Shown here piece after piece: positions 1 through 64,000 of a stretch of 64,000 nt of DNA. A model generated the notes under the pieces. That model had not been told where the DNA came from and ran no database searches. It saw nothing but the letters and a program-made list of their open reading frames with translations. This DNA is from Lachnospiraceae bacterium 3-1 (lineage in GTDB: Bacteria > Bacillota > Clostridia > Lachnospirales > Lachnospiraceae): NCBI GenBank assembly GCA_000403255.2, contig KE159593.1:67969-131968 (forward strand). The letters run 5' to 3'. Positions within the stretch are counted from its first letter, which is position 1; each line of letters opens with the position of its first letter. A program made the translations under genes and the position numbers.

Positions 1-2
1 AG

Positions 3-275
3 CCCATACGGACAGGAATTCCCCTGCGGCTTTGGGATATTCTAGGAGCAGGTGGATTTGTGCTTACAAATTATCAGAGTGAAATTCCAGAATATTTTGA
101 AGTTGGAAAAGACCTGGACATTTATGCTAGTGAAGACGAACTAATAGATAAAATCAAATATTATCTGGAGCATGAGGAAGAGCGAAAAGAAATTGCCAGA
201 AATGGATATCAGAAGGCAAAAGAGCAGTATTCCCTGGAGCTTCGGGTGAAGCAGATTTTGCGGTTGGCAGGTTAA
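3..275 (+). CDS. CgeB-like glycosyltransferase, C-terminal fragment (5' end outside window)
   Basis: The reading frame is open from the window's left edge and ends at TAA 273-275, so only the last 90 residues are seen. The fragment has the hallmark of the CgeB/DUF3880 glycosyltransferase family: a G-I-P-L-R-L-W-D-I-L-G-A-G-G-F stretch followed by L-T-N-Y-Q and a helical tail rich in Glu and Arg (Y-Y-L-E-H-E-E-E-R). In this GT-B fold family that segment forms the nucleotide-sugar binding half. Such genes often sit beside flagellin genes in clostridia, where they may glycosylate flagellin or build surface glycans; that role is inference. A GTG at 60 is in frame but lies inside the conserved domain, so it is not the start. 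Confidence 0.8.
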   Translation, partial: PIRTGIPLRLWDILGAGGFVLTNYQSEIPEYFEVGKDLDIYASEDELIDKIKYYLEHEEERKEIARNGYQKAKEQYSLELRVKQILRLAG

Positions 276-324
276 AATCAATTTTCTTGGAATGAAAGTG
301 ATATGTTTGGAATAGGAGAAATAC

Positions 325-1395
325 ATGGTAGAAAAGAGGATAAGCGTAATTATCCCAGTATATAATGCGGAAGCGTATTTAGAGGAATGTATGGATTCAA
401 TGATCCATCAAACCATAGGGATAGAACATATAGAATTAATCGTGGTGGATGATGGTTCCACAGACAACTCCCTGGAATGCCTTATAGAATATGAAAAGAA
501 ATATCCCAATAGTATTCTGTTGGTGCCTTTGGAGGAAAATTGCGGTCAGGCCAATGCGCGGAATATTGGAATGGATTATGTTACTGCGCCATATTTTGCT
601 TTTGCTGATGCAGATGACTGGGTGGAACCTGATATTTATGAGAAAATGCTAGACAAAATGGAAAAGTTCCCATGTGATATGGTTCATTGTTTTCATGTAG
701 AGCACATGGAAAACAGAAAGGAACATTATGTAAAAACGAAGAATCAAGAAGGCATTTATTATATGGGAAATAGGAAAAAGGAGGAGGATCCCTATTTTGA
801 GAGTGGCAGAGGCATAGGATGCTTTTTATATTCAACTAAGTGGATTAGAGAACATGGATTTAGATTTAAGCATTTTAAAAAATATGAGGATAATTATTGG
901 GATGGAACAGTTTTCTTTTTTGCAGAATCTGTTTATGTGATACCAGAATGCTTGTATCATTATAGAATCAGAGAATCATCAAATTCACATTCCAGAAATG
1001 ACAAGGATCATTTTGAACGTTTGAAGATTGAATTGGAGAAATTAAAATTTTATCAGGAAAAAGGGCTATTTCAGGACAATTATGAGAGAATTCAGGAACA
1101 ATTTTTAAATGTTTTTTATAGTAATACATTACACATTATATGCTGCCAATTTGATGAGATTCCCTTGGATGTTATACGACAGATGCAATTGACAGTGAAG
1201 GAGATATATCCAGATTATTTGGAGTATTGCAAGAAATCGAAACGGAATATTGAAGAAGTATTGACGGTAGCATTTGATTTTCCCATAGAGATATGGGAAA
1301 AGTACAAAAGATCATATTTGGAATGGGTACAAGAAGGAAAAAGTGATAAAATCCTGCAGTTTTATGGTAAGCTGCGAGGTAGCTTGAATTTATAG
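325..1395 (+). CDS. Glycosyltransferase family 2
   Basis: This 356-residue protein begins with the classic GT2 (GT-A fold) signature: I-S-V-I-I-P-V-Y-N near residue 6, V-V-D-D-G-S-T-D near residue 40, and a D-A-D-D metal-binding motif near residue 95. The family transfers a sugar from a nucleotide donor on the cytoplasmic face of the membrane. The ATG at 325 follows AGGAGAAATAC. It lies 50 bp after the CgeB-like gene and just before flagellin, so a role in flagellin or surface polysaccharide glycosylation is plausible but inferred. The acceptor cannot be read from sequence. The C-terminal half is helical with no recognised domain and no transmembrane segment. Confidence 0.9.
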   Translation: MVEKRISVIIPVYNAEAYLEECMDSMIHQTIGIEHIELIVVDDGSTDNSLECLIEYEKKYPNSILLVPLEENCGQANARNIGMDYVTAPYFAFADADDWVEPDIYEKMLDKMEKFPCDMVHCFHVEHMENRKEHYVKTKNQEGIYYMGNRKKEEDPYFESGRGIGCFLYSTKWIREHGFRFKHFKKYEDNYWDGTVFFFAESVYVIPECLYHYRIRESSNSHSRNDKDHFERLKIELEKLKFYQEKGLFQDNYERIQEQFLNVFYSNTLHIICCQFDEIPLDVIRQMQLTVKEIYPDYLEYCKKSKRNIEEVLTVAFDFPIEIWEKYKRSYLEWVQEGKSDKILQFYGKLRGSLNL

Positions 1396-1438
1396 AAAGT
1401 CTGATATAAGACAAAGGATATTGAGGAGGAAATTTAAA

Positions 1439-1810
1439 ATGGAAGACATACGCACACAGCAGATAGAGGCAGTGGAGGTTTTGAAGGATTACAATGAACG
1501 TTTGGTTCGGAGCATGAAAAATATTATCCCAGAGTTAGAAGGGGATAGGAAAAAAGATACAGACAAATTTCTTGATGAGATTATCAAAGGAATTAACTGG
1601 GAAATTGGCATTCTAAACGGAACCATGGAATTGATTAATGAGGGTGAAGAGCGTGTGAAGAAAGAGGAGATTAATGGCAGTATTTTAAAGCTAAGCAAAG
1701 CTCTGGAAGGAAAGCAGGATCATGAGATTGCCACATCCTTAAAAGAGACGCTTCCTGTGTTTGAGAATTTTGGAAAGGTTGCCGAAGAAGTGCTTAAGCT
1801 GGTAAAATAG
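1439..1810 (+). CDS. Small helical protein of unknown function upstream of flagellin
   Basis: This 123-residue, charged, all-helical protein begins M-E-D-I-R-T-Q-Q. I chose ATG 1439 because a strong AGGAGG lies at 1424-1429; an in-frame TTG at 1421 would overlap that ribosome binding site. No signal peptide, transmembrane segment or known motif is visible. The long amphipathic helices could form a four-helix bundle resembling flagellar chaperones, but I see no FliS or FlgN signature. It sits between a glycosyltransferase and flagellin, so a flagellar or glycosylation accessory role is only a guess from context. Confidence 0.75.
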   Translation: MEDIRTQQIEAVEVLKDYNERLVRSMKNIIPELEGDRKKDTDKFLDEIIKGINWEIGILNGTMELINEGEERVKKEEINGSILKLSKALEGKQDHEIATSLKETLPVFENFGKVAEEVLKLVK

Positions 1811-1841
1811 TCACAAAGCACCGGATTTTTCCAAATAACCG

Positions 1842-1869
1842 TTGCAAAAGTTTTTCCTTTTGCTATAAT
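1842..1869 (+). promoter_or_regulatory. Promoter for flagellin gene
   Basis: TTGCAA (1842-1847) and TATAAT (1864-1869) are separated by 16 bp and lie 58 bp before the flagellin ATG. The spacing and boxes fit the vegetative sigma factor. I do not see a clear sigma-28 (GCCGATAA) box here. Confidence 0.6.
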
Positions 1870-1926
1870 AAAATTAATGACAGCAGTGTTACGTACATAC
1901 AATGTGAAAAGGAAGGAGGTTATGAT

Positions 1927-2739
1927 ATGAGTATTTCATCTATAGGAAGAACCCAGAGTTTATACCAGAATCGAAGCTTATACACGAAGCAGAATCAGAA
2001 TCTGCACCGTAATTTTCAGCAGCTTTCCAGTGGAAAACGGATTAATAAAGCGTCGGATGATGCGGCAGGTCTTGCAATTGCAACTAAGATGCTATCCCAG
2101 AGTAATGGTTATGATGTAGGATGGCGGAATGCCGCAACCTCACAAGATATGGTGAATGTAGCGGAGGGCGGCTTATCCAAGATAACAGATTCTTTGCAGC
2201 GTATGCGTGAGCTGAGCATCCAGGCATCTAATACAGCGATTTACGGAGAGGATGACAGAGAGGCAATTCAGCAGGAAATTGATCAGCTGAAAGGTTATAT
2301 TTCTGATGCAGCAAAGAATACTCAATTTAATAATATGAATGTCTTAGATGGCTCCATGAAGAACTCTCATGTGGCGTCCAGCCCAGATGGGGGCGGAATG
2401 AACATCAATATGCCCAATGCAGTGTTGGATTCCTTAGGACTTTCAGATTATGACGTGACGGGTGATTTTGATATTTCTAAGCTTGACAGTGCGATGGAGA
2501 AGGTATCTTCTGCAAGAAGCAGTCTTGGAGCAACATACAATCGCCTGGATTATACGATGAATTATAATTCCTATGCATCTTATAATGTTACGGCATCCCG
2601 AAGCCGTCTGGAGGATTTGGATTATGGAAAGGCTGTTTCTGATATGAAGAAGAACAGCTTGCTGCAGGAATATCGGATTATGATGCAGAGGAAGCAGCAG
2701 GAACAGTATGGAACCGTGAATCGGTTGCTTAATTTCTAG
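1927..2739 (+). CDS. hag: Flagellin
   Basis: This 270-residue flagellin has the conserved D0/D1 regions at both ends. The N-terminus carries L-S-S-G-K-R-I-N-K-A-S-D-D-A-A-G-L-A-I-A near residue 34 and a Q-R-M-R-E-L-S-I-Q-A-S-N helix near residue 90. The C-terminus carries S-A-R-S-S-L-G-A-T-Y-N-R-L and ends with V-N-R-L-L-N-F. The variable D2/D3 centre is almost absent, so the filament subunit is near the minimal size for the family. A GGAGGT ribosome binding site lies close before ATG 1927. It is convergent with the FliD-like gene and shares a terminator with it. The last 30 residues (Q-R-K-Q-Q-E-Q-Y-G-T) depart somewhat from the usual flagellin tail, so it could be a secondary flagellin. Confidence 0.92.
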   Translation: MSISSIGRTQSLYQNRSLYTKQNQNLHRNFQQLSSGKRINKASDDAAGLAIATKMLSQSNGYDVGWRNAATSQDMVNVAEGGLSKITDSLQRMRELSIQASNTAIYGEDDREAIQQEIDQLKGYISDAAKNTQFNNMNVLDGSMKNSHVASSPDGGGMNINMPNAVLDSLGLSDYDVTGDFDISKLDSAMEKVSSARSSLGATYNRLDYTMNYNSYASYNVTASRSRLEDLDYGKAVSDMKKNSLLQEYRIMMQRKQQEQYGTVNRLLNF

Positions 2740-2762
2740 ACACTTAAGCTAGGCAAAAGAAT

Positions 2763-2798
2763 AAAAGAGCGGAAGTAAGTTCTTACTTCTGCTCTTTT
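2763..2798. terminator. Bidirectional terminator between convergent flagellin and fliD genes
   Basis: A near-perfect hairpin pairs AAAAGAGC-G-GAAGTAAG with CTTACTTC-T-GCTCTTTT around a TT centre. It has A-rich and T-rich flanks suited to termination on both strands, and it sits between two convergent genes. Confidence 0.85.
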
Positions 2799-2819
2799 TA
2801 TGAAAATTGGGAAAGGTGG

Positions 2820-4118
2820 CTAACAATAACGATCCATCATCATTCCAGAATAAATGCAAGTAATATATGGCGTAACCAGGTTCTTTCCTGGATTCTTATA
2901 AGTAACAATAATCTTATCCACATATTTCATAGGGTCTAAGGATGCAGTAGTTGCCTTTGTATTCAGCAGGTCTTTAAATTCATTTAATACCGATAAATGT
3001 TCTTCTGCATGATCGTCAGATACAGATTCCGTAAGTAAAGCCTTATCTATGGAAATCTCTCCCGTGTCATTTACTAACAGTCCGATGCTTTCTAAACTGC
3101 TCTGGAAGGTAAAAGCAGTATTACTCATATCACGGTAAAGTTTTACACTCTGCTGCTGTGACGCAGAATACTTATTGGCAGTATGCAAAATAGAATTGTA
3201 CGAATCTACCAATGTTTGAATGTTGTCCGCCATAGCATCTGCATTGGTCTTGAAACCAATTGTTGCGGGGTTTCCTTCCTCACTGAGACCCTGAAGTGTT
3301 AATTCAAAAATATGATCAATGGTAAAAGTGTTCGAATGGGAGGAACGTTCCACACCATCTAACAGGAATACAGCGTTCCCGGCCTCCTGGGAAACGTGAT
3401 CAATTCCCAATGTTTTTACCGCGGAAATAGAATCTTGTGATGCTTGTGGATAAATAGAAAATAAAAAACTTTCGCCAGATGCAATTCCGGTAGAAGCAGA
3501 TTCAATCTGTAATGCACTTAAACCATTTTCATCTTCAATCACAGAAGCCTTTAACCCGATATCAGCATTGGTAATCAGGTTTGCCAGCTTGTTTTGGGTG
3601 GTATAATTTGTATCATCTGAATTGATATTAAACTGGAACTCAAAAGTAGAGGAACTATTTTCCAAATCAAAAGAATAAGAACCAGGCTTTAAAGTCAAAT
3701 GATTTTTGTCTAAAAAATTTCCTAAATTAATTTGTGAAGTAGCAAGTTGTTTTACCTCAATAAGAAATGGAGCTGTTTCTTCTGATTTCTTGGAGTCTCC
3801 AATATATTCAGCAGAAACAACATCTTCCTGGGAAGAAACGGCAATTTTTTTCTGAAATGCATTGCCGATGCCTTCTTCTGCATCTGAAAGAGAAGCAACT
3901 ACATTTTTAATAATGCGGGTACTTTCCTTAATGTCAATGGCAAATTTTTTAACATCCCCCGAGTGTTTAATCTTATAGAGGGGGGAGTCTTTGTTGATTT
4001 TAACAATTGTATTATATATATTGCGCAATTCGCTCTTTTTGTGCGAATCATAACGGGAAGCCGTTTGTTTTCCATATGTGCTCAAATAATAGTTATAAGC
4101 AGTATCAATAGCGGCCAT
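2820..4118 (-). CDS. fliD: FliD-like flagellar hook-associated protein 2 (filament cap)
   Basis: This 432-residue protein is shorter than typical FliD proteins. The middle contains the FliD signature N-A-V-F-L-L-D-G-V-E-R-S-S followed by a Thr-rich strand and L-T-L-Q-G-L-S. A later helix (M-A-D-N-I-Q-T-L-V-D-S-Y-N-S-I-L) matches the FliD C-terminal domain, where Y-N is conserved. FliD caps the growing filament and folds exported flagellin, which fits its position beside flagellin. The start ATG (complement of 4116-4118) follows AAGGAGGGG. The N-terminal 100 residues are unusual for FliD, and the protein ends in M-M-M-D-R-Y-C. A specialised FliD paralogue is therefore possible. Confidence 0.75.
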   Translation of the reverse strand: MAAIDTAYNYYLSTYGKQTASRYDSHKKSELRNIYNTIVKINKDSPLYKIKHSGDVKKFAIDIKESTRIIKNVVASLSDAEEGIGNAFQKKIAVSSQEDVVSAEYIGDSKKSEETAPFLIEVKQLATSQINLGNFLDKNHLTLKPGSYSFDLENSSSTFEFQFNINSDDTNYTTQNKLANLITNADIGLKASVIEDENGLSALQIESASTGIASGESFLFSIYPQASQDSISAVKTLGIDHVSQEAGNAVFLLDGVERSSHSNTFTIDHIFELTLQGLSEEGNPATIGFKTNADAMADNIQTLVDSYNSILHTANKYSASQQQSVKLYRDMSNTAFTFQSSLESIGLLVNDTGEISIDKALLTESVSDDHAEEHLSVLNEFKDLLNTKATTASLDPMKYVDKIIVTYKNPGKNLVTPYITCIYSGMMMDRYC

Positions 4119-4281
4119 ACAAATCCCCTCCTTTCATCCGTGAAATCATGCCGAGACATGGGGGTAAAAATAACTCCTTGTATAATTTTGCGTTTTCGTA
4201 TATAATTTATATTATGTATCGGATGTTTGAGTGAGATTATTAATATATTTTTATTGTTTTTTTGAAATACGTTGAAAAGTA

Positions 4282-4311
4282 TTGACGAAATCGGGCAGGA
4301 TATGCTATAGT
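4282..4311 (+). promoter_or_regulatory. Promoter for rpmG-secE-nusG operon
   Basis: TTGACG (4282-4287) and TATAGT (4306-4311) are separated by 18 bp. They lie 66 bp upstream of the rpmG GTG and head the translation/transcription gene cluster. Confidence 0.7.
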
Positions 4312-4377
4312 AGACTAGCGATGGAAGTAGGTCTTTTTTTTATGCCTAAAATTAGAAATTAAGTGGAGGTGGAAGTT

Positions 4378-4527
4378 GTGCGCACAAGAATCACATTGGC
4401 ATGTACAGAATGTAAGCAACGGAATTATAACATGACCAAAGATAAGAAAACTCATCCAGACAGAATGGAGACCAAGAAATACTGCAGATTCTGCAGGAAA
4501 CACACGTTACACAAGGAAACCAAGTAA
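4378..4527 (+). CDS. rpmG: Large ribosomal subunit protein bL33
   Basis: This 49-residue protein is encoded from GTG 4378 after a GGAGG site to TAA 4525-4527. It reads [14 protein letters not shown] and later [15 protein letters not shown], the complete L33 pattern. Two CxxC pairs identify the zinc-binding (C+) form. The rpmG-secE-nusG order is standard in Firmicutes, and the gene is the first of that operon here. Confidence 0.95.
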
Positions 4528-4610
4528 TCATATGGAGCAGAGTGAAGGTTAAAATATTTTTGACCGTTCCTGAATAGATGGTGCAAAACGTGCACCCTTG
4601 GAGGTAAAAA

Positions 4611-4817
4611 ATGGGAGAAACCAATACAGAAAAAGCTTCAAAAACGAGCTGGTTCACCGGTCTTAAGACAGAGTTTAACAAAATTATCTGGCCGGATAAA
4701 AAATCACTTAGCAGACAGACGGCTGCTGTGGTAGCTGTTTCTGTTGTATTAGGTCTGATCATTGCTGTATTAGATATTTTTATCCGATACGGTGTGGATA
4801 ACCTGGTAAAATTATAG
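4611..4817 (+). CDS. secE: Preprotein translocase subunit SecE
   Basis: This 68-residue protein has a hydrophilic N-terminus, the conserved amphipathic segment F-N-K-I-I-W-P-D-K, and one transmembrane helix (about residues 42-62). That is the single-helix SecE typical of Gram-positive bacteria. SecE clamps the SecY channel in the plasma membrane. GGAGGT precedes the ATG, and nusG follows after 16 bp, the usual operon arrangement. Confidence 0.95.
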   Translation: MGETNTEKASKTSWFTGLKTEFNKIIWPDKKSLSRQTAAVVAVSVVLGLIIAVLDIFIRYGVDNLVKL

Positions 4818-4833
4818 GAGGCATAGGTGATTT

Positions 4834-5352
4834 ATGGCAGAGGCAAACTGGTACGTAGTTCATACCTATTCAGGTTATGAAAATAAGGTGAAGGAGAACA
4901 TTGAAAAGACAATCGAAAATCGGCATCTTGAGGATCAGATTTTGGAAGTAAGAGTTCCGATGCAGAGTGTTGTGGAAATGAAAAACGGTGTAAAAAAGAC
5001 CGTAGAGAAAAAAATGTTTCCAGGATATGTTCTAATCAATATGGTTATGAATGATGATATATGGTATGTGGTTAGAAATACCAGAGGTGTTACCGGATTT
5101 GTTGGTCCGGGTTCCAAGCCCGTACCCCTTACTGAAGCTGAGATGAGACCATTGGGTATCCAGGTTGATCATAATGTGGTTGTAGACTTTGAGGAAGGCG
5201 ATACCATCAGAGTTACCGGCGGTGTCTGGAAAGATACAGTTGGAATTATTCAGGCCATAAACCATGGCAAACAGATGATTACAATCAATGTTGACCTGTT
5301 CGGTCGTGAAACGCCGGTTGAAATAAGTTTCACAGATATCAGAAAGTTATAA
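4834..5352 (+). CDS. nusG: Transcription termination/antitermination factor NusG
   Basis: This 172-residue protein has the NusG N-terminal domain (W-Y-V-V-H-T-Y-S-G-Y-E at residue 6, then M-F-P-G-Y-V-L near residue 61) and a C-terminal KOW domain (G-D-T-I-R-V-T-G-G-V-W-K near residue 128). NusG binds the RNA polymerase clamp and affects pausing, termination and coupling to ribosomes. It lies between secE and the L11 gene, as in most bacteria. Confidence 0.97.
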   Translation: MAEANWYVVHTYSGYENKVKENIEKTIENRHLEDQILEVRVPMQSVVEMKNGVKKTVEKKMFPGYVLINMVMNDDIWYVVRNTRGVTGFVGPGSKPVPLTEAEMRPLGIQVDHNVVVDFEEGDTIRVTGGVWKDTVGIIQAINHGKQMITINVDLFGRETPVEISFTDIRKL

Positions 5353-5414
5353 GATGCATAGTTGCAAAGATGAAAAAAGATGCAGTAAGTATTTAGTTAA
5401 GGAGGAATTTCCAA

Positions 5415-5840
5415 ATGGCAAAGAAAGTAGAAGGATATATCAAATTACAGATTCCTGCTGGAAAAGCTACACCTGCACCACCAGTTGGACCTGCACTTGG
5501 ACAGCATGGTGTAAATATTGTTGAATTTACAAAACAGTTTAATGCAAGAACTGCTGATCAGGGAGATTTAATTATTCCAGTAGTAATTACTGTGTATACG
5601 GATAGAAGTTTTAGCTTCATAACCAAAACTCCGCCTGCGCCAGTATTAATTAAAAAGGCATGCAATATCAAATCAGGTTCTGCAGTACCAAACAAAACAA
5701 AAGTAGCGACTATTTCCAAAGCAAAGATTCAGGAAATTGCAGAATTAAAAATGCCGGATTTGAATGCTGGTTCTTTGGAAGCGGCAATGAGCATGATTGC
5801 AGGAACAGCAAGAAGTATGGGAGTTACAGTAGAAGAGTAG
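5415..5840 (+). CDS. rplK: Large ribosomal subunit protein uL11
   Basis: This 141-residue protein has the L11 pattern: [21 protein letters not shown] at the N-terminus and [10 protein letters not shown] near the end. L11 forms the stalk base at the GTPase-associated centre and is needed for factor binding and the stringent response. An AGGAGG precedes the start, and rplA follows after 72 bp. Confidence 0.97.
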
Positions 5841-5912
5841 AACGCTTATTTGTATTTTCGAAGTAGTGGGAGGGACAGACTCCCGATATTACCACAAGGA
5901 GGTTATTGAGTA

Positions 5913-6605
5913 ATGAAACGAGGAAAGAAATATACAGAAGCTGCAAAAGCAATCGATAGAGCAGCACAGTATGATACAGCAGAAGCAATCAGCTTGGTAA
6001 AAGCGGTAGCAGTTGCGAAATTTGATGAAACCATTGAAGCCCATATCAGAACCGGTTGCGACGGGCGTCATGCAGAACAGCAAGTTCGTGGTGCGGTTGT
6101 ATTACCTCATGGAACAGGTAAAACCGTTAAAGTTTTAGTATTTGCGAAAGGTGATAAGGTAGACGAAGCATTGGCAGCAGGCGCTGACCATGTAGGAGGA
6201 GAAGAATTGATTCCCAAAATCCAGAATGATGGATGGTTGGATTTTGACGTTGTAGTTGCTACTCCTGACATGATGGGCGTGGTAGGCCGTCTGGGTCGTG
6301 TACTTGGACCAAAAGGGTTAATGCCGAATCCAAAGGCAGGTACCGTAACCATGGATGTTACTAAGGCAATCAATGATATCAAAGCCGGTAAGATTGAATA
6401 TAGATTAGATAGAACCAATATTATCCATGTGCCAGTTGGAAAAGCATCTTTTACTGAAGAACAATTAGCGGACAACTTCCAGACCCTTATGGATGCCATC
6501 ATAAAAGCAAGACCTTCATCTTTGAAGGGGCAGTATTTAAGAAGCGTTACCCTGGCTCCCACCATGGGACCTGGCGTAAAACTTAATACAGCAAAGTTTG
6601 TATAA
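5913..6605 (+). CDS. rplA: Large ribosomal subunit protein uL1
   Basis: This 230-residue protein has full-length uL1 features: M-K-R-G-K-K-Y at the start, [17 protein letters not shown] near residue 130, and G-K-I-E-Y-R-L-D-R near residue 157. L1 forms the mobile stalk at the E site and commonly represses its own operon by binding its mRNA. It ends the first ribosomal operon; a new promoter follows almost at once. Confidence 0.97.
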
Positions 6606-6612
6606 TTTAATG

Positions 6613-6641
6613 TTGACATCTAGAATATACAATGTTATACT
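6613..6641 (+). promoter_or_regulatory. Promoter for rplJ-rplL
   Basis: A consensus TTGACA (6613-6618) and TATACT (6636-6641) lie 17 bp apart, directly after rplA and about 170 bp before rplJ. Confidence 0.85.
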
Positions 6642-6649
6642 AAACAAGC

Positions 6650-6800
6650 ATGTGACCGAAGACAGCAGGTGCTTTCGAGCGTAACAGTATGACCTGCCGA
6701 GGCAATTTACAGAAGTATTTTATTTCTGGTAAAGGAATGAAAGATTATTTCAAGCCTCTTTGTCTCGTACGAAGAGGCTATTTTATTATAATATAAGGAG
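6650..6800 (+). promoter_or_regulatory. L10 leader with attenuator hairpin
   Basis: The roughly 170-nt untranslated leader before rplJ occupies the place of the conserved L10 leader, which binds the L10-L12 complex for autoregulation. It contains a paired region around GCAGGTGC/GACCTGC and ends with a hairpin AGCCTCTT (6753-6760) / AAGAGGCT (6772-6779) followed by ATTTTATT, which looks like an attenuator. Identity as an L10 leader rests on position and general shape; I did not fold it by computer. Confidence 0.65.
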
Positions 6801-6811
6801 GTGCACAATTC

Positions 6812-7342
6812 GTGGCAAAAGTAGAATTAAAGCAGCCTGTGGTACAGGAAATCTCTGAGTACATCAAAGATGCCCAGTCTGTAGTGTTGGTAGATTACCG
6901 TGGATTGACTGTAGACGAAGATACACAGATGCGTAAGCAGTTGAGAGAAGCTGGTATTGTATACAAAGTATATAAGAACACATTGATGAATTTTGCATTT
7001 AAGGGAACTGATTGCGAAGACATGTGTTCATTATTGGAAGGACCTAATGCAATTGCTGTTTCCAAAGATGATGCAACTGCACCAGCAAGAATTCTCGCTA
7101 AATTTTCAAAGACAGCTCCTGCATTGGAATTAAAAGCAGGCATTGTGGAAGGAACGTTCTATGATGCTGATGGAATCAAAGTAATTGCTTCTATTCCATC
7201 CAGAGAAGAGCTGCTTTCCAAGTTCCTTGGAAGCATTCAGTCACCAATCACCAATTTTGCTCGTGTTCTTAATCAGATTGCAGAACAGGGTGGGGAACCA
7301 GCTGTGGCAGAGGAAGCTGCTCCAGCGGCTGAAAGCAACTAG
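6812..7342 (+). CDS. rplJ: Large ribosomal subunit protein uL10
   Basis: This 176-residue protein starts at GTG 6812 after AAGGAGGTG. It shows the L10 pattern V-V-L-V-D-Y-R-G-L-T-V near residue 25 and Y-K-V-Y-K-N-T-L near residue 52, with a C-terminal helix that binds L7/L12 dimers. The Ala/Glu-rich tail (A-V-A-E-E-A-A-P-A-A-E-S-N) is common in clostridia. It is followed by rplL after 73 bp. Confidence 0.97.
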   Translation: MAKVELKQPVVQEISEYIKDAQSVVLVDYRGLTVDEDTQMRKQLREAGIVYKVYKNTLMNFAFKGTDCEDMCSLLEGPNAIAVSKDDATAPARILAKFSKTAPALELKAGIVEGTFYDADGIKVIASIPSREELLSKFLGSIQSPITNFARVLNQIAEQGGEPAVAEEAAPAAESN

Positions 7343-7415
7343 CGATTGGCAAGCCTATAAGGAATGATTTGCAAAATTTAAAACCAAAACAAATATAAAA
7401 TGGAGGTAAATTATA

Positions 7416-7793
7416 ATGGCAAAATTAACAACAGAAGAATTTATCGAAGCTATTAAAGAGTTAAGCGTATTAGAGTTAAATGATTTAGTAAAAGCATGTG
7501 AAGAAGAATTCGGTGTATCTGCAGCAGCAGGCGTTGTAGTTGCAGCAGCAGCAGGAGACGGTGCAGGCGCAGCAGAAGAGAAAACTGATTTCAATGTAGA
7601 ATTGACAGAAGTTGGACCAAACAAGGTTAAAGTAATCAAGGTTGTTCGTGAAGTTACCGGACTTGGCCTGAAGGAAGCAAAAGAAGTAGTTGATAATGCT
7701 CCGAAGGTAGTAAAAGAAGGCGCTGAGAAGGCAGAAGCAGAAGATATCAAAGCAAAATTAGAAGCAGAAGGCGCAAAAGTAACTTTAAAATAA
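7416..7793 (+). CDS. rplL: Large ribosomal subunit protein bL12 (L7/L12)
   Basis: This 125-residue protein has a helical dimerisation domain ([11 protein letters not shown]), an Ala/Gly-rich hinge near residues 35-52, and the factor-binding C-terminal domain ([20 protein letters not shown]). It forms the stalk that recruits translational GTPases. A strong terminator follows, so rpoB is not simply cotranscribed here. Confidence 0.97.
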
Positions 7794-7815
7794 TTGCCAG
7801 TTGGCAGATTAATAG

Positions 7816-7864
7816 CAGCATGTTATTTTTCATGGAAATATGGAAAATAACATGCTGTTTTTTG
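7816..7864 (+). terminator. Intrinsic terminator after rplL
   Basis: A 16-bp stem pairs CAGCATGTTATTTTTC (7816-7831) with GGAAAATAACATGCTG (7842-7857), followed by a run of T. It separates rplJL from the sigma factor gene. Confidence 0.9.
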
Positions 7865-7945
7865 ATAGATTTCCTTTTTGCCATCCGTAATAATAAGTGT
7901 AACACAAAACAAACCGGCGCGCAGGTTTGGAAAAGAGGATAATTT

Positions 7946-8497
7946 ATGAAGATTGGAGAAAAAAATTATATTCGGCAATTACAATTGCATAATGAAAAGG
8001 CGCTCATGTATGTAATCGATGCATATGGAGGATTGCTGATGGCAGTAATACGAAAACATCTTTTCAGTCTCCCGGAGCGACAGGAGGAATGCTTTGATGA
8101 TGTACTCCTGAAAATCTGGCAGAATATTTCTGATTTCGATGAGAATAAGAATTCCTTTAAAAATTGGGCAGCGGCCATTGCAAGATACCGAGCGATTGAT
8201 TATTTGCGCCAGTATCAGCGGGAACTGACAACCGTAAGCATAGAAGATACCCTCATTGTTCGGGAAGACAGTATGCTGACAGGGATGATAGAAAAAGAGA
8301 TATCGGAAGAAATAGAAAAAATGTTGAGTTTCTTAAAACCTTCGGACAGGGAATTATTTTTGAAAATATATGTAGAAGAAAAGACCATAGAGCAGGTGAG
8401 TGAAGAAACAGGAATGAAGAGAGAAGTGATTTATAATCGCCTGTCCAGAGGAAAGCATAAGATTCGCAGACAGTACAGGACGGAAAGAGGTGTTTGA
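7946..8497 (+). CDS. ECF-type sigma-70 family RNA polymerase sigma factor
   Basis: This 183-residue protein has sigma region 2 (E-E-C-F-D-D-V-L-L-K-I-W-Q-N-I then N-S-F-K-N-W-A-A-A-I-A-R-Y-R-A-I-D-Y-L-R) and region 4 (K-P-S-D-R-E-L-F-L-K-I-Y-V ... I-E-Q-V-S-E-E-T-G-M-K-R-E-V-I-Y-N-R-L-S-R-G-K), with no regions 1 or 3. That is the extracytoplasmic-function layout. Its stop codon is one base from the start of the DUF4179 protein, its likely membrane anti-sigma partner. An AT-rich spacer precedes it with no clear sigma-A promoter, consistent with autoregulation (inference). Its site between rplL and rpoB is unusual. Confidence 0.9.
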   Translation: MKIGEKNYIRQLQLHNEKALMYVIDAYGGLLMAVIRKHLFSLPERQEECFDDVLLKIWQNISDFDENKNSFKNWAAAIARYRAIDYLRQYQRELTTVSIEDTLIVREDSMLTGMIEKEISEEIEKMLSFLKPSDRELFLKIYVEEKTIEQVSEETGMKREVIYNRLSRGKHKIRRQYRTERGV

Positions 8498-8498
8498 T

Positions 8499-9683
8499 AT
8501 GGCAAAAAATATTTATGGATTACTGAATGAGGTAGAGACTGATTTTAAAGAATATGAAGAAATAGAATTATCCTCCAAGGAAAAAGAAAGACATAAACAA
8601 AGAATATTAATGGAGGTAAAAAGGATGGAAAAAAGAAAAGAGAATAAAAAAAGGAAAGTATGGAAAGCAGCAGCAACGGCAGCGGCAGCCTGTGTTATCG
8701 CAGTAGGAGCTTTTAGCATTGTAAACCCTGTACAGGCAGAAGAATTGTTTGGCAATGTATTTGGCAAACTGATAGAAAATGCCCAGGGGGATAAATATGA
8801 ACAGGAAGATACCGAAAGATACAAAAAAATCGGAGAGAATGCAGTTGCGATTCAGGAAGAAGTAGATAAACGCCAGGAAGAAGGATATATATTGACAGCA
8901 GAGAATGATGGCGTTTCCATTTCTGTATCTGATGTTTACTGTGATGGATATGTTCTATATTATACCACCACTCTTAAAACTGACCGTGAAGATTTAGCGA
9001 ATGCAGATGGAATCATCCTAGAGAAAAAAACTGGGGAGCCTTATAACATCAAAGTGAATGGAACGGATATTGTAGACGTGATTCGGCCTTTTGAAAGGTC
9101 AAAGGATGGAACCTTTGTAGCCGTTCATCAGATGGATTTGATGAGTCCCCATTCCGTGGATTTGTCCAAGGGAACGGAAGAACCAGTGGATTTGGGAATT
9201 GGTGAAAATGATACGGTAGTGGTAGACTGGACAGTGCATGAACTAATCGGACAGCTTTGGGATAGCTGGGATGCTCAGGGAGAATATGAGAGCACAGGAG
9301 ATATCACAGGCGAATGGCATCTCCGGTTTCCGGTAACTGTTGACACATCCAAGAACCAAGCCTTTGATATCAATCAAGAGGAAAATGGTATCTTAGTGAA
9401 ACGTGGTGTGAAGACGAAGGCCGGACTTGTTCTTGAAGTGGAATTGCCAGATTTTAGGAACGAGCCATATAATGATAAATATAATGATCCAGAGATAGGG
9501 ATTAAGGATAGTGAGGGAAATTATCTCCAGTGGCTGAATCAGCAAGCAGATCTTCGAGAAGATGGGACATGTACCACTCAGATTATGGTGTTGTATGACG
9601 GGCAGAAGGATTTATCTTTCCATGTGTCTACGAGAGATAAATATCAGAATGAAATTGCAGACATTGGTTTTCAGGTGCCATAA
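8499..9683 (+). CDS. DUF4179-type membrane anti-sigma factor
   Basis: I chose ATG 8499, 8 nt after GGAAAGAGG; a GTG at 8490 would overlap the sigma gene. The 394-residue product has a cytoplasmic, charged N-terminus (about 55 residues), one transmembrane helix (A-A-A-T-A-A-A-A-C-V-I-A-V-G-A), and a long extracellular beta-rich domain with V-S-V-S-D-V-Y-C-D-G-Y-V-L-Y-Y-T. This is the DUF4179 arrangement found next to ECF sigma genes in clostridia. The N-terminal part presumably holds the sigma factor inactive at the membrane until an outside signal is sensed. The signal is unknown. Confidence 0.8.
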   Translation: MAKNIYGLLNEVETDFKEYEEIELSSKEKERHKQRILMEVKRMEKRKENKKRKVWKAAATAAAACVIAVGAFSIVNPVQAEELFGNVFGKLIENAQGDKYEQEDTERYKKIGENAVAIQEEVDKRQEEGYILTAENDGVSISVSDVYCDGYVLYYTTTLKTDREDLANADGIILEKKTGEPYNIKVNGTDIVDVIRPFERSKDGTFVAVHQMDLMSPHSVDLSKGTEEPVDLGIGENDTVVVDWTVHELIGQLWDSWDAQGEYESTGDITGEWHLRFPVTVDTSKNQAFDINQEENGILVKRGVKTKAGLVLEVELPDFRNEPYNDKYNDPEIGIKDSEGNYLQWLNQQADLREDGTCTTQIMVLYDGQKDLSFHVSTRDKYQNEIADIGFQVP

Positions 9684-9742
9684 CAAAGAAAACTGCTGCC
9701 AGGAGGGGTCTAAAAGGCTGATTTTTAAATAGCACAGAGTAC

Positions 9743-9790
9743 GGAGCTGTTACAAAATCAAAGAGTTTTGATTTTGTAACAGCTCCTTTT
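9743..9790 (+). terminator. Terminator after sigma/anti-sigma pair
   Basis: A perfect 20-bp stem pairs 9743-9762 with 9767-9786 around a GAGT loop and is followed by TTTT. The right arm (TTTGATTTTGTAACAGCTCC) recurs with two changes at 17812-17831 in the rpoC-rpsL spacer, so this is also a dispersed hairpin family. Confidence 0.9.
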
Positions 9791-9923
9791 ATGCACGGGT
9801 AACAGTTCAGCCCTTTCAGCTCTAAAATAGAGCTTTATTCCAAGGATTTTTATTCTTGCATCGAAGAATCCTTTGAAGAAAGCAATGTAGAAAGCTGAAA
9901 GGGCTGAACTGTTACATGCACGG
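9791..9923. mobile_element. MITE-like inverted-repeat insertion with 8-bp duplication
   Basis: Perfect 23-bp terminal inverted repeats (9799-9821 and 9893-9915, starting GTAACAGTTCAGCCC) enclose a 71-bp interior. The interior itself folds into AGCTCTA/TAGAGCT and AAGGATT/AATCCTT hairpins. The 117-bp unit is flanked on both sides by the identical octamer ATGCACGG (9791-9798 and 9916-9923), as expected of a transposition target duplication. It encodes nothing and would need a transposase supplied from elsewhere. Confidence 0.65.
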
Positions 9924-9944
9924 TAACTTTTCCCAAAAAAATCC

Positions 9945-9974
9945 TTGACATAAAATTACTGGTTGTGCTATCAT
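9945..9974 (+). promoter_or_regulatory. Promoter for rpoB-rpoC
   Basis: TTGACA (9945-9950) and TATCAT (9969-9974) lie 18 bp apart, about 120 bp before the rpoB ATG and immediately after the MITE-like insertion. Confidence 0.75.
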
Positions 9975-10092
9975 ATAGGGTGCACTATTGTGATAAAGTG
10001 TGCTTATTATAATTAATCATAGATAAACATTAGCAAGCGTACTTTATAAATTATGGATTGTTGTAAATTAGAAAACGAGAGGTGAAACGTCA

Positions 10093-13000
10093 ATGGAGAA
10101 AAACAGAATACGTCCGATTAAAGCAGGAAAAAGCGTTCGTATGAGTTACTCGCGACAAAAGGAAGTATTAGAAATGCCGAACCTGATTGAGGTTCAGAAG
10201 AATTCTTACAACTGGTTCATCAATGAGGGGTTGAAAGAAGTATTTGCTGATATCTCTCCCATCGCAGATTATAGCGGGCAGTTAAGTTTGGAATTCGTTG
10301 ATTTTACATTATGCGAAAAAGATGTGAAATATTCAATTGAAGAATGTAAAGAACGAGATGCAACCTACGCCGCTCCTTTAAAGGTCAGAGTTAGATTCTA
10401 CAACAAAGAGGCAGTTGAAGAAGTCAAAGATTATGAAATCTTCATGGGCGATTTACCACTTATGACAGAGACAGGAACTTTCGTAATCAACGGCGCAGAG
10501 CGTGTAATTGTCAGTCAGTTGGTGCGTTCTCCTGGCATATATTATGGAATTGCACACGATAAAGTGGGTAAAACATTATATTCCTGCACTGTAATCCCCA
10601 ATCGTGGTGCATGGTTGGAATATGAAACAGATTCCAATGATGTTTTCTATGTACGTGTGGACAGAACCAGGAAGGTTCCGGTTACAGTTTTGATCCGTGC
10701 TTTGGGTATTGGTACGAATCAGGAGATTATCGATCTGTTTGGTGAGGAGCCAAAGATTATCGCCAGCTTTGGAAAAGATGTTGCAACCAATTATCAGGAA
10801 GGATTATTGGAATTATATAAGAAGATCCGTCCAGGGGAGCCTCTCACGGTAGAAAGCGCGGAGAGCTTGATTAATGCAATGTTTTTTGATCCAAGGCGTT
10901 ATGATCTTGCAAAGGTAGGAAGATATAAATTTAATAAAAAGCTTTCTCTTAGGAACCGAATTCACGGACAGGTTCTTGCGGAAGATGTGGTAGATATTTC
11001 TACTGGAGAGATTATCGCAGAGCAGGGAACTACGGTTACCCGGGAGCTGGCAGATAATATTCAGAATGCGGCAGTTCCCTTTGTGTGGATTCAAGGGGAA
11101 GAGCGCAATATTAAAGTGTTGTCCAATTTGATGGTAGATGTTACCAATTATGTGGATATTGACAGTGAAGAGGCTAGGAAGCTGGGGATTACAGAACAGG
11201 TATATTATCCGGTTCTGGAAACAATTCTTGAGGAAAATGACACTTTGGATGATATCAAGAATGCATTGCACCGAGATGCGGCAGACCTGATTCCAAAGCA
11301 TATTACCAGGGAAGACATTCTGGCTTCTATTAATTATAACATGCATTTAGAATATGGTCTTGGAAATAGTGATGATATTGACCATTTAGGAAACCGCCGT
11401 ATTCGTGCAGTAGGTGAATTATTGCAGAATCAGTACCGTATCGGTCTTTCCAGAATGGAGCGTGTGGTACGTGAGCGCATGACTACCCAGGATTTAGAAG
11501 GAATTTCGCCCCAGAGCTTAATTAATATTAAGCCGGTTACTGCAGCAGTGAAAGAATTTTTCGGTTCTTCCCAGTTGTCTCAGTTTATGGATCAGAACAA
11601 TCCTTTGGGTGAATTGACGCATAAGAGGCGTTTGTCTGCATTGGGACCAGGAGGTCTGTCCAGAGACCGTGCCGGGTTCGAGGTGCGTGACGTACACTAT
11701 TCCCATTATGGAAGAATGTGTCCCATTGAGACGCCTGAAGGACCTAACATCGGTTTGATTAACTCTCTTGCAACTTATGCAAGAATCAATGATTATGGCT
11801 TTGTAGAAGCGCCTTACCGTAAAATAGATAAGTCTGATCCCAAGAATCCACGGGTTACAGACGAGGTTGTCTATATGACAGCAGATGAAGAAGATAATTA
11901 CCATGTAGCTCAGGCAAACGAGGCATTGGATGCGGAAGGTCATTTTGTAAGGAATTCCGTATCTGGTCGTTATCGGGAAGAGACCCAGGAATATGAAAAG
12001 ACCATGTTTGATTACATGGACGTTTCTCCCAAAATGGTATTTTCTGTGGCAACTGCATTGATTCCTTTCCTGGAGAATGACGATGCCAACCGTGCGCTGA
12101 TGGGTTCCAACATGCAGCGTCAGGCAGTTCCGCTTTTGACGACAGAAGCGCCAGCAGTAGGAACTGGAATGGAGACAAAGGCGGCTGTGGACTCCGGCGT
12201 CTGTGTCGTTGCAAAACATGCAGGTGTAGTGGAGCGTTCCATCTCCAATGAGATTACGATTCGTACCGAAGAAGGGAAACGGGAAGTGTATAAGCTGACC
12301 AAGTTTTCCCGAAGCAACCAATCCAACTGCTATAATCAAAGACCCATTGTGTTAAAAGGAGATAAGGTAGAGGCAGGACAGGTAATTGCAGACGGTCCGT
12401 CTACCTCCAATGGAGAGCTTGCACTGGGTAAGAACCCGTTAATTGGATTTATGACCTGGGAAGGTTATAATTACGAGGATGCAGTATTATTAAGTGAAAG
12501 ACTGGTTCAGGAGGATGTTTATACTTCTGTGCACATTGAAGAATATGAAGCAGAGGCCCGTGATACCAAGCTAGGGCCGGAAGAGATTACCAGAGACGTT
12601 CCCGGTGTCGGTGACGATGCACTGAAGGATTTGGATGAAAGAGGAATCATCCGTATTGGAGCAGAGGTTCGTGCCGGAGATATTTTGGTAGGTAAGGTAA
12701 CTCCTAAGGGAGAGACAGAGCTGACCGCAGAGGAACGCCTGTTGCGTGCGATTTTTGGTGAAAAAGCAAGAGAGGTTCGAGACACTTCTCTGAAAGTACC
12801 TCATGGAGAATATGGAATTGTTGTGGATGCCAAGGTATTTACCAGGGAGAACGGAGACGAATTGTCTCCAGGCGTAAACCAGGCAGTACGTATTTACATT
12901 GCTCAGAAACGTAAGATTTCCGTGGGGGATAAGATGGCTGGACGTCATGGAAATAAGGGTGTGGTTTCCCGTGTGCTTCCGGTGGAGGATATGCCGTTCT

Positions 13001-13962
13001 TGCCAAATGGCCGGCCGTTGGATATTGTGCTGAATCCTCTTGGTGTGCCTTCTCGTATGAATATCGGGCAGGTGTTGGAGATTCATTTAAGCCTTGCGGC
13101 AAAGGCCCTTGGATTTAACATTGCAACTCCGGTCTTTGATGGTGCGCGAGAAGATGACATTATGGATACCCTGGATTTGGCAAATGATTATGTAAATCTT
13201 TCCTGGGAAGAGTTTGAAGCAAAACACAAGGAAGCGTTACTTCCAGAAGTAATGGACTATTTGTATGAAAACCGTGATCACAGGGAAGTATGGAAAGGTG
13301 TGCCCCTTTCCCGTGATGGTAAGGTAAGACTTCGTGATGGAAGAACGGGAGAATATTTTGACAGTCCAGTTACCATTGGGCATATGCATTACCTGAAGCT
13401 TCACCATTTGGTGGATGATAAGATTCATGCACGTTCCACGGGTCCGTATTCTTTGGTGACTCAGCAGCCTTTGGGTGGTAAAGCCCAGTTTGGTGGACAG
13501 CGTTTTGGCGAGATGGAAGTTTGGGCGTTGGAAGCATATGGCGCGTCCTATACTTTGCAGGAGATTCTTACTGTGAAATCTGATGATGTCATCGGACGTG
13601 TGAAGACTTACGAGGCGATAATTAAGGGTGACAATATTCCTGAACCGGGAATTCCTGAATCCTTTAAGGTACTATTGAAAGAATTACAGTCTTTGGGACT
13701 GGATGTAAAGGTTTTGGATGAGAATAGAGAAGAAGTGGAACTGATGGAAACCAGTGAATATGGTAACACAGACCTGAATTCTATTATTGCTGGCGATCGC
13801 AATTTTGCATTTGAAGAGGAAGAATCCTTCGGGTCAATGGGCTTTAGCAAGCAGGAATTCAGTGAAGAGGACGAAGAACTGGTGGATATTGAGGAAGAAG
13901 AGGAAGAAGCATTAGAATTAGAGGACGATTTCGCTGACTTTGACAGTGTTCTGGATGAATAG
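10093..13962 (+). CDS. rpoB: DNA-directed RNA polymerase subunit beta
   Basis: This 1289-residue beta subunit starts at ATG 10093. The rifampicin region (near residue 487) reads [16 protein letters not shown] then [11 protein letters not shown], so the usual resistance positions Asp, His and Ser are wild type. The catalytic-core segment [10 protein letters not shown] lies near residue 946. The C-terminus ends in a strongly acidic tail of about 45 residues ([13 protein letters not shown]), longer than in Bacillus. It is followed by rpoC after 38 bp. Confidence 0.98.
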
Positions 13963-14000
13963 TCAAATATCCTGTAGGAATAAGGAAGGGAGAGTCACAT

Positions 14001-17000
14001 ATGCCAGAAGCAACGAATAAAGAAAAATACCAGCCAATTACCTTTGATGCGATTAAAATTGGACTGGCATCACCTGAAAAAATAAGAGAATGGTCCCGGG
14101 GAGAAGTAAAGAAACCGGAAACCATTAACTATAGAACCCTGAAACCGGAAAAGGACGGCCTGTTCTGCGAAAAGATTTTCGGACCGAGCAAAGACTGGGA
14201 ATGTCATTGCGGAAAGTATAAGAAAATCCGTTACAAAGGTGTTGTCTGTGACCGATGCGGTGTAGAAATTACCAAGGCAAGCGTTCGTAGGGAACGTATG
14301 GGGCATATTGAGCTTGCTGCCCCTGTTTCCCATATCTGGTATTTTAAGGGAATTCCCAGCAGAATGGGATTGATTTTGGATTTGTCCCCCAGAACTCTGG
14401 AGAAAGTGTTGTACTTTGCTTCTTATATTGTATTGGATAAGGGAACTAGTGAATTACAGTACAAGCAAGTATTATCAGAAGCAGAGTATCAGGAAGCAAG
14501 AGAAAAATATGGCAGCGATTTTCGGGTAGGTATGGGTGCAGAGTCTATCAAAGAGCTGTTAGAGGCCATTGATTTGGAAAAGGATGCTGTGGAATTAAAA
14601 ACTGCCTTAAAGGATGCAACTGGCCAGAAGCGTGCTAGAATTATCAAACGTCTTGAGGTTGTGGAAGCATTCCGCGGTTCTGGAAACAGGCCAGAGTGGA
14701 TGATTATGGATGTAATTCCTGTTATCCCTCCAGATTTGCGGCCAATGGTACAGCTGGACGGTGGCCGGTTTGCAACCTCTGATTTGAATGATTTGTACCG
14801 TCGGATTATCAACCGAAATAACCGTTTGCGGAGACTGCTGGAGCTTGGGGCGCCAGATATTATTGTAAGAAATGAGAAGCGTATGCTGCAGGAAGCAGTG
14901 GATGCGTTGATTGATAATGGCAGAAGAGGTCGGCCAGTGACTGGTCCTGGAAACCGTGCCTTAAAGTCTCTGTCTGATATGTTAAAGGGTAAATCCGGGC
15001 GTTTCCGTCAGAACCTTTTAGGAAAACGTGTGGACTACTCTGGACGGTCTGTTATTGTGGTAGGGCCCGAGCTTAAGATTTATCAGTGTGGCTTGCCGAA
15101 AGAAATGGCAATTGAGCTGTTTAAGCCTTTTGTTATGAAGGAATTGGTATGTAACGGGACAGCCCATAATATTAAGAGTGCCAAAAAGATGGTAGAACGC
15201 CTTCAGTCAGAAGTTTGGGATGTTCTGGAAGAGGTTATCAAAGAACATCCAGTTATGTTAAACCGTGCGCCTACCCTTCATAGATTAGGAATTCAGGCGT
15301 TTGAGCCGATTCTGGTGGAAGGTAAAGCAATTAAGCTGCATCCACTGGTATGTACAGCATTTAATGCAGACTTTGACGGAGATCAGATGGCAGTTCATCT
15401 TCCATTATCTGTGGAAGCCCAGTCTGAATGCAGATTTTTATTATTGTCACCCAATAATCTGTTAAAACCTTCCGATGGAGGTCCGGTAGCAGTTCCTTCT
15501 CAGGATATGGTGCTTGGTATCTATTATCTGACCCAGGAAAGGCCAGGGGCTTTGGGAGAAGGAAAATTCTTTAAAAATGTGAATGAAGCAATTCTTGCTT
15601 ATGAGAATGACGCATTAACACTGCATTCCAGAATTAAAGTTCGCATTACCAAGACAATGCCAAGCGGAGAGCAGATAAGCGGAAATGTGGAATCCACACT
15701 GGGACGTTTCATTTTTAATGAAATATTACCTCAGGATTTGGGATTTGTGGACAGAACCAATTCAGAAGATGCTTTGAAATTGGAAATTGATTTCCATGTA
15801 GGTAAAAAAGGGTTAAAGCAGATTTTGGAGAAGGTGATCAATATCCATGGAGCTACCGTAACAGCAGAGGTATTGGATGATATTAAATCTATGGGATACA
15901 AGTATTCCACCAGAGCAGCTATGACGGTATCTATTTCTGATATGACTGTGCCGGAAAAGAAGCCTGCGCTGATAAAAAATGCTCAGGATACCGTGGATAA
16001 AATTACCAGGAACTACAAACGTGGTTTGATTACAGAAGAAGAAAGATATAAAGAAGTTGTAGAGACCTGGAAAGAAACAGATGATATTTTAACCAAAGAG
16101 CTGTTAGGTGGTTTGGATAAATATAATAATATTTATATGATGGCAGATTCCGGCGCCCGTGGTTCTGACAAACAGATCAAGCAGCTTGCAGGTATGCGTG
16201 GATTGATGGCAGATACCACTGGACGTACAATCGAATTGCCCATTAAGTCTAATTTCCGTGAAGGATTGGACGTATTGGAATATTTTATGTCTGCTCATGG
16301 AGCGCGGAAGGGACTTTCTGATACTGCTCTTCGTACAGCCGACTCTGGTTATCTGACCAGACGTTTGGTAGACGTATCACAGGAGTTAATTATTCGAGAC
16401 ATTGACTGCTGTGAGGGAAAAGAAGCTCCTGGCATGTATGTAAAGGCTTTTATGGATGGAAAAGAAGAGATAGAAAGTCTGCAGGAGCGCATTACAGGAC
16501 GATTTGCCTGTGAAAATATTTGCGACGCTGAGGGGAATGTATTGGTGAAAGCAAACCATATGATTACGCCCAAGCGTGCAGCCCTCGTTATGAGCAAAGG
16601 AGTAGACGATAAGGGAGAACCTTTGGACAGGGTAAAAATCCGTACGGTCCTTACCTGTCGTTCCCACAATGGAATCTGTGCAAAATGTTATGGAGCGAAT
16701 ATGGCTACTGGTCAGGCAGTACAGGTGGGAGAATCTGTAGGTATTATTGCAGCCCAGTCTATCGGTGAGCCAGGTACACAGCTTACCATGCGTACATTCC
16801 ATACGGGTGGTGTTGCAGGAAACGATATTACGCAAGGTCTTCCTCGTGTGGAGGAGTTGTTTGAGGCACGTAAGCCAAAGGGACTTGCAATTATTACAGA
16901 ATTTGCCGGTATTGCTACGATTAAGGATACAAAGAAAAAGCGTGAGATTATTGTAACAAATGATGAAACTGGGGAAACTAAGGCATACTTGATTCCTTAT

Positions 17001-17681
17001 GGTTCTAGAATAAAGGTTATGGATGGCGCTGTGCTGGAAGCTGGTGATGAGCTGACAGAAGGTAGTGTGAACCCTCATGATATTTTGAGAATTAAAGGGG
17101 TTCGGGCTGTGCAGGATTATATGATTCAGGAAGTGCAGCATGTATACCGTCTGCAAGGTGTGGAAATCAATGATAAGCATATTGAGGTCATTGTACGTCA
17201 GATGTTAAAGAAGATTCGCATTGAGAATAACGGCGATTCAGAGTTCTTGCCAGGAACATTGGTAGATATTCTGGAATATGAGGATACCAATGCAAAGTTG
17301 GAGGAAGAAGGATTAGAACCAGCAGAAGGAAAACAGGTAATGTTGGGAATTACCAAGGCTTCTCTTGCGACCAATTCCTTCCTGTCTGCAGCATCCTTCC
17401 AAGAGACCACCAAGGTGTTGACAGAAGCAGCAATCAAGGGCAAGATTGATCCATTGATTGGTCTGAAAGAAAATGTTATCATTGGTAAATTGATTCCTGC
17501 CGGAACAGGTATGAAGCGTTATCGTGACATTAAACTCTCCACAGATGCAGATGAGAAGGATGATATCTTTTTTGAAGAAGAAATGTTGGATTTTAGTTAC
17601 ATCCCAGAAGAAGATGAGCTAGATCAGGAAGAACTGGAAGAAGAGTTTGAAGCGGAAGAGGTAATGCTGGAAACAGAATAG
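14001..17681 (+). CDS. rpoC: DNA-directed RNA polymerase subunit beta'
   Basis: This 1226-residue beta' subunit has an N-terminal zinc finger (C-H-C-G-K-Y near residue 68, then C-D-R-C-G). The catalytic N-A-D-F-D-G-D-Q-M motif, which holds the active-site magnesium, lies near residue 455. The second zinc site spans [12 protein letters not shown], and the bridge/trigger region includes [10 protein letters not shown]. The last 35 residues form an acidic tail, matching that of RpoB. No L7Ae-like gene separates it from rpsL, unlike in Bacillus. Confidence 0.98.
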
Positions 17682-17735
17682 GATTGTGAAATAAAAATAA
17701 ATATTCCGTGACAATGTTGCGTGTTAGATGAAATT

Positions 17736-17861
17736 GGGTTGTTGCAAAATGCAAGAGTTCTACAACATATCGGTGTAAGAGGAACAATCGTATGCTATAT
17801 GTTATAGAGATTTTGATTTTGTGACAGCCCCATTTTATCTCATAAAGCTGGGATTTTTTTT
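17736..17861 (+). terminator. Terminator region between rpoC and rpsL
   Basis: The roughly 320-bp spacer holds an imperfect long hairpin whose right arm (TTTTGATTTTGTGACAGCCC, 17811-17830) is nearly the same as the terminator arm before rpoB. It is followed by CCCA...TGGGA and eight T residues (17854-17861). The rest of the spacer before the rpsL promoter is AT-rich and shows no gene. Confidence 0.55.
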
Positions 17862-17908
17862 GAGAAGTGAATAATGTTTGAAAATACGGGAAAAATTAGA
17901 AAAAGTCC

Positions 17909-17937
17909 TTGACATGGCGATTTTATCCTTATATAAT
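17909..17937 (+). promoter_or_regulatory. Promoter of the str operon
   Basis: A consensus TTGACA (17909-17914) and TATAAT (17932-17937) lie 17 bp apart, 65 bp before the rpsL ATG. Confidence 0.85.
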
Positions 17938-18002
17938 AACTTTTGCGTGCATATGAATATGCACTTATATTTATTGTGAAAATTCTACAGGAGGTGAAAA
18001 GA

Positions 18003-18425
18003 ATGCCAACATTTAACCAGTTAGTAAGGAAAGGAAGACAGACATCTGAGAAGAAATCTACCGCACCGGCTTTACAGAAAGGATATAACTCCTTGAAAAA
18101 ACGCCCCACGGATGCTTCTTCACCCCAGAAGAGAGGTGTTTGTACTGCAGTGAAGACTGCAACTCCTAAGAAACCTAACTCTGCTCTTCGTAAAATCGCA
18201 AGAGTTCGTCTTTCCAACGGAATTGAAGTGACAAGCTATATTCCAGGAGAAGGCCACAACTTACAGGAACACAGTGTTGTTCTGATTAGAGGTGGAAGAG
18301 TAAAAGACTTGCCTGGTACCAGATACCACATTATCCGTGGAACTTTGGATACCGCAGGTGTTGCAAACAGACGCCAGGCACGTTCCAAATATGGTGCAAA
18401 AAGGCCAAAAGAGGCTAAGAAATAA
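18003..18425 (+). CDS. rpsL: Small ribosomal subunit protein uS12
   Basis: ATG 18003 follows AGGAGGTG, giving the canonical start [12 protein letters not shown] and a 140-residue protein. The decoding-site loops [11 protein letters not shown] and [11 protein letters not shown] are wild type, so no streptomycin-resistance substitution is seen. An in-frame upstream extension to 17943 overlaps the promoter region and is rejected. It is the first gene of rpsL-rpsG-fusA-tuf. Confidence 0.97.
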
Positions 18426-18494
18426 TTTAGCAGACAATAGTATCACGGGATGGTTAGTGTTGGAAATCGCGTAAGCGTACATTCTTTTTGGTAA

Positions 18495-19076
<582 letters not shown>

Positions 19077-19108
19077 TCTTTTGTTGAGAAATTTAGGAGG
19101 AAAAAATC

Positions 19109-21223
19109 TTGGCTGGAAGAGAATATCCATTAGAGAGAACCAGAAACATTGGTATTATGGCTCATATTGACGCTGGTAAAACTACCACAACAGAGCGTAT
19201 TCTTTATTATACTGGTGTTAACTATAAGATTGGTGATACTCATGAAGGCACTGCGACCATGGACTGGATGGAGCAGGAACAGGAAAGAGGTATTACCATT
19301 ACTTCAGCCGCTACAACATGTCATTGGACATTACAGGAAAATTGTAAGCCAAAAGAAGGTGCGTTAGAGCATCGTATCAATATTATTGATACTCCGGGGC
19401 ACGTTGACTTTACTGTTGAAGTGGAACGTTCACTCCGTGTATTGGATGGCGCTGTAGGCGTTTTCTGTGCAAAGGGTGGAGTAGAGCCTCAGTCTGAAAA
19501 CGTATGGCGTCAGGCAGATACCTATAACGTACCAAGAATAGCATTTATCAATAAAATGGACATTCTAGGGGCTGATTTTTACGGAGCGGTGGAACAGATT
19601 AAGACCCGTTTAGGGAAAAATGCAATTGTTCTCCAGTTACCGATTGGTAAGGAAGATGATTTCAAGGGAATCATTGACTTATTTGAGATGAAAGCTTATA
19701 TCTACAATGACGATAAGGGTGATGATATTTCAGTTGTTGATATTCCAGATGATATGAAGGATGATGCAGAACTGTATCACACAGAGCTTGTAGAAAAAGT
19801 ATGCGAATTGGATGATGATTTGATGATGGAGTACCTGGAAGGGGAAGAGCCATCTGTGGAAGCAATGAAAGCGGCTTTAAGAAAAGGAACTTGCGAGTGT
19901 TTAGCTGTTCCTGTATGCTGTGGTACTGCTTACCGGAACAAGGGTGTTCAGAAATTGCTGGATGCAGTGATTGAATATATGCCGTCTCCTGTAGATATCC
20001 CTGCAATTAAGGGAACAGATATGGATGGCAATGAAGTGGAAAGACATTCTTCTGATGAAGAACCCTTCTCAGCGCTGGCATTTAAGATTATGACAGACCC
20101 ATTCGTAGGAAAACTTGCATTTTTCCGTGTGTATTCCGGTACAATGAACTCTGGTTCCTATGTATTGAATGCTACCAAAGATAAAAAAGAGCGTGTGGGA
20201 CGTATTCTCCAGATGCATGCCAACAAGAGAGCAGAGTTAGACAAAGTTTACTCTGGTGATATTGCGGCAGCAGTAGGATTTAAGTTTACTGCAACAGGAG
20301 ATACCATTTGTGATGACCAGCATCCGGTAATTTTGGAGTCTATGGAATTCCCAGAGCCTGTAATTGAGCTGGCAATTGAGCCGAAGACAAAGGCAGGACA
20401 GGGTAAAATGGGTGAAGCTCTTGCAAAACTTGCAGAAGAAGATCCAACATTCCGTGCGCACACCAATGCAGAGACCGGACAGACGATTATTGCAGGTATG
20501 GGAGAGCTCCATTTGGAAATTATTGTTGACCGTTTGCTTCGTGAATTCAAAGTAGAGGCAAATGTAGGCGCTCCGCAGGTTGCTTACAAAGAGACATTTA
20601 CCAAGCCGATTGAGCAGGAATACAAATATGCAAAACAGTCTGGTGGACGTGGACAGTATGGACATTGTAAAGTCAGATTTGAGCCGATGGATGCCAATGG
20701 AGAAGAATTATTCAAGTTTGATTCTGAGGTTGTCGGCGGTGCAATTCCAAAAGAATATATTCCAGCAGTTGGTGAGGGTATTGAGGAAGCTACCAAAGCA
20801 GGTATCTTGGCAGGATTCCCGGTTGTAGGTGTCCATGCTACAGTATATGATGGTTCTTACCATGAAGTTGACTCTTCAGAAATGGCATTCCATATTGCTG
20901 GTTCCATGGCTTTTAAAGAAGCTATGAAGAAGGCAACACCAGTGTTGTTAGAGCCAATTATGAAAGTGGAAGTAACTATGCCAGAAGAATATATGGGTGA
21001 TGTGATCGGTGACATCAACTCCCGTCGTGGACGTATTGAAGGTATGGATGATCTGGGCGGCGGTAAGATCGTACGTGCGTTTGTACCTCTTGCTGAAATG
21101 TTTGGATATTCTACAGATTTGCGTTCTAGAACACAGGGACGTGGAAACTACTCTATGTTCTTTGAAAAATATGAACAGGTACCGAAGAATGTTCAGGAAA
21201 AAGTTATTACTACGAAAGGATAG
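19109..21223 (+). CDS. fusA: Translation elongation factor G
   Basis: This 704-residue GTPase starts at TTG 19109, placed 8 nt after AGGAGG; no better ATG exists near the conserved N-terminus ([14 protein letters not shown]). GTP-binding motifs are [18 protein letters not shown] and N-K-M-D. EF-G drives translocation of tRNA and mRNA and ribosome recycling. It is the third gene of the str operon, and tuf has its own promoter in the spacer after it. Confidence 0.98.
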
Positions 21224-21240
21224 GAAAGTGCAGAAAACAC

Positions 21241-21269
21241 TTGAAAATCCAGTAATTATCGAATATAAT
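21241..21269 (+). promoter_or_regulatory. Internal promoter for tuf
   Basis: TTGAAA (21241-21246) and TATAAT (21264-21269) are spaced 17 bp, in the fusA-tuf gap, allowing extra EF-Tu expression. Confidence 0.75.
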
Positions 21270-21341
21270 CATAAATAGCTGATTAAAATTTGTATTCAAT
21301 GAGACAGCCCAAGGGCAGAAAATTAAGGAGGACGTTATAAA

Positions 21342-22529
21342 ATGGCTAAAGCTAAATTTGAGAGAACAAAACCGCATTGTAATATCGGAACCATTGGTCA
21401 CGTTGACCATGGCAAGACTACTTTAACAGCAGCAATTACTAAAGTATTATCTGAAAGAGTTGCTGGAAATGAAGCTACTGATTTTGAGAATATCGACAAG
21501 GCTCCAGAAGAAAGAGAAAGAGGTATTACTATCTCTACTGCTCACGTTGAGTATGAGACAGATAACAGACATTATGCACACGTTGACTGCCCAGGCCATG
21601 CTGACTATGTAAAGAACATGATCACTGGCGCTGCACAGATGGACGGAGCTATCCTTGTAGTAGCTGCAACTGATGGTGTTATGGCTCAGACAAAAGAGCA
21701 CATCCTTCTGTCTCGTCAGGTAGGTGTACCTTACATCGTTGTATTCATGAACAAATGTGACATGGTTGATGATGAAGAATTACTTGAATTAGTAGAAATG
21801 GAAATTACTGAGATTCTGGAAGAATATGAATTCACAGATTGCCCAATTATCAAAGGTTCTGCTCTGAAAGCTCTGGAAGATCCAAGCAGCGAATGGGGCG
21901 ACAAGGTTATGGAATTGATGGCAGCAGTTGACGAGCATATTCCAGATCCACAGCGTGCAACAGATCAGCCGTTCTTGATGCCTATCGAGGATATCTTTAC
22001 TATTACAGGTCGTGGAACCGTTGCTACTGGTAGAGTAGAGCGTGGTGTTCTTCATGTAAACGAGGATGTTGAAATCGTTGGTATTAAAGAAGAGACAAAG
22101 AAAACTGTTGTAACTGGTATCGAAATGTTCCGTAAATTATTGGATGAGGCTCAGGCTGGTGACAATATCGGTGCTTTGCTTCGTGGTATCCAGAGAACCG
22201 AAATCGAAAGAGGACAGGTTCTTGCAAAACCAGGTACAGTAACATGCCATACAAAATTTACCGCTCAGGTATACGTTTTGACGAAAGATGAAGGTGGACG
22301 TCATACTCCTTTCTTCAACAACTACAGACCTCAGTTCTATTTCAGAACAACTGACGTAACAGGTGTTTGCAATTTGCCAGAAGGTACAGAAATGTGCATG
22401 CCTGGTGATAACGTAGAAATGTCTATCGAATTGATTCACCCAATCGCTATGGAGCAGGGTCTTACATTCGCTATCCGTGAGGGTGGACGTACTGTAGGAT
22501 CAGGACGTGTTGCTACAATCATCGAGTAA
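21342..22529 (+). CDS. tuf: Translation elongation factor Tu
   Basis: This 395-residue protein has [18 protein letters not shown] and N-K-C-D GTP-binding motifs, and domain 2/3 segments [12 protein letters not shown] and [14 protein letters not shown]-Tu delivers aminoacyl-tRNA to the ribosome. A strong AGGAGG precedes it, and it ends the str operon with a clean terminator. The integrated elements begin directly downstream. Confidence 0.98.
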
Positions 22530-22562
22530 TCTTTAGATTAGAGCTAAATAAGTAAAATAAGC

Positions 22563-22601
22563 ACCGCAATCCTTTGAGAAATCAAGGGGTTGCGGTTTTT
22601 T
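22563..22601 (+). terminator. Intrinsic terminator after tuf
   Basis: A 10-bp stem pairs ACCGCAATCC (22563-22572) with GGGTTGCGGT (22587-22596) and runs into T residues. It marks the end of the conserved chromosomal operon. Confidence 0.9.
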
Positions 22602-22702
22602 AATGTCTAAAAATAATAGCGAACAAAAGGAAAAGCCACTTGCCGGAATTTTATTGTGAATGGCTTGTGGCTCTAAAATGGCTCTAAAAATAAATTAAAA
22701 AT

Positions 22703-22845
22703 AGGGAGTCCGCTCGTGACTCCCTTTGCTTAATTACAATAAATCCTTTGGCACACGTCCAAAGAAGAATTGTAATAGTATTTTATGTTGAAGAAGAAAA
22801 ATTATGTATAGATAAAAATAAAGGGAACTCGCTCGTAGTTCCCTT
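22703..22845 (-). terminator. Tandem terminator hairpins for the minus-strand mazF operon
   Basis: Two hairpins lie downstream of the mazF stop on the minus strand: AGGGAGTC/GACTCCCT (22703-22725) and AAGGGAACT/AGTTCCCTT (22821-22845). Each is followed on the minus strand by a T-rich tract. Their stems differ, but the seven-base loop is identical in both (CGCTCGT on plus, ACGAGCG on minus). Confidence 0.6.
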
Positions 22846-22923
22846 GTTTGAAATACTATACTAGCGTTCCACTCGTGAACACTTTTCTTGTATCCTTATA
22901 CTAGCATGAAAATCTAAATTTGT

Positions 22924-23562
22924 CTACATTTCTTTTTGAGATTTTTCTAAAAAATCTGCTAAATTTTGAATATCTGAAAATTGGTAGGTATCAAGCAATT
23001 CTTGGAATTTATCAAGTTGTTGTTGTTTTGAATCCAAATCGGTTTGTAGTAAGGTGCGATTGTTTTTCAGCTTTTCAATGTATTGTAGTTTATCGTCATA
23101 CATATTTTGCAATGTCTGATAATGGTGGTTTATGCCAAGCGATAAAGAAATAGCTTTGTCAACAGCTTTCATTTCATCAGCAGAAAGGTCGGTAATATAA
23201 TCGCTAAGTCTTGCTTTGCTTACGCATGTAATATTTCCCAGAAGAACATTTCCGTCAAGTATGAGTTTGCCGGAGGAATCTTTTTTCTCCGCAATCGGTA
23301 CAACAATAGGAAGTGTAGAGGTGGTATGCGTTATAGGTGCAACCAGTGTATTAGGAGATGTTCTGTTAGCTGAATTATATTGGAGAACCACACAAGGTCG
23401 CTCTTTGCATTCCTCACTGCCAATGCCAACGCCTAAGTTGCAACGGTATACTTGTCCTCTATATACGATACGATTTTTAGCAGAGGTCGCAATAGCGTTT
23501 AGGTATAGTTTGTTTTTGAACCATTCAAGATATTGTTGGGTTTTCGTAAGGTCAATATTCAT
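22924..23562 (-). CDS. MazF/PemK-family toxin with C-terminal coiled coil
   Basis: This 212-residue protein starts at the ATG ending at 23562, after AAAGGAG. The PemK/MazF core (about residues 35-130) reads Y-R-G-Q-V-Y-R-C-N-L-G-V-G-I-G-S-E-E then R-P-C-V-V-L-Q-Y-N-S-A-N and V-A-P-I-T-H. MazF proteins are sequence-specific mRNA endonucleases. Unlike stand-alone MazF (about 110 residues), it carries an extra N-terminal helix and a C-terminal coiled coil of about 80 residues rich in Gln, Leu and Asp. No MazE-like antitoxin is next to it; the XRE gene 51 bp upstream on the same strand may be the co-expressed partner or just the element's repressor. Confidence 0.8.
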   Translation of the reverse strand: MNIDLTKTQQYLEWFKNKLYLNAIATSAKNRIVYRGQVYRCNLGVGIGSEECKERPCVVLQYNSANRTSPNTLVAPITHTTSTLPIVVPIAEKKDSSGKLILDGNVLLGNITCVSKARLSDYITDLSADEMKAVDKAISLSLGINHHYQTLQNMYDDKLQYIEKLKNNRTLLQTDLDSKQQQLDKFQELLDTYQFSDIQNLADFLEKSQKEM

Positions 23563-23613
23563 GCAAATCTCCTTTGTTTTTTGCAAAAAGTATTTGGATT
23601 GAGTGTATATCGA

Positions 23614-24123
23614 TCAGATGTATTCGTCAATCGGCACATTAAATAATTTCAAAGTATCTTCTAGCCACATATCATATTCTTCTTTATCCATTTTACCGGA
23701 AATTAATGCTTGATTTACTTTGTTCCAGTCGGGAATAAAGGTTGCAATCTGTGCATTGGGTATATCTAATGTCAAATGGGCAGTTAGTTGATTATCCTCT
23801 TGTGAATAGGTTGTGTTTCCTTTTATTTGCAATCCCCTACGGTCTAAATCTATCAGAATAGAAAAAAAATCAGCAAAAGTATTTACAGTAGCAGTTTTAT
23901 TTGAAGTAATCTTTATTTCCAGTAAATCATTTAAAGTAATTCCAAGTGTATCACAAAATTTCAGTATTGTTTCGACTGGTGGTTCACTATATCCATTTTC
24001 GTAATTAGAATATGAGGAATTAGTCAAAGAAAGTCTTGAAGACATATCACGTTGGTTAATTCCTGCGTTAGTTCGCGCTTGTTTCATTCGCTTTCCAATC
24101 TCAAAATATTCGCCTAATCTCAT
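23614..24123 (-). CDS. XRE-family transcriptional regulator (element repressor)
   Basis: This 169-residue protein starts at the ATG ending at 24123, directly after AAAGGAGGTTGTGGC. The N-terminal helix-turn-helix (residues about 8-60) reads K-R-M-K-Q-A-R-T-N-A-G-I-N-Q-R-D-M then N-S-S-Y-S-N-Y-E-N-G-Y, and the remaining two thirds are a helical regulatory domain. It is divergent from the excisionase-like gene across a 164-bp spacer with inverted repeats, as expected of a lysogeny/ICE-type repressor that controls int/xis. It may also control the mazF gene downstream. Confidence 0.85.
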   Translation of the reverse strand: MRLGEYFEIGKRMKQARTNAGINQRDMSSRLSLTNSSYSNYENGYSEPPVETILKFCDTLGITLNDLLEIKITSNKTATVNTFADFFSILIDLDRRGLQIKGNTTYSQEDNQLTAHLTLDIPNAQIATFIPDWNKVNQALISGKMDKEEYDMWLEDTLKLFNVPIDEYI

Positions 24124-24146
24124 GCCACAACCTCCTTTTAGAATAA

Positions 24147-24254
24147 TGTAACATATATACATACAAAAATCAATGTATATATTACAAGAAATCTAATAAT
24201 TGATATTGACAAACTAGAAATAATGTAATATATTTGATTTACAAGAAAACTTGT
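24147..24254. promoter_or_regulatory. Divergent operator/promoter region (XRE vs excisionase)
   Basis: An inverted repeat TGTAACATATATACAT (24147-24162) / ATGTATATATTACA (24173-24186) and a palindrome ACAAGAAAACTTGT (24241-24254) flank a promoter, TTGACA (24206-24211) and TATATT (24229-24234) with a 17-bp spacer, which would fire toward the excisionase gene. The motif ACAAGAAA also recurs at 24184 and 24262. These are good candidates for repressor binding sites; binding is inferred. Confidence 0.6.
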
Positions 24255-24287
24255 AATAATACAAGAAATGAAAGAGAGGTAAATTTA

Positions 24288-24485
24288 TTGAAACAAAATC
24301 ACATGATGACAGCGGAAGATGTAGCAAAAGAATTAGGAGTATCTAAAGGTCATGCTTACAAGCTGATAAGGGAACTTAATGGAGAATTGAAAAAGGCTGG
24401 TTATCTTGTGATAGCCGGGAAAGTGCCAAAAGCATTTTGGGAAACAAAGTTTTATGGTTACAATCAGCCGAACCAAACCGCATGA
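24288..24485 (+). CDS. Excisionase-like helix-turn-helix protein
   Basis: This 65-residue protein has an M-T-A-E-D-V-A-K-E-L-G-V-S-K-G-H-A-Y-K-L-I-R-E-L-N helix-turn-helix typical of excisionases and MerR-like Xis proteins of Gram-positive elements, and it immediately precedes the integrase gene. I place the start at TTG 24288, after AGAGAGGT; ATG 24303 is an alternative. It probably bent DNA at the attachment site to favour excision by the neighbouring integrase, which is now broken. Confidence 0.7.
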   Translation: MKQNHMMTAEDVAKELGVSKGHAYKLIRELNGELKKAGYLVIAGKVPKAFWETKFYGYNQPNQTA

Positions 24486-24499
24486 AAGGGGGATAAGGA

Positions 24500-25138
24500 A
24501 TGTCTGCTTCAAGAGATGAAAAGGCCGGGAAATGGACTGCTCAATGCTATTACGAAAACTGGAAAGGGGAGAAGAAGCACAAAAAGAAACGTGGTTTTGC
24601 CACGAAAAAGGAAGCGTTGGAGTGGGAAAGAGAATTTCTGAAAAGTACATCTGCCAATATGGATATGATGTTAGGCACATTTGTTGATGTGTATTTCCGG
24701 GATAAAGCAGGAGAACTAAAGGAACGCACGATAAAAAATAAGCGTTACATGATAGAAGCCCATGTATTACCGTATTTTGAGAATAAGCAAATGAACGAAA
24801 TAAGCCCCTCTGATATTATCCAGTGGCAGAACGCTATCAGAGCAAAAGGGTATTCGTAGACTTATTTACGCATGGTGCAAAATCAGATTACCGCATTATT
24901 TACTCATGCAAGTAACATTTACAATCTCAATAATAACCCATGTAAAAAGGTTAAGAAAATGGGAAAGTCTGACGCTGACAAGTTGAACTTTTGGACGAAA
25001 GACGAATACGATTGTTTCATCAACGGCATTGACCGGGAAAGCAAGTATTATGTAATATTTGAAATTCTCTTTTGGACGGGTTGCAGAGAGGGGGATGCTT
25101 ACGGTAAAATAAGACTAAAGTTAGAACAAATCCAGTAA
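24500..25138 (+). pseudogene. Tyrosine recombinase/integrase, interrupted by a stop codon and truncated
   Basis: The first part (24500-24859) encodes an arm-type DNA-binding domain (K-W-T-A-Q-C-Y-Y-E-N-W-K-G-E-K) and the start of the core-binding domain (M-L-G-T-F-V-D-V-Y-F-R-D-K). A TAG at 24857-24859 then falls in a stretch whose relatives read Y-S-K/x-T-Y-L-R. The same frame continues through T-Y-L-R-M-V-Q-N-Q-I to W-T-G-C-R-E-G-D, which contains the first catalytic Arg. Homology stops at about 25094-25096, and the rest of the catalytic domain (H-x-x-R and the Tyr) is missing. Full-length relatives have about 370-400 residues. The truncation coincides with the beginning of the large ICE. 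Confidence 0.85.
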
Positions 25139-25336
25139 ATACAAGGGTTTGAGCTGATTTAGTCCTTTCTCAAAATTGCAACGAAGCAAGGTATTGATGG
25201 GAGGCAGCGCTGTTTTACCAATCAAATATCTCACAAATGCCCATGCTGCATCAGGATTCCGGCGGGAATAAAAGTCATGTGGTTTTGGAGGTGAAGATTG
25301 TTTTTCTGATGCATAAAAATATAAAAATTATTTAGG

Positions 25337-25404
25337 TAGGACTAAATTAGCTCTTGAAGTGGCAGATGCCACCGACTGCATAGCTGATATAGTCCTATTT
25401 TTAT
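25337..25404 (+). promoter_or_regulatory. Structured leader RNA / terminator at ICE left end
   Basis: A long stem pairs TAGGACTA-A-ATTAGCT (25337-25352) with AGCTGAT-A-TAGTCCTA (25382-25397). It encloses a perfect inner hairpin GTGGCA-GA-TGCCAC (25359-25372) and is followed by TTTTTATT. It lies just upstream of the first ICE gene. It may be a terminator shielding the ICE from outside transcription, or an attenuator. Confidence 0.6.
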
Positions 25405-25429
25405 TGCAAAAAGGAGGATGTGAACGGCT

Positions 25430-25816
25430 ATGACGAAGAAAGAGCTGATTGAGTTCCTAAACGAACTGGTGGAATTAGCCAGTGAGGAAAACAAAACGAA
25501 GGCAGTATCGGTAAAAGAAAAATTTATCAGTGACTTTGAAAAGAGTTACGGATACGAAAAGGAGGTAATCACAGAAATTACAAAGCTGCCGCCACACTAT
25601 ATAGCAGCAATGCCGGATGCGGTGCAGGAAGAAATCAGGCAGAAAGTAATGGCAGCGCTGGCAGAGCATGGCGAATGTACCCCTGAAAATGTTGACCGTG
25701 CCATGAGTTCCAAAATCTACGACTTGGAGGATTTGATTGACATTCGTGAGTATGTCAGGCGGATGGAGACGGAACAGAGAAAGAAAGCGGAGCAGAAAAG
25801 GAGGGGCGGCAGATGA
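25430..25816 (+). CDS. Conserved ICE protein of unknown function
   Basis: This 128-residue, soluble, highly charged helical protein starts at ATG 25430 behind AGGAGG. I see no known motif. The centre (P-P-H-Y-I-A-A-M-P-D-A-V-Q-E-E-I-R) and the basic tail (E-Q-R-K-K-A-E-Q-K-R-R-G-G-R) are the notable features. Its stop codon overlaps the next ATG (ATGA), so it is translationally coupled to a tiny membrane protein. As first gene of the left-end operon before ParM it may be a regulator, but that is a guess. Confidence 0.7.
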   Translation: MTKKELIEFLNELVELASEENKTKAVSVKEKFISDFEKSYGYEKEVITEITKLPPHYIAAMPDAVQEEIRQKVMAALAEHGECTPENVDRAMSSKIYDLEDLIDIREYVRRMETEQRKKAEQKRRGGR

Positions 25817-25950
25817 TAGCGGCAGGAATTATAGCAGCAGTTGTGTTTGTACTTGCACTTTCAAGATCAGCAGGGCTGGCAGACAGAAAGATGGAGGAGA
25901 TTTACATGCTTTCCGCTGTAAGAGAGGCGGGTGGCGTGGATGGGAATTAA
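25813..25950 (+). CDS. Small membrane protein (45 aa)
   Basis: The frame from ATG 25813 to TAA 25948-25950 encodes M-I-A-A-G-I-I-A-A-V-V-F-V-L-A-L-S-R, one transmembrane helix at the extreme N-terminus, followed by a short polar tail. It overlaps the preceding stop by four bases (ATGA) and the following gene by 11 bases, which argues for real translation in a tightly packed operon. Function unknown. Confidence 0.6.
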   Translation: MIAAGIIAAVVFVLALSRSAGLADRKMEEIYMLSAVREAGGVDGN

Positions 25951-26218
25951 CGTAAGGGTGCAGGACGCTCCAAAACAAAGCGGAATTATAGCAGCACAGG
26001 TAAATTTGGAAAAAGACCTAAGAAGCTGTATGCGCTGCAGGTTCTTTTACGGAAATAACAGCCAGTGTCTCGCTAGGAAGTGTGTCAGGGAGGAAAGCAA
26101 GCCTGAAATCACGGAGCAGGACAAGGAAGATATGTGCTTTGGATGTCCGTACAAACAGTCAGAACAGTATTGTTTTCCCTGCATGAGAAAGATTTTAAGG
26201 AGAGATAAAGCAACATGA
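25940..26218 (+). CDS. Cysteine-rich, probable zinc-binding small protein
   Basis: This 92-residue protein contains C-M-R-C, C-L-A-R-K-C, C-F-G-C, then C-F-P-C, giving several CxxC-type pairs that could bind two zinc ions. I chose ATG 25940, which overlaps the previous gene; GTG 25931 is an alternative. The gene overlaps or abuts the ParM-like gene, so it belongs to the same operon. No family is recognised with confidence. Confidence 0.65.
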   Translation: MGINVRVQDAPKQSGIIAAQVNLEKDLRSCMRCRFFYGNNSQCLARKCVREESKPEITEQDKEDMCFGCPYKQSEQYCFPCMRKILRRDKAT

Positions 26219-26241
26219 AAAAGATATGGAGGAAGAACAGA

Positions 26242-27165
26242 ATGGAAAAACATATTGAAGTAATCGGGATTGACCACGGCTGGTCGAACATGAAAACAGC
26301 CACACAGATTTTTACGACAGGGGTAAAGGAGATCACAACGGAACCCGCATTTTATGATGATGTAGTGGAACTGGACGGAAAGTATTACAAGGTGGGCGGG
26401 AAACGTCTTGAGGTCAGGGACACGAAAGTTGAGAATGACAACTTCTATCTGCTTACCCTTGCGGCAGTCGCAAAGGAACTGAACAGACGGGGAATGAGAA
26501 ATGCGGATGTCCTTTTATCGGTAGGACTTCCCCTGACAAGGTTCGGTGCAGAGAAGCAGGACTTCATTGATTACCTGTCAAAGAAGAAAGAAGTCGCTTT
26601 CCGCTTTGAGAAAGAGAAGTACACGGCAAGGATAGCAAGGGTGTCCGTATTCCCACAATGCTATGCGGCAGTTGCAGAGCAGTTGAGGACTTTGCCGGGG
26701 CGTGTGGTAGTGGTGGATATAGGGAGCTGGACCATTGACATCATGCCGATAGAGAACGGCAAGCCGAATGAGGCGGAATGTATCACAAGCCAGCAGGGAC
26801 TTATCCGCTGCATGAGAATAATCAATGAGGAATGTAACAGGCAGATCGGGCAGGAACTTGAGGAAAACGTGATACAGCAGGTCATGGCTACCGGAGAGGC
26901 GGCACTGCCGGATAAGTACATGAACATCGTAAAGGACTGCCTGCGTGATTTTGCACAGAAAGTCTACAATACCCTGAAAGAACACGGTTACAACCTTGAT
27001 GTGATACCGATTGTGTTTGTAGGCGGCGGAGCGGCAGTCATGAGGCTGTTCGGTTCACATGACAGCGGGAATATCCGGTACATTGAGGACATCAAAGCAA
27101 ATGCAAAGGGGTATGAACAGCTTGGCAGGGTTTTCCTTGCAAAGCATCGTGACCAGATAGGATAG
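26242..27165 (+). CDS. parM: ParM/StbA-like actin-fold ATPase
   Basis: The 307-residue protein has the actin-fold signatures in order: phosphate-1 loop G-I-D-H-G-W-S-N-M-K (about residue 10), phosphate-2 loop V-V-V-D-I-G-S-W-T-I-D-I (about residue 155), and the adenosine motif V-F-V-G-G-G-A-A-V-M (about residue 265). ParM forms dynamic filaments that push DNA molecules apart. I chose ATG 26242, 9 nt after GGAGG; ATG 26215, which overlaps the previous stop, would add nine residues. The next gene looks like its DNA-binding adaptor. In an ICE this would stabilise an excised, replicating circle (inference). Confidence 0.85.
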   Translation: MEKHIEVIGIDHGWSNMKTATQIFTTGVKEITTEPAFYDDVVELDGKYYKVGGKRLEVRDTKVENDNFYLLTLAAVAKELNRRGMRNADVLLSVGLPLTRFGAEKQDFIDYLSKKKEVAFRFEKEKYTARIARVSVFPQCYAAVAEQLRTLPGRVVVVDIGSWTIDIMPIENGKPNEAECITSQQGLIRCMRIINEECNRQIGQELEENVIQQVMATGEAALPDKYMNIVKDCLRDFAQKVYNTLKEHGYNLDVIPIVFVGGGAAVMRLFGSHDSGNIRYIEDIKANAKGYEQLGRVFLAKHRDQIG

Positions 27166-27176
27166 GAGTGGGGCAT

Positions 27177-27611
27177 ATGGCAAAGTCGAATATTGTTTTC
27201 CGAAGTTACCGCCTCAATCTTGACAATGAACAGCAGCGCAGGGTAAACAGGGTGCTTGCGGAACTGAATACGGACATTCATAAGTCTGTAAACCAGTTCA
27301 TAACGGATGCCATAGACTTCTATGCAAACAGCTTTGGGGAAGAAAACCTGTTGAGGGAGACAGGAGGACAGAAGAAAGAGGAATACATTTCAAGGAGTGA
27401 CCTGGATGGTATCCGTGAAGAACTAAAGAATGATGTTAAGAATGAAATTATCATGCTGCTCGGCGCTGCCCTCGGAGGCGGGGCGGCAAGGGTGGCGGAG
27501 GGCGGCATGGGAAGGATGGTCATGGAAACCGTGGTAAAGGAAACAGCAGCCAGTATTACAGAGGAACCCGAAGATCCAACCATGATGGAGCTGGTTGACA
27601 ACTGGGGATAG
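27177..27611 (+). CDS. Probable ParR-like DNA-binding adaptor
   Basis: This 144-residue protein follows parM by 11 bp. The N-terminus (F-R-S-Y-R-L-N-L-D-N-E-Q-Q-R-R-V-N-R, then H-K-S-V-N-Q-F-I-T-D-A-I-D-F-Y) has the strand-helix-helix spacing of ribbon-helix-helix proteins, and the C-terminal part is acidic, as in ParR where it contacts ParM filaments. A Gly/Ala-rich linker (A-A-L-G-G-G-A-A-R-V-A-E-G-G-M-G) lies between. ATG 27177 is chosen over GTG 27168 because a GGAG site precedes it. The ParR assignment rests on position and fold pattern. A decayed second copy is found near 29300. Confidence 0.6.
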   Translation: MAKSNIVFRSYRLNLDNEQQRRVNRVLAELNTDIHKSVNQFITDAIDFYANSFGEENLLRETGGQKKEEYISRSDLDGIREELKNDVKNEIIMLLGAALGGGAARVAEGGMGRMVMETVVKETAASITEEPEDPTMMELVDNWG

Positions 27612-27623
27612 GAGGAATGTTTT

Positions 27624-27806
27624 ATGGCAGGAATGGTTTTAAGAAAGACCGGGGTGGTACTGCTTACCATATTGAAGTGGATATTACAGGCGGCGCTTGT
27701 GGCATTGAAACTGGTGCTTGGGATAGCAAAGCTGTTCCTGCTGCTGCTTTCCCTTGTTATGAGGATTGTGCTGACCATGATAGGCGTTTCGGTTGGCAGA
27801 CGATGA
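27624..27806 (+). CDS. Small hydrophobic membrane protein (60 aa), copy 1
   Basis: ATG 27624 follows AGGAGG. The product is almost entirely hydrophobic, with two closely spaced helices (V-V-L-L-T-I-L-K-W-I-L-Q-A and L-F-L-L-L-L-S-L-V-M-R-I-V-L) and a basic R-R end. A second copy at 29520-29702 is about 80 percent identical over the same length, and both follow a ParR-like sequence. Selection for the hydrophobic frame in both copies supports it over the overlapping alternative frame. Function unknown. Confidence 0.7.
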   Translation: MAGMVLRKTGVVLLTILKWILQAALVALKLVLGIAKLFLLLLSLVMRIVLTMIGVSVGRR

Positions 27807-27817
27807 AAGGAGTAAAA

Positions 27818-28321
27818 ATGGATAAGAAAACTTTTGAAGAATCTTTAATCAGGCTGTGCCCTGAAAGCGGCAGGGAAGCCGTGAAACACTGGTTTTCCTT
27901 TGCGGAGGAATGTATTGAAATGGGGCAGTCCCCCGATTTTGCACTGGTATCTGACAAAGATGCTGCCATAGGAAAATGGCTGGATGCGATTTACAAGGGG
28001 ATTTGCAGGGTAAGACAGGAATATGGGGAGAAGCCTGCGGAACTGATCTGCGGACTGGCTGTTAAACACTGCCTTTATCCGTGGGAAATGATGGAAGCTG
28101 CAAAATTCCTGAAAAATGGCGGGGATATTGATGGTGTGGTTTTACAGAGTGTGGAGGGGCTGCTGGATGAATGTGATGCCGGGAGGGAAGCCCCTGTCCC
28201 CGAAAAAAGGGCGGGGACGGAAAAGGAGGTGGGAGACATGTGGATGCTGAAATTTTACAAGGCATATGCAAAGAACAAGAGACTGAAAAGAATGCTTGCA
28301 TACCGGAGCAGGATGCAGTAG
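27818..28321 (+). CDS. Conserved ICE protein of unknown function
   Basis: This 167-residue protein starts at ATG 27818 with AAAGGAG 5 nt upstream. A longer in-frame extension from 27617 only reads through the hydrophobic gene in another frame and is rejected. The protein is globular and mostly helical, with C-P-E-S-G-R-E-A-V-K-H-W-F near the start and a strongly basic C-terminal tail (K-N-K-R-L-K-R-M-L-A-Y-R-S-R). No known motif. It contains the GGGGCAGTCCCC sequence at 27922-27933 that recurs elsewhere in the ICE. Confidence 0.7.
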   Translation: MDKKTFEESLIRLCPESGREAVKHWFSFAEECIEMGQSPDFALVSDKDAAIGKWLDAIYKGICRVRQEYGEKPAELICGLAVKHCLYPWEMMEAAKFLKNGGDIDGVVLQSVEGLLDECDAGREAPVPEKRAGTEKEVGDMWMLKFYKAYAKNKRLKRMLAYRSRMQ

Positions 28322-28338
28322 CTTCATAGGAGGAAACG

Positions 28339-28395
28339 ATGCACAGAATACGGGACAGACCTGAACAGATATGTGTCCCGTGTAAACTCCCATAA
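28339..28395 (+). CDS. Possible 18-residue leader peptide
   Basis: ATG 28339 stands 5 nt after a perfect AGGAGG (28328-28333), and the frame closes after 18 codons. It overlaps a hairpin ACGGGACA (28350-28357) / TGTCCCGT (28374-28381), and a second inverted repeat, CCATAAGGG (about 28390) / CCCTTATGG (about 28433), follows before the lipoprotein gene. Strong ribosome binding plus overlapping hairpins is how translational attenuation leaders look. It may equally be a chance frame. Confidence 0.35.
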   Translation: MHRIRDRPEQICVPCKLP

Positions 28396-28461
28396 GGGAC
28401 AGGACAGCGGTACACGGACACAGCCTTCCTTCCCCTTATGGGGAAAGGAAAGGTGATTCAT

Positions 28462-29274
28462 ATGAAAAAGAGATTATTCCTGATTTTATCCGTAACTGTC
28501 ATGCTTGCTGCCGGATGTGGAAGTACGGACAATGCTGTACCTGATATGGAGCCGGAAGCGGCTGAAACAGTAGTGGACGTTGTGGAACCGGATATGACGG
28601 AGAATAAAGAAGTCACTGCTGCGTATCAGGCACAAAACGGGGACACCGGAAAAGAGCAGACCGCAGAGGAAATGGCAAAAGAACCGGGGCAGGAAAAGGA
28701 GGATAAGGGGGCAGCGGACACACCCGAACCAAAGACAGTGAGTCAGCCGGAGCGGAAAGGGGAAACAGAACCCGCACAAGGCAGTGCAGATGTGCAAAAA
28801 CAGGAAGAAACAAAGCCGGAGTGTGAAGCAAAGCCGGAAGAAACAAAGCCGGGGGAAACAGGGCAGCAGGAGCAGACAGAACCGGAGGAAACAAAGCAGC
28901 AGGAACAGACAGTGACCATATTGCCATACGATCCCGTATCTGTATGCAGTCAGGCAGTTGCAAAGTGTCAGGCGGGTGGGATGATAACTACCACGGATAA
29001 CCTTGCAAGCCTGCTGGCAGAGGGGAAGATAACGCAGGAAGAATACCATTCCTATTATCCATATGACGGACTGGGCTATTACAGCGTTTTTGTAGAAACA
29101 GACCTGAATGCAGCGTCAACCACGTCCGGGAGGAAACTCGGAAGCGAGGACGGGATAGCGGATTACATTGCAGGGATGATGATGCTTGAAACGGAGCCTG
29201 TATTTTATATTGAATATACAGGGGTGTGCAGCCTTAACGGGACAGAATTTTATGAGTTCCGCTGTTACAGATAG
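28462..29274 (+). CDS. Surface lipoprotein with Glu/Thr/Pro/Gln-rich tether
   Basis: This 270-residue protein begins M-K-K-R-L-F-L-I-L-S-V-T-V-M-L-A-A-G-C-G, a signal peptide with lipobox L-A-A-G-C, so Cys19 is the likely lipidation site. Residues about 25-155 are low complexity (E-T-K-P-E repeats, many Gln and Thr), forming an extended stalk. The C-terminal 115 residues look folded, with two Cys pairs and aromatic strands (Y-Y-P-Y-D-G-L-G-Y-Y-S-V-F-V). I chose ATG 28462 because it opens the signal peptide; ATG 28438 would add eight polar residues. It precedes the adhesin gene and may belong to the same surface cargo; its function is unknown. Confidence 0.8.
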   Translation: MKKRLFLILSVTVMLAAGCGSTDNAVPDMEPEAAETVVDVVEPDMTENKEVTAAYQAQNGDTGKEQTAEEMAKEPGQEKEDKGAADTPEPKTVSQPERKGETEPAQGSADVQKQEETKPECEAKPEETKPGETGQQEQTEPEETKQQEQTVTILPYDPVSVCSQAVAKCQAGGMITTTDNLASLLAEGKITQEEYHSYYPYDGLGYYSVFVETDLNAASTTSGRKLGSEDGIADYIAGMMMLETEPVFYIEYTGVCSLNGTEFYEFRCYR

Positions 29275-29299
29275 GGACACACCGATGCCGGATTATGCA

Positions 29300-29510
29300 G
29301 GATTGTGCCGGATTATGTCTTGAACTTGACAACAGGCAGCGCCGGAAGGTACACTTGGTATTGGAAGGGCTGAATACAGAAATATAAAATCCGTAACCCC
29401 GTTCGTTGTTGATATGGTAATCCTTAATACCCGCAGGCATGAGGGCATTGTGCAGGATGCGGTTAAACGGAGGGATCAGTACAAGGTAAGGATTGCGGTA
29501 GAGGATGGGG
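29300..29510 (+). pseudogene. Decayed second copy of the ParR-like gene
   Basis: Fragments in shifting frames match the gene at 27177: a D-Y-V-L-N-L piece near 29313, then L-D-N-R-Q-R-R-K-V-H-L-V-L-E-G-L-N-T-E-I ending at a stop, then in another frame K-S-V-T-P-F-V-V-D-M-V, corresponding to K-S-V-N-Q-F-I-T-D-A-I. The gene is therefore frameshifted at least once and has no intact start. It is followed by the intact second copy of the small hydrophobic gene, so a two-gene segment was duplicated and half of it decayed. Confidence 0.6.
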
Positions 29511-29519
29511 GAAAGATCT

Positions 29520-29702
29520 ATGGTGGGAATGGTTTTGAGAAAGACGGCAACGGTACTGCTGACCATATTAAAATGGATATTGCAGGCGGTTCTGATGCTC
29601 CTGAAACTGGTACTTGGGATAGCAAAACTGTTCCTGTTGCTGCTTGCACTGGTTGCGAGGGTGGTACTCACAATGGTCGGAGTTATGGCAGGCAGACGGT
29701 GA
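29520..29702 (+). CDS. Small hydrophobic membrane protein (60 aa), copy 2
   Basis: This 60-residue product is about 80 percent identical to the protein at 27624: M-V-G-M-V-L-R-K-T, then T-I-L-K-W-I-L-Q-A, then L-K-L-V-L-G-I-A-K-L-F-L and a G-R-R end. It lacks a good ribosome binding site, unlike copy 1, so it may be poorly expressed or relic. The competing frame (29414-29719) is hydrophilic and has no counterpart. Confidence 0.55.
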   Translation: MVGMVLRKTATVLLTILKWILQAVLMLLKLVLGIAKLFLLLLALVARVVLTMVGVMAGRR

Positions 29703-29866
29703 GGGGTATTCCTTACTGACATATGACCTGTAAGGCTTCTGATACAAATGAAAAATGCCCGTTTTCCCTTTATCCGTCTGTCGGAATTGAGACATGCAGG
29801 TTCCGCCGGGGATATTAAGGGAGACGGACAGAGACGAAATCCAAACAAAATAACAGTAAACGGAAA

Positions 29867-29901
29867 ATGACAAGCCATTTTATATGACTTGTTATTTTTT
29901 T
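29867..29901 (+). terminator. Intrinsic terminator upstream of the adhesin gene
   Basis: The stem ATGACAAG (29867-29874) / CTTGTTAT (29888-29895) is followed by seven T. It lies only 26 bp before the adhesin ATG, so it either ends the upstream operon or attenuates adhesin expression. The preceding 165 bp (29703-29866) show no gene. Confidence 0.7.
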
Positions 29902-29926
29902 GCCCTATTATAAGGAGGAAACCTGA

Positions 29927-32900
29927 ATGAAACAGAAAATGAAAAGATTTATGGCAGGATTCTTAGCCCTGCTGACAGTCTTTACGACGCTGTTTGGCAA
30001 TGGGATGACTGCATTTGCGGCAAATTCCAGTGCAAACATCGCTTTCTGGTATGCGTCAACAAGGGCGTCCGGCGAGGTAAGCGAGTTAAAGGCTGGTTAT
30101 GACCACGGGAAGATCCTGTATGCCATACTGGACGGCAATGCCGCCTACTGCATGAACTTTGGTCTGGCGGCAGACGGCGGGCAGCTTATGAACAGCTACC
30201 CCAATTCAAGCACTTCCATGACGGCACAGCAGGAAAAACTTTTAAGTTACTGCCTGTATTTTGGCTTTAACAGCAACAGCGCAACAGCGCCGTCAAATGA
30301 CCAGTGTGACCAGTTCATAGCGACACAGGCGATGGTGTGGGTGATCGTGGGGAACCTGTTCGGTACTGACGGCGGGGACTCGGCAGCAAGAAAGCTGTGC
30401 GATACGGCTCCGAACCCGTCATCGTCCTATGCCTATTATACAAGCCTGAAAAGCAGCATCAGCAAGTCTTATAATGCGACAAGACCAAGTTTTGCAAGCA
30501 GGACACAGAGCGGTGCGGAAACTTATGAGCTGAAATGGAATGAGGGGAACCAGCGTTTCGAGAAAACCCTTACTGACAGCAATGGCGTACTTGGGGATTT
30601 TGACATTTCCCTTAGCGGGTACAAGGTGGAAAAGAACGGGAACAGCGTCACCATTTCCAGCAGGGAAGTAAACACGGCGGCAACAATGGCAACCATGAAC
30701 TCCACGGCAGGCGAAGTGGAAACCACTTCAAGCTGTGTGTTCTGGCTTACGGAAAAGGCAAACTATCAGGAGTTTGTTTCGGAAAGACCTAGCGCCGATC
30801 CGATCCATGCCTATTTCAAGGTAAAGACGGAAAACATCGGCTATGGGGAGATCGTTAAGACCGATGAGTCCAGTGGCGTGAAGCTGAAAGGAGCCGTGTA
30901 CGGTATTTATTCTGACAGCGGATGCACCAATAAGGCAGATACCATGACCACTGACGGCAACGGTTATGCGAAATCCAGTGCGCTTGCGGCAGGAACCTAC
31001 TATGTAAAGGAGATTACCGCTCCAAAAGGATATGTACTGAGCGGCAAAGTCCACACACTGACCGTAAAGGCAGGGCAGACAACCGGGATCAGCGCAACGG
31101 ACAAGGAGCAGCTTGGGGCGATTACCATTTATAAAGAGGGGGAAGTCCTGACCGGATGGAATGGCAGCAATTTCACTTATGAGAAAAAGAAACTGCCGGG
31201 GGCTGTTTTCAGAGTGACGGCAGGCGCAGACATTTACAGGGCAGACGGCACAAAAGTCTACAGCAACGGGGATGTGATCGCTGAAAACCTTGTGGCAGGA
31301 AGTGACGGGCAGGTGGTTCTTACAGACCTTCATCTTGGGACGTATGTGGTTACGGAAACAAAGAGCATTGACGGATATACCATCAATACAGAGCCGCATA
31401 CAGTGAAGATTGAATATAAGGATCAGATGGCAGAGGTGCAGTATGAGGCAACAACCGTCCTGAATACCAGACAGAAAGCGGAAGTTTCCGTTACAAAGAA
31501 AGATTCCGAGACAACGAACCCTCTGGACGGCGGACAGTACACGCTTTATGCTGGCAGTGACATCAGGAATTATGCAGGGGAAGTCATTGCGACAAAGGGT
31601 ACAGCATTACAGACCGTCACGACAGGGGAGGATGGCAGCGCCGCTTACACGGTAGACCTTCCAATCGCAAACAGCTACTATATTTCAGAGACACAGGCTC
31701 CTTACGCATATTACAGGAACAGCTCTGATGTATACAGCTTTGCATTCAACTATCTGCCGGAGACAACTGCAAAGGCAGCATTTACCCACACTTTCACAAA
31801 TGACAGGACAACCGCAAAAATCCATATCTACAAGGTGGATAAGGAGACAGGAAAGGCAGTTCCGCAGGGAGACGCAAAGCTGGAGGGCGCAGTCTATGGT
31901 CTGTATGCCCGTGACGATATTGCACACCCGGACGGCGCAACAGGCATTATCTTCCATGCAGGGGACCTCGTTGCGACAATGACAACGGATGCGGGCGGCA
32001 ATGCAGAGGTAAAGAACCTCTATCTCGGCAACTACTATGTAAAGGAAATCACACCGTCAGAGGGGTATCTCCTCGATGAAGAAGAACATGATGTTGTATG
32101 CGATTATGAGGGCGATCTGGTAGCGGAAGTGTCAAGAAGCACAACATCGCCGGAGCAGGTCATCAAGCAGCCGTTCCAGCTTATCAAGGTGTCAGACAAC
32201 GGGGACGACACCGAAGCGCCTGTATTGTCCGGCGCAGGCTTTACCGCATACCTGAAATCTTCCTTATCCGTACTGGAAGATGGAAGTTATGATTTTGACA
32301 GCGCAAAACCTGTTGAAATCGGCAGCAAGGGTGAGACTACCCTTTTTACGGATGCAAAGGGGCATATCGTGACACAGCCAATCCCTTATGGGACTTATGT
32401 GGTAGTTGAGACAGTCACACCGCATAACATGCAGCCAGTAAGACCTTTTGAAGTAAGGATTGTGGAGAACCACCCGACAGAGCCGCAGGTATGGCGTGTA
32501 TTCATTGACCGTGAATTTACCGCAAAGCTGCGTGTGATCAAGAAGGACGCTGACACAAAGCAGACAGTCCTTATCCCGAATACAGAGTTTAAGATTTTTA
32601 ACCTTGACAAAAATGAGTATGTCAAGATGGTTACAACTTATCCGTCAAAGGTTACACACACTTCTTTCTTCACGGACGAAGATGGCGACTTGATCCTGCC
32701 TGACGTATTGAAGATTGGGAATTACCGCATTGAGGAAGTGAAAGCGCCTTACGGGTATGTGCTGAACACAAATTATGTGGAAGTGGCGGTTGATTCCGAT
32801 ACGTTCTATGAGACTGATCCGGACACTTATGATGCAATCATTACCGTGGAATATGAGGACGAACCCGTTGTCGGGGAACTGACAGTGGAGAAGAAAGGCG

Positions 32901-35305
32901 AAATCCTTGACGGCTACAAGGGCGGCTTGTTTGCTGATTCTGAAGAAAAGGAGTTCGTTTACAGGGAAGGCTCCCTTGCAGGGGCAAAATTTGAGGTCTA
33001 TGCCGCAGAGGATATTTATACTGCTGACATGCAGACAGACGGGGACGGAAACAGGACAAGATATTACAGAAAAGGCGAACTTGTAGGAACGCTCACAACC
33101 GGGGAAGATGGGAAAGCCAGCATTTCAGGGCTTCCGCTCGGACAGTACCGTGTAGTGGAAACAGAAGCGCCTTATGGATATGTGCTGAACGGGGAAGAAC
33201 AGCTTGTAACATTCGTTTATGTGGACGATAAAACCCCGGTAATCTATGAAAACGTGACATTTACCAATGACAGACAGAAACTGGATATGTCAGTTATTAA
33301 GAAAGATGCAGAGGAAGATACCCCGGTTGCAGGTGCTAAGTTCGGTCTGTTTGCCGCAGAGGATATTGAAAATGCCAATGGGGAAGTAATCATTGAAGCA
33401 GGCACATTTCTTGAAACTGCCGTATCTGACGAAAACGGCAGGATCGCTTTCAAAAAGGATTATCCTTTTGCGGTTTATGAGGCTAAGGAACTGGCAGCGC
33501 CGAAAGGCTATGTTTCCAGTGAGGAAGTGGTTACTTTTGAGACAGAGTATCAGGGACAGCATGAAGCCGTTGCTGAATACAGCAGCGAATTTCTGAATGA
33601 GCCTACAACCTTTGAATTTACAAAGGAGGACATTGCAAGCGGCGCAGAACTTTCCGGCGCAATGCTTACCGTCATTGACAAGGACGGCAACGTGGTTGAC
33701 AGATGGACTTCCGTGGCAGGAGAAGCCCATGTTATCAAGAGGCTGACAGCAGGGGAGACTTATACGCTCCGTGAGGAGTTTGCGCCTTACGGCTATCTGA
33801 AAGCAGAGGAAATCCAGTTTACAGTGGAAGATACCGCTGACATTCAGAGTGCAGTGATGAAAGACGAAGTTCCGACAGGCGCAATCATCATCAACAAAGA
33901 CGGCGAATTTGTAACGGACACTACCCTTATGAAAGGACACTGGTATGACTTCATTTTCAATTATTTTAAGGACAGTCTTGCAGGAGTTGAATTTGAAGTC
34001 TATGCGGCAGAGGACATTGTAAGCCCGGATGGTCTTGACACAATCTATTATGAGGCGGACGAGCTTGTGGCAACCATCGTCACTGACGAGAAAGGCTATG
34101 CAGGCATTGACAGCTTACCGCTTGGGAAATATTACCTTGTGGAGACAAAGACTCTGGAAGGGTTCGTTCTGGATGATACACCAATCGAAGCAGACCTTTC
34201 CTATATCGATCAGGAAACAGCAGTGGTTTATGCAGGAATGAACATCAGCAATGAGAGACAGAAAGTGCAGATCACCGTGGTAAAGAAAGAGGCAGGCACG
34301 AAAGAAGTCCTTGAGGGGGCTGTATTCGGACTGTTTGCGAAAGAGGACATCGTGAACAAGGATGGCAAAGTAGTTGTAAAAGCCGGAACTGAAATTGAGC
34401 GTGGCGTGACCGGAAAGGACGGAAAGCTGACCTTTGTATCTGACCTCCCGCTTGGAAAGTATTATGTGCAGGAACTGACAGCGCCAAAGGGATATGTGAA
34501 GTCCGATAAGGTATTTGATGTGGATGCGTCATATCAGGGCGATGATAAGGAAGTAATCGAATTTGAGGCAGAATTTGAAAACAAGCCGATCAAGGTGCAG
34601 ATTTCAAAGACGGACATTACAGGCGACAATGAGCTTGAGGGGGCTGTCCTTTCCGTCATTGATGCAGACGGCAATCTGGTGGAGAAGTGGACTTCCGGCA
34701 AAGAGCCGCACATGATCGAGAAGCTGCCTGCCGGAAAATATATTCTCCGTGAAGAAACAGCGCCGTTTGGCTATGTAATCGCACAGGATATTGAGTTTGA
34801 GGTGAAGGAGACAGATGAAATCCAGAAAGTAGCAATGAAGGACGAAGCAGCAGTTGGAAAGATCATCATCAGCAAGAAGTCTGAGGACGGAAAAGCGCTT
34901 GCAGGCGCAAAATTTGAAATCCGTGACACGGACGGGAAAGTGATTGAGACACTTACCACGGACAAGGACGGTCATGCAGAGAGCAGCGAACTTCCGATTG
35001 CAGCATTTAAGGACGGGAAGTATGAGGAGGCAGTCACTTATACCGTAGTGGAAGTGGAAGCTCCGAAAGGCTATCTCCTTGATTCCACGCCAAAGGAAGT
35101 GAAGTTTGAATACAAGGATGGAAAGACAAAAGTGGCCCTGTACACCCTTGAAGTGACAAACAAGCCTACGGAACCGAAACTCCCGCAGACCGGGGACAAC
35201 ATGAACCCGTGGGTATTTGCAGGGTTCGGGCTTGCGGCTGTTGCTGCCGGACTTGCAGCTCTTTTCTGGAAAAAGAGAAAAGACGGGGACGGCGCAGAAG
35301 CATAG
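29927..35305 (+). CDS. Giant LPxTG-anchored thioester/Cna-B (SpaA-like) adhesin
   Basis: This 1792-residue surface protein has an N-terminal signal peptide (ending near A-F-A-A, residue 32). A thioester domain follows, with Y-C-M-N at Cys75 and A-T-Q-A-M-V-W at Gln134; this Cys-Gln pairing forms covalent bonds to host ligands in streptococcal adhesins. After residue about 290 come roughly a dozen SpaA/Cna-B beta-sandwich repeats, each with patterns such as L-x-G-A-x-F-x-x-Y-A-x-x-D-I and A-P-x-G-Y-V-L. The end has L-P-Q-T-G-D, a transmembrane helix and a K-K-R-K tail for sortase anchoring. AAGGAGG precedes ATG 29927. No sortase gene is in the window. As ICE cargo it could promote mating aggregation or gut adherence (inference). 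Confidence 0.9.
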   Translation: MKQKMKRFMAGFLALLTVFTTLFGNGMTAFAANSSANIAFWYASTRASGEVSELKAGYDHGKILYAILDGNAAYCMNFGLAADGGQLMNSYPNSSTSMTAQQEKLLSYCLYFGFNSNSATAPSNDQCDQFIATQAMVWVIVGNLFGTDGGDSAARKLCDTAPNPSSSYAYYTSLKSSISKSYNATRPSFASRTQSGAETYELKWNEGNQRFEKTLTDSNGVLGDFDISLSGYKVEKNGNSVTISSREVNTAATMATMNSTAGEVETTSSCVFWLTEKANYQEFVSERPSADPIHAYFKVKTENIGYGEIVKTDESSGVKLKGAVYGIYSDSGCTNKADTMTTDGNGYAKSSALAAGTYYVKEITAPKGYVLSGKVHTLTVKAGQTTGISATDKEQLGAITIYKEGEVLTGWNGSNFTYEKKKLPGAVFRVTAGADIYRADGTKVYSNGDVIAENLVAGSDGQVVLTDLHLGTYVVTETKSIDGYTINTEPHTVKIEYKDQMAEVQYEATTVLNTRQKAEVSVTKKDSETTNPLDGGQYTLYAGSDIRNYAGEVIATKGTALQTVTTGEDGSAAYTVDLPIANSYYISETQAPYAYYRNSSDVYSFAFNYLPETTAKAAFTHTFTNDRTTAKIHIYKVDKETGKAVPQGDAKLEGAVYGLYARDDIAHPDGATGIIFHAGDLVATMTTDAGGNAEVKNLYLGNYYVKEITPSEGYLLDEEEHDVVCDYEGDLVAEVSRSTTSPEQVIKQPFQLIKVSDNGDDTEAPVLSGAGFTAYLKSSLSVLEDGSYDFDSAKPVEIGSKGETTLFTDAKGHIVTQPIPYGTYVVVETVTPHNMQPVRPFEVRIVENHPTEPQVWRVFIDREFTAKLRVIKKDADTKQTVLIPNTEFKIFNLDKNEYVKMVTTYPSKVTHTSFFTDEDGDLILPDVLKIGNYRIEEVKAPYGYVLNTNYVEVAVDSDTFYETDPDTYDAIITVEYEDEPVVGELTVEKKGEILDGYKGGLFADSEEKEFVYREGSLAGAKFEVYAAEDIYTADMQTDGDGNRTRYYRKGELVGTLTTGEDGKASISGLPLGQYRVVETEAPYGYVLNGEEQLVTFVYVDDKTPVIYENVTFTNDRQKLDMSVIKKDAEEDTPVAGAKFGLFAAEDIENANGEVIIEAGTFLETAVSDENGRIAFKKDYPFAVYEAKELAAPKGYVSSEEVVTFETEYQGQHEAVAEYSSEFLNEPTTFEFTKEDIASGAELSGAMLTVIDKDGNVVDRWTSVAGEAHVIKRLTAGETYTLREEFAPYGYLKAEEIQFTVEDTADIQSAVMKDEVPTGAIIINKDGEFVTDTTLMKGHWYDFIFNYFKDSLAGVEFEVYAAEDIVSPDGLDTIYYEADELVATIVTDEKGYAGIDSLPLGKYYLVETKTLEGFVLDDTPIEADLSYIDQETAVVYAGMNISNERQKVQITVVKKEAGTKEVLEGAVFGLFAKEDIVNKDGKVVVKAGTEIERGVTGKDGKLTFVSDLPLGKYYVQELTAPKGYVKSDKVFDVDASYQGDDKEVIEFEAEFENKPIKVQISKTDITGDNELEGAVLSVIDADGNLVEKWTSGKEPHMIEKLPAGKYILREETAPFGYVIAQDIEFEVKETDEIQKVAMKDEAAVGKIIISKKSEDGKALAGAKFEIRDTDGKVIETLTTDKDGHAESSELPIAAFKDGKYEEAVTYTVVEVEAPKGYLLDSTPKEVKFEYKDGKTKVALYTLEVTNKPTEPKLPQTGDNMNPWVFAGFGLAAVAAGLAALFWKKRKDGDGAEA

Positions 35306-35320
35306 AAACAGAACAGATGG

Positions 35321-35348
35321 ATAAGCCGAGGAGAAATCCCCGGCTTAT
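35321..35348 (+). terminator. Hairpin after the adhesin gene
   Basis: The inverted repeat ATAAGCCG (35321-35328) / CGGCTTAT (35341-35348), with two inner GC pairs, sits just past the adhesin stop. It lacks a clear T-run, so termination would be partial and the XRE gene could be read through. Confidence 0.45.
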
Positions 35349-35385
35349 TATCTGCAATAAAAAGTGCAGAGTGAGGTGAAGAAAC

Positions 35386-35793
35386 ATGACTTATGGAGAC
35401 AGGCTGAAATTTATACGCACATTCCGGCAGATGACGCAGAAGGAGCTTGGAAATGCCTGCAATTTTGGGAAGAACGGACACCTGTTCATTGCACAGTATG
35501 AAAATGGAACCCGTACACCAAAACCGGACCGTAACCGTTGTATTGCAGAGGCTTTGGGCGTAAATCCAAAAGTGTTGATGTGGGATGCGGAAATGCCGCA
35601 TGAGGATATTGTCTTTCAACTGTGCTGGGCGTATATCCTTCCGTCGTCAGACTATCCGCTGTCCCTGACAGATGCAGTTCTGGAAGAAATACAGGTTTTT
35701 ATGTCGGAATACAATATGGCGCTGGAAGGGCAGTTGTCTGAAACGGAATATATTGAAAAGAAGTTCGGGTTCATGAATGGAATTGAAAAATAA
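35386..35793 (+). CDS. XRE-family helix-turn-helix protein
   Basis: This 135-residue protein has an N-terminal Cro/CI-type helix-turn-helix (R-L-K-F-I-R-T-F-R-Q-M-T-Q-K-E-L-G then I-A-Q-Y-E-N-G-T-R-T-P-K) followed by a short helical region. ATG 35386 is preceded by GAGGTGAAG. It sits at the junction of the surface cargo and the DNA-processing genes, so it may control the transfer operon. It is unlike the repressor of the older element at 23614. Confidence 0.85.
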   Translation: MTYGDRLKFIRTFRQMTQKELGNACNFGKNGHLFIAQYENGTRTPKPDRNRCIAEALGVNPKVLMWDAEMPHEDIVFQLCWAYILPSSDYPLSLTDAVLEEIQVFMSEYNMALEGQLSETEYIEKKFGFMNGIEK

Positions 35794-35841
35794 TGCGGGG
35801 CATAGGCATGTACCACGCTTTTGATTGGAGGAATGGAATTT

Positions 35842-36831
35842 ATGATGGATTATGAGGTTTTCAAGGAAGTTGTAAAAGAAAATTTACTGGATTATATGCC
35901 GGAGAAGTATCAGGACTCGGAGATGCGGGTTGACTCCGTGGAGAAAATCAACCGTAAAATGGATGGATTGAGCCTTCGTTTGGAGGGTGGGGGCAGTATT
36001 TCACCAACCATATACATCAGTGATATGTATAAGGAGTATTTAAGGACAGGGGATTTGCAGGAAACTATGCAGAATGCGGCAGAGGCAATGGATAAGGCAT
36101 TTCAGCAGACAGTGCTGCCGCCGCTGGATTTGCAGGCGGCAAAGGACAATATCATATTCCAGCTTGTAAATACCATACAGAATGAAGATATGTTACAGAA
36201 AATGCCGCACAGGGAGTTTCAGGACCTGTCCATTATTTACCGATGGGTAGTAAGCATGGATGAGAAGGGATTTTCAAGCACCATGATCAACAACAATCTG
36301 GCAAAGGAGCTTGGAATGGGAGAGGAACAGTTGTTTAAGGCTGCTGCGGAAAACACAAGGCGTATCCTGCCGCCCACAGTAAAATCCATGAATGAGGTAA
36401 TGAGGGAAATGTTTATTGCTGACGGTATGCCGCCATCAATGGCAGACCTTATGATTGGAGAAATGGAACCGGAACAGACCATGTGGGTTATCTCAAATGA
36501 GTGTAAAATCAGCGGTGCGGCTTCCATGCTTTATGAGGATAAGCTGCACAAACTGGCAGAAAAAGTGGGAAGTGACCTGTATGTGATGCCTTCTTCCGTG
36601 CATGAGGTGATCGCTGTGTCTGTAAATATGGGTGAACCGGAGCAACTGGCACAGATGGTTGCGGAAATAAACATGGATCAGGTGGAACTGGGAGAGAGAC
36701 TTTCTAATCAGGTGTACCACTATGACAAAGACCTGCGGAAGATTACGCTTGCAACTGACACGCCAAACAAAAGGCTGGACGGAGTTGTGGCAGAACAGGG
36801 ACACATTTATGAAGCGAAGCAGTCCAGATAG
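35842..36831 (+). CDS. DUF5688-family ICE protein
   Basis: This 329-residue protein matches the pattern I know as DUF5688: a helical N-terminal half, then W-V-I-S-N-E-C-K-I-S-G-A-A-S-M-L-Y, then L-Y-V-M-P-S-S-V-H-E-V. Members are common in Lachnospiraceae ICEs and phage-like regions; their biochemical role is not known. I chose ATG 35842, 10 nt after GGAGG; ATG 35833 and 35845 are alternatives. No signal peptide or membrane segment. Confidence 0.75.
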   Translation: MMDYEVFKEVVKENLLDYMPEKYQDSEMRVDSVEKINRKMDGLSLRLEGGGSISPTIYISDMYKEYLRTGDLQETMQNAAEAMDKAFQQTVLPPLDLQAAKDNIIFQLVNTIQNEDMLQKMPHREFQDLSIIYRWVVSMDEKGFSSTMINNNLAKELGMGEEQLFKAAAENTRRILPPTVKSMNEVMREMFIADGMPPSMADLMIGEMEPEQTMWVISNECKISGAASMLYEDKLHKLAEKVGSDLYVMPSSVHEVIAVSVNMGEPEQLAQMVAEINMDQVELGERLSNQVYHYDKDLRKITLATDTPNKRLDGVVAEQGHIYEAKQSR

Positions 36832-36849
36832 GAGGTTTAGCGGATATTT

Positions 36850-36978
36850 ATGGAAGAAACACCAAAAGAACTGACTGTAAAGGAACTTATGGAACTGGTG
36901 CAGCGGCAGGAGGGGGAATTTATTATCCGTATTGAGCCGGGAGGGGAGAAAGCAGATGCAGGAACAGGAACCCTTTAA
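36850..36978 (+). CDS. Small acidic protein (42 aa) overlapping radC
   Basis: The frame from ATG 36850 to TAA 36976-36978 encodes M-E-E-T-P-K-E-L-T-V-K-E-L-M-E-L-V-Q and then an I-I-R-I-E strand. It fills the gap between the DUF5688 gene and the RadC-like gene and overlaps the latter by 23 bp. GGAGGT lies at 36832-36837. Small proteins of this layout are frequent in such operons; function unknown. Confidence 0.5.
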   Translation: MEETPKELTVKELMELVQRQEGEFIIRIEPGGEKADAGTGTL

Positions 36979-37498
36979 ACTGGAAGTCGTATCGGTAAGG
37001 CTGGTAAAGGATGCGCCGCTGTTTTCAGACCATAAGATCACAACTCCCCAGGATGCCGTAAAAGTAGTGGGGGATTTTTTATGTGAAATGGACAGGGAGG
37101 TGCTGTGCATCATTAACCTGAAATCGGATGGAAGCCCTATTAATTGCAGCATTGTAAGCATGGGGGCAGTCAATCAGACCATTGCAGAGCCGAGGGAGCT
37201 GTTTAAGGCAAGCATCCTTTCCAATGCGGCGAAGATGATCCTAGTCCATAACCATCCGAGCGGTAGCCTTACCCCCTCCAAACAGGATACCATGATTACA
37301 GACCGGATGCTGAAACTGACGGACCTGATGGGGATTACGCTGCATGACCATGTGATCGTAGGAGGCGACAACAGCCAATATTTCAGCTTTAATGAAAAAG
37401 GGCTGCTGGAACACCCGAAAATTTATCTCTCTACAGACTATAAATCACTGGATTTTGGGAAAACGGCAATGGTAGCGGAAAAAGGGAAAGCAAGGTGA
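36956..37498 (+). CDS. radC: RadC-like JAB/MPN-domain protein
   Basis: This 180-residue protein carries the JAMM metal motif V-H-N-H-P-S-G-S-L-T-P-S-K-Q-D near residue 98, the core of the RadC/JAB domain. The N-terminal helix-hairpin-helix region of chromosomal RadC is absent, as is usual for versions on mobile elements. ATG 36956 follows GGAGGGGAG. Despite the name, a role in repair is not established; mobile-element copies may act in DNA processing after transfer. Confidence 0.85.
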   Translation: MQEQEPFKLEVVSVRLVKDAPLFSDHKITTPQDAVKVVGDFLCEMDREVLCIINLKSDGSPINCSIVSMGAVNQTIAEPRELFKASILSNAAKMILVHNHPSGSLTPSKQDTMITDRMLKLTDLMGITLHDHVIVGGDNSQYFSFNEKGLLEHPKIYLSTDYKSLDFGKTAMVAEKGKAR

Positions 37499-37502
37499 GG
37501 CG

Positions 37503-38486
37503 ATGGAAGAAAGAAGAAGTTTTACGGCAGAGGAACTTGCGATTGCAAAGAGCGTTGACCTGACAGCGGTAGCGGCAAGCCTCGGCTACACTGTGAAAAA
37601 GATAGGCAGATACCACACCCTGAAAGAAATGGATTCGATACGGATTTACAACCGCACGAACTGGTTCCGGTGGTCAAGGGAACATGAAAGGGGAAACAAC
37701 GGCGGTTCGCAGATAGATTTCCTGCGTGTCTTTGCGGGCATGGAAGTCAAGGACGCTGTTTTCTGGCTGCTTGATTTTTCAGGATACCGGAGGGACGGGG
37801 ACTGGGACAAAAAGAGTGCCAATGTGTATGTGGAAAAAAAGCATTCCACGGAAGAAAAGAAAAAGCCTTTCGTACTTCCCGCCCGTTCAAAGAACAATGA
37901 CTGTCTTTATTCGTACCTGACAGGGGACAGGGCGCTTGACAGGCATACAGTGGATTATTTTGTAAGCTGCGGACTGATCTATGAAGAAAAGAGCCACCAC
38001 AACATTGTCTTTAAGGGGAATGACGTGCAGGGGAAAACACGCTTTGCAAGCATGAGGGGAGTGTTTGACCGGGACGGGAAAGCCTTTAAGTGCGACGTGG
38101 CAGGCAATGACAAGAATTACGGGTTCAATATCTGGTATGGGAACAGCGATGAGGTCATGGTATTTGAGGCGGCAATAGACCTGATGAGTTATGTGGAAAT
38201 CCGTGGGGATTATGAGACAAACAAGCTGGCGCTTGGGATGCTTTCCGATGCGCCGCTTGCCACATTTTTAGAGGAACACCCGAAAGTCAGGAAGATTTCT
38301 TTCTGTCTTGACAATGACGAACCGGGCAGGAAAGCGGCGGATGCGCTCATGGAAAAATACTACGGACTGGATTATGAGGTGGAGAACTGCCCGCCGCCGA
38401 AGCCGTTCAAGGATTACAACCAGTGGCTGCAGGAAGCAAAAAAATGTCTCATAGCAGCCACGCCAAAACGGGAAATGGCACGGTAA
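37503..38486 (+). CDS. DUF3991/TOPRIM primase-like protein
   Basis: This 327-residue protein has an N-terminal part with N-W-F-R-W-S-R-E-H-E-R-G-N-N-G-G-S-Q-I-D-F (DUF3991 pattern) and a TOPRIM-like C-terminal half: V-M-V-F-E-A-A-I-D-L-M-S-Y with catalytic-type Glu, and S-F-C-L-D-N-D-E-P-G-R-K-A with the D-x-D pair. TOPRIM folds are found in primases and topoisomerases. In conjugative elements such proteins probably prime complementary-strand synthesis. It lies directly upstream of the repeat region and candidate oriT, which suits a replication or transfer-priming role. Confidence 0.85.
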   Translation: MEERRSFTAEELAIAKSVDLTAVAASLGYTVKKIGRYHTLKEMDSIRIYNRTNWFRWSREHERGNNGGSQIDFLRVFAGMEVKDAVFWLLDFSGYRRDGDWDKKSANVYVEKKHSTEEKKKPFVLPARSKNNDCLYSYLTGDRALDRHTVDYFVSCGLIYEEKSHHNIVFKGNDVQGKTRFASMRGVFDRDGKAFKCDVAGNDKNYGFNIWYGNSDEVMVFEAAIDLMSYVEIRGDYETNKLALGMLSDAPLATFLEEHPKVRKISFCLDNDEPGRKAADALMEKYYGLDYEVENCPPPKPFKDYNQWLQEAKKCLIAATPKREMAR

Positions 38487-38492
38487 TCTGCC

Positions 38493-38673
38493 TGATTGCA
38501 AAAAGTGAGTTCATTCATGGAAAAAGAACTTAAAAAGTGCAATCATTCTGTAAAAGTGATTGCAAAAAGCACTATCATTGAAAAACGGCAGAAAAAGCGG
38601 CGTGGCTGCCCTCCCAAAAATGAACTTAAAAAGTGCTATCAGAACAGGAAAATGATTGCAGAAAGTGCAATCA
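38493..38673. repeat. Iteron-like repeat cluster upstream of oriT
   Basis: Five copies of a motif close to AAAAGTGC(A/T)ATCA occur within 180 bp, at about 38501, 38533, 38565, 38628 and 38660. They are combined with TGATTGCA to form inverted arms; the last is TGATTGCA-GAAAG-TGCAATCA (38653-38673). A longer direct repeat GAACTTAAAAAGTGC is seen at 38527 and 38622. The spacing is irregular. Such clusters bind replication or relaxosome proteins. An alternative is a 70-residue ORF (38519-38729) with an E-L-K-K-C repeat, but it has no ribosome binding site. Confidence 0.5.
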
Positions 38674-38725
38674 AAATAAAAATATTCTATCATATTTTAA
38701 GTTCACTATATGTATCAGCGGGGTT

Positions 38726-38797
38726 TTAGGGGCAGTCCCCTAACCAGAGGCACTTGTATTACAAAGTGCGTATCTGGCAAATTCCTATCGGAATTTG
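38726..38797. other. Candidate origin of transfer (oriT)
   Basis: Three inverted repeats stand in a row in a gene-free gap before mobC and the relaxase: TTAGGGG/CCCCTAA (38726-38743), GCACTTGT/ACAAAGTGC (38750-38769) and CAAATTCC/GGAATTTG (38778-38797). The middle one ends in AAAGTGCG followed by TATCTGG. An inverted repeat abutting AAGTGCG is the nic-region layout of R1162/RP4-type origins, although this similarity is from memory. The nick would be expected just after this motif. Confidence 0.55.
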
Positions 38798-38851
38798 AGC
38801 GGGGGCAGAAATCATGGGATTCATTTTATACAGATAAGGAGGTGGCTGCAG

Positions 38852-39703
38852 TTGGAAACCGTGGATGTGCAGAAAGAGGTGCTTGAGGAAGTAGAATTAC
38901 TGGGGCGGACAGGATATTTCACAGAGCTGCGTGTGGATAAGGAAACAGTGCCGGAGGAGATGCACTGTTATGAGCTGCGGTATGGTGATGACGACGGGTT
39001 TCCGGTGTCCGTGGAGGAAAGCGTCAGGGTAAATTATTTTGGAGCGGTTCTTTTTACGGAAACGCTGGAACTGGGAAACGAAAAAGCCCTGCAATTCGGA
39101 TATGAGGATTTCAGCTACACGGGCGGGCAGATGTATCTATCACAGGTAATAGGAGGGCAGGAGCCGGAAGATTTTAAGGATGGGAAAGAACTTGCAGAGT
39201 TTGTTGCAGGGGAAATTTCCATAACGGAGGAAGAAGGTCAGAAACTGATTGGCTATATGGAAGGGCATGATTATTGCCTGGGACACATGGACGGAAAGAT
39301 GTTCCGGGGTGATCTGTGCTGGGAGCAGGGGAAAGTGCATTGGGAACCATATGATATAGAAGATGCGGTCAATATAGCTGCGGAATGGAATTATGAGCTG
39401 CTACAGGAGGCAGAAGAGGCAGTGTTAGATCCGGAAGATGATGATTATGCAGATAAGAAAAACTATCTTGACACCCTGCGGAAAGATGAAGAAATTCTGG
39501 ATAAGATGTTTGACCGCACAAGGTACGGAAAAGAGCTTGATGCGCTTGCGGTGACGCTTGCTGAGGCGCTGATTGCGGATATAAGCAGGGAGGGTGGGAT
39601 TGATGCCGCTGTCAGGAAAATGACAGACCAGATAAAAGCGGGGGAGGACCTGCTCCCGGATGTTTCCCCTGCATTAAAGAAGGACGGAGGGAGGTCACGG
39701 TAG
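38852..39703 (+). CDS. LPD28-domain protein upstream of mobC
   Basis: The start is TTG 38852, 9 nt after AGGAGG. The 283-residue product has an N-terminal domain matching the large polyvalent protein-associated domain LPD28 (V-P-E-E-M-H-C-Y-E-L-R-Y-G-D-D-D-G-F-P, then V-R-V-N-Y-F-G-A-V-L), a middle region with C-L-G-H-M-D-G-K-M-F-R-G-D and a helical C-terminus. LPD domains occur in giant conjugation-linked proteins but their action is unknown. Its stop abuts the mobC ATG, so it is translationally coupled to the relaxosome genes. Confidence 0.7.
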   Translation: METVDVQKEVLEEVELLGRTGYFTELRVDKETVPEEMHCYELRYGDDDGFPVSVEESVRVNYFGAVLFTETLELGNEKALQFGYEDFSYTGGQMYLSQVIGGQEPEDFKDGKELAEFVAGEISITEEEGQKLIGYMEGHDYCLGHMDGKMFRGDLCWEQGKVHWEPYDIEDAVNIAAEWNYELLQEAEEAVLDPEDDDYADKKNYLDTLRKDEEILDKMFDRTRYGKELDALAVTLAEALIADISREGGIDAAVRKMTDQIKAGEDLLPDVSPALKKDGGRSR

Positions 39704-40036
39704 ATGGCGGCAGAAAAAAAGGACATCATCAAGCCTTTCCGTCTGACACAGCAGGAGGCGGACAGGCTGAAAAAGCAGGCTCAGGAAAGCGGTATGAAAG
39801 AATCAGAGTATATCCGGCTGCTGCTGTCACAAAAGCCCAACGATTACCCTGAAATCCGTATCCTCCTGAAAGAGCTGATCAATGAGGTCAACGCAATCGG
39901 GAACAACATCAACCAGATTACAAGGAACTATAATTCAAAGCTGTACCGCACGGAGGACAGGGAGCTTTTGAGCGCTTATATGAAAAAGCTCAACATGACT
40001 GTAAGGGCGGCGGCGGATAAGATAGGCAGCATGTAA
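39704..40036 (+). CDS. mobC: MobC-like relaxosome protein
   Basis: This 110-residue protein begins K-P-F-R-L-T-Q-Q-E-A-D-R-L-K-K-Q-A (ribbon-helix-helix-like DNA-binding start) and carries the MobC hallmark I-G-N-N-I-N-Q-I-T-R-N-Y-N near residue 67. MobC binds oriT and helps the relaxase reach single-stranded DNA. It starts directly at the stop of the LPD28 gene and is followed by a small gene and the relaxase. Confidence 0.9.
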   Translation: MAAEKKDIIKPFRLTQQEADRLKKQAQESGMKESEYIRLLLSQKPNDYPEIRILLKELINEVNAIGNNINQITRNYNSKLYRTEDRELLSAYMKKLNMTVRAAADKIGSM

Positions 40037-40054
40037 GGAAGGGGGGGGAGCCAT

Positions 40055-40408
40055 TTGACGGATACACTGACGGAGACACAGGAAGAGCGCCTGCGTGAGA
40101 ACGGCTATTTTCTCTATCAGGGCTGTCATTTCAAGCCGGTGCGACAGTTTGAGAAAAACGAGGGGGACTTTTTTGACATTACGAGGCGGCTGAAACGTGA
40201 CGATGAGCTTGGCATGATGAAGGAGGACTATTACGGCAGACAGAAACACCCATATTCCCATAAGGAGTTTTATGCAGCATCCACGGACAAAACAGCGGAT
40301 ATATTTTTCTGTCTTGAAACAATGAAACAGTATGTCCCCTGTGAAAATGAAATGCAGGAGTATGTCACGGAACCGGAAAAGAAACAGGACAGAGGGAAAA
40401 CAAGGTAA
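40055..40408 (+). CDS. Conserved small protein between mobC and relaxase
   Basis: This 117-residue soluble protein starts at TTG 40055 after GGGGGGAG. It has aromatic/basic stretches (G-Y-F-L-Y-Q-G-C-H-F-K-P-V-R, then Y-Y-G-R-Q-K-H-P-Y-S-H-K-E-F) and a charged tail. No family recognised. The location between mobC and the relaxase, with short gaps on both sides, suggests an accessory role in DNA processing. Confidence 0.65.
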   Translation: MTDTLTETQEERLRENGYFLYQGCHFKPVRQFEKNEGDFFDITRRLKRDDELGMMKEDYYGRQKHPYSHKEFYAASTDKTADIFFCLETMKQYVPCENEMQEYVTEPEKKQDRGKTR

Positions 40409-40423
40409 AGGCGGCGGAAAAGA

Positions 40424-41881
40424 TTGGCGATCAGCAAGATACTTTATATCGGGGACTGCGGTGCAGGGTATGCGGGGAAGCACTTGAAACAGGCACTCGA
40501 TTATATCACCGTGCCGGAGAAAACAGGCGGAGGGCAGTTCGTGGGTTCCCTTAACTGCCAGCAGGAACAGGTATATGAACAGATGCGGCAGACAAAGGAA
40601 CAGTTTGGAAAGACGGATCAGAGGCAGGGCTACCACCTGATCATATCCTTCGTGGAGGGTGAAGTGGATGCGGATACTGCCTTTGAGGTGATCGGGAAGT
40701 TTGCAAAAGAGTATCTCGGCAAAGACTATGAGGCTCTGTATGCGGTGCATGACAACACAAACCATATCCACGGTCATATCATCTTCAACAGTGTCAGTTT
40801 CCGGGACGGCAGAAAGTACCGTTATAAGAAAGGGGACTGGGCAAGGGAGATACAGCCCGTCACGAACCGCCTGTGTGAAGAGTACGGGCTTTCCACGATT
40901 GAAATATCAGAGGACAGGGCGAAGAAATCTGAAAATTATAAGGAATGGAACGATTTTCGGGATGGCAGATTTGTGTGGGCGGACATGATAAAGCGTGACA
41001 TTGATGCGGCAGTCATTCAGTCGGCAACCTATGAGTCCTTTTTATCCGTCCTTTCCGAAATGGGTTACGGGATAAAGAACGCATACAGGACGGAAGGAAA
41101 GCACCTTGCAATCAAGCCTATGGGCATGAGCAGGTTCAGGCGGTGTAAATCGCTTGGGGAGGATTACACGGAGGAGCGCATACGGGAACGGATCGCACAG
41201 GAGAATCTTTCTTCCTATAAAAAGGTGCAGCATGTGCAGGAAACAAAAATCGTGCGATGTCGTGTAAAACGCTATAAAAAAGCAAAAATGTCCGGCATAC
41301 AGAAACGCTATTTTGCAAGGCTTTACAAAACGGGGCTTTTAAAAAAGCGCCCGTACAGCAAGGCATGGCAGTACCGTGACGACATCAGGAAAATGCAGAA
41401 ATTACAGGAAGATTACCTGTTCCTTGCAAGGCACGATGCATCCACGGCGGGGGACATCAGGCAGACGGCAGCACAGATGGCGGACAGGAAGAAAGAGACT
41501 TCAAGGGAAAAAAGCCGGATATTCAAGGAACGTGCAAGAATGAAGCCGCTTTTTGATATTGCGGCGCAGATGGAGGCGCTTTTGGAATGTGAAAACTGTT
41601 ACCAGCGTGGGGAAGCCCTGTTTGAGAAAGAGCATGGGCAGTATGCCGCACTGTCGGCAAGGCTTGAAAAGGAAGGATACACGGCAGGGCAGCTTGCGGA
41701 ATTTAAGGAACATTACCGGAGCGAGATCGCACGGATAAGGGAAAAGGAGAAGGCAGTGGCGAAAGAGGAACGGATCGCCGCCCGCATCCTTGCGGAAATC
41801 ACGGCAGGGGAGAGGGCAGGAAAACCGGAGCTGGAAAAGAAACAGGAAAAGGAGAGGGAACGGAAAGAAAAATCCAGATGA
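40424..41881 (+). CDS. MOBP-type conjugative relaxase
   Basis: This 485-residue protein starts at TTG 40424. The relaxase domain occupies about the first 250 residues. The likely nicking Tyr lies in L-D-Y-I-T-V-P-E-K-T (near residue 27), and the metal-binding three-His motif is H-D-N-T-N-H-I-H-G-H-I-I-F-N-S-V (near residue 110). It cuts one strand at oriT, stays attached to the 5' end and pilots the strand into the recipient. The C-terminal half is basic and coiled-coil, typical of this family. A terminator follows. Confidence 0.92.
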   Translation: MAISKILYIGDCGAGYAGKHLKQALDYITVPEKTGGGQFVGSLNCQQEQVYEQMRQTKEQFGKTDQRQGYHLIISFVEGEVDADTAFEVIGKFAKEYLGKDYEALYAVHDNTNHIHGHIIFNSVSFRDGRKYRYKKGDWAREIQPVTNRLCEEYGLSTIEISEDRAKKSENYKEWNDFRDGRFVWADMIKRDIDAAVIQSATYESFLSVLSEMGYGIKNAYRTEGKHLAIKPMGMSRFRRCKSLGEDYTEERIRERIAQENLSSYKKVQHVQETKIVRCRVKRYKKAKMSGIQKRYFARLYKTGLLKKRPYSKAWQYRDDIRKMQKLQEDYLFLARHDASTAGDIRQTAAQMADRKKETSREKSRIFKERARMKPLFDIAAQMEALLECENCYQRGEALFEKEHGQYAALSARLEKEGYTAGQLAEFKEHYRSEIARIREKEKAVAKEERIAARILAEITAGERAGKPELEKKQEKERERKEKSR

Positions 41882-41885
41882 GTGT

Positions 41886-41928
41886 AACAGCCCCAAAACG
41901 GCTGTTTATTTTTTGCCCAAAACGGGCA
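41886..41928 (+). terminator. Terminator after relaxase gene
   Basis: AACAGCC (41886-41892) / GGCTGTT (41900-41906) is followed by TATTTTTT, then a second hairpin TGCCC-AAAA-CGGGCA (about 41914-41927). It would limit read-through into the mating-channel genes. Confidence 0.7.
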
Positions 41929-41944
41929 GGAAGGGAGGACATTG

Positions 41945-43093
41945 ATGCAGGAACGGACGGCGCTTAGCGGCATGGATCTGAAAGCATATCTTGGCAGGCT
42001 GAAACAGAACCCGAAGTATACGGAAGAAATCTTAAAGCTGATAGAGGATGACCTGCGGTTCGGTCTGACAAAGGAGGAAACAGAGGAATACAGCGCTGGC
42101 AGATACGATTACAGACAGATGTGCGTGTATTCCCGCTGTCTGCGCAACGGTTACAATGAGGAGGAAAAGGCTGCAATCTTAAAAGAGGGGTTAAGCGGCG
42201 ACCAGATGGCGGTGGCGCTGGAGTTTTATGAAAAAGGCGTCCCGATGAATACCATAACCGAAGTGCTTTCCAGTGCGGAAAATACGGCGTATACCATGAA
42301 ACGCCTTTTTTCACAGGTGCTTTGCAAGGCAAGGGAGGCAGAGCCGGTGAGCGGGCAGGATGCGGCGTATGCAAAGGAACTTATGCAGCAGATCCATGAG
42401 GTGGTCGAAAAGATTTCCTGTCAGGAAAAACGGTATGACGCCTTAAATGAGAAACTGAAAGAGATCGGGACGGCGGGGCAGGATGCACAGATACAGAGCA
42501 ACCTCCTTTCACAGCTTTCCGAAAAGGACAAAATGCTGGAAAAGCAGCAGAATGAACTAAACGAGGCAAGGGTGCAGATTGCAAGGCTGCATGGTGAGAT
42601 AGAAGCAGTAAGAAAGGAGCGGAAAGCATTGGAGGAACAGGTAAAAAATATGGTCAGTGCAGAGCCGGAATCGGCGGCAGAACCAAAAAAGCCGGAAAAG
42701 GAAAAGAAGCCGGAAACAAAGGCGGAAAGCAGTGCGCCCGCTATGCCGGAATCGGCGCTTTATCCCGGAATCGAATACCATGCCGCAGTCGTGGACAGGG
42801 ACGGCAATATTATCCGTTTTGTCCCGGTGGAGCGCATGGAGCGGAAAGACAGGGGGAGCGTGATGAGTTCCATGTTCTCACGGCTTTTCTTGAAGAAGAA
42901 AACGGACATTGTAAAGCTGCTTGCGGAAAAAGACCTTTCGCCGGAACAGCTTGTGCAGGTACGGGGAGCCATTGAGAAAGGGCTGTCAGAGAAGCAGTTG
43001 CTTGTGCTGATAAACAATAAAATCCCGGCAGAACAGATGGAAGAGATCATAAACATCGCAGTCTATGAAAACAAAATGAAGGAGGGGCAGTAA
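41945..43093 (+). CDS. Coiled-coil ICE protein of unknown function
   Basis: This 382-residue soluble protein starts at ATG 41945, behind AGGGAGG. The N-terminal 130 residues are helical with A-G-R-Y-D-Y-R-Q-M and repeated L-S/F-Y segments. A long coiled coil (about residues 135-235), a Pro/Glu/Lys linker (K-P-E-K-E-K-K-P-E), and a C-terminal domain ending in helical pairs (L-S-P-E-Q-L-V-Q-V-R, L-S-E-K-Q-L-L-V-L-I) follow. The latter resembles repeated short helical motifs also seen in the N-terminal region. It shares its stop with the next start (TAATG) and precedes the coupling protein genes. Confidence 0.65.
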   Translation: MQERTALSGMDLKAYLGRLKQNPKYTEEILKLIEDDLRFGLTKEETEEYSAGRYDYRQMCVYSRCLRNGYNEEEKAAILKEGLSGDQMAVALEFYEKGVPMNTITEVLSSAENTAYTMKRLFSQVLCKAREAEPVSGQDAAYAKELMQQIHEVVEKISCQEKRYDALNEKLKEIGTAGQDAQIQSNLLSQLSEKDKMLEKQQNELNEARVQIARLHGEIEAVRKERKALEEQVKNMVSAEPESAAEPKKPEKEKKPETKAESSAPAMPESALYPGIEYHAAVVDRDGNIIRFVPVERMERKDRGSVMSSMFSRLFLKKKTDIVKLLAEKDLSPEQLVQVRGAIEKGLSEKQLLVLINNKIPAEQMEEIINIAVYENKMKEGQ

Positions 43094-43488
43094 TGGGACT
43101 GGCAGCAGTAACGGAGACGGCGCAGATGTTCCAGCAGAAAAACATTGTCCTGACAGAGCGGGACAAGGAGTTTGTGGTACAGTTTGCTTTCCGTACAAAT
43201 GACAAAGAACTGACAAACAAGCTGATTGATGAGCTTACGGAAGCGGGTGCAGACAGGGATACGGTATGCAGGAAATATCAGGCACTCACGGGTTCCCAGC
43301 TGGACTGGATACAGAAGATCGAAAACCTGCTCGTGTCGCTTGAAATGTACCGTGTGCAGGAGGAACAGGCAGTAAAGACCTTATCGGAACTTCTGTCTGC
43401 CTGCGGCATTTCCATGAGCGAGGAGGAAATCAGGAATACGGATACCGCAAAAGTGCAGGAGCGTGTCAAGAAAGAAGCAAGTTTATAG
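43093..43488 (+). CDS. Conserved helical ICE protein
   Basis: This 131-residue helical protein overlaps the previous stop by one base (TAATG), a sign of translational coupling. It reads T-E-R-D-K-E-F-V-V-Q-F-A-F-R-T-N-D-K-E-L-T near the start, with a single Cys pair too far apart to suggest metal binding. No motif recognised; probably a partner of the coiled-coil protein before it. Confidence 0.65.
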   Translation: MGLAAVTETAQMFQQKNIVLTERDKEFVVQFAFRTNDKELTNKLIDELTEAGADRDTVCRKYQALTGSQLDWIQKIENLLVSLEMYRVQEEQAVKTLSELLSACGISMSEEEIRNTDTAKVQERVKKEASL

Positions 43489-43500
43489 GAGGCGTGGTAT

Positions 43501-43749
43501 ATGAACTTTACGTTGCATGATGATTATATCGTAATAGCTACCCTGCCCACGGACAGTAAACAGATACAAATGGGGATACACCAGAAGAACGGCAGCTTTG
43601 CCACATGGGAGGTTGCAGATGGAAATTACCAGCAGACACATTATTTTTCAGACAGGGACAGTGCAACCGAAGATCTGTGCAGGCGCACACTGGATGAACT
43701 GCGCCTGAAAAAGCAGGTACAGAAAAAAGAACAGGGAAGGGGGAAATAG
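43501..43749 (+). CDS. Small conserved ICE protein (82 aa)
   Basis: The ATG at 43501 follows AGGAGG. The protein has a beta-rich start (F-T-L-H-D-D-Y-I-V-I-A-T-L-P), an aromatic middle (G-S-F-A-T-W-E-V-A-D-G-N-Y) and a basic tail (K-K-Q-V-Q-K-K-E-Q-G-R-G-K). It is one base from the PcfB-like gene. Function unknown. Confidence 0.6.
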   Translation: MNFTLHDDYIVIATLPTDSKQIQMGIHQKNGSFATWEVADGNYQQTHYFSDRDSATEDLCRRTLDELRLKKQVQKKEQGRGK

Positions 43750-43750
43750 T

Positions 43751-44893
43751 ATGGCGGAAGAAATACAGGAGGCAGTCCAGATTATCCGTGTCGGCTATGA
43801 CGGGATAGAGATTGCAATGAAGGTCTGCGGCGGCACTATCGAGGGAATGAAAAAGGCGGTTGATTTCCTGATTGCGGTCATGGATCATGAAAAAACGATG
43901 GGAAAGACGGACATGCGCAGGCTTCTTATGAAAGGCGGGGACCTGCAGGTGTTCCAGTTCCCGACAGAGGATATGAAGAAAGTCCAGAAGATGGCGAAAA
44001 AATACGGGCTTTTATATTCCGTCCTGCCCGACATCAACAAAAAGGACGGCATGAGCGAGATCATTTTCCACACGGAGGCAGTCCCACGGGTAAACATGAT
44101 GATACAGAAACTGAAATCCGGCAGGCTTGCCACGTTTGACGATTACCTGAAAAACGGGGACGAAAAGGAGATGGATAAGGTGCTGTCTTTCCTGAAAGAG
44201 CAGAAAAAGGGAAACGACAGCCTCCACACTGAGGAAGCGGCAAGGGTGGGAGAAGCTCTTGACGGGCTGATTGAGAAAGTCGGCAGCTATGCGATGGAGA
44301 AAAAGAGCATCAGTGTGGAGGAAGTAAAGGAAAATTTCAGCCTTGAAAACGAACAGGCGGAAAAGGTAGTGGGGCAGCTTGAGCGGATCGGCGTCCTTTC
44401 CAAAGGGGAAGGCGGGCAGCACAGAGTCCTTATGGATAAGGAAATGTTTTTAAGCCGCATGAAAGGATACCGTGAGCTTGCGCAGCGTATGCAGGCAGTA
44501 GCCGCCGCACAGAATCCTGACCTTACGGACATTACCATTACAAAGAAACTGATAACGGAGGAAAATGACCATGCCGTAAAGACAAGGATACCGGGAACTT
44601 GGGGAGAAAATGCCCAATATGTCTGGATCAATAAGGACAAGGCAATGGAAATCCATGATGGAAAGACCATACTGACTTTTCTTGACCGTAACAAGGAGTA
44701 CAAGATTTATTCGGCGGACAACCGTGTGGTCGCAACCATGAAGGGAAAAGACCTGTACGAAGGGCATTATGACAGGGTAAGTGCGGAGGTGCGGAAACGG
44801 TATGCGGACGTGGAGCGGAAAGCAAAGGAGCAGGAGCTTATGCGGAAGAAAAAGCCCGCACCGAAAAAAGCGCCCGCACCGAAAAAGAGGTAG
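43751..44893 (+). CDS. PcfB/DUF3801-family conjugation accessory protein
   Basis: This 380-residue protein has the DUF3801 region (about residues 15-140): an N-terminal helix V-G-Y-D-G-I-E-I-A-M-K-V, then G-G-D-L-Q-V-F-Q-F-P-T-E-D and K-K-Y-G-L-L-Y-S-V-L-P-D. In the enterococcal plasmid pCF10, PcfB links the relaxosome to the VirD4-like coupling protein PcfC. Gene order here (this gene directly before virD4) is the same. The C-terminal extension is basic and ends in repeated A-P-K-K. Confidence 0.8.
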   Translation: MAEEIQEAVQIIRVGYDGIEIAMKVCGGTIEGMKKAVDFLIAVMDHEKTMGKTDMRRLLMKGGDLQVFQFPTEDMKKVQKMAKKYGLLYSVLPDINKKDGMSEIIFHTEAVPRVNMMIQKLKSGRLATFDDYLKNGDEKEMDKVLSFLKEQKKGNDSLHTEEAARVGEALDGLIEKVGSYAMEKKSISVEEVKENFSLENEQAEKVVGQLERIGVLSKGEGGQHRVLMDKEMFLSRMKGYRELAQRMQAVAAAQNPDLTDITITKKLITEENDHAVKTRIPGTWGENAQYVWINKDKAMEIHDGKTILTFLDRNKEYKIYSADNRVVATMKGKDLYEGHYDRVSAEVRKRYADVERKAKEQELMRKKKPAPKKAPAPKKR

Positions 44894-44899
44894 CCGCCT

Positions 44900-47119
44900 A
44901 TGGTACAGAACAAGAAAAAAGTATCCCTGTGGTTTATCGTACTGGGGGCAGTCCTTTGTGCCTATGCAGGGTATCTCCTGAACGGCGCATGGGAGCCGGG
45001 AATGGAGATGAATGCCTTTCTGGAGTCCTTCAACCGTGTGTGCGCCGAACCATTTGCAAATTATTATAACCAGACAACCATGAAAGCGGTAGTGATAGCC
45101 TTAATCGTCTATGCTACCGCCCTTTTAATGTATATCACAAGCCAGCGGAACTTCATGCCGGGGAAGGAATTTGGAACGGCAAGGTTTGAATCACCCAAAA
45201 TGGCAAACAAGATACTTGCGGACAAGGACGAAAATTTCAACCGCATTTTGAGCCAGAACGTGAAGATGTCGCTGAATTTCCGGCGGCTGAAACTCAACGG
45301 GAACATTCTGATATGCGGCGGTTCCGGCGCAGGAAAGACCTTTTATGAGGTAAAGCCGAACCTGATGCAGATGCCGCATAACTGTTCCTTTATCTGTACC
45401 GATCCCAAAGGGGAAATCCTCAGAAGCTGCGGGGAGATGTTAAGGAACAACGGATACAGCGTAAAGGTCATAAACCTGCTGGAAATGGAAAAGTCGGACT
45501 GCTACAATCCCTTTTCCTATATCCGTGAGGAGACGGACGTGGTAAAGCTGATCACGAACCTTATCAGCAATACCACGCCAAAGGGCGCAACTCCCTCCGA
45601 TCCCTTCTGGGAAAAGGCGGAAGGGCTGTTCCTACAGGCAATCTTCTATTATGTGTGGCTGGAAGAGCCGCCTGCAAGGAGGAACTTTGAGACAGTCTTA
45701 CAGCTTTTGGGGGAGGCGGAAGTGACGGAACAGAACAAGCCTTCCAGACTGGACGTGCGCATGAAATTCCTTGAGGAAACTTCAAAGCTCGGCTCGGCGC
45801 ACCCTGCGGTGAAACAGTACAACAAATGTATGCGTGGTGCGGGCGATACTGTCCGTTCCATCATCATCAGCGCAAACTCCCGGCTTGCTTTTTTGGAAAA
45901 CAAGCAGGTACTCCGGCTGCTGTCAAGGGACGACTTGGACCTTGCGGAACTTGGCATTGGCGTGAACGGGGACGGGGAGACAAAAACAGCGCTGTTCTGC
46001 GTCATTCCGGATTCCGACAAGTCCTACAACTTCATTATCGGAATGCTTTATACACAGATTTTTCAGGAGCTTTACTATCAGGCAGACTTCAACTGCGGCG
46101 GGCGGCTCCCGATCCATGTGACCTTCATGCTTGATGAATTTGCGAATGTCGCACTGCCGGATGACTACTGTTCCCTTCTGTCAACCATGCGTTCAAGGGA
46201 GATTTCCAGCATCATCATTATCCAGAATTTCGCCCAGTTAAAGGCGCTTTTCAAGGACACTTGGGAAACCATTCCGGGCAACTGCGACACGTTTATCTAT
46301 CTTGGCGGCAATGAGCAGAGTACGCACAAGTATGTTTCGGAACTGCTCGGCAAAGGCACGATTGACAAGAAATCAAGCGGTGAGACAAAGGGCAGGCAGG
46401 GAAGCTCCTCACGCAATTACGACGTGCTTGGCAGGGAGCTTTTCACAGCGGACGAAGTGCGCAAGCTGGACAACAAGAAGTGCATTATTTTTATCCGTGG
46501 CTTTGATCCGATTATGGACAGCAAGTTTATCCCATTCGGACACCCGGCATTTGACCAGACCGCTGACGGGAAAGGGAAGCCGTATGTCCATGTCCCAAAC
46601 AGCGGAGGTGGAGGACAGGCGCTGCCGTTCCAACTGCTGACACCGAAGGCTCTTTCCTATTATGAGGAGCTGAAAAAGAAGGGTGAAAATGTCTATATTG
46701 ACAAAATCGACTACAAGGACTTTGAACTTCTCACTGATGCCGGAATGCAGAAACGCTTCATCAGCATGGAGGAACAGGAGCAGAAGGAACAGCTTAACAG
46801 GGAACAGGACAATGAACTCATGTATGCACAGGAGGACGTGCCGGAACCGGAGACAGCCGGAACGAAACCAAAGCAGGCGGCAAAAGAGCCTGTGCCGGAA
46901 CCGGAGGCGGCAGGGCGCAGGCTGGAGGGCGAAGATACCATTATGAACCGTATGGCGCAGTGGAAATATTCCAAAGAGCAGAAGAACGAGCTGCATAAAA
47001 TGATTGCGCTTGGTATGCCCACAAAGACCATACTGGCGGTATTCTACCCGGAAACAGACGTCATAAAGATGCGTGAGATCAGAAAGACATTCCAGACTGT
47101 GCGGCATTCAGAAAACTAG
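44900..47119 (+). CDS. virD4: VirD4/TraG-type coupling protein (T4CP)
   Basis: This 739-residue protein has two N-terminal transmembrane helices (about residues 8-27 and 58-78), a Walker A motif C-G-G-S-G-A-G-K-T-F near residue 140, and a Walker B motif V-T-F-M-L-D-E-F-A-N near residue 410. The ATPase hexamer sits at the membrane and feeds relaxase-bound DNA into the secretion channel. A C-terminal acidic/Pro linker (about residues 620-690) and an extra helical domain follow. It is the PcfC equivalent and sits after the PcfB-like gene by 6 bp. Confidence 0.95.
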   Translation: MVQNKKKVSLWFIVLGAVLCAYAGYLLNGAWEPGMEMNAFLESFNRVCAEPFANYYNQTTMKAVVIALIVYATALLMYITSQRNFMPGKEFGTARFESPKMANKILADKDENFNRILSQNVKMSLNFRRLKLNGNILICGGSGAGKTFYEVKPNLMQMPHNCSFICTDPKGEILRSCGEMLRNNGYSVKVINLLEMEKSDCYNPFSYIREETDVVKLITNLISNTTPKGATPSDPFWEKAEGLFLQAIFYYVWLEEPPARRNFETVLQLLGEAEVTEQNKPSRLDVRMKFLEETSKLGSAHPAVKQYNKCMRGAGDTVRSIIISANSRLAFLENKQVLRLLSRDDLDLAELGIGVNGDGETKTALFCVIPDSDKSYNFIIGMLYTQIFQELYYQADFNCGGRLPIHVTFMLDEFANVALPDDYCSLLSTMRSREISSIIIIQNFAQLKALFKDTWETIPGNCDTFIYLGGNEQSTHKYVSELLGKGTIDKKSSGETKGRQGSSSRNYDVLGRELFTADEVRKLDNKKCIIFIRGFDPIMDSKFIPFGHPAFDQTADGKGKPYVHVPNSGGGGQALPFQLLTPKALSYYEELKKKGENVYIDKIDYKDFELLTDAGMQKRFISMEEQEQKEQLNREQDNELMYAQEDVPEPETAGTKPKQAAKEPVPEPEAAGRRLEGEDTIMNRMAQWKYSKEQKNELHKMIALGMPTKTILAVFYPETDVIKMREIRKTFQTVRHSEN

Positions 47120-47263
47120 GGGCAGTCCCCAATGGAAAGGCGGTGGTTAAAGCAGTAACGCATCGGGGAAAGCCCGACTTAACAGTATTCCGGGGGAAAG
47201 CCCCGTCATGATAGAGCAGTCAGTAACAGTTTATAAACCAAAATGGAAAAGGAGATTATTTTT

Positions 47264-47653
47264 ATGCGTAGAACAGAGATTATTTCAGGAACAATGGCAG
47301 CAGAAACAGTGGCAGCAGAGACAAAGGCAGGAAAGGGAAGATTATCAGGGGCAAAGAAGGCTGTGACGGCGTTCTGCGGTGCGGCGTACCTTGCCGTGGG
47401 CGGACTGCCTATGACAGTGTTTGCATCAGGGGCAGGAACCAGTGCGATCACACAGCCCCTTGACAACTTAAAGACACTCGTGATTGCGGTCATCGGTGCG
47501 GTGGGTGTCATTATCCTTGCAAAGAACGTCATGGAGTTTGCGCAGGCATACCAGCAGCAGGATTCCTCCACCATGAACTCGGCGCTCAAGGGAATTGTGG
47601 CAGGGATCATGATGGCAAGCATTTCTGCTGTCCTTACTTTTCTCGGTTTCTAA
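47264..47653 (+). CDS. Maff2-family membrane protein
   Basis: This 129-residue protein starts at ATG 47264, 10 nt after AAAAGGAG. It has a polar leader, a hydrophobic segment ending in V-F-A-S-G, and two transmembrane helices (L-V-I-A-V-I-G-A-V-G-V-I-I-L-A and I-V-A-G-I-M-M-A-S-I-S-A-V-L). The pattern is that of Maff2 proteins in Tn1549-like elements. The size and layout recall VirB2-like pilins, but that is inference. The 144-bp gap upstream contains three GC-rich hairpins (GGGGCAGTCCCC, CGGGGAAAGCCCG, GGGGGAAAGCCCC). Confidence 0.8.
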   Translation: MRRTEIISGTMAAETVAAETKAGKGRLSGAKKAVTAFCGAAYLAVGGLPMTVFASGAGTSAITQPLDNLKTLVIAVIGAVGVIILAKNVMEFAQAYQQQDSSTMNSALKGIVAGIMMASISAVLTFLGF

Positions 47654-47718
47654 AAAAAACAGCAGCGGGGGAGGGCGGGATGCCGCCTTTCCCTGAAAAG
47701 GAAAGAGGTGAGGATTCA

Positions 47719-48561
47719 GTGGATATTTTCAAGTTAGGGGACAAGATACTGGCTCTTCTGGAAATGGTGTTCGGGTTCTGGAACAATCAGGTAAGCCTTG
47801 TATTTGCCCTGTTGGGGCAGTCCCCGGTAAATTTTAAGGGCGGAGGTCCGTGGGGGCTGGTGGAAGGCGTGGAGCCGATTTTCGTGGCAGTGGGTTCTTC
47901 CCTTGTGGTGCTGTTCTTCGTGATCGGGTTCTGTGCGGAGAGTGTGGACGTGCGTGAGGAAATGCGCTTTGAGGTGATCCTGCGTATGCTGATAAGGCTC
48001 GGACTTTCAGAATGGCTTGTGGCAAACAATGTCACTATCATGAAGGCATTTTTTAGTACAATCGGGAACCTTGTGAACGCACTGTCGGCGGGCGGCTACA
48101 CGACGCTTGCCATTGACAGCGCACAGGCAGACGTCATAAAGGAGCTGGGTTTCGGTGAGGGGCTTATCATGCTGATACTGGCGGCACTTCTGAGCGTCAT
48201 TGTCATTATCTGTGGCTTTTTTATGATATACACGGTGTACTTCCGTTTTTTAAAGATCATGGTCATCGTGCCGATTGGCTCCATTGCCTTTTCCACGCTG
48301 GCAGGCAACCGGAACGTGGCAAATACGGCAAGCACCTACGCCAAATATTTCTTATCCGTGGTGTTTGAGGCAGTCACGATGGCGCTGGCAATCATGCTGT
48401 GCAATGCCTTCATCAGTGCGGGGCTTCCGTCCTTTACGGGCAGTTACGCAGACTGGGCGAAAACGCTCATTTACCTGTGTGAGATGACCTTTACGATTGC
48501 CCTTACCGTGGGAAGCGTCAAAGGAGCGCAGTCGCTTACAAGCAAGGCATTAGGATTATAG
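47719..48561 (+). CDS. VirB6/TrbL-like polytopic membrane protein
   Basis: The start is GTG 47719 after AGAGGTGAGG. The 280-residue protein has about five or six transmembrane segments (V-V-L-F-F-V-I-G-F near residue 65; G-L-I-M-L-I-L-A-A-L-L-S-V-I-V-I-I-C-G-F-F near residue 150; later ones at about 180, 225 and 260). This matches the inner-membrane channel component of ICE secretion systems. It follows the Maff2 gene and precedes PrgI/VirB4, as in related elements. Confidence 0.85.
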   Translation: MDIFKLGDKILALLEMVFGFWNNQVSLVFALLGQSPVNFKGGGPWGLVEGVEPIFVAVGSSLVVLFFVIGFCAESVDVREEMRFEVILRMLIRLGLSEWLVANNVTIMKAFFSTIGNLVNALSAGGYTTLAIDSAQADVIKELGFGEGLIMLILAALLSVIVIICGFFMIYTVYFRFLKIMVIVPIGSIAFSTLAGNRNVANTASTYAKYFLSVVFEAVTMALAIMLCNAFISAGLPSFTGSYADWAKTLIYLCEMTFTIALTVGSVKGAQSLTSKALGL

Positions 48562-48570
48562 GAGGGCTGT

Positions 48571-49665
48571 ATGGAAATAAGACCATTGACTAAGGCGGAA
48601 CAGAAATACACTTACAGGCAGAGTATGCAGATCAGCGGGCAGACAGGAAGCATTGGCGTCATGTATGGGGGATATAAGAGTGATAAAGAGTTCTATTCCA
48701 GATTTTATGACTTAAATGAACGATGGAAAACAAGGGAATTTGAGGAGGGGCTGGAAAACCTCCTGAATAGCCTGCGTTCTGACAAAGACGGATTTATGCG
48801 GAATCTGGATACGATGCGTGAATATACAGCCTGTCATCCGCAGAACGCATTTCAGGGGAAGGAAGCAACGGAGTACGGTTTTCGTGCGGATACGGAAAAG
48901 TATGCCTATGTGATGCGCTGCAATCCTGCAAAAGAAAATGATAATGTTGAAATCCACTGTTATGTGAAAGAATGGCTGGATCAGCATATCAGTAAGGCAG
49001 AAAAGGGTATCCGGTTCATCAACAGCAGGTATGATGAACTGTTCCACATTGCGGATGGAGAGAAGATCAAAATCAGGTATTCAGGCGGCGGGGAACAGGA
49101 GCGTGTCTGCCGCTATATTGACGAATATCATACGGAAGTCGGCAACAACCTGTACCACATCTGCCAGTTTGCAGAAATCATGGAACGGAACGGCTCGGAA
49201 TATACGCCAGTGGAACCGGAAACAGTGCAGGCGGAGGAAAAAGAGCAGGCGCAGGAAAATAAAACGGAGGGGACGCTGGAACTGAAAACCCAGTTTGGGA
49301 CTACGGAAAATGTGACGCTGACAGTCAACACCTACGTGGACAACAACAGCCTTTATGTAGGAATGACAACAGCAGAGGACGGCTTCCCGGAGCCTTATGG
49401 CGACGTGACGGTAAACCTGCTTTCTTCCGTACCGCCCTACTGTGCCTTTGTGGATACAAACAATATGCCGGAGCTTGAGGACTTCCTTGTGAAAAACGGG
49501 ATTGCCGAGTTTACAGGGCTGATGCAGAAAAGCGGGTATTGCAGTTATCCCCTTTATCAGTTCAATGTGGAAAAGATGCGTGGACTCTGCCCGGACGGAA
49601 TGGCGGCATATGAGCAGGTAAACGGACTGGATAAAAAGCCGGAGCAAAAGGAAAAGAGCAGATAG
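48571..49665 (+). CDS. DUF4313/LPD-type ICE protein
   Basis: This 364-residue soluble protein begins L-T-K-A-E-Q-K-Y-T-Y-R-Q-S-M-Q-I, then G-S-I-G-V-M-Y-G, a start shared by LPD-type proteins of conjugative elements. After a Glu/Gln-rich linker (about residue 220), the C-terminal domain resembles DUF4313 (V-T-L-T-V-N-T-Y-V-D-N-N-S-L-Y-V-G-M). Inserted between channel genes, so possibly transferred with or regulating the system; function unknown. Confidence 0.65.
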   Translation: MEIRPLTKAEQKYTYRQSMQISGQTGSIGVMYGGYKSDKEFYSRFYDLNERWKTREFEEGLENLLNSLRSDKDGFMRNLDTMREYTACHPQNAFQGKEATEYGFRADTEKYAYVMRCNPAKENDNVEIHCYVKEWLDQHISKAEKGIRFINSRYDELFHIADGEKIKIRYSGGGEQERVCRYIDEYHTEVGNNLYHICQFAEIMERNGSEYTPVEPETVQAEEKEQAQENKTEGTLELKTQFGTTENVTLTVNTYVDNNSLYVGMTTAEDGFPEPYGDVTVNLLSSVPPYCAFVDTNNMPELEDFLVKNGIAEFTGLMQKSGYCSYPLYQFNVEKMRGLCPDGMAAYEQVNGLDKKPEQKEKSR

Positions 49666-49689
49666 GGAATTTATGCAGGAGGTGTAAAA

Positions 49690-50112
49690 ATGGTAATTGA
49701 AATCAACAAGGATATAGACCGTTATAAGGAATCGGTTGTCATGGGGCTGACGGCAAAGCAGCTTATCTTCTCCGTGGCGTCGGTTGCGGCGGGCGGCGGG
49801 ATCGTGCTGCTGCTGTACCGCTATATCGGTCTTACCCCCAGTGTGTATGTGGCAATCCCGGTTGCCGCCCCGATAGCGCTTGGAGGGTTCTATTCATTCA
49901 ACGGCATGGGGTTTTACGAGTATATGGGGAGAAAGATGCGTATGCTCTTTGCCAACCGTCCGCTTGCCTATGTGTCCACCGAAGGGGAGGAAACAATCCG
50001 TGAGATCCGCATGGAAGAAGAAGCGGAAAAAAAGGCGGATAAGAAGAAGGGCAGAAAGAAAGGCAGCGGAAAAAAGAAAACCAGCAAAAAAAATAAGAAA
50101 GGCAGGAAATGA
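49690..50112 (+). CDS. PrgI-family membrane protein
   Basis: This 140-residue protein starts after GGAGGTG. The N-terminus (I-N-K-D-I-D-R-Y-K-E-S-V-V-M-G-L-T-A-K-Q) and two transmembrane helices (about residues 26-44 and 52-72) match PrgI-type proteins, the VirB3-like component. The tail is very basic (K-K-K-G-R-K-K-G-S-G-K-K-K-T-S-K-K-N-K-K). It precedes virB4, as usual. Confidence 0.85.
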   Translation: MVIEINKDIDRYKESVVMGLTAKQLIFSVASVAAGGGIVLLLYRYIGLTPSVYVAIPVAAPIALGGFYSFNGMGFYEYMGRKMRMLFANRPLAYVSTEGEETIREIRMEEEAEKKADKKKGRKKGSGKKKTSKKNKKGRK

Positions 50113-50114
50113 GA

Positions 50115-50207
50115 ATGAAAAAGAAAACAGTGAAAGCAGTAGCAGGGATCGTTGCAGTTGTAGTGACAGCCATTATCGGCACAGCCATTTACAGGGCAAG
50201 GCATTAA
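50115..50207 (+). CDS. Tiny membrane protein (30 aa)
   Basis: The frame starts at ATG 50115, two bases after the PrgI stop, and ends at TAA 50205-50207. It encodes M-K-K-K-T-V-K-A-V-A-G-I-V-A-V-V-V-T-A-I-I-G-T-A and a basic end, so one transmembrane helix with flanking positives. It is a clear relative of the next micro-ORF (50239), which supports translation. Unknown function, possibly a small channel subunit. Confidence 0.5.
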   Translation: MKKKTVKAVAGIVAVVVTAIIGTAIYRARH

Positions 50208-50238
50208 GGAACGCATAAAAAGGAAAGGAGGCAGGCGC

Positions 50239-50358
50239 ATGAAAAAGAGGACATGGAAGAAAGGCATTCCAGGGAAAGTCGCTGCTGTTGTTGCAGTCAT
50301 TGCAGCCGCAGTCGGCGTGATTGTGTACAGGATCAGACATCAGGAGGAAATCCATTGA
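50239..50358 (+). CDS. Tiny membrane protein (39 aa), paralogue
   Basis: ATG 50239 follows AAAGGAGG. The 39 residues (M-K-K-R-T-W-K-K-G-I-P-G-K-V-A-A-V-V-A-V) hold one transmembrane helix and end with Y-R-I-R-H-Q-E-E-I-H. The basic-hydrophobic-Y-R-x-R-H plan is the same as in the preceding 30-residue protein, so the pair likely arose by duplication. Both lie in the PrgI-VirB4 gap. Confidence 0.55.
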   Translation: MKKRTWKKGIPGKVAAVVAVIAAAVGVIVYRIRHQEEIH

Positions 50359-50449
50359 TTCAGAGTATGGGGGAACAGCGCCGTACAGAAACCGATAAAA
50401 AGAAGCAACTATAAATGGAATGACTGACCTTTACTGGTCGGAAAGTTCC

Positions 50450-50485
50450 GGTATCATGCAGCCGGGACTTTCCGGCTGCAATACC
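50450..50485 (+). promoter_or_regulatory. Hairpin in virB4 leader
   Basis: Nested arms GGTAT-cat-GCAGCCGG / CCGGCTGC-a-ATACC enclose a GACTTT loop, ending about 30 nt before the virB4 ribosome binding site. There is no T-run, so it is more likely an mRNA stability or translation-control element than a terminator. Confidence 0.5.
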
Positions 50486-50526
50486 TTATGGCAATGCTGA
50501 AAACAGCATGGAAAAGGAGGTCAGAT

Positions 50527-52905
50527 TTGGGCATATTTGCAGACGGATTTAAGGAGCTGAAAAAAGCAAGTGAACCGCTTTATAAAACTCCGAAATCCAT
50601 ACAACAGACGATTGAGATCATGAAGGTGGCGGAGAACGGCATTTTTGAGGTGGCAAGGAACCGCTTCTCAAAGTGTTACCGTTTTCAGGACATCAATTAC
50701 ACCACTACCAACGAAACGGAGCAGATTGACATCTTTGAGCGTTACTGCAGGTTTTTAAATTCGCTGGACGTGAATTTCAAGATCACAATCAACAATAAAA
50801 ACAAGGACATGGAGCAGGTCAGGGACTATGTGTTCTTACAGAAGAAGAATGACGGCTATAATGGGTTCCGAAAGATCTACAACGACATCATGGAGCAGAA
50901 GATACATGAAGGCAGGCAGGGAATCGATCAGGAGCGTTACCTTACCATTACCATTGAGCGCAAGAATTTTGAGGAGGCAAAGGCGCAGTTTGCAACCATT
51001 GAGGCGTCGGTGCATAAGGCGTTCGGGGAGCTTGGCGCAGAGATTGTCCCGCTTTCCGGCAATGAGCGCATCAAGGTGCTGTATGACTACTACCATCTTG
51101 GGGATGAGGGCAGCTTTGACTTTGACATCAGGGAGGCAAGGAAGGTCGGTGCGGACTTCCGCAATGACCTGTGCAACGGCATGATACAGTTTTACCCGGA
51201 CTATTTCAAGGACGAAAAGAAATTCTGCCGTGCATTGTTCATCAAGAAATACCCGTCCAGCCTTTCAGACCGTTTCCTGAATGAGATCACAAGCCTTCCG
51301 GTACATTCCATTACAAGCATTGATGTTGTCCCTATCCCAAAGGACATGACAACAAAGATTTTGCAGAAGAAGTACCTCGGCATTGAGTCGGACATCATCA
51401 GGCAGCAGCGTGTGAGGAACAAAAACAACGATTTTTCATCGGAAATCTCGTATAACAAGAGGATTGAGAAGAAAGAGATTGAGGAAATCATGGACGACGT
51501 AAGGGAAAATGACCAGTGCCTTTATTATGTGTCCGTGACGGTTATCCTTATGGCGGACACGAAAGAGGAGCTTGACAGCATGACGGAAACGGTGGAAACC
51601 ATAGGCAAGCGCAACTCCGTCACGATAGAGGAACACTATCTGAAGCAGAGGGAATCCTTAAATACTGCGCTGCCGATTGGGGTCAGGCAGGTGGAAACCA
51701 TGCGCACCATGCTGACACAGAGCCTTGCGGTGCTGATGCCTTTCAACGTGCAGGAACTGAACGACAAACAGGGGTGTTATTACGGTATCAATCAGGTATC
51801 GAAAAACATCAATATCGGGAACCGCAAAAAGCTGATTAACGGCAACGGCTTTGTGTTCGGCGTTCCCGGTTCGGGCAAGTCGTTTTTCTGTAAAATGGAA
51901 ATGGGCAACGTGTTCCTCTCCGGCAATGATGAGATTATCGTCATTGACCCGATGAATGAATACTTTGACATTGCCCAGACTTACGGCGGGACAGTGGTAA
52001 ATATGTCAACCTACACGGATAACTATGTCAATCCGCTTGACATGGACGTATGGAGTCTTGACTTGAACGACAGCAAGGGCATGATAAGGGAAAAAGGCGA
52101 ATTTATGCTCGGACTGTGTGAACAGTGCATGGGGGAAAGCCTTAATTCAAGGCAGAAGTCCATCATTGACCGCTGTGTGCGCAAGCTCTACATTGAGATT
52201 GCAAGGAACAGGGAGAAATATGTGCCGATCATGTCCGATTTTTATGAGATACTGATGAACCAGCCGGAGGACGAGGCAAGGGATATAGCGCTGTCACTGG
52301 AACTGTTTGTCAACGGTTCGCTGAATATATTCAACCACCAGACAAATGTTGATGTGGATAACCGCTTTACGGTGTACGGAATCCGTGATTTGGGTACGGA
52401 ACTTTCGCCTATCACCATGCTTGTAATGATGGAAAGCATACAGAACCGCATCATTGCAAACGGCAAGAGGGGCATTGCGACATGGCTCTATATTGACGAG
52501 TTCCACGTACTGTTAAATTCGGAGTATTCCGCAAAGTATTTACAGCAGCTTTGGAAGAAAGTGAGGAAACAGGGCGGCTTGTGTACCGGGATCACGCAGA
52601 ACATCGTTGACCTGCTGCAAAATTATACGGCTACTACCATGCTTGCCAACTCGGAGTTTGTGGCACTCTTGAAGCAGGCGAACACGGACAGTTCACGCAT
52701 GGCAGAGGTTATCGGCGTGTCGGAGGCGCAGTTGCGCTTTGTAACCAACACGTCAAGCGGCATGGGGCTTATGAAGTGCGGAAACGTGGTAATCCCTTTT
52801 GACAATACCATTGAGAAAGGGACGGACCTCTATAATTTATACAACACAAATATCCATGAGAAAATCGCAATGGAGAAGAAAAAAGAGTGTGCAGGACAGA
52901 AATAA
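50527..52905 (+). CDS. virB4: VirB4-type ATPase of conjugative secretion system
   Basis: I chose TTG 50527, which follows AAAGGAGGT by 7 nt (the product then starts G-I-F-A-D-G-F-K-E-L); ATG 50488 would place the ribosome binding site inside the gene. The 792-residue protein has Walker A G-V-P-G-S-G-K-S-F-F near residue 447 and Walker B W-L-Y-I-D-E-F-H-V-L near residue 655, followed by V-R-K-Q-G-G and T-Q-N-I-V-D-L. VirB4 powers channel assembly and transfer, working with VirD4. Confidence 0.95.
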   Translation: MGIFADGFKELKKASEPLYKTPKSIQQTIEIMKVAENGIFEVARNRFSKCYRFQDINYTTTNETEQIDIFERYCRFLNSLDVNFKITINNKNKDMEQVRDYVFLQKKNDGYNGFRKIYNDIMEQKIHEGRQGIDQERYLTITIERKNFEEAKAQFATIEASVHKAFGELGAEIVPLSGNERIKVLYDYYHLGDEGSFDFDIREARKVGADFRNDLCNGMIQFYPDYFKDEKKFCRALFIKKYPSSLSDRFLNEITSLPVHSITSIDVVPIPKDMTTKILQKKYLGIESDIIRQQRVRNKNNDFSSEISYNKRIEKKEIEEIMDDVRENDQCLYYVSVTVILMADTKEELDSMTETVETIGKRNSVTIEEHYLKQRESLNTALPIGVRQVETMRTMLTQSLAVLMPFNVQELNDKQGCYYGINQVSKNINIGNRKKLINGNGFVFGVPGSGKSFFCKMEMGNVFLSGNDEIIVIDPMNEYFDIAQTYGGTVVNMSTYTDNYVNPLDMDVWSLDLNDSKGMIREKGEFMLGLCEQCMGESLNSRQKSIIDRCVRKLYIEIARNREKYVPIMSDFYEILMNQPEDEARDIALSLELFVNGSLNIFNHQTNVDVDNRFTVYGIRDLGTELSPITMLVMMESIQNRIIANGKRGIATWLYIDEFHVLLNSEYSAKYLQQLWKKVRKQGGLCTGITQNIVDLLQNYTATTMLANSEFVALLKQANTDSSRMAEVIGVSEAQLRFVTNTSSGMGLMKCGNVVIPFDNTIEKGTDLYNLYNTNIHEKIAMEKKKECAGQK

Positions 52906-52918
52906 AGAAAGAAGCAGA

Positions 52919-52961
52919 CAGGACACCCAAGCCGGAAAGGTTCGGGTGTCCTGTGCTTTTT
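52919..52961 (+). terminator. Terminator after virB4
   Basis: A 10-bp stem pairs CAGGACACCC (52919-52928) with GGGTGTCCTG (52944-52953), followed by TGCTTTTT. It separates the channel block from the methyltransferase block. Confidence 0.85.
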
Positions 52962-52980
52962 AAGAGGGAAGGTGATAAAT

Positions 52981-54006
52981 ATGGACATTGGTGTGTCTGG
53001 AAACGGTCAGATACAGGGTGTGGCGGCAGAGGATATTGTGGCTGTGAGGAGTAATGTCATTATCAATAAGGACTGCCTTGCAGCATTAAAAGAAATGCCG
53101 GATAAAAGCGTTGACTGCTGTATCACATCGCCGCCCTATTACGGACTTCGTGATTACGGGGTGGAAGGGCAGATTGGCAGGGAGGCAACACCGGAACAGT
53201 ATGTGGAAAGGCTGGCAGAGGTTTTTGCGCAGCTTTACAGGGTACTTTCAGACAGTGGAACTTTCTGGCTGAATATTTCAGACTCGTACTTTGGCACAGG
53301 GAGCAAGGGGGCATGTCTTGATCCGAAAAACCCCAAAGGGAGGAACGGACAGAAAGTTTCCCTTACACAGAATGTCAGGGGGTGCAAGAACAAGGACATG
53401 ATAGGCATTCCGTGGATGGTGGCATTTGCTTTGAGGGATTCGGGGTGGTATCTGCGCAGTGACATTATCTGGCAGAAGGGAAATGCAATGCCGGAAAATG
53501 TAAAGGACAGACCTACAAGGAGCTATGAACATGTCTTTCTGTTTTCAAAATCCAGCAGGTATTACTATGATGCTTCTGCGATTGCAGAGCCGATTGCATC
53601 TGGAACGGCAGCAAGATATATGAGGGGGCGCAGTGACAGCAACAAATATTCGGTTGCAGTGCCGGGACAGGGGAATGGAAAGGTGCAGGGAATCAACAGA
53701 CCGAGAAAACAGGGTGAGATAAAAAAAGATGATATTTCCCAGTACAGGAACAGCAGGGATGTGTGGCTGATCAACACGGTTGCCTACAGGGGAGCGCATT
53801 TTGCCGCATTTCCCCCGAACCTGGCATTAAAATGTATCCTTGCAGGATGCCCGGAGAATGGAATAGTGATTGATCCTTTTTTTGGCAGCGGCACGACAGG
53901 GATGGTTGCAGCAGAAAACGGACGGCGTTATATCGGTATTGAGCTGAATCCTGAATACTGCATACTTGCGGCAGAACGGATTGGGGGTGTGCAGATTGAA
54001 CATTAA
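52981..54006 (+). CDS. Site-specific DNA methyltransferase (TSPPY type)
   Basis: This 341-residue enzyme has the N4-cytosine/N6-adenine motif T-S-P-P-Y-Y-G-L-R-D-Y near residue 43 and the AdoMet motif D-P-F-F-G-S-G-T-T-G near residue 298, the beta-class order (motif IV before motif I). It starts at ATG 52981 behind GGAAGGTGA. No restriction endonuclease is next to it, so it is an orphan that probably protects the ICE DNA from restriction in new hosts. Target sequence cannot be read. Its stop overlaps the start of the next gene. Confidence 0.9.
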   Translation: MDIGVSGNGQIQGVAAEDIVAVRSNVIINKDCLAALKEMPDKSVDCCITSPPYYGLRDYGVEGQIGREATPEQYVERLAEVFAQLYRVLSDSGTFWLNISDSYFGTGSKGACLDPKNPKGRNGQKVSLTQNVRGCKNKDMIGIPWMVAFALRDSGWYLRSDIIWQKGNAMPENVKDRPTRSYEHVFLFSKSSRYYYDASAIAEPIASGTAARYMRGRSDSNKYSVAVPGQGNGKVQGINRPRKQGEIKKDDISQYRNSRDVWLINTVAYRGAHFAAFPPNLALKCILAGCPENGIVIDPFFGSGTTGMVAAENGRRYIGIELNPEYCILAAERIGGVQIEH

Positions 54007-56212
54007 AAAAGTAGATGACAAGCCTATGGTGATTCACACAAAGGAAAAGCCCAAACTGAAAGTAAAGGGAGCGCCGGAAACAAAAATCAAGGGCAGGAAT
54101 GTCCTTACCGTACAGCATGGACCGAAGATTGCCGGAAGTGCGTCAGGGAAAAACGTGGCGGCAGACGCAAAGATAAAGTTAAAAAGGAGTTCCGTCCATG
54201 TTACGGATAAGAAAAAAACGGTGCAGACAAAAACGGCGGCAGACGGCATGGAATACAGGGGCAGAAATGGCGGCGGAACTGTACAGGAAAGAAAAGGAAA
54301 CGGAACAACACAAGGCAGAAGCGGCGGCGCAACCGTACAGGGCAGATATGGCAGCGGAACAACACAAGGCAGAACCGTACAGGGAAAATATGGCGGTGGA
54401 GCAACACAAGACAGAAGCGGCGGCGCAACCGCACAGGACAGATATGCGGACAGAAACACACAGGGCAGACAGGGGAAAGAACAGGAAGTGCGGCAGTCCG
54501 TGAATAAAGAAAACCGTATGTATGCAAAGCAAACAGGGTTTGCTTCGTACCGTGTAACAAAAGCGAAAAAAGAGGCGGCAGTCAAAAAGAAGCCTTCCCT
54601 TCCTTCCGGTACTGCTTCAGTGGCGGCTAGGACTGCATTAGATGAAATGGAGGGCGGCAGTGAAATCCATGATGCGTACATGGCGGCTTACACGCTGGCG
54701 AAGCCTGCCACAAATGCCGTGGATGCAGGCAGGAACCTTTACCGTTCAAAAGCGGCAAAAGCAAAACAGGATAAACTCAGGAAAAAACAGTCCAGAAGCC
54801 GTATCAAGGAAAAGGCTGTAAAGGAAAGTGCGGTCAAGACAGCAAGGAAAACCGCACAGACGGCGGCAAAGGAAACCGCAAAGGAAACAGGGAAGAAAGC
54901 GGCGAAAGAAACATCAAAGGCGGCGGCAAAGACGGCAGCAGCCACAGCAGGAACAGGGGCAGGCGGCGTACTTGTTGGAATTGCAGCAGGAGAAGCCGCC
55001 GGGATTGCAATGGATAAGCGTGATGTGAAAAATTCCACCAGAAACCGCATGATAAAGCTGTTTGTGGCAAAAATGCGTCAGGAAGATAATCAGGATAATA
55101 TCGGGAAGGCATTAAAGGACATTGTTCTGATGCGTTTTTCCATGATGGCAAAGTATGTCGTGAAGTATGTGGGGCTGTTTCTTCTTGCGTTGTTTGCGAT
55201 AGTGGCGCTCATTGCGCTTCCAGTCATTGCTGTCATAGCGGTTATCTACAATTCGCCGTTTGCGATATTCTTCCCTTCCATATCGTCGGGGGAAACAACA
55301 CAGGAAGTCTTGTCGGCATATATGTCGGAATTTAATGATGAGGTCAATGCGGAACTGAATGACCATGCCGGATATGACACAAGCGAGAAAATCTATGTTA
55401 ATTATGAAGGTTCCGGCACACCGGACAATTTCTGTGACATTCTCATGGTCTACATGGTAAAGCACGGGGACGGCGACACGGCAACGGATATGACGGATAA
55501 GGCAAAGCAGAACCTGAAAATCATATTTGACGATATGTGCAGCTTTCGCATTACCAGTAGGACGGACACGGAGACAGACGAAGAAGGCAACACGACAACC
55601 ACGACGGTCAAAGAGGTCCGTGTGGAGCTGAAATCGTGTTATGACATGGTTTCCGTATACGGCTTCAATGCCGAAGAACAGGAAGTCCTTGCACAGCTTA
55701 TGAACCCGGAGTACCTTGCAATGCTCGGCTATACTGGCGGCGGAGGGGGCGGCGATCCGGGGGAAGGGATTTCGCCGGAACAGTATCAGGCAATCGTGGA
55801 TGCCATTTCTGACGAAAACGGAAGGAAGGTTGTGGCGTTTGCGTTGTCAAAGGTAGGATACCCGTACAGTCAGGCATACCGTGACAGCGGGAATTATTAT
55901 GACTGCAGTTCCCTTGCCTACTATGCCTGGCGCAGTGCGGGCGTAAGCATCATGTATGAGGGTTCCAATACGGCGGCAAGTGAGGGAAAGCTCTGCTATG
56001 ACAACAACCTGCTTGTGAACTATGACGAGATGCAGCCGGGGGATCTGATATTTTACAGCTATGACAGGAACGGGCGCTTCATGAACATCACACATGTGGC
56101 AATTTATGTAGGGAACGGAAAGGTGGTGGAGGCTGCAAACACACGCCTTGGCGTTGTGTACAGACCAGTGCAGGGGCGTTCTTCCATTGTCTTTATAGGC
56201 AGACCAAGATAG
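53996..56212 (+). CDS. Membrane-anchored NlpC/P60 peptidoglycan hydrolase of the mating channel
   Basis: The start TTG 53996 gives N-I-K-K-V-D-D-K-P-M-V-I-H-T-K, the typical beginning of this family. The 738-residue protein has a long basic, Gly/Gln-repeat cytoplasmic part (about residues 85-170), Lys/Ala-rich helices, a transmembrane helix near residue 400 (Y-V-G-L-F-L-L-A-L-F-A-I-V-A-L-I), an outer middle domain, and a C-terminal NlpC/P60 peptidase. The likely catalytic Cys is in Y-Y-D-C-S-S-L-A-Y-Y and the His in I-T-H-V-A-I-Y-V-G. It opens the peptidoglycan for the transfer channel. Confidence 0.88.
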   Translation: MNIKKVDDKPMVIHTKEKPKLKVKGAPETKIKGRNVLTVQHGPKIAGSASGKNVAADAKIKLKRSSVHVTDKKKTVQTKTAADGMEYRGRNGGGTVQERKGNGTTQGRSGGATVQGRYGSGTTQGRTVQGKYGGGATQDRSGGATAQDRYADRNTQGRQGKEQEVRQSVNKENRMYAKQTGFASYRVTKAKKEAAVKKKPSLPSGTASVAARTALDEMEGGSEIHDAYMAAYTLAKPATNAVDAGRNLYRSKAAKAKQDKLRKKQSRSRIKEKAVKESAVKTARKTAQTAAKETAKETGKKAAKETSKAAAKTAAATAGTGAGGVLVGIAAGEAAGIAMDKRDVKNSTRNRMIKLFVAKMRQEDNQDNIGKALKDIVLMRFSMMAKYVVKYVGLFLLALFAIVALIALPVIAVIAVIYNSPFAIFFPSISSGETTQEVLSAYMSEFNDEVNAELNDHAGYDTSEKIYVNYEGSGTPDNFCDILMVYMVKHGDGDTATDMTDKAKQNLKIIFDDMCSFRITSRTDTETDEEGNTTTTTVKEVRVELKSCYDMVSVYGFNAEEQEVLAQLMNPEYLAMLGYTGGGGGGDPGEGISPEQYQAIVDAISDENGRKVVAFALSKVGYPYSQAYRDSGNYYDCSSLAYYAWRSAGVSIMYEGSNTAASEGKLCYDNNLLVNYDEMQPGDLIFYSYDRNGRFMNITHVAIYVGNGKVVEAANTRLGVVYRPVQGRSSIVFIGRPR
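54258..54470 (+). repeat. Imperfect tandem repeats in the NlpC/P60 gene
   Basis: Units of about 24-36 bp encode variants of G-G-x-T-V/T-Q-G/D-R-x-G (for example N-G-G-G-T-V-Q-E-R, S-G-G-A-T-V-Q-G-R, G-S-G-T-T-Q-G-R). Such repeats can change copy number by slippage. They lie in the predicted cytoplasmic, disordered part of the protein. Confidence 0.6.
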
Positions 56213-56222
56213 GTGGTGGCAT

Positions 56223-56828
56223 ATGGGAAAAAAGAAAGAAAAAGAAAATCTTGCAGAGGAGATGGCAAAGTCATTTGAGCGGTGGGAGTACCTTATGGAG
56301 CATGGCGGCAGCGATCCGTTTTACCCGGACGGCGGCAGTCTGAACCTTGTACGGAACCACATCATTTATTATAAGCAGAAAATGGTAGAGGAGTACGGCA
56401 GGGATTATGAAAAATACCCGGAGATTTTCTACCGGGAGCCGCCGCCGGAAGTGGACAACGATTATATGGCAAGGGCGGGGGAAATAAAGGACGGTGCGGC
56501 GCAGGCGCTGGAATATTATCTTTCCGATCCCAATTTCCACTATCTCCTTGCAAACAGGGATATGCTGACAGAAAAAGAGGCAAAGCAGATCAGCCTTTAT
56601 AACGTGCTTGGTTATGCTTCGGGACTTGCAAGCGCCATCAAGGACGGGGATCTGATTTCAATGCGCCGTCATGCGGGCAGACCGGAGGGGTATCTGGAGT
56701 CCTTTGCCCAGTGTGCCTCACGGATGATGAAACTGATAAGTGAAAAGAAAAAAGAGCCGGAACTGGTGCAGGAGAACGTGCAGCTTTCCCTGTTCCAGTT
56801 TGGCATGGAAGCAGGGCAGCGACGGTAA
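56223..56828 (+). CDS. Conserved ICE protein of unknown function
   Basis: This 201-residue soluble protein begins M-G-K-K-K-E-K-E-N-L-A-E-E-M-A-K-S-F-E-R-W-E-Y-L-M-E. It is helical with several conserved-looking aromatic stretches (N-H-I-I-Y-Y-K-Q-K-M, E-I-F-Y-R-E-P-P-P-E-V). No catalytic motif seen. It follows the peptidase gene by 10 bp. Such proteins are shared by Tn1549-like elements but have no known job. Confidence 0.65.
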   Translation: MGKKKEKENLAEEMAKSFERWEYLMEHGGSDPFYPDGGSLNLVRNHIIYYKQKMVEEYGRDYEKYPEIFYREPPPEVDNDYMARAGEIKDGAAQALEYYLSDPNFHYLLANRDMLTEKEAKQISLYNVLGYASGLASAIKDGDLISMRRHAGRPEGYLESFAQCASRMMKLISEKKKEPELVQENVQLSLFQFGMEAGQRR

Positions 56829-56861
56829 GCGCTGCCTTTTATGCGGATAAAAGGAGGAAGT

Positions 56862-57764
56862 ATGAAATTAGAAGATATGGTTATGGTGGTGGAAAATCAG
56901 AAAGGGACGGAAACAAACTTCTTGATGGACCTGACAGACTACATGAAAGAGATATGGAGCAGGTTTGCGGAGCCTGTGGCAGATGCTATAGGCGCATTGT
57001 ATAAAACAAAAGAAGGAGGGACGGATTGGAGCGATCTGTATTTTGCGGCAAACAAAAGTGTACATGCATCATTCTGTACAGGAGAGCCGCAATTAAGAGG
57101 ATTCCTTGCCGGGAAATTCAACAATGGCGAATGGTCATTTGATGAGGGGCGCTGTTCTAAGGAGTGTCTTGATGTCCTGCGGATTTATAACCTGAAACCG
57201 GATGGACAGCCTTTATTCCCATACCTGCATTACGAGCCTGTGGAGCATACTTTCCATGCCGGGGAGGTGCTGCATAACATGAACGGGAACGATTACCGTG
57301 TGCTTGCAGCATTAAGCCCTGATGACCTGCTGGTAATGAGCCTGACGGACAGCCAGCTCATAGTAGGGAGAGGCGTAAAGCTATATGAGAGATACCCCAA
57401 AGGGGAACGTCCCGATGATGACAGCGTGGTTACGGGCATAGAGTGGGATCATGGCGTTTATCTTGGGAGTGATATTACAAGGGTTGATTTTGACATTCTG
57501 AAACAGGAGTACGGGGAGCCGGACAGGGTGGAGAATGTTTCAGACCTGCGGGATATGGTACGGAAGAATTTCTGGATGCAGAAAAACGTGGAGATGAAGG
57601 AAGGACTTCCGGGCAGGGTAAGGAACGCTGCAAGGGACGGTCTGGAAGATACTTTTGGGACAAGCGAGCCGGACGTATTCGATAAGATGCTTGACAAGGG
57701 GATGTATGACGGAATGTACCATGCAAAGGAAGAACAGAAACAAATATCAGGACCATCACGGTAA
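56862..57764 (+). CDS. Conserved ICE protein of unknown function
   Basis: This 300-residue protein starts at ATG 56862 after AAAGGAGG; a longer start at 56841 would place that site inside the gene. Highlights are L-M-D-L-T-D-Y-M-K-E-I-W near the start, a Y-R-V-L-A-A-L-S-P-D-D-L-L-V-M-S-L core, and a helical end with E-V/D-x-F-D-K-M-L-D-K-G-M-Y-D-G-M-Y. It may be a polyvalent-associated domain protein. No signal or membrane segment. Confidence 0.6.
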   Translation: MKLEDMVMVVENQKGTETNFLMDLTDYMKEIWSRFAEPVADAIGALYKTKEGGTDWSDLYFAANKSVHASFCTGEPQLRGFLAGKFNNGEWSFDEGRCSKECLDVLRIYNLKPDGQPLFPYLHYEPVEHTFHAGEVLHNMNGNDYRVLAALSPDDLLVMSLTDSQLIVGRGVKLYERYPKGERPDDDSVVTGIEWDHGVYLGSDITRVDFDILKQEYGEPDRVENVSDLRDMVRKNFWMQKNVEMKEGLPGRVRNAARDGLEDTFGTSEPDVFDKMLDKGMYDGMYHAKEEQKQISGPSR

Positions 57765-57782
57765 AAAAAGGGGGAAAACCAC

Positions 57783-58154
57783 ATGGAAAGAATGACAGGA
57801 AAAGAAACGGTTAAAAACATGGAGCATCTTGTAAAGCTGCTGCATAAGGAGTGGGAGCGCTCCGGCAGGACAAAGGCAGAAGTGTCCATAGACATTACGG
57901 ATAAAAATAAAGTCGGGGCAAAACTTACGGCAGAGATTCAGGAAAGGCAGAAGCAGCTTGAGACGGCGGGCATGGACTTTAAGGAGTGCATGGCGCTTTC
58001 CAAAGAGAATTTTATCCTCCTGCGCCTTGCAAGGAAGATAAAGAAGGCAGAGGACAGGGCAGGACGGCGGGAAAATGCCGTTTCCTTTACCGTGGAGATG
58101 GATAAGGAAGAATATAAACTTTTCTCCATGCTGATAAAAGTACAGGAGGCATAG
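57783..58154 (+). CDS. Small helical ICE protein
   Basis: This 123-residue, strongly helical and charged protein begins M-E-R-M-T-G-K-E-T-V-K-N-M-E-H-L-V-K-L-L. I see no domain I can name. It precedes the MT-A70 gene by 5 bp in the same operon. Confidence 0.6.
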   Translation: MERMTGKETVKNMEHLVKLLHKEWERSGRTKAEVSIDITDKNKVGAKLTAEIQERQKQLETAGMDFKECMALSKENFILLRLARKIKKAEDRAGRRENAVSFTVEMDKEEYKLFSMLIKVQEA

Positions 58155-58159
58155 GCATA

Positions 58160-58723
58160 TTGGGAAAGAAATATAACATCATTTATGCCGATCCACCGTG
58201 GCAGTACAAGGTGTATTCCAAAAAGGGGGAAGGCAGGAGCGCAGAGAACCATTACCACACCATGAACATTGAGGATATAAGGTCATTGCCTGTTGGAAAT
58301 ATAGCCGATGACGACTGTATCCTTTTTTTGTGGATCACGTTCCCCTGCCTGCTGGAAGGCATCTCTGTCATGCAGGACTGGGGTTTTACCTATAAGACCT
58401 GCGGGTTCAACTGGGTAAAACGGAATAAGAAGGCTGACACATTCTTTATGGGGCTTGGATTCTGGACACGTTCCAATTCGGAAATCTGTATTCTTGGAAC
58501 AAGGGGCAGACCAAAAAGGGTATCGAAAGCTGTCCCGCAGGTGTGTGACGCACGGATCATGGAACACAGCAAAAAGCCGGACGTGGTACGGGAGCGCATT
58601 GTGGAACTGTGCGGGGATCTGCCACGGATAGAACTGTTCGCAAGGCAGAGATACGAAGGATGGGACTGTCTTGGGGACGAGATAGACGGCAGGGACATCC
58701 GGGAAGCAATATTGGAGGTATGA
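58160..58723 (+). CDS. MT-A70-family N6-adenine methyltransferase
   Basis: The start is TTG 58160 (G-K-K-Y-N-I-I-Y-A-D-P-P-W-Q-Y-K). The 187-residue enzyme carries the catalytic D-P-P-W motif at about residues 10-13 and later N-S-E-I-C-I-L-G-T-R-G and R-I-E-L-F-A-R-Q-R-Y-E-G-W, all typical of MT-A70 methylases. It would methylate adenine, adding to the protection by the TSPPY enzyme. Phage and ICE copies usually act on DNA. It ends 3 bp before the giant gene. Confidence 0.9.
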   Translation: MGKKYNIIYADPPWQYKVYSKKGEGRSAENHYHTMNIEDIRSLPVGNIADDDCILFLWITFPCLLEGISVMQDWGFTYKTCGFNWVKRNKKADTFFMGLGFWTRSNSEICILGTRGRPKRVSKAVPQVCDARIMEHSKKPDVVRERIVELCGDLPRIELFARQRYEGWDCLGDEIDGRDIREAILEV

Positions 58724-58726
58724 TGA

Positions 58727-61700
58727 ATGAGCGCAGACACGAAAACATCAAAGCTGTATGATGCCGCCATAGACGAAGTGACCGCAAGCGGGCAGGCATG
58801 GAAAAGCATATGCAGGCTTACAGGGCAGCTCTACCGCTATGAGTTTGACAATATCCTCATGGTCTACAAGCAAAGACCGAGGGCAACGCTGATTGCGGAT
58901 TTCGACACATGGAAAATGGTAGGGCGGTATGTAAGGCGTGGCAGCAAGGGTATCGCAATTTTCCCGTCAAGAGCCTTAAAACCGGATATGCGGTATGTTT
59001 TCGACATATCCGATACCGGGGGCAGGGAAAGCAGGCTGACATGGGAGCTTGACCGGAACACCGTGAAAGCATATGCGGCATGGTTAAGGGAAAAAGAGGG
59101 CGCTGCCCTGCCCGGAGGGAAAGAATCTGATAAATCTTTCCTAAAAGACTTTACAGAAAGACAGATCGGAGTCATAATGGACTCAGAATTTGGTGAACGC
59201 ATTACCGAGTTCGTGAATCTGGCTGGAAACAAACAGATAACAGAGAATGGCAGAGCGCAAGAGATTACGGCAGTGGAAGCGTTAAAAAGAAGCGTCATGT
59301 ATGCGGTATTTACAAGATGCGGCTTTGACCTTCCCACTGAAAAACAGGATTTCTCCTTCATTACCGCATTTACAACAGAGGAGGAAGTCTACCGTTTAGG
59401 ATCTCTGCTCAGCGATATATCCTGTGGCGTGCTGAGAGGCATTGCAAAAGATTTAAAGCAGATGGAAGAAAGGAGTATTGCAAATGGCAGAGATAACAAT
59501 GACGTATCACGAGGGAACGGACGGGATGCTGTACCCGGACATCACGACACCGGAGGAAACGGTGAGCATGACAAACTTAGGGAAGTTCGCAGTGAGGGCG
59601 ATGGAGTACCTGAAAGAGAACCACAACAGCAGATACCGGACGCTGCGGAGATTCGGGAAACTGGCAGAGAAGATGCAGGAAGTGGAGGACGAAGCGAACC
59701 GGATGATGGACGAGCTGGAGGGCAGCTACTTAAAGAACAACCCGCCGAAGGACCAAAACTCGACAATGGAGATGTGGCAGCTACGGCAGCAGGCGAGGAT
59801 GCAGGCAGAGGAAATCGTGATGAACGAAGTAGTGATGAAGTTCCATTAGGGGACAGCGGACAACAGACAGAGGAAAATGAACAGCAGAATATAAGGAAAG
59901 CAGAACTTGACCGGGAGATTGAGCAGGAACTGAATGAGATCAATTCTTTGGGGAGTTCGGAAACGCAGAAAGGAAGCTATGAACAGGCTTCCTTTTTGAT
60001 TGCGGCAAACGGGGATATAGAGGTTCCCAAAGAATATTCCTACCAGAAACCGGAACAGGCGCTTACCGTGCCGCATGAGTATGTGAAACAGGTGCTTATG
60101 AGGGGCGGCGTGTTTTCGGGCAGTAAAAAACGCATTTATGCAATGTTTCAGGATATTTCCGATCCGGGGGAGCGTGTGAAGGCAGTCCGTAAGGAATACG
60201 GACAGGGCGGTGCAGGCTGGCCCCTTGAGGGGGACGGGCTGCACGGATATGACACATTCCATGCAAAAGGACTCCGTTTCCAGTGGCGTGAGGGCGGGAC
60301 AGAAATAGAAGGCTATATGAACTGGAAAGCCGTGGAGCGTGAACTGGGTGCGCTGATCATGACGGGGGAATATTATACGCCTCCGAAAGCATTTGATCCC
60401 GACAAAATATCGGCGGCAGTATGGCAGGAGCCTATGGATGAGTTTTTCCAGAAAAGTTTCTGGAGTCCGGTCCCAAACATGCTGTTATATGAAGTATTTA
60501 CAAAAGAACTGCCCATGAGCGATAAAGCGCAGTTCATCGAAAGGGTACTCTGCCGGAATCCGTATGCAGCCAGCACAGAGAATAACCTTGAGAATGAATA
60601 CGGCAGATGCAATATTGAACAGAACAACGAGGGGATTTCCATTGAATATTTTGATGGGGAAGGCACGAAGTGGAAAACGGAGCTTGACTGGTGGGACTGT
60701 GCGGCTTATGTGGAAAGCATGATAGCTGACGGGGCATACCAGACACATGAGCCTTATGACAAAATCGGGGAAATCATGGAGGAACACCCTGCCGCCACAT
60801 GGATAAAAATTTTAAAAGAGGATACGGACAGGTATCTCTCGGAGGATGCGGGGCAGCACCAGCAGAACCGCCTTGAGAACCTGCACACAATCCTTGAAGC
60901 CAAAGGCATACGGGAAAAGATTGAGCTGTCATGGGATGATGCTTATGATGAAGTCATAGCCAGCGACGGGGAAAACGTGTGGCACGGCAGGCAGTTTTAC
61001 GACTATCTGTATAATGAAGTGCTTGCGTCTGACAAAATCCGCAGGGACGGCAGTATCCCATATAACGTGCAGCAGCAGTTTGAACATGACAGATTTTCAA
61101 GCCATAACCCGGACAAGACCAATTTTATCCACCGGAAAACCTTTATCACGCTGGAGCTTACCGCAGATGAATGGGAAAAGCAGGAAGAAAGCCTCTGGCT
61201 GGAACCGTTGAAGGGATATTTCAATGAGGAAATCCAGTATATTTCCGTAAAGACGCTGATTTATGACATTTTTACCACAAACTTAAACATGGAAAGCAAG
61301 GCGGGGTTCCTTGCAAGCGTGTACGGGGAGCAGCGGGAAGGCTTCTTCATGTCGGAGTACACGGACAATTCCTTTGGCAAGTGCAAAATCAGCAGGGATA
61401 AGGACGGCATTGAAATCTCCTATCCACGGGCAGACGGAACAAAAGGGGAAAAGCGTGTGGATTACCGCTACTGCGCTGACCTGATCCTGCACATGATAGA
61501 GGAAAATGATTACCTGACGGAAGGAATCTTTGAGCGCTTCAGGGAAGCGCCGGGGGCATTTGCCGCAATGCCGTGGTTCATGGAAATCTACCATGAATAC
61601 AAGGAACGTATGCTGCAGGAGCCGGACTTTGCGGCGGTCAGCATTGACGGGCAGGAGGAAGAACGGCAGGAAGGGCAGGAGACGGAGGCGGCAGCGGAAG

Positions 61701-64000
61701 AAATACCGGAAACACGGCAGACGGCGGAAAACGGACAGGAAGAAATACCGGGAACATGGCAGGCGGTGGAAAACGGACAGGAAGAAATACCGGAAGCATG
61801 GCAGACGGCAGAAAGCGGACAGGAAGAAACAGCAGAAACACAGCAGGAAGAAACAGCAGAAGTACAGCCGGGGCAGGAAGATATACAGGAAACAGCAGAG
61901 CGTGTGGAGGGGGAAGTAATAAACCCTGACGGGAGCGTGGCAAAGCCCGCTGCGGGCAGTCTGTTCCCCGAAGCGCTGCGGCAGGTGGAGGAAATGGACG
62001 GCGACCTGCGTGATGCGCTGGAAACCTACCTGACAAAATGTTCCGCAGTCGTGCCATACCAGCCGTTTTTGCAGATGGTGGCAGAAAGCAGCCTGCCAAA
62101 AGAGGACAAGCTGAATTTCTTAAACCGTACCATAAACCATCTGGAAGATAAGGAACAGACAAAGGCATACCACAACAACGCTTACGGTCTTGTGGAGTAT
62201 ATCCAGAACAGGGATGCCTTTATGGTGGACTTAAAGAGCCGGGACGGGGAGCGGGAGAGATTTTCTGCAACCTATGAACAGCTTTATTCCATTATGGAAT
62301 ATCTGATAAAAGCGCAGATGTTTACCGGGGAGATACGGATGTCGGCATACCTGCGAGATTTTGCAAAGCTGCCGTATGAAAAGATGTCTGCTTTGGAAAA
62401 GCAGTTTGATGACAAACTCACCAGCCTGCGGAACAGGCAGCGGAAAGGGAACTTCCACTTTGAGGAGGCTGAACTGCCAAAGGGCGGACCGAAAACAAGA
62501 TACCAGTGGAACGTGGAGGCAATCCGGCTGTTGAAGCAGATCGAACATGAGGACAGGACAGCCACACCGGAAGAACAGAAGGTGCTTGCAAGGTATGTGG
62601 GATGGGGCGGTATCGCACAGGCTTTTGACGAAAGGAATAATGACTGGCAGAAAGAATATGCGGAACTGAAAGAGCTTCTTTCCACGTCGGAATATGAGGA
62701 CGCAAGGGAGACAGTCAACACGGCATTTTACACTTCCCCCGTCATCACGCAGGCAGTTTATAACGCACTGGATAAATTCGGTTTCCGTAAAGGGACTATT
62801 TTAGAGCCGGCGCTCGGCGTCGGTCATTTTTTCGGGACATTACCGGAAACCATGCAGGACAGCAGGCTTTACGGCGTGGAAAAGGACGACATCAGCGGGC
62901 GGATCGCAAAGCTGCTCTACCCCAAAGCACAGATAAAGGTAAGGGGATTTGAGGAAACGCAGTACCCTGACAACTTTTTCGATGTTGCGGTGGGCAACGT
63001 GCCGTTTGGCGATTACAAGCTCTATGACGCAAAGTACGCAAAGCACAACTTCCGTATCCATGATTATTTTTTTGCGAAAGCGCTGGATAAGGTCAGACCG
63101 GGCGGCATTGTGGCATTTATTACAAGCAAGGGGACGCTTGACAAGGCGAATCCTTCCGTAAGGAAGTACCTTGCGGAACGGGCGGAGCTGCTCGGCGCAA
63201 TCCGCCTCCCCAATACAGCCTTTAAGGACAGTGCGGGAACCGATGTCACAAGCGACATCATATTTCTGCAAAAGAGGGAGCGCAAGATCGTGACGGAGCC
63301 GGACTGGGTGCATCTTGGCAGGACGGAGGACGGCATTGCGGTCAATTCCTATTTTGCGGGGCACCCGGAGATGATGCTTGGAACAATGGAGTACGATACA
63401 CGCATGTTCGGCAACGGCAGCAAATACACAAGCTGCATCAACCATGACGAGAATTTTGACTTAAAATCCGCACTGGAAACAGCAGTAGGGCAGCTTTCCG
63501 GCAGGATCACCGATGTTGCGGAGCTTGCGGCGGAGGAGGAAAACACGGAGGACATCATCGAGGCTGATCCCGACGTGAAGAATTACACCTATACCTTTGT
63601 GGACGGAAAACTCTACTACCGTGAAAATTCCGTCATGTACCGCAAGGAAGTGTCGGCAACGGCGGAGGAACGCATAAAGGGCATGGACGAAATCCGCACA
63701 ATCACAAGACAGCTAATCTTCATACAGACGGAAGGGTGCAGCAGCGAGGAACTGGCTGCACAGCAGAAATTACTAAATGACAGGTACGATGCCTATGTGA
63801 AAAAATACGGACCGCTGACCGGGAGGGGGAGCCAGCAGGCGTTCCGTGACGATGCGGATTACCCGCTTTTATGTTCCCTTGAGGTCGTGGACGAGGACGG
63901 AAAGGTGGAAAAGGCGGATATGTTCTACAAACAGACGATCCGTGCGAAGAATCAGGTGGAGCGTGTGGAAACGGCGGTGGAGGCGCTGAATGTGTCCGTC
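58727..64000 (+). CDS. Giant ArdC-like / N6-methylase polyvalent protein (3' end outside window)
   Basis: The frame runs without a stop from ATG 58727 to the right edge (1758 codons). The N-terminus (W-K-S-I-C-R-L-T-G-Q-L-Y-R-Y-E-F, then R-R-G-S-K-G-I-A-I-F) matches the ArdC antirestriction domain, which binds single-stranded DNA. A Gly/Asp/Arg-rich linker (about residues 250-400) is followed by several LPD-like domains, a 14-residue tandem repeat, and an N6-methylase-like fold (Y-T-S-P-V-I-T near residue 1340, motif I E-P-A-L-G-V-G-H-F-F, and N-V-P-F-G in place of N-P-P-F). Relatives continue into a superfamily 2 helicase; that part would lie beyond the window. It likely protects and processes incoming DNA. 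Confidence 0.88.
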   Translation, partial: MSADTKTSKLYDAAIDEVTASGQAWKSICRLTGQLYRYEFDNILMVYKQRPRATLIADFDTWKMVGRYVRRGSKGIAIFPSRALKPDMRYVFDISDTGGRESRLTWELDRNTVKAYAAWLREKEGAALPGGKESDKSFLKDFTERQIGVIMDSEFGERITEFVNLAGNKQITENGRAQEITAVEALKRSVMYAVFTRCGFDLPTEKQDFSFITAFTTEEEVYRLGSLLSDISCGVLRGIAKDLKQMEERSIANGRDNNDVSRGNGRDAVPGHHDTGGNGEHDKLREVRSEGDGVPEREPQQQIPDAAEIRETGREDAGSGGRSEPDDGRAGGQLLKEQPAEGPKLDNGDVAATAAGEDAGRGNRDERSSDEVPLGDSGQQTEENEQQNIRKAELDREIEQELNEINSLGSSETQKGSYEQASFLIAANGDIEVPKEYSYQKPEQALTVPHEYVKQVLMRGGVFSGSKKRIYAMFQDISDPGERVKAVRKEYGQGGAGWPLEGDGLHGYDTFHAKGLRFQWREGGTEIEGYMNWKAVERELGALIMTGEYYTPPKAFDPDKISAAVWQEPMDEFFQKSFWSPVPNMLLYEVFTKELPMSDKAQFIERVLCRNPYAASTENNLENEYGRCNIEQNNEGISIEYFDGEGTKWKTELDWWDCAAYVESMIADGAYQTHEPYDKIGEIMEEHPAATWIKILKEDTDRYLSEDAGQHQQNRLENLHTILEAKGIREKIELSWDDAYDEVIASDGENVWHGRQFYDYLYNEVLASDKIRRDGSIPYNVQQQFEHDRFSSHNPDKTNFIHRKTFITLELTADEWEKQEESLWLEPLKGYFNEEIQYISVKTLIYDIFTTNLNMESKAGFLASVYGEQREGFFMSEYTDNSFGKCKISRDKDGIEISYPRADGTKGEKRVDYRYCADLILHMIEENDYLTEGIFERFREAPGAFAAMPWFMEIYHEYKERMLQEPDFAAVSIDGQEEERQEGQETEAAAEEIPETRQTAENGQEEIPGTWQAVENGQEEIPEAWQTAESGQEETAETQQEETAEVQPGQEDIQETAERVEGEVINPDGSVAKPAAGSLFPEALRQVEEMDGDLRDALETYLTKCSAVVPYQPFLQMVAESSLPKEDKLNFLNRTINHLEDKEQTKAYHNNAYGLVEYIQNRDAFMVDLKSRDGERERFSATYEQLYSIMEYLIKAQMFTGEIRMSAYLRDFAKLPYEKMSALEKQFDDKLTSLRNRQRKGNFHFEEAELPKGGPKTRYQWNVEAIRLLKQIEHEDRTATPEEQKVLARYVGWGGIAQAFDERNNDWQKEYAELKELLSTSEYEDARETVNTAFYTSPVITQAVYNALDKFGFRKGTILEPALGVGHFFGTLPETMQDSRLYGVEKDDISGRIAKLLYPKAQIKVRGFEETQYPDNFFDVAVGNVPFGDYKLYDAKYAKHNFRIHDYFFAKALDKVRPGGIVAFITSKGTLDKANPSVRKYLAERAELLGAIRLPNTAFKDSAGTDVTSDIIFLQKRERKIVTEPDWVHLGRTEDGIAVNSYFAGHPEMMLGTMEYDTRMFGNGSKYTSCINHDENFDLKSALETAVGQLSGRITDVAELAAEEENTEDIIEADPDVKNYTYTFVDGKLYYRENSVMYRKEVSATAEERIKGMDEIRTITRQLIFIQTEGCSSEELAAQQKLLNDRYDAYVKKYGPLTGRGSQQAFRDDADYPLLCSLEVVDEDGKVEKADMFYKQTIRAKNQVERVETAVEALNVSV
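59484..59849 (+). CDS. TnpV-like protein nested in another frame of the giant gene
   Basis: ATG 59484 stands 8 nt after AAAGGAG (59469-59475) and encodes 121 residues in frame +1 relative to the surrounding gene. The sequence has the TnpV pattern: M-T-Y-H-E-G-T-D-G-M-L-Y-P-D, then L-G-K-F-A-V-R-A-M-E-Y-L-K-E-N, then helical R-R-F-G-K-L-A-E-K-M, and Q-A-E-E-I-V-M-N-E-V-V at the end. TnpV proteins occur in Tn4451/Tn1549-type elements; their role is uncertain. Over the same bases the host gene encodes only a Gly/Asp/Arg-rich linker, so the nested gene seems to be the constrained one. Confidence 0.78.
   Translation: MAEITMTYHEGTDGMLYPDITTPEETVSMTNLGKFAVRAMEYLKENHNSRYRTLRRFGKLAEKMQEVEDEANRMMDELEGSYLKNNPPKDQNSTMEMWQLRQQARMQAEEIVMNEVVMKFH
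61697..61860 (+). repeat. 42-bp tandem repeat in the giant gene
   Basis: Three nearly identical 42-bp units begin at 61697, 61739 and 61781, encoding E-E-I-P-x-x-x-Q-x-x-E-x-G-Q (14 residues). They are followed by decayed units (E-E-T-A-E-T-Q-Q). The unit length keeps the frame, so copy-number change would alter only linker length. Confidence 0.85.

Follow-up and report, generated by a model that had tools for sequence, protein, structure and literature searches.

A tnpV-like gene nested in the linker of a giant polyvalent gene recurs across Bacillota mobile elements

Small genes with their own start signal that lie inside a larger gene on the same strand are known from bacteria and phages, comS in srfAB and Rz1 in Rz being examples. 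To our knowledge, long fully nested same-strand genes of bacteria have mostly been reported as isolated or young cases. Two other described systems are close to the locus presented here: TnpV of Tn4451 and of mobilisable elements (PF14198), and the polyvalent proteins of conjugative elements and phages (PMC5512222).

The locus lies in the window, the whole 64,000-nt stretch of DNA that was analysed. Like comS and Rz1, its inner gene is small, has its own start and sits wholly inside a larger gene on the same strand; here, however, a linker acts as the carrier, the inner product falls into a recognised family, and the arrangement recurs down to about 19% host identity. Most of the long same-strand overlaps counted in PMC2542354 are phase-1; the present overlap has the same phase, but the overlaps described there join neighbouring genes, whereas here the overlap is complete. 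With TnpV of Tn4451 and the mobilisable elements, the inner product shares its family and its linkage to mobile elements. Stand-alone tnpV genes have stops in their shadow frame (32 examined), whereas the window gene is wholly contained in another gene. The outer protein resembles the polyvalent proteins in being giant and multidomain, in joining a methylase to an SNF2-type helicase, in having an N-terminal domain and in belonging to a conjugative element (PMC5512222); the nested gene is extra here, and the main text consulted mentions neither TnpV nor "overlap". A literature search for TnpV together with an overlapping gene returned nothing, and broader searches showed no description of the nest among the matches listed.

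From comparison of sequences, we consider it very probable that the locus represents a real, old and fully nested gene pair of ICEs and related Bacillota plasmids that specifies two proteins, whose translation, co-expression and role we infer. A nest that is old, recurrent and easily recognised lends itself as a natural test case of how overlapping codes are tolerated, and it would account for a linker of low complexity in a large family of conjugation proteins.

The nested gene and its host in the window

The host gene (58727..64000, forward strand) continues beyond the window end, and its full-length ORF in the genome (stretch L024) encodes 2894 aa. It matches PHROG 10089 ("DarB-like antirestriction") with 1523 bits, and Eco57I, ResIII, SNF2 (SNF2-rel_dom) and Helicase_C all score above their Pfam cut-offs. 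We classify its predicted product as a DarB-like antirestriction/N6-methylase/SNF2-helicase polyvalent protein with the methylase and the SNF2-type helicase in one polypeptide. The conserved N-terminal domain (58727..59459, forward strand) is ArdC-N-like below the Pfam cut-off only: ArdcN (PF08401) reaches 14.9 bits in the window host (cut-off 22.6), and among seven other host N-domains one scored 17.1 bits and six gave no match. "ArdC" is thus a weak lead for this domain rather than a membership.

Within the host frame, an ORF of 121 codons plus stop (59484..59849, forward strand) begins with ATG at 59484; its final sense codon extends to 59846 and its stop occupies 59847-59849. The offset from the host start (59484 - 58727 = 757) places it in frame +1 of the host, where it overlaps host codons 253-375. 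A Shine-Dalgarno sequence, GAAAGGAG (59468..59475, forward strand), precedes the ATG by a spacer of 8 nt (59476-59483); it reads GAA AGG (Glu-Arg) in the host frame and is kept in relatives. The predicted 121-aa product matches Pfam TnpV (PF14198) with 86.3 bits (cut-off 27, E 1.8e-24, profile positions 5-111 of 111), and on this match we assign it to the TnpV family. NCBIfam and PADLOC searches gave no match for the nested TnpV. Two promoter-like sites that might serve an internal promoter were found, against 1.3 expected. The overlapping host-frame linker (59483..59851, forward strand; host codons 253-375) is stop-free and hydrophilic, with near-neutral amino acids (G 15%; E, R and D about 10% each; S 9%).

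Much of this had been anticipated by a sequence-only reading of the window, which described a 121-codon ORF with a Shine-Dalgarno sequence inside a longer ORF in another frame, a TnpV-like product and a low-complexity linker in the host frame. Re-reading the coordinates and frame, the Pfam search and the G/E/R/D/S-rich composition all agree with it. Its start at 59469 is the first base of its Shine-Dalgarno motif AAAGGAG and needs correcting to the ATG at 59484, while its 8-nt spacing is accurate. Of its label "ArdC/methylase" for the host, the methylase half stands above the cut-off and the ArdC half falls below it.

Just upstream of the host lies an MT-A70 type methyltransferase gene (58160..58723, forward strand; Pfam 103.6 bits). 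Since genes for a VirB4/TraG-type conjugation ATPase (50488..52905, forward strand; P-loop_TraG, 55 bits) and a VirD4-type coupling protein (44900..47119, forward strand; T4SS-DNA_transf, 189.4 bits) are also found upstream in the window, the nested gene appears to sit in a conjugative element. The same genome holds 22 TnpV matches, some of them broken. Three are nested (the window gene, one on C9 and one at C25:60950), and the remaining ones examined are stand-alone genes or fragments. An identical nested protein is encoded in the record of Eubacterium sp. 14-2 (L001).

Recurrence of the nest across Bacillota

Host loci were sampled with the host N-domain (244 aa) alone, so TnpV did not choose the loci. 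At genus level 29 genomes were searched, at family level 397 and at class level 391 (a few genomes recur), with matches in 20, 126 and 96 of them. From part of the matches listed, with short partial matches mostly left out, we assembled 167 host loci: 57 of 58 genus and family returns (L044 was dropped), 29 from the class, 80 further listed matches and one in L092. TnpV was located in them with a TnpV HMM built in this analysis.

In 146 of the 167 host loci examined, the window locus included, TnpV lies in frame +1 and wholly within an open host frame. These loci span 117 genomes, 89 genera and 33 families, and TnpV was nested in another frame in none of the 167. The remaining 21 comprise 16 loci without a TnpV match (some of them contig-end cuts or short genes), two with a +1 TnpV and a host-frame stop (over TnpV in L109, upstream of it in L153) and three with a +2 TnpV beside a host frame that has already stopped (L137, L138 and L150). 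A small mobile-element gene nested in a giant gene thus recurs across distantly related mobile elements of Bacillota, where the sequence-only reading had supposed an arrangement possibly conserved across related ICEs.

Additional samples were searched from the TnpV side or in other collections. Across the phylum, 299 genomes searched by alignment yielded 30 TnpV loci, 17 of them in an open host-type frame of at least 384 codons, scored on frame openness; all 17 (two of which were already in hand) share the same frame, and the other 13 have stops there. Among viral contigs, six of eight checked loci (of nine) are nested in the same frame and two are not; L243, which belongs to the six, matches a contig from the same genome as the window. 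A scan of the viral contigs with the window protein as sole query found no relative. Phage records gave five unannotated matches.

Matching plasmid records came from Enterococcus faecalis, Listeria and Virgibacillus. Nine records matched, five under a CDS named "SNF2-related protein", three without annotation and one as a stand-alone TnpV. The three Bacilli plasmids examined all carry the nest; in each, the host frame is open (2049-2156 aa) and TnpV reads in +1. The PLSDB tables of these three plasmids, incomplete according to PLSDB, contain the giant CDS and no nested CDS; the annotated records examined, namely these three incomplete tables, therefore omit the inner gene. This suggests that annotation rules against full overlap hide the gene in many mobile elements. 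When the nested TnpV of L171 served as query in another search of plasmids, 34 records matched, many of them annotated as TnpV protein.

Un-nested genes and the age of the pair

Four full-length hosts (L115, L168, L177 and L192) lack a nested TnpV; they have other linkers, and their +1 frame has stops throughout. The nest is therefore not indispensable for the host. Stops in the nested frame under an open host frame, or constraint in the host frame only, had been named in advance as signs against the nested gene; both occurred only in such nest-less hosts, a minority. In L115, L111, L177 and L192 the linker reads QLSLF, QLSIF, QLTLF or QISLF, motifs that we take to resemble the sliding-clamp binding motif.

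Upstream of five nest-less hosts, a complete tnpV on the same strand as the host was found in three cases, with 62.8-91.6 bits. The gap between it and the opening of the host frame is about 1.4 kb in genome G772 (L290:2213-2584), about 1.0 kb in G529 (L291, where both lie on the reverse strand) and 84 nt in G797 (L293:3907-4320). In G529 the contig ends within the host gene, and a nested copy is possible there. No upstream tnpV was found in G498 (L292) and G185 (L294), nor any TnpV in the stretches searched on either side of L168 and L192; among eight stretches around or behind nest-less hosts, only L288 held a TnpV-like ORF. It seems that tnpV and the host gene tend to remain neighbours even when un-nested, and that association rather than nesting is what matters.

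We take this tendency to remain side by side as the strongest sign that TnpV acts together with the giant protein. The most likely role of TnpV, at somewhat better than even odds, would be that of a small helical protein with an accessory part in the mobility or transfer of the element, in the same process as the giant protein. At some loci of the window's own genome, stand-alone TnpV relatives lie near coupling-protein or mob-type genes. A structural model built from 16 sequences only has two strands and four helices (pLDDT 83.4, pTM 0.63). Searched with Foldseek against the PDB, this 16-sequence model, with which a fold may be missed, gave 56 matches at E <= 10 and none at E <= 0.001; a profile search of PDB sequences with TnpV returned two unrelated matches (best E 0.032). 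TnpV of Tn4451 has been postulated to be Xis-like (PMC3158075). The model searches found no support for an Xis-like fold, in what a 16-sequence model makes a weak test.

An un-nested TnpV that seemed coupled behind its host in L083 was dropped as a candidate: host homology resumes about 4.85 kb further on, and this TnpV belongs to an inserted element. At L083:959-9996, a related methylase/helicase gene is split by an insertion with the stand-alone tnpV at its head, and host homology stops near codon 2572. In L218, host homology ends at codon 2573 beside the tnpV of that locus, apparently a splitting insertion as in L083. Both resemble the tnpV-bearing elements that insert into snf2 genes of Streptococcus suis ICEs, as reported in PMC9815147.

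Across 77 representatives, the distances of the host N-domain and of TnpV correlate with r 0.846 (best of 500 permutations, 0.219), over identities that range from 91% to 19% for the host N-domain and from 85% to 13% for TnpV. The pair has therefore mostly travelled together. In the host tree, six representatives labelled as lacking a nested TnpV are scattered and require five changes; the labels of L111 (cut by a contig end) and L155 (a fragment) are unsure, and L111, L177 and L192 sit on long branches.

A birth of the TnpV family by overprinting in the host linker, with later escape into the stand-alone genes of mobilisable transposons, would agree with the breadth of the nested rows, which cover most of the diversity of the TnpV tree, and with one open fork of 44 rows that takes in 27 of the 31 stand-alone ones. 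That tree, however, is unrooted and weak (7 of 78 inner branches starred), has stand-alone rows among nested ones and is compatible with a single nested clade (AU test with nested rows as one clade, p 0.166, four long-branched rows left out). Codon usage is neutral: TnpV is closer to the host's usage in 39 of 75 cases, which favours neither frame as the older. Furthermore, three deep- or long-branched host types carry tnpV upstream, and an origin from two genes in that order fits at least equally well. With tnpV upstream in three of five nest-less hosts, birth by overprinting becomes less likely, and we regard it as improbable. The word "overprinted", which the sequence-only reading had used, holds for the full nesting; the newcomer status that it implies for the inner gene is backed by neither the codon usage nor the AU test. 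A broader scenario, in which the pair predates many Bacillota mobile-element lineages with the linker as carrier, and TnpV was overprinted, escaped and now in some cases inserts into giant genes, is similarly doubtful.

Reading and selection in two frames

The start signal of the nested gene is conserved. Where a +1 TnpV has its full N-terminus, ATG stands at the nested start in 130 of 131 loci. A Shine-Dalgarno match of at least 5 nt precedes 115 of 130 nested starts versus 36 of 127 control starts (equal numbers of control starts were drawn, and in both sets the best Shine-Dalgarno was chosen, ATG being slightly favoured). Most often the signal takes the form GAAAGGAG-N8-ATG. At the Shine-Dalgarno, the host codon is Arg in 100 of 119 distinct loci (AGG in 96, AGA in 4), and 19 have no Arg; elsewhere in the same hosts, AGG makes up 16.6% of 5827 Arg codons.

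Of 148 loci with a +1 TnpV, 147 have no host-frame stop over it. When random synonymous codons were drawn for 118 distinct genes (17 further genes were skipped for unset starts or Ns), 7.3 host-frame stops were expected on average, with a mean chance of 0.0026 for an open frame; 117 of the 118 have none, and L109 has one. The third frame over TnpV has a mean of 13.1 stops. For the window TnpV, the host frame stayed open at a frequency of 0.0001 (20,000 draws, host codon usage) and, at TnpV's own codon usage, of 0.195; the latter usage may itself have been shaped by the overlap. As a control, 47 loci gave 40 full-length rows, of which 32 are stand-alone TnpV genes (one of them a near-duplicate); each has at least one stop in the equivalent frame, 6.6 on average. 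This control is partly circular, as "alone" meant outside any same-strand ORF of at least 250 aa. A chance ORF is rejected by the 7.3 stops expected under synonymous codons against 117 of 118 genes free of them.

Diversity at positions 1/2/3 of the host codons, taken over 12 close relatives, is 0.045/0.051/0.152 upstream of the nest, 0.112/0.060/0.031 in the overlap and 0.135/0.102/0.281 downstream. The most variable position within the overlap is the third codon position of TnpV. Change rates in the two frames (host first) are dNN 0.029, dNS 0.244, dSN 0.034 and dSS 0.349, the last from only 1.3 SS sites. For TnpV, dN/dS is 0.119 (bootstrap 95% 0.06-0.20), compared with 0.85 for the host linker (0.42-1.89), both from 11 sequences (L014 was dropped for a gap) by a simple count with no multiple-hit correction or tree. 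TnpV is thus under purifying selection and the host linker is near neutral; in this pattern the linker, not TnpV, is the passenger. The earlier proposal that the linker is shaped by the second gene fits these two-frame rates (0.12 against 0.85) and a linker that is kept open.

Synonymous identity in the host frame, measured in 20-codon bins, follows the nest. In 15 hosts it is 0.83-0.89 within the nest, 0.73 in two edge bins and 0.25-0.66 elsewhere; in 11 other hosts it is 0.77-0.92 within versus 0.25-0.69 outside, where some bins are sparse; and in the close set it is 0.95-0.99 within versus 0.66-0.96 outside.

In the reading that we prefer, the stretch would encode a giant polyvalent protein composed of the N-terminal domain, the linker, a DNA methylase and an SNF2-type helicase, and translation of TnpV, in frame +1, would start within the linker from a Shine-Dalgarno and ATG of its own. 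The selected protein would be the one in the TnpV frame, while the host frame would mainly have to stay open and hydrophilic; needing no more than this, a flexible linker could bear the cost of the overlap. The +1 phase suits such an arrangement: host position 2 coincides with TnpV position 1 and host position 3 with TnpV position 2. From the genetic code together with the measured composition, the shadow frame would contain few hydrophobic residues because codon position 1 is poor in T. Nesting would couple the output of TnpV to that of the giant protein.

The locus might instead consist of three cistrons (an N-domain gene, tnpV and a methylase/helicase gene), with the host frame over TnpV an untranslated by-product. 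Near-neutral linker residues are what this would predict, and at a few loci (L109, L137 and L138) the host frame does stop in or just before TnpV. These exceptions, however, resemble interrupted genes or remnants; 147 of the 148 +1 loci keep an open host frame over TnpV, against about seven stops predicted, and the host-only codons on both sides are in one frame. We consider three cistrons very unlikely.

Even less probable is that TnpV, rather than having its own start, is made by frameshifting from the host N-domain and forms the C-terminal part of the product. Before the ATG, a median of 60 nt is free of stops in the TnpV frame, and slippage is possible at some loci, but an in-frame stop lies within 15 nt before the ATG in 5 of 119 distinct loci (3 nt before it in four), and the spaced Shine-Dalgarno and ATG (130 of 131) would be superfluous.

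That an RNA or DNA element underlies the synonymous constraint, with the TnpV ORF incidental, would suit the raised synonymous identity over the 250-300 nt that precede the nest (in the close set, and mildly in the mid set) but is least credible of all, given a product that matches a curated protein family at 86 bits, variability that tracks the TnpV codon positions and a TnpV dN/dS of 0.12.

Alongside the preferred reading, in which the linker carries a translated tnpV gene, an element upstream of the nest could exist in addition to that gene. In the close set, about 200 nt upstream of the nest already show a synonymous identity of 0.93-0.96. At 59207-59484 in the window, host-frame synonymous diversity drops over the 250-300 nt that lead up to the nest, a change that is clear in the close set and weaker in the mid set; this dip could reflect an RNA or regulatory element, or local recombination.
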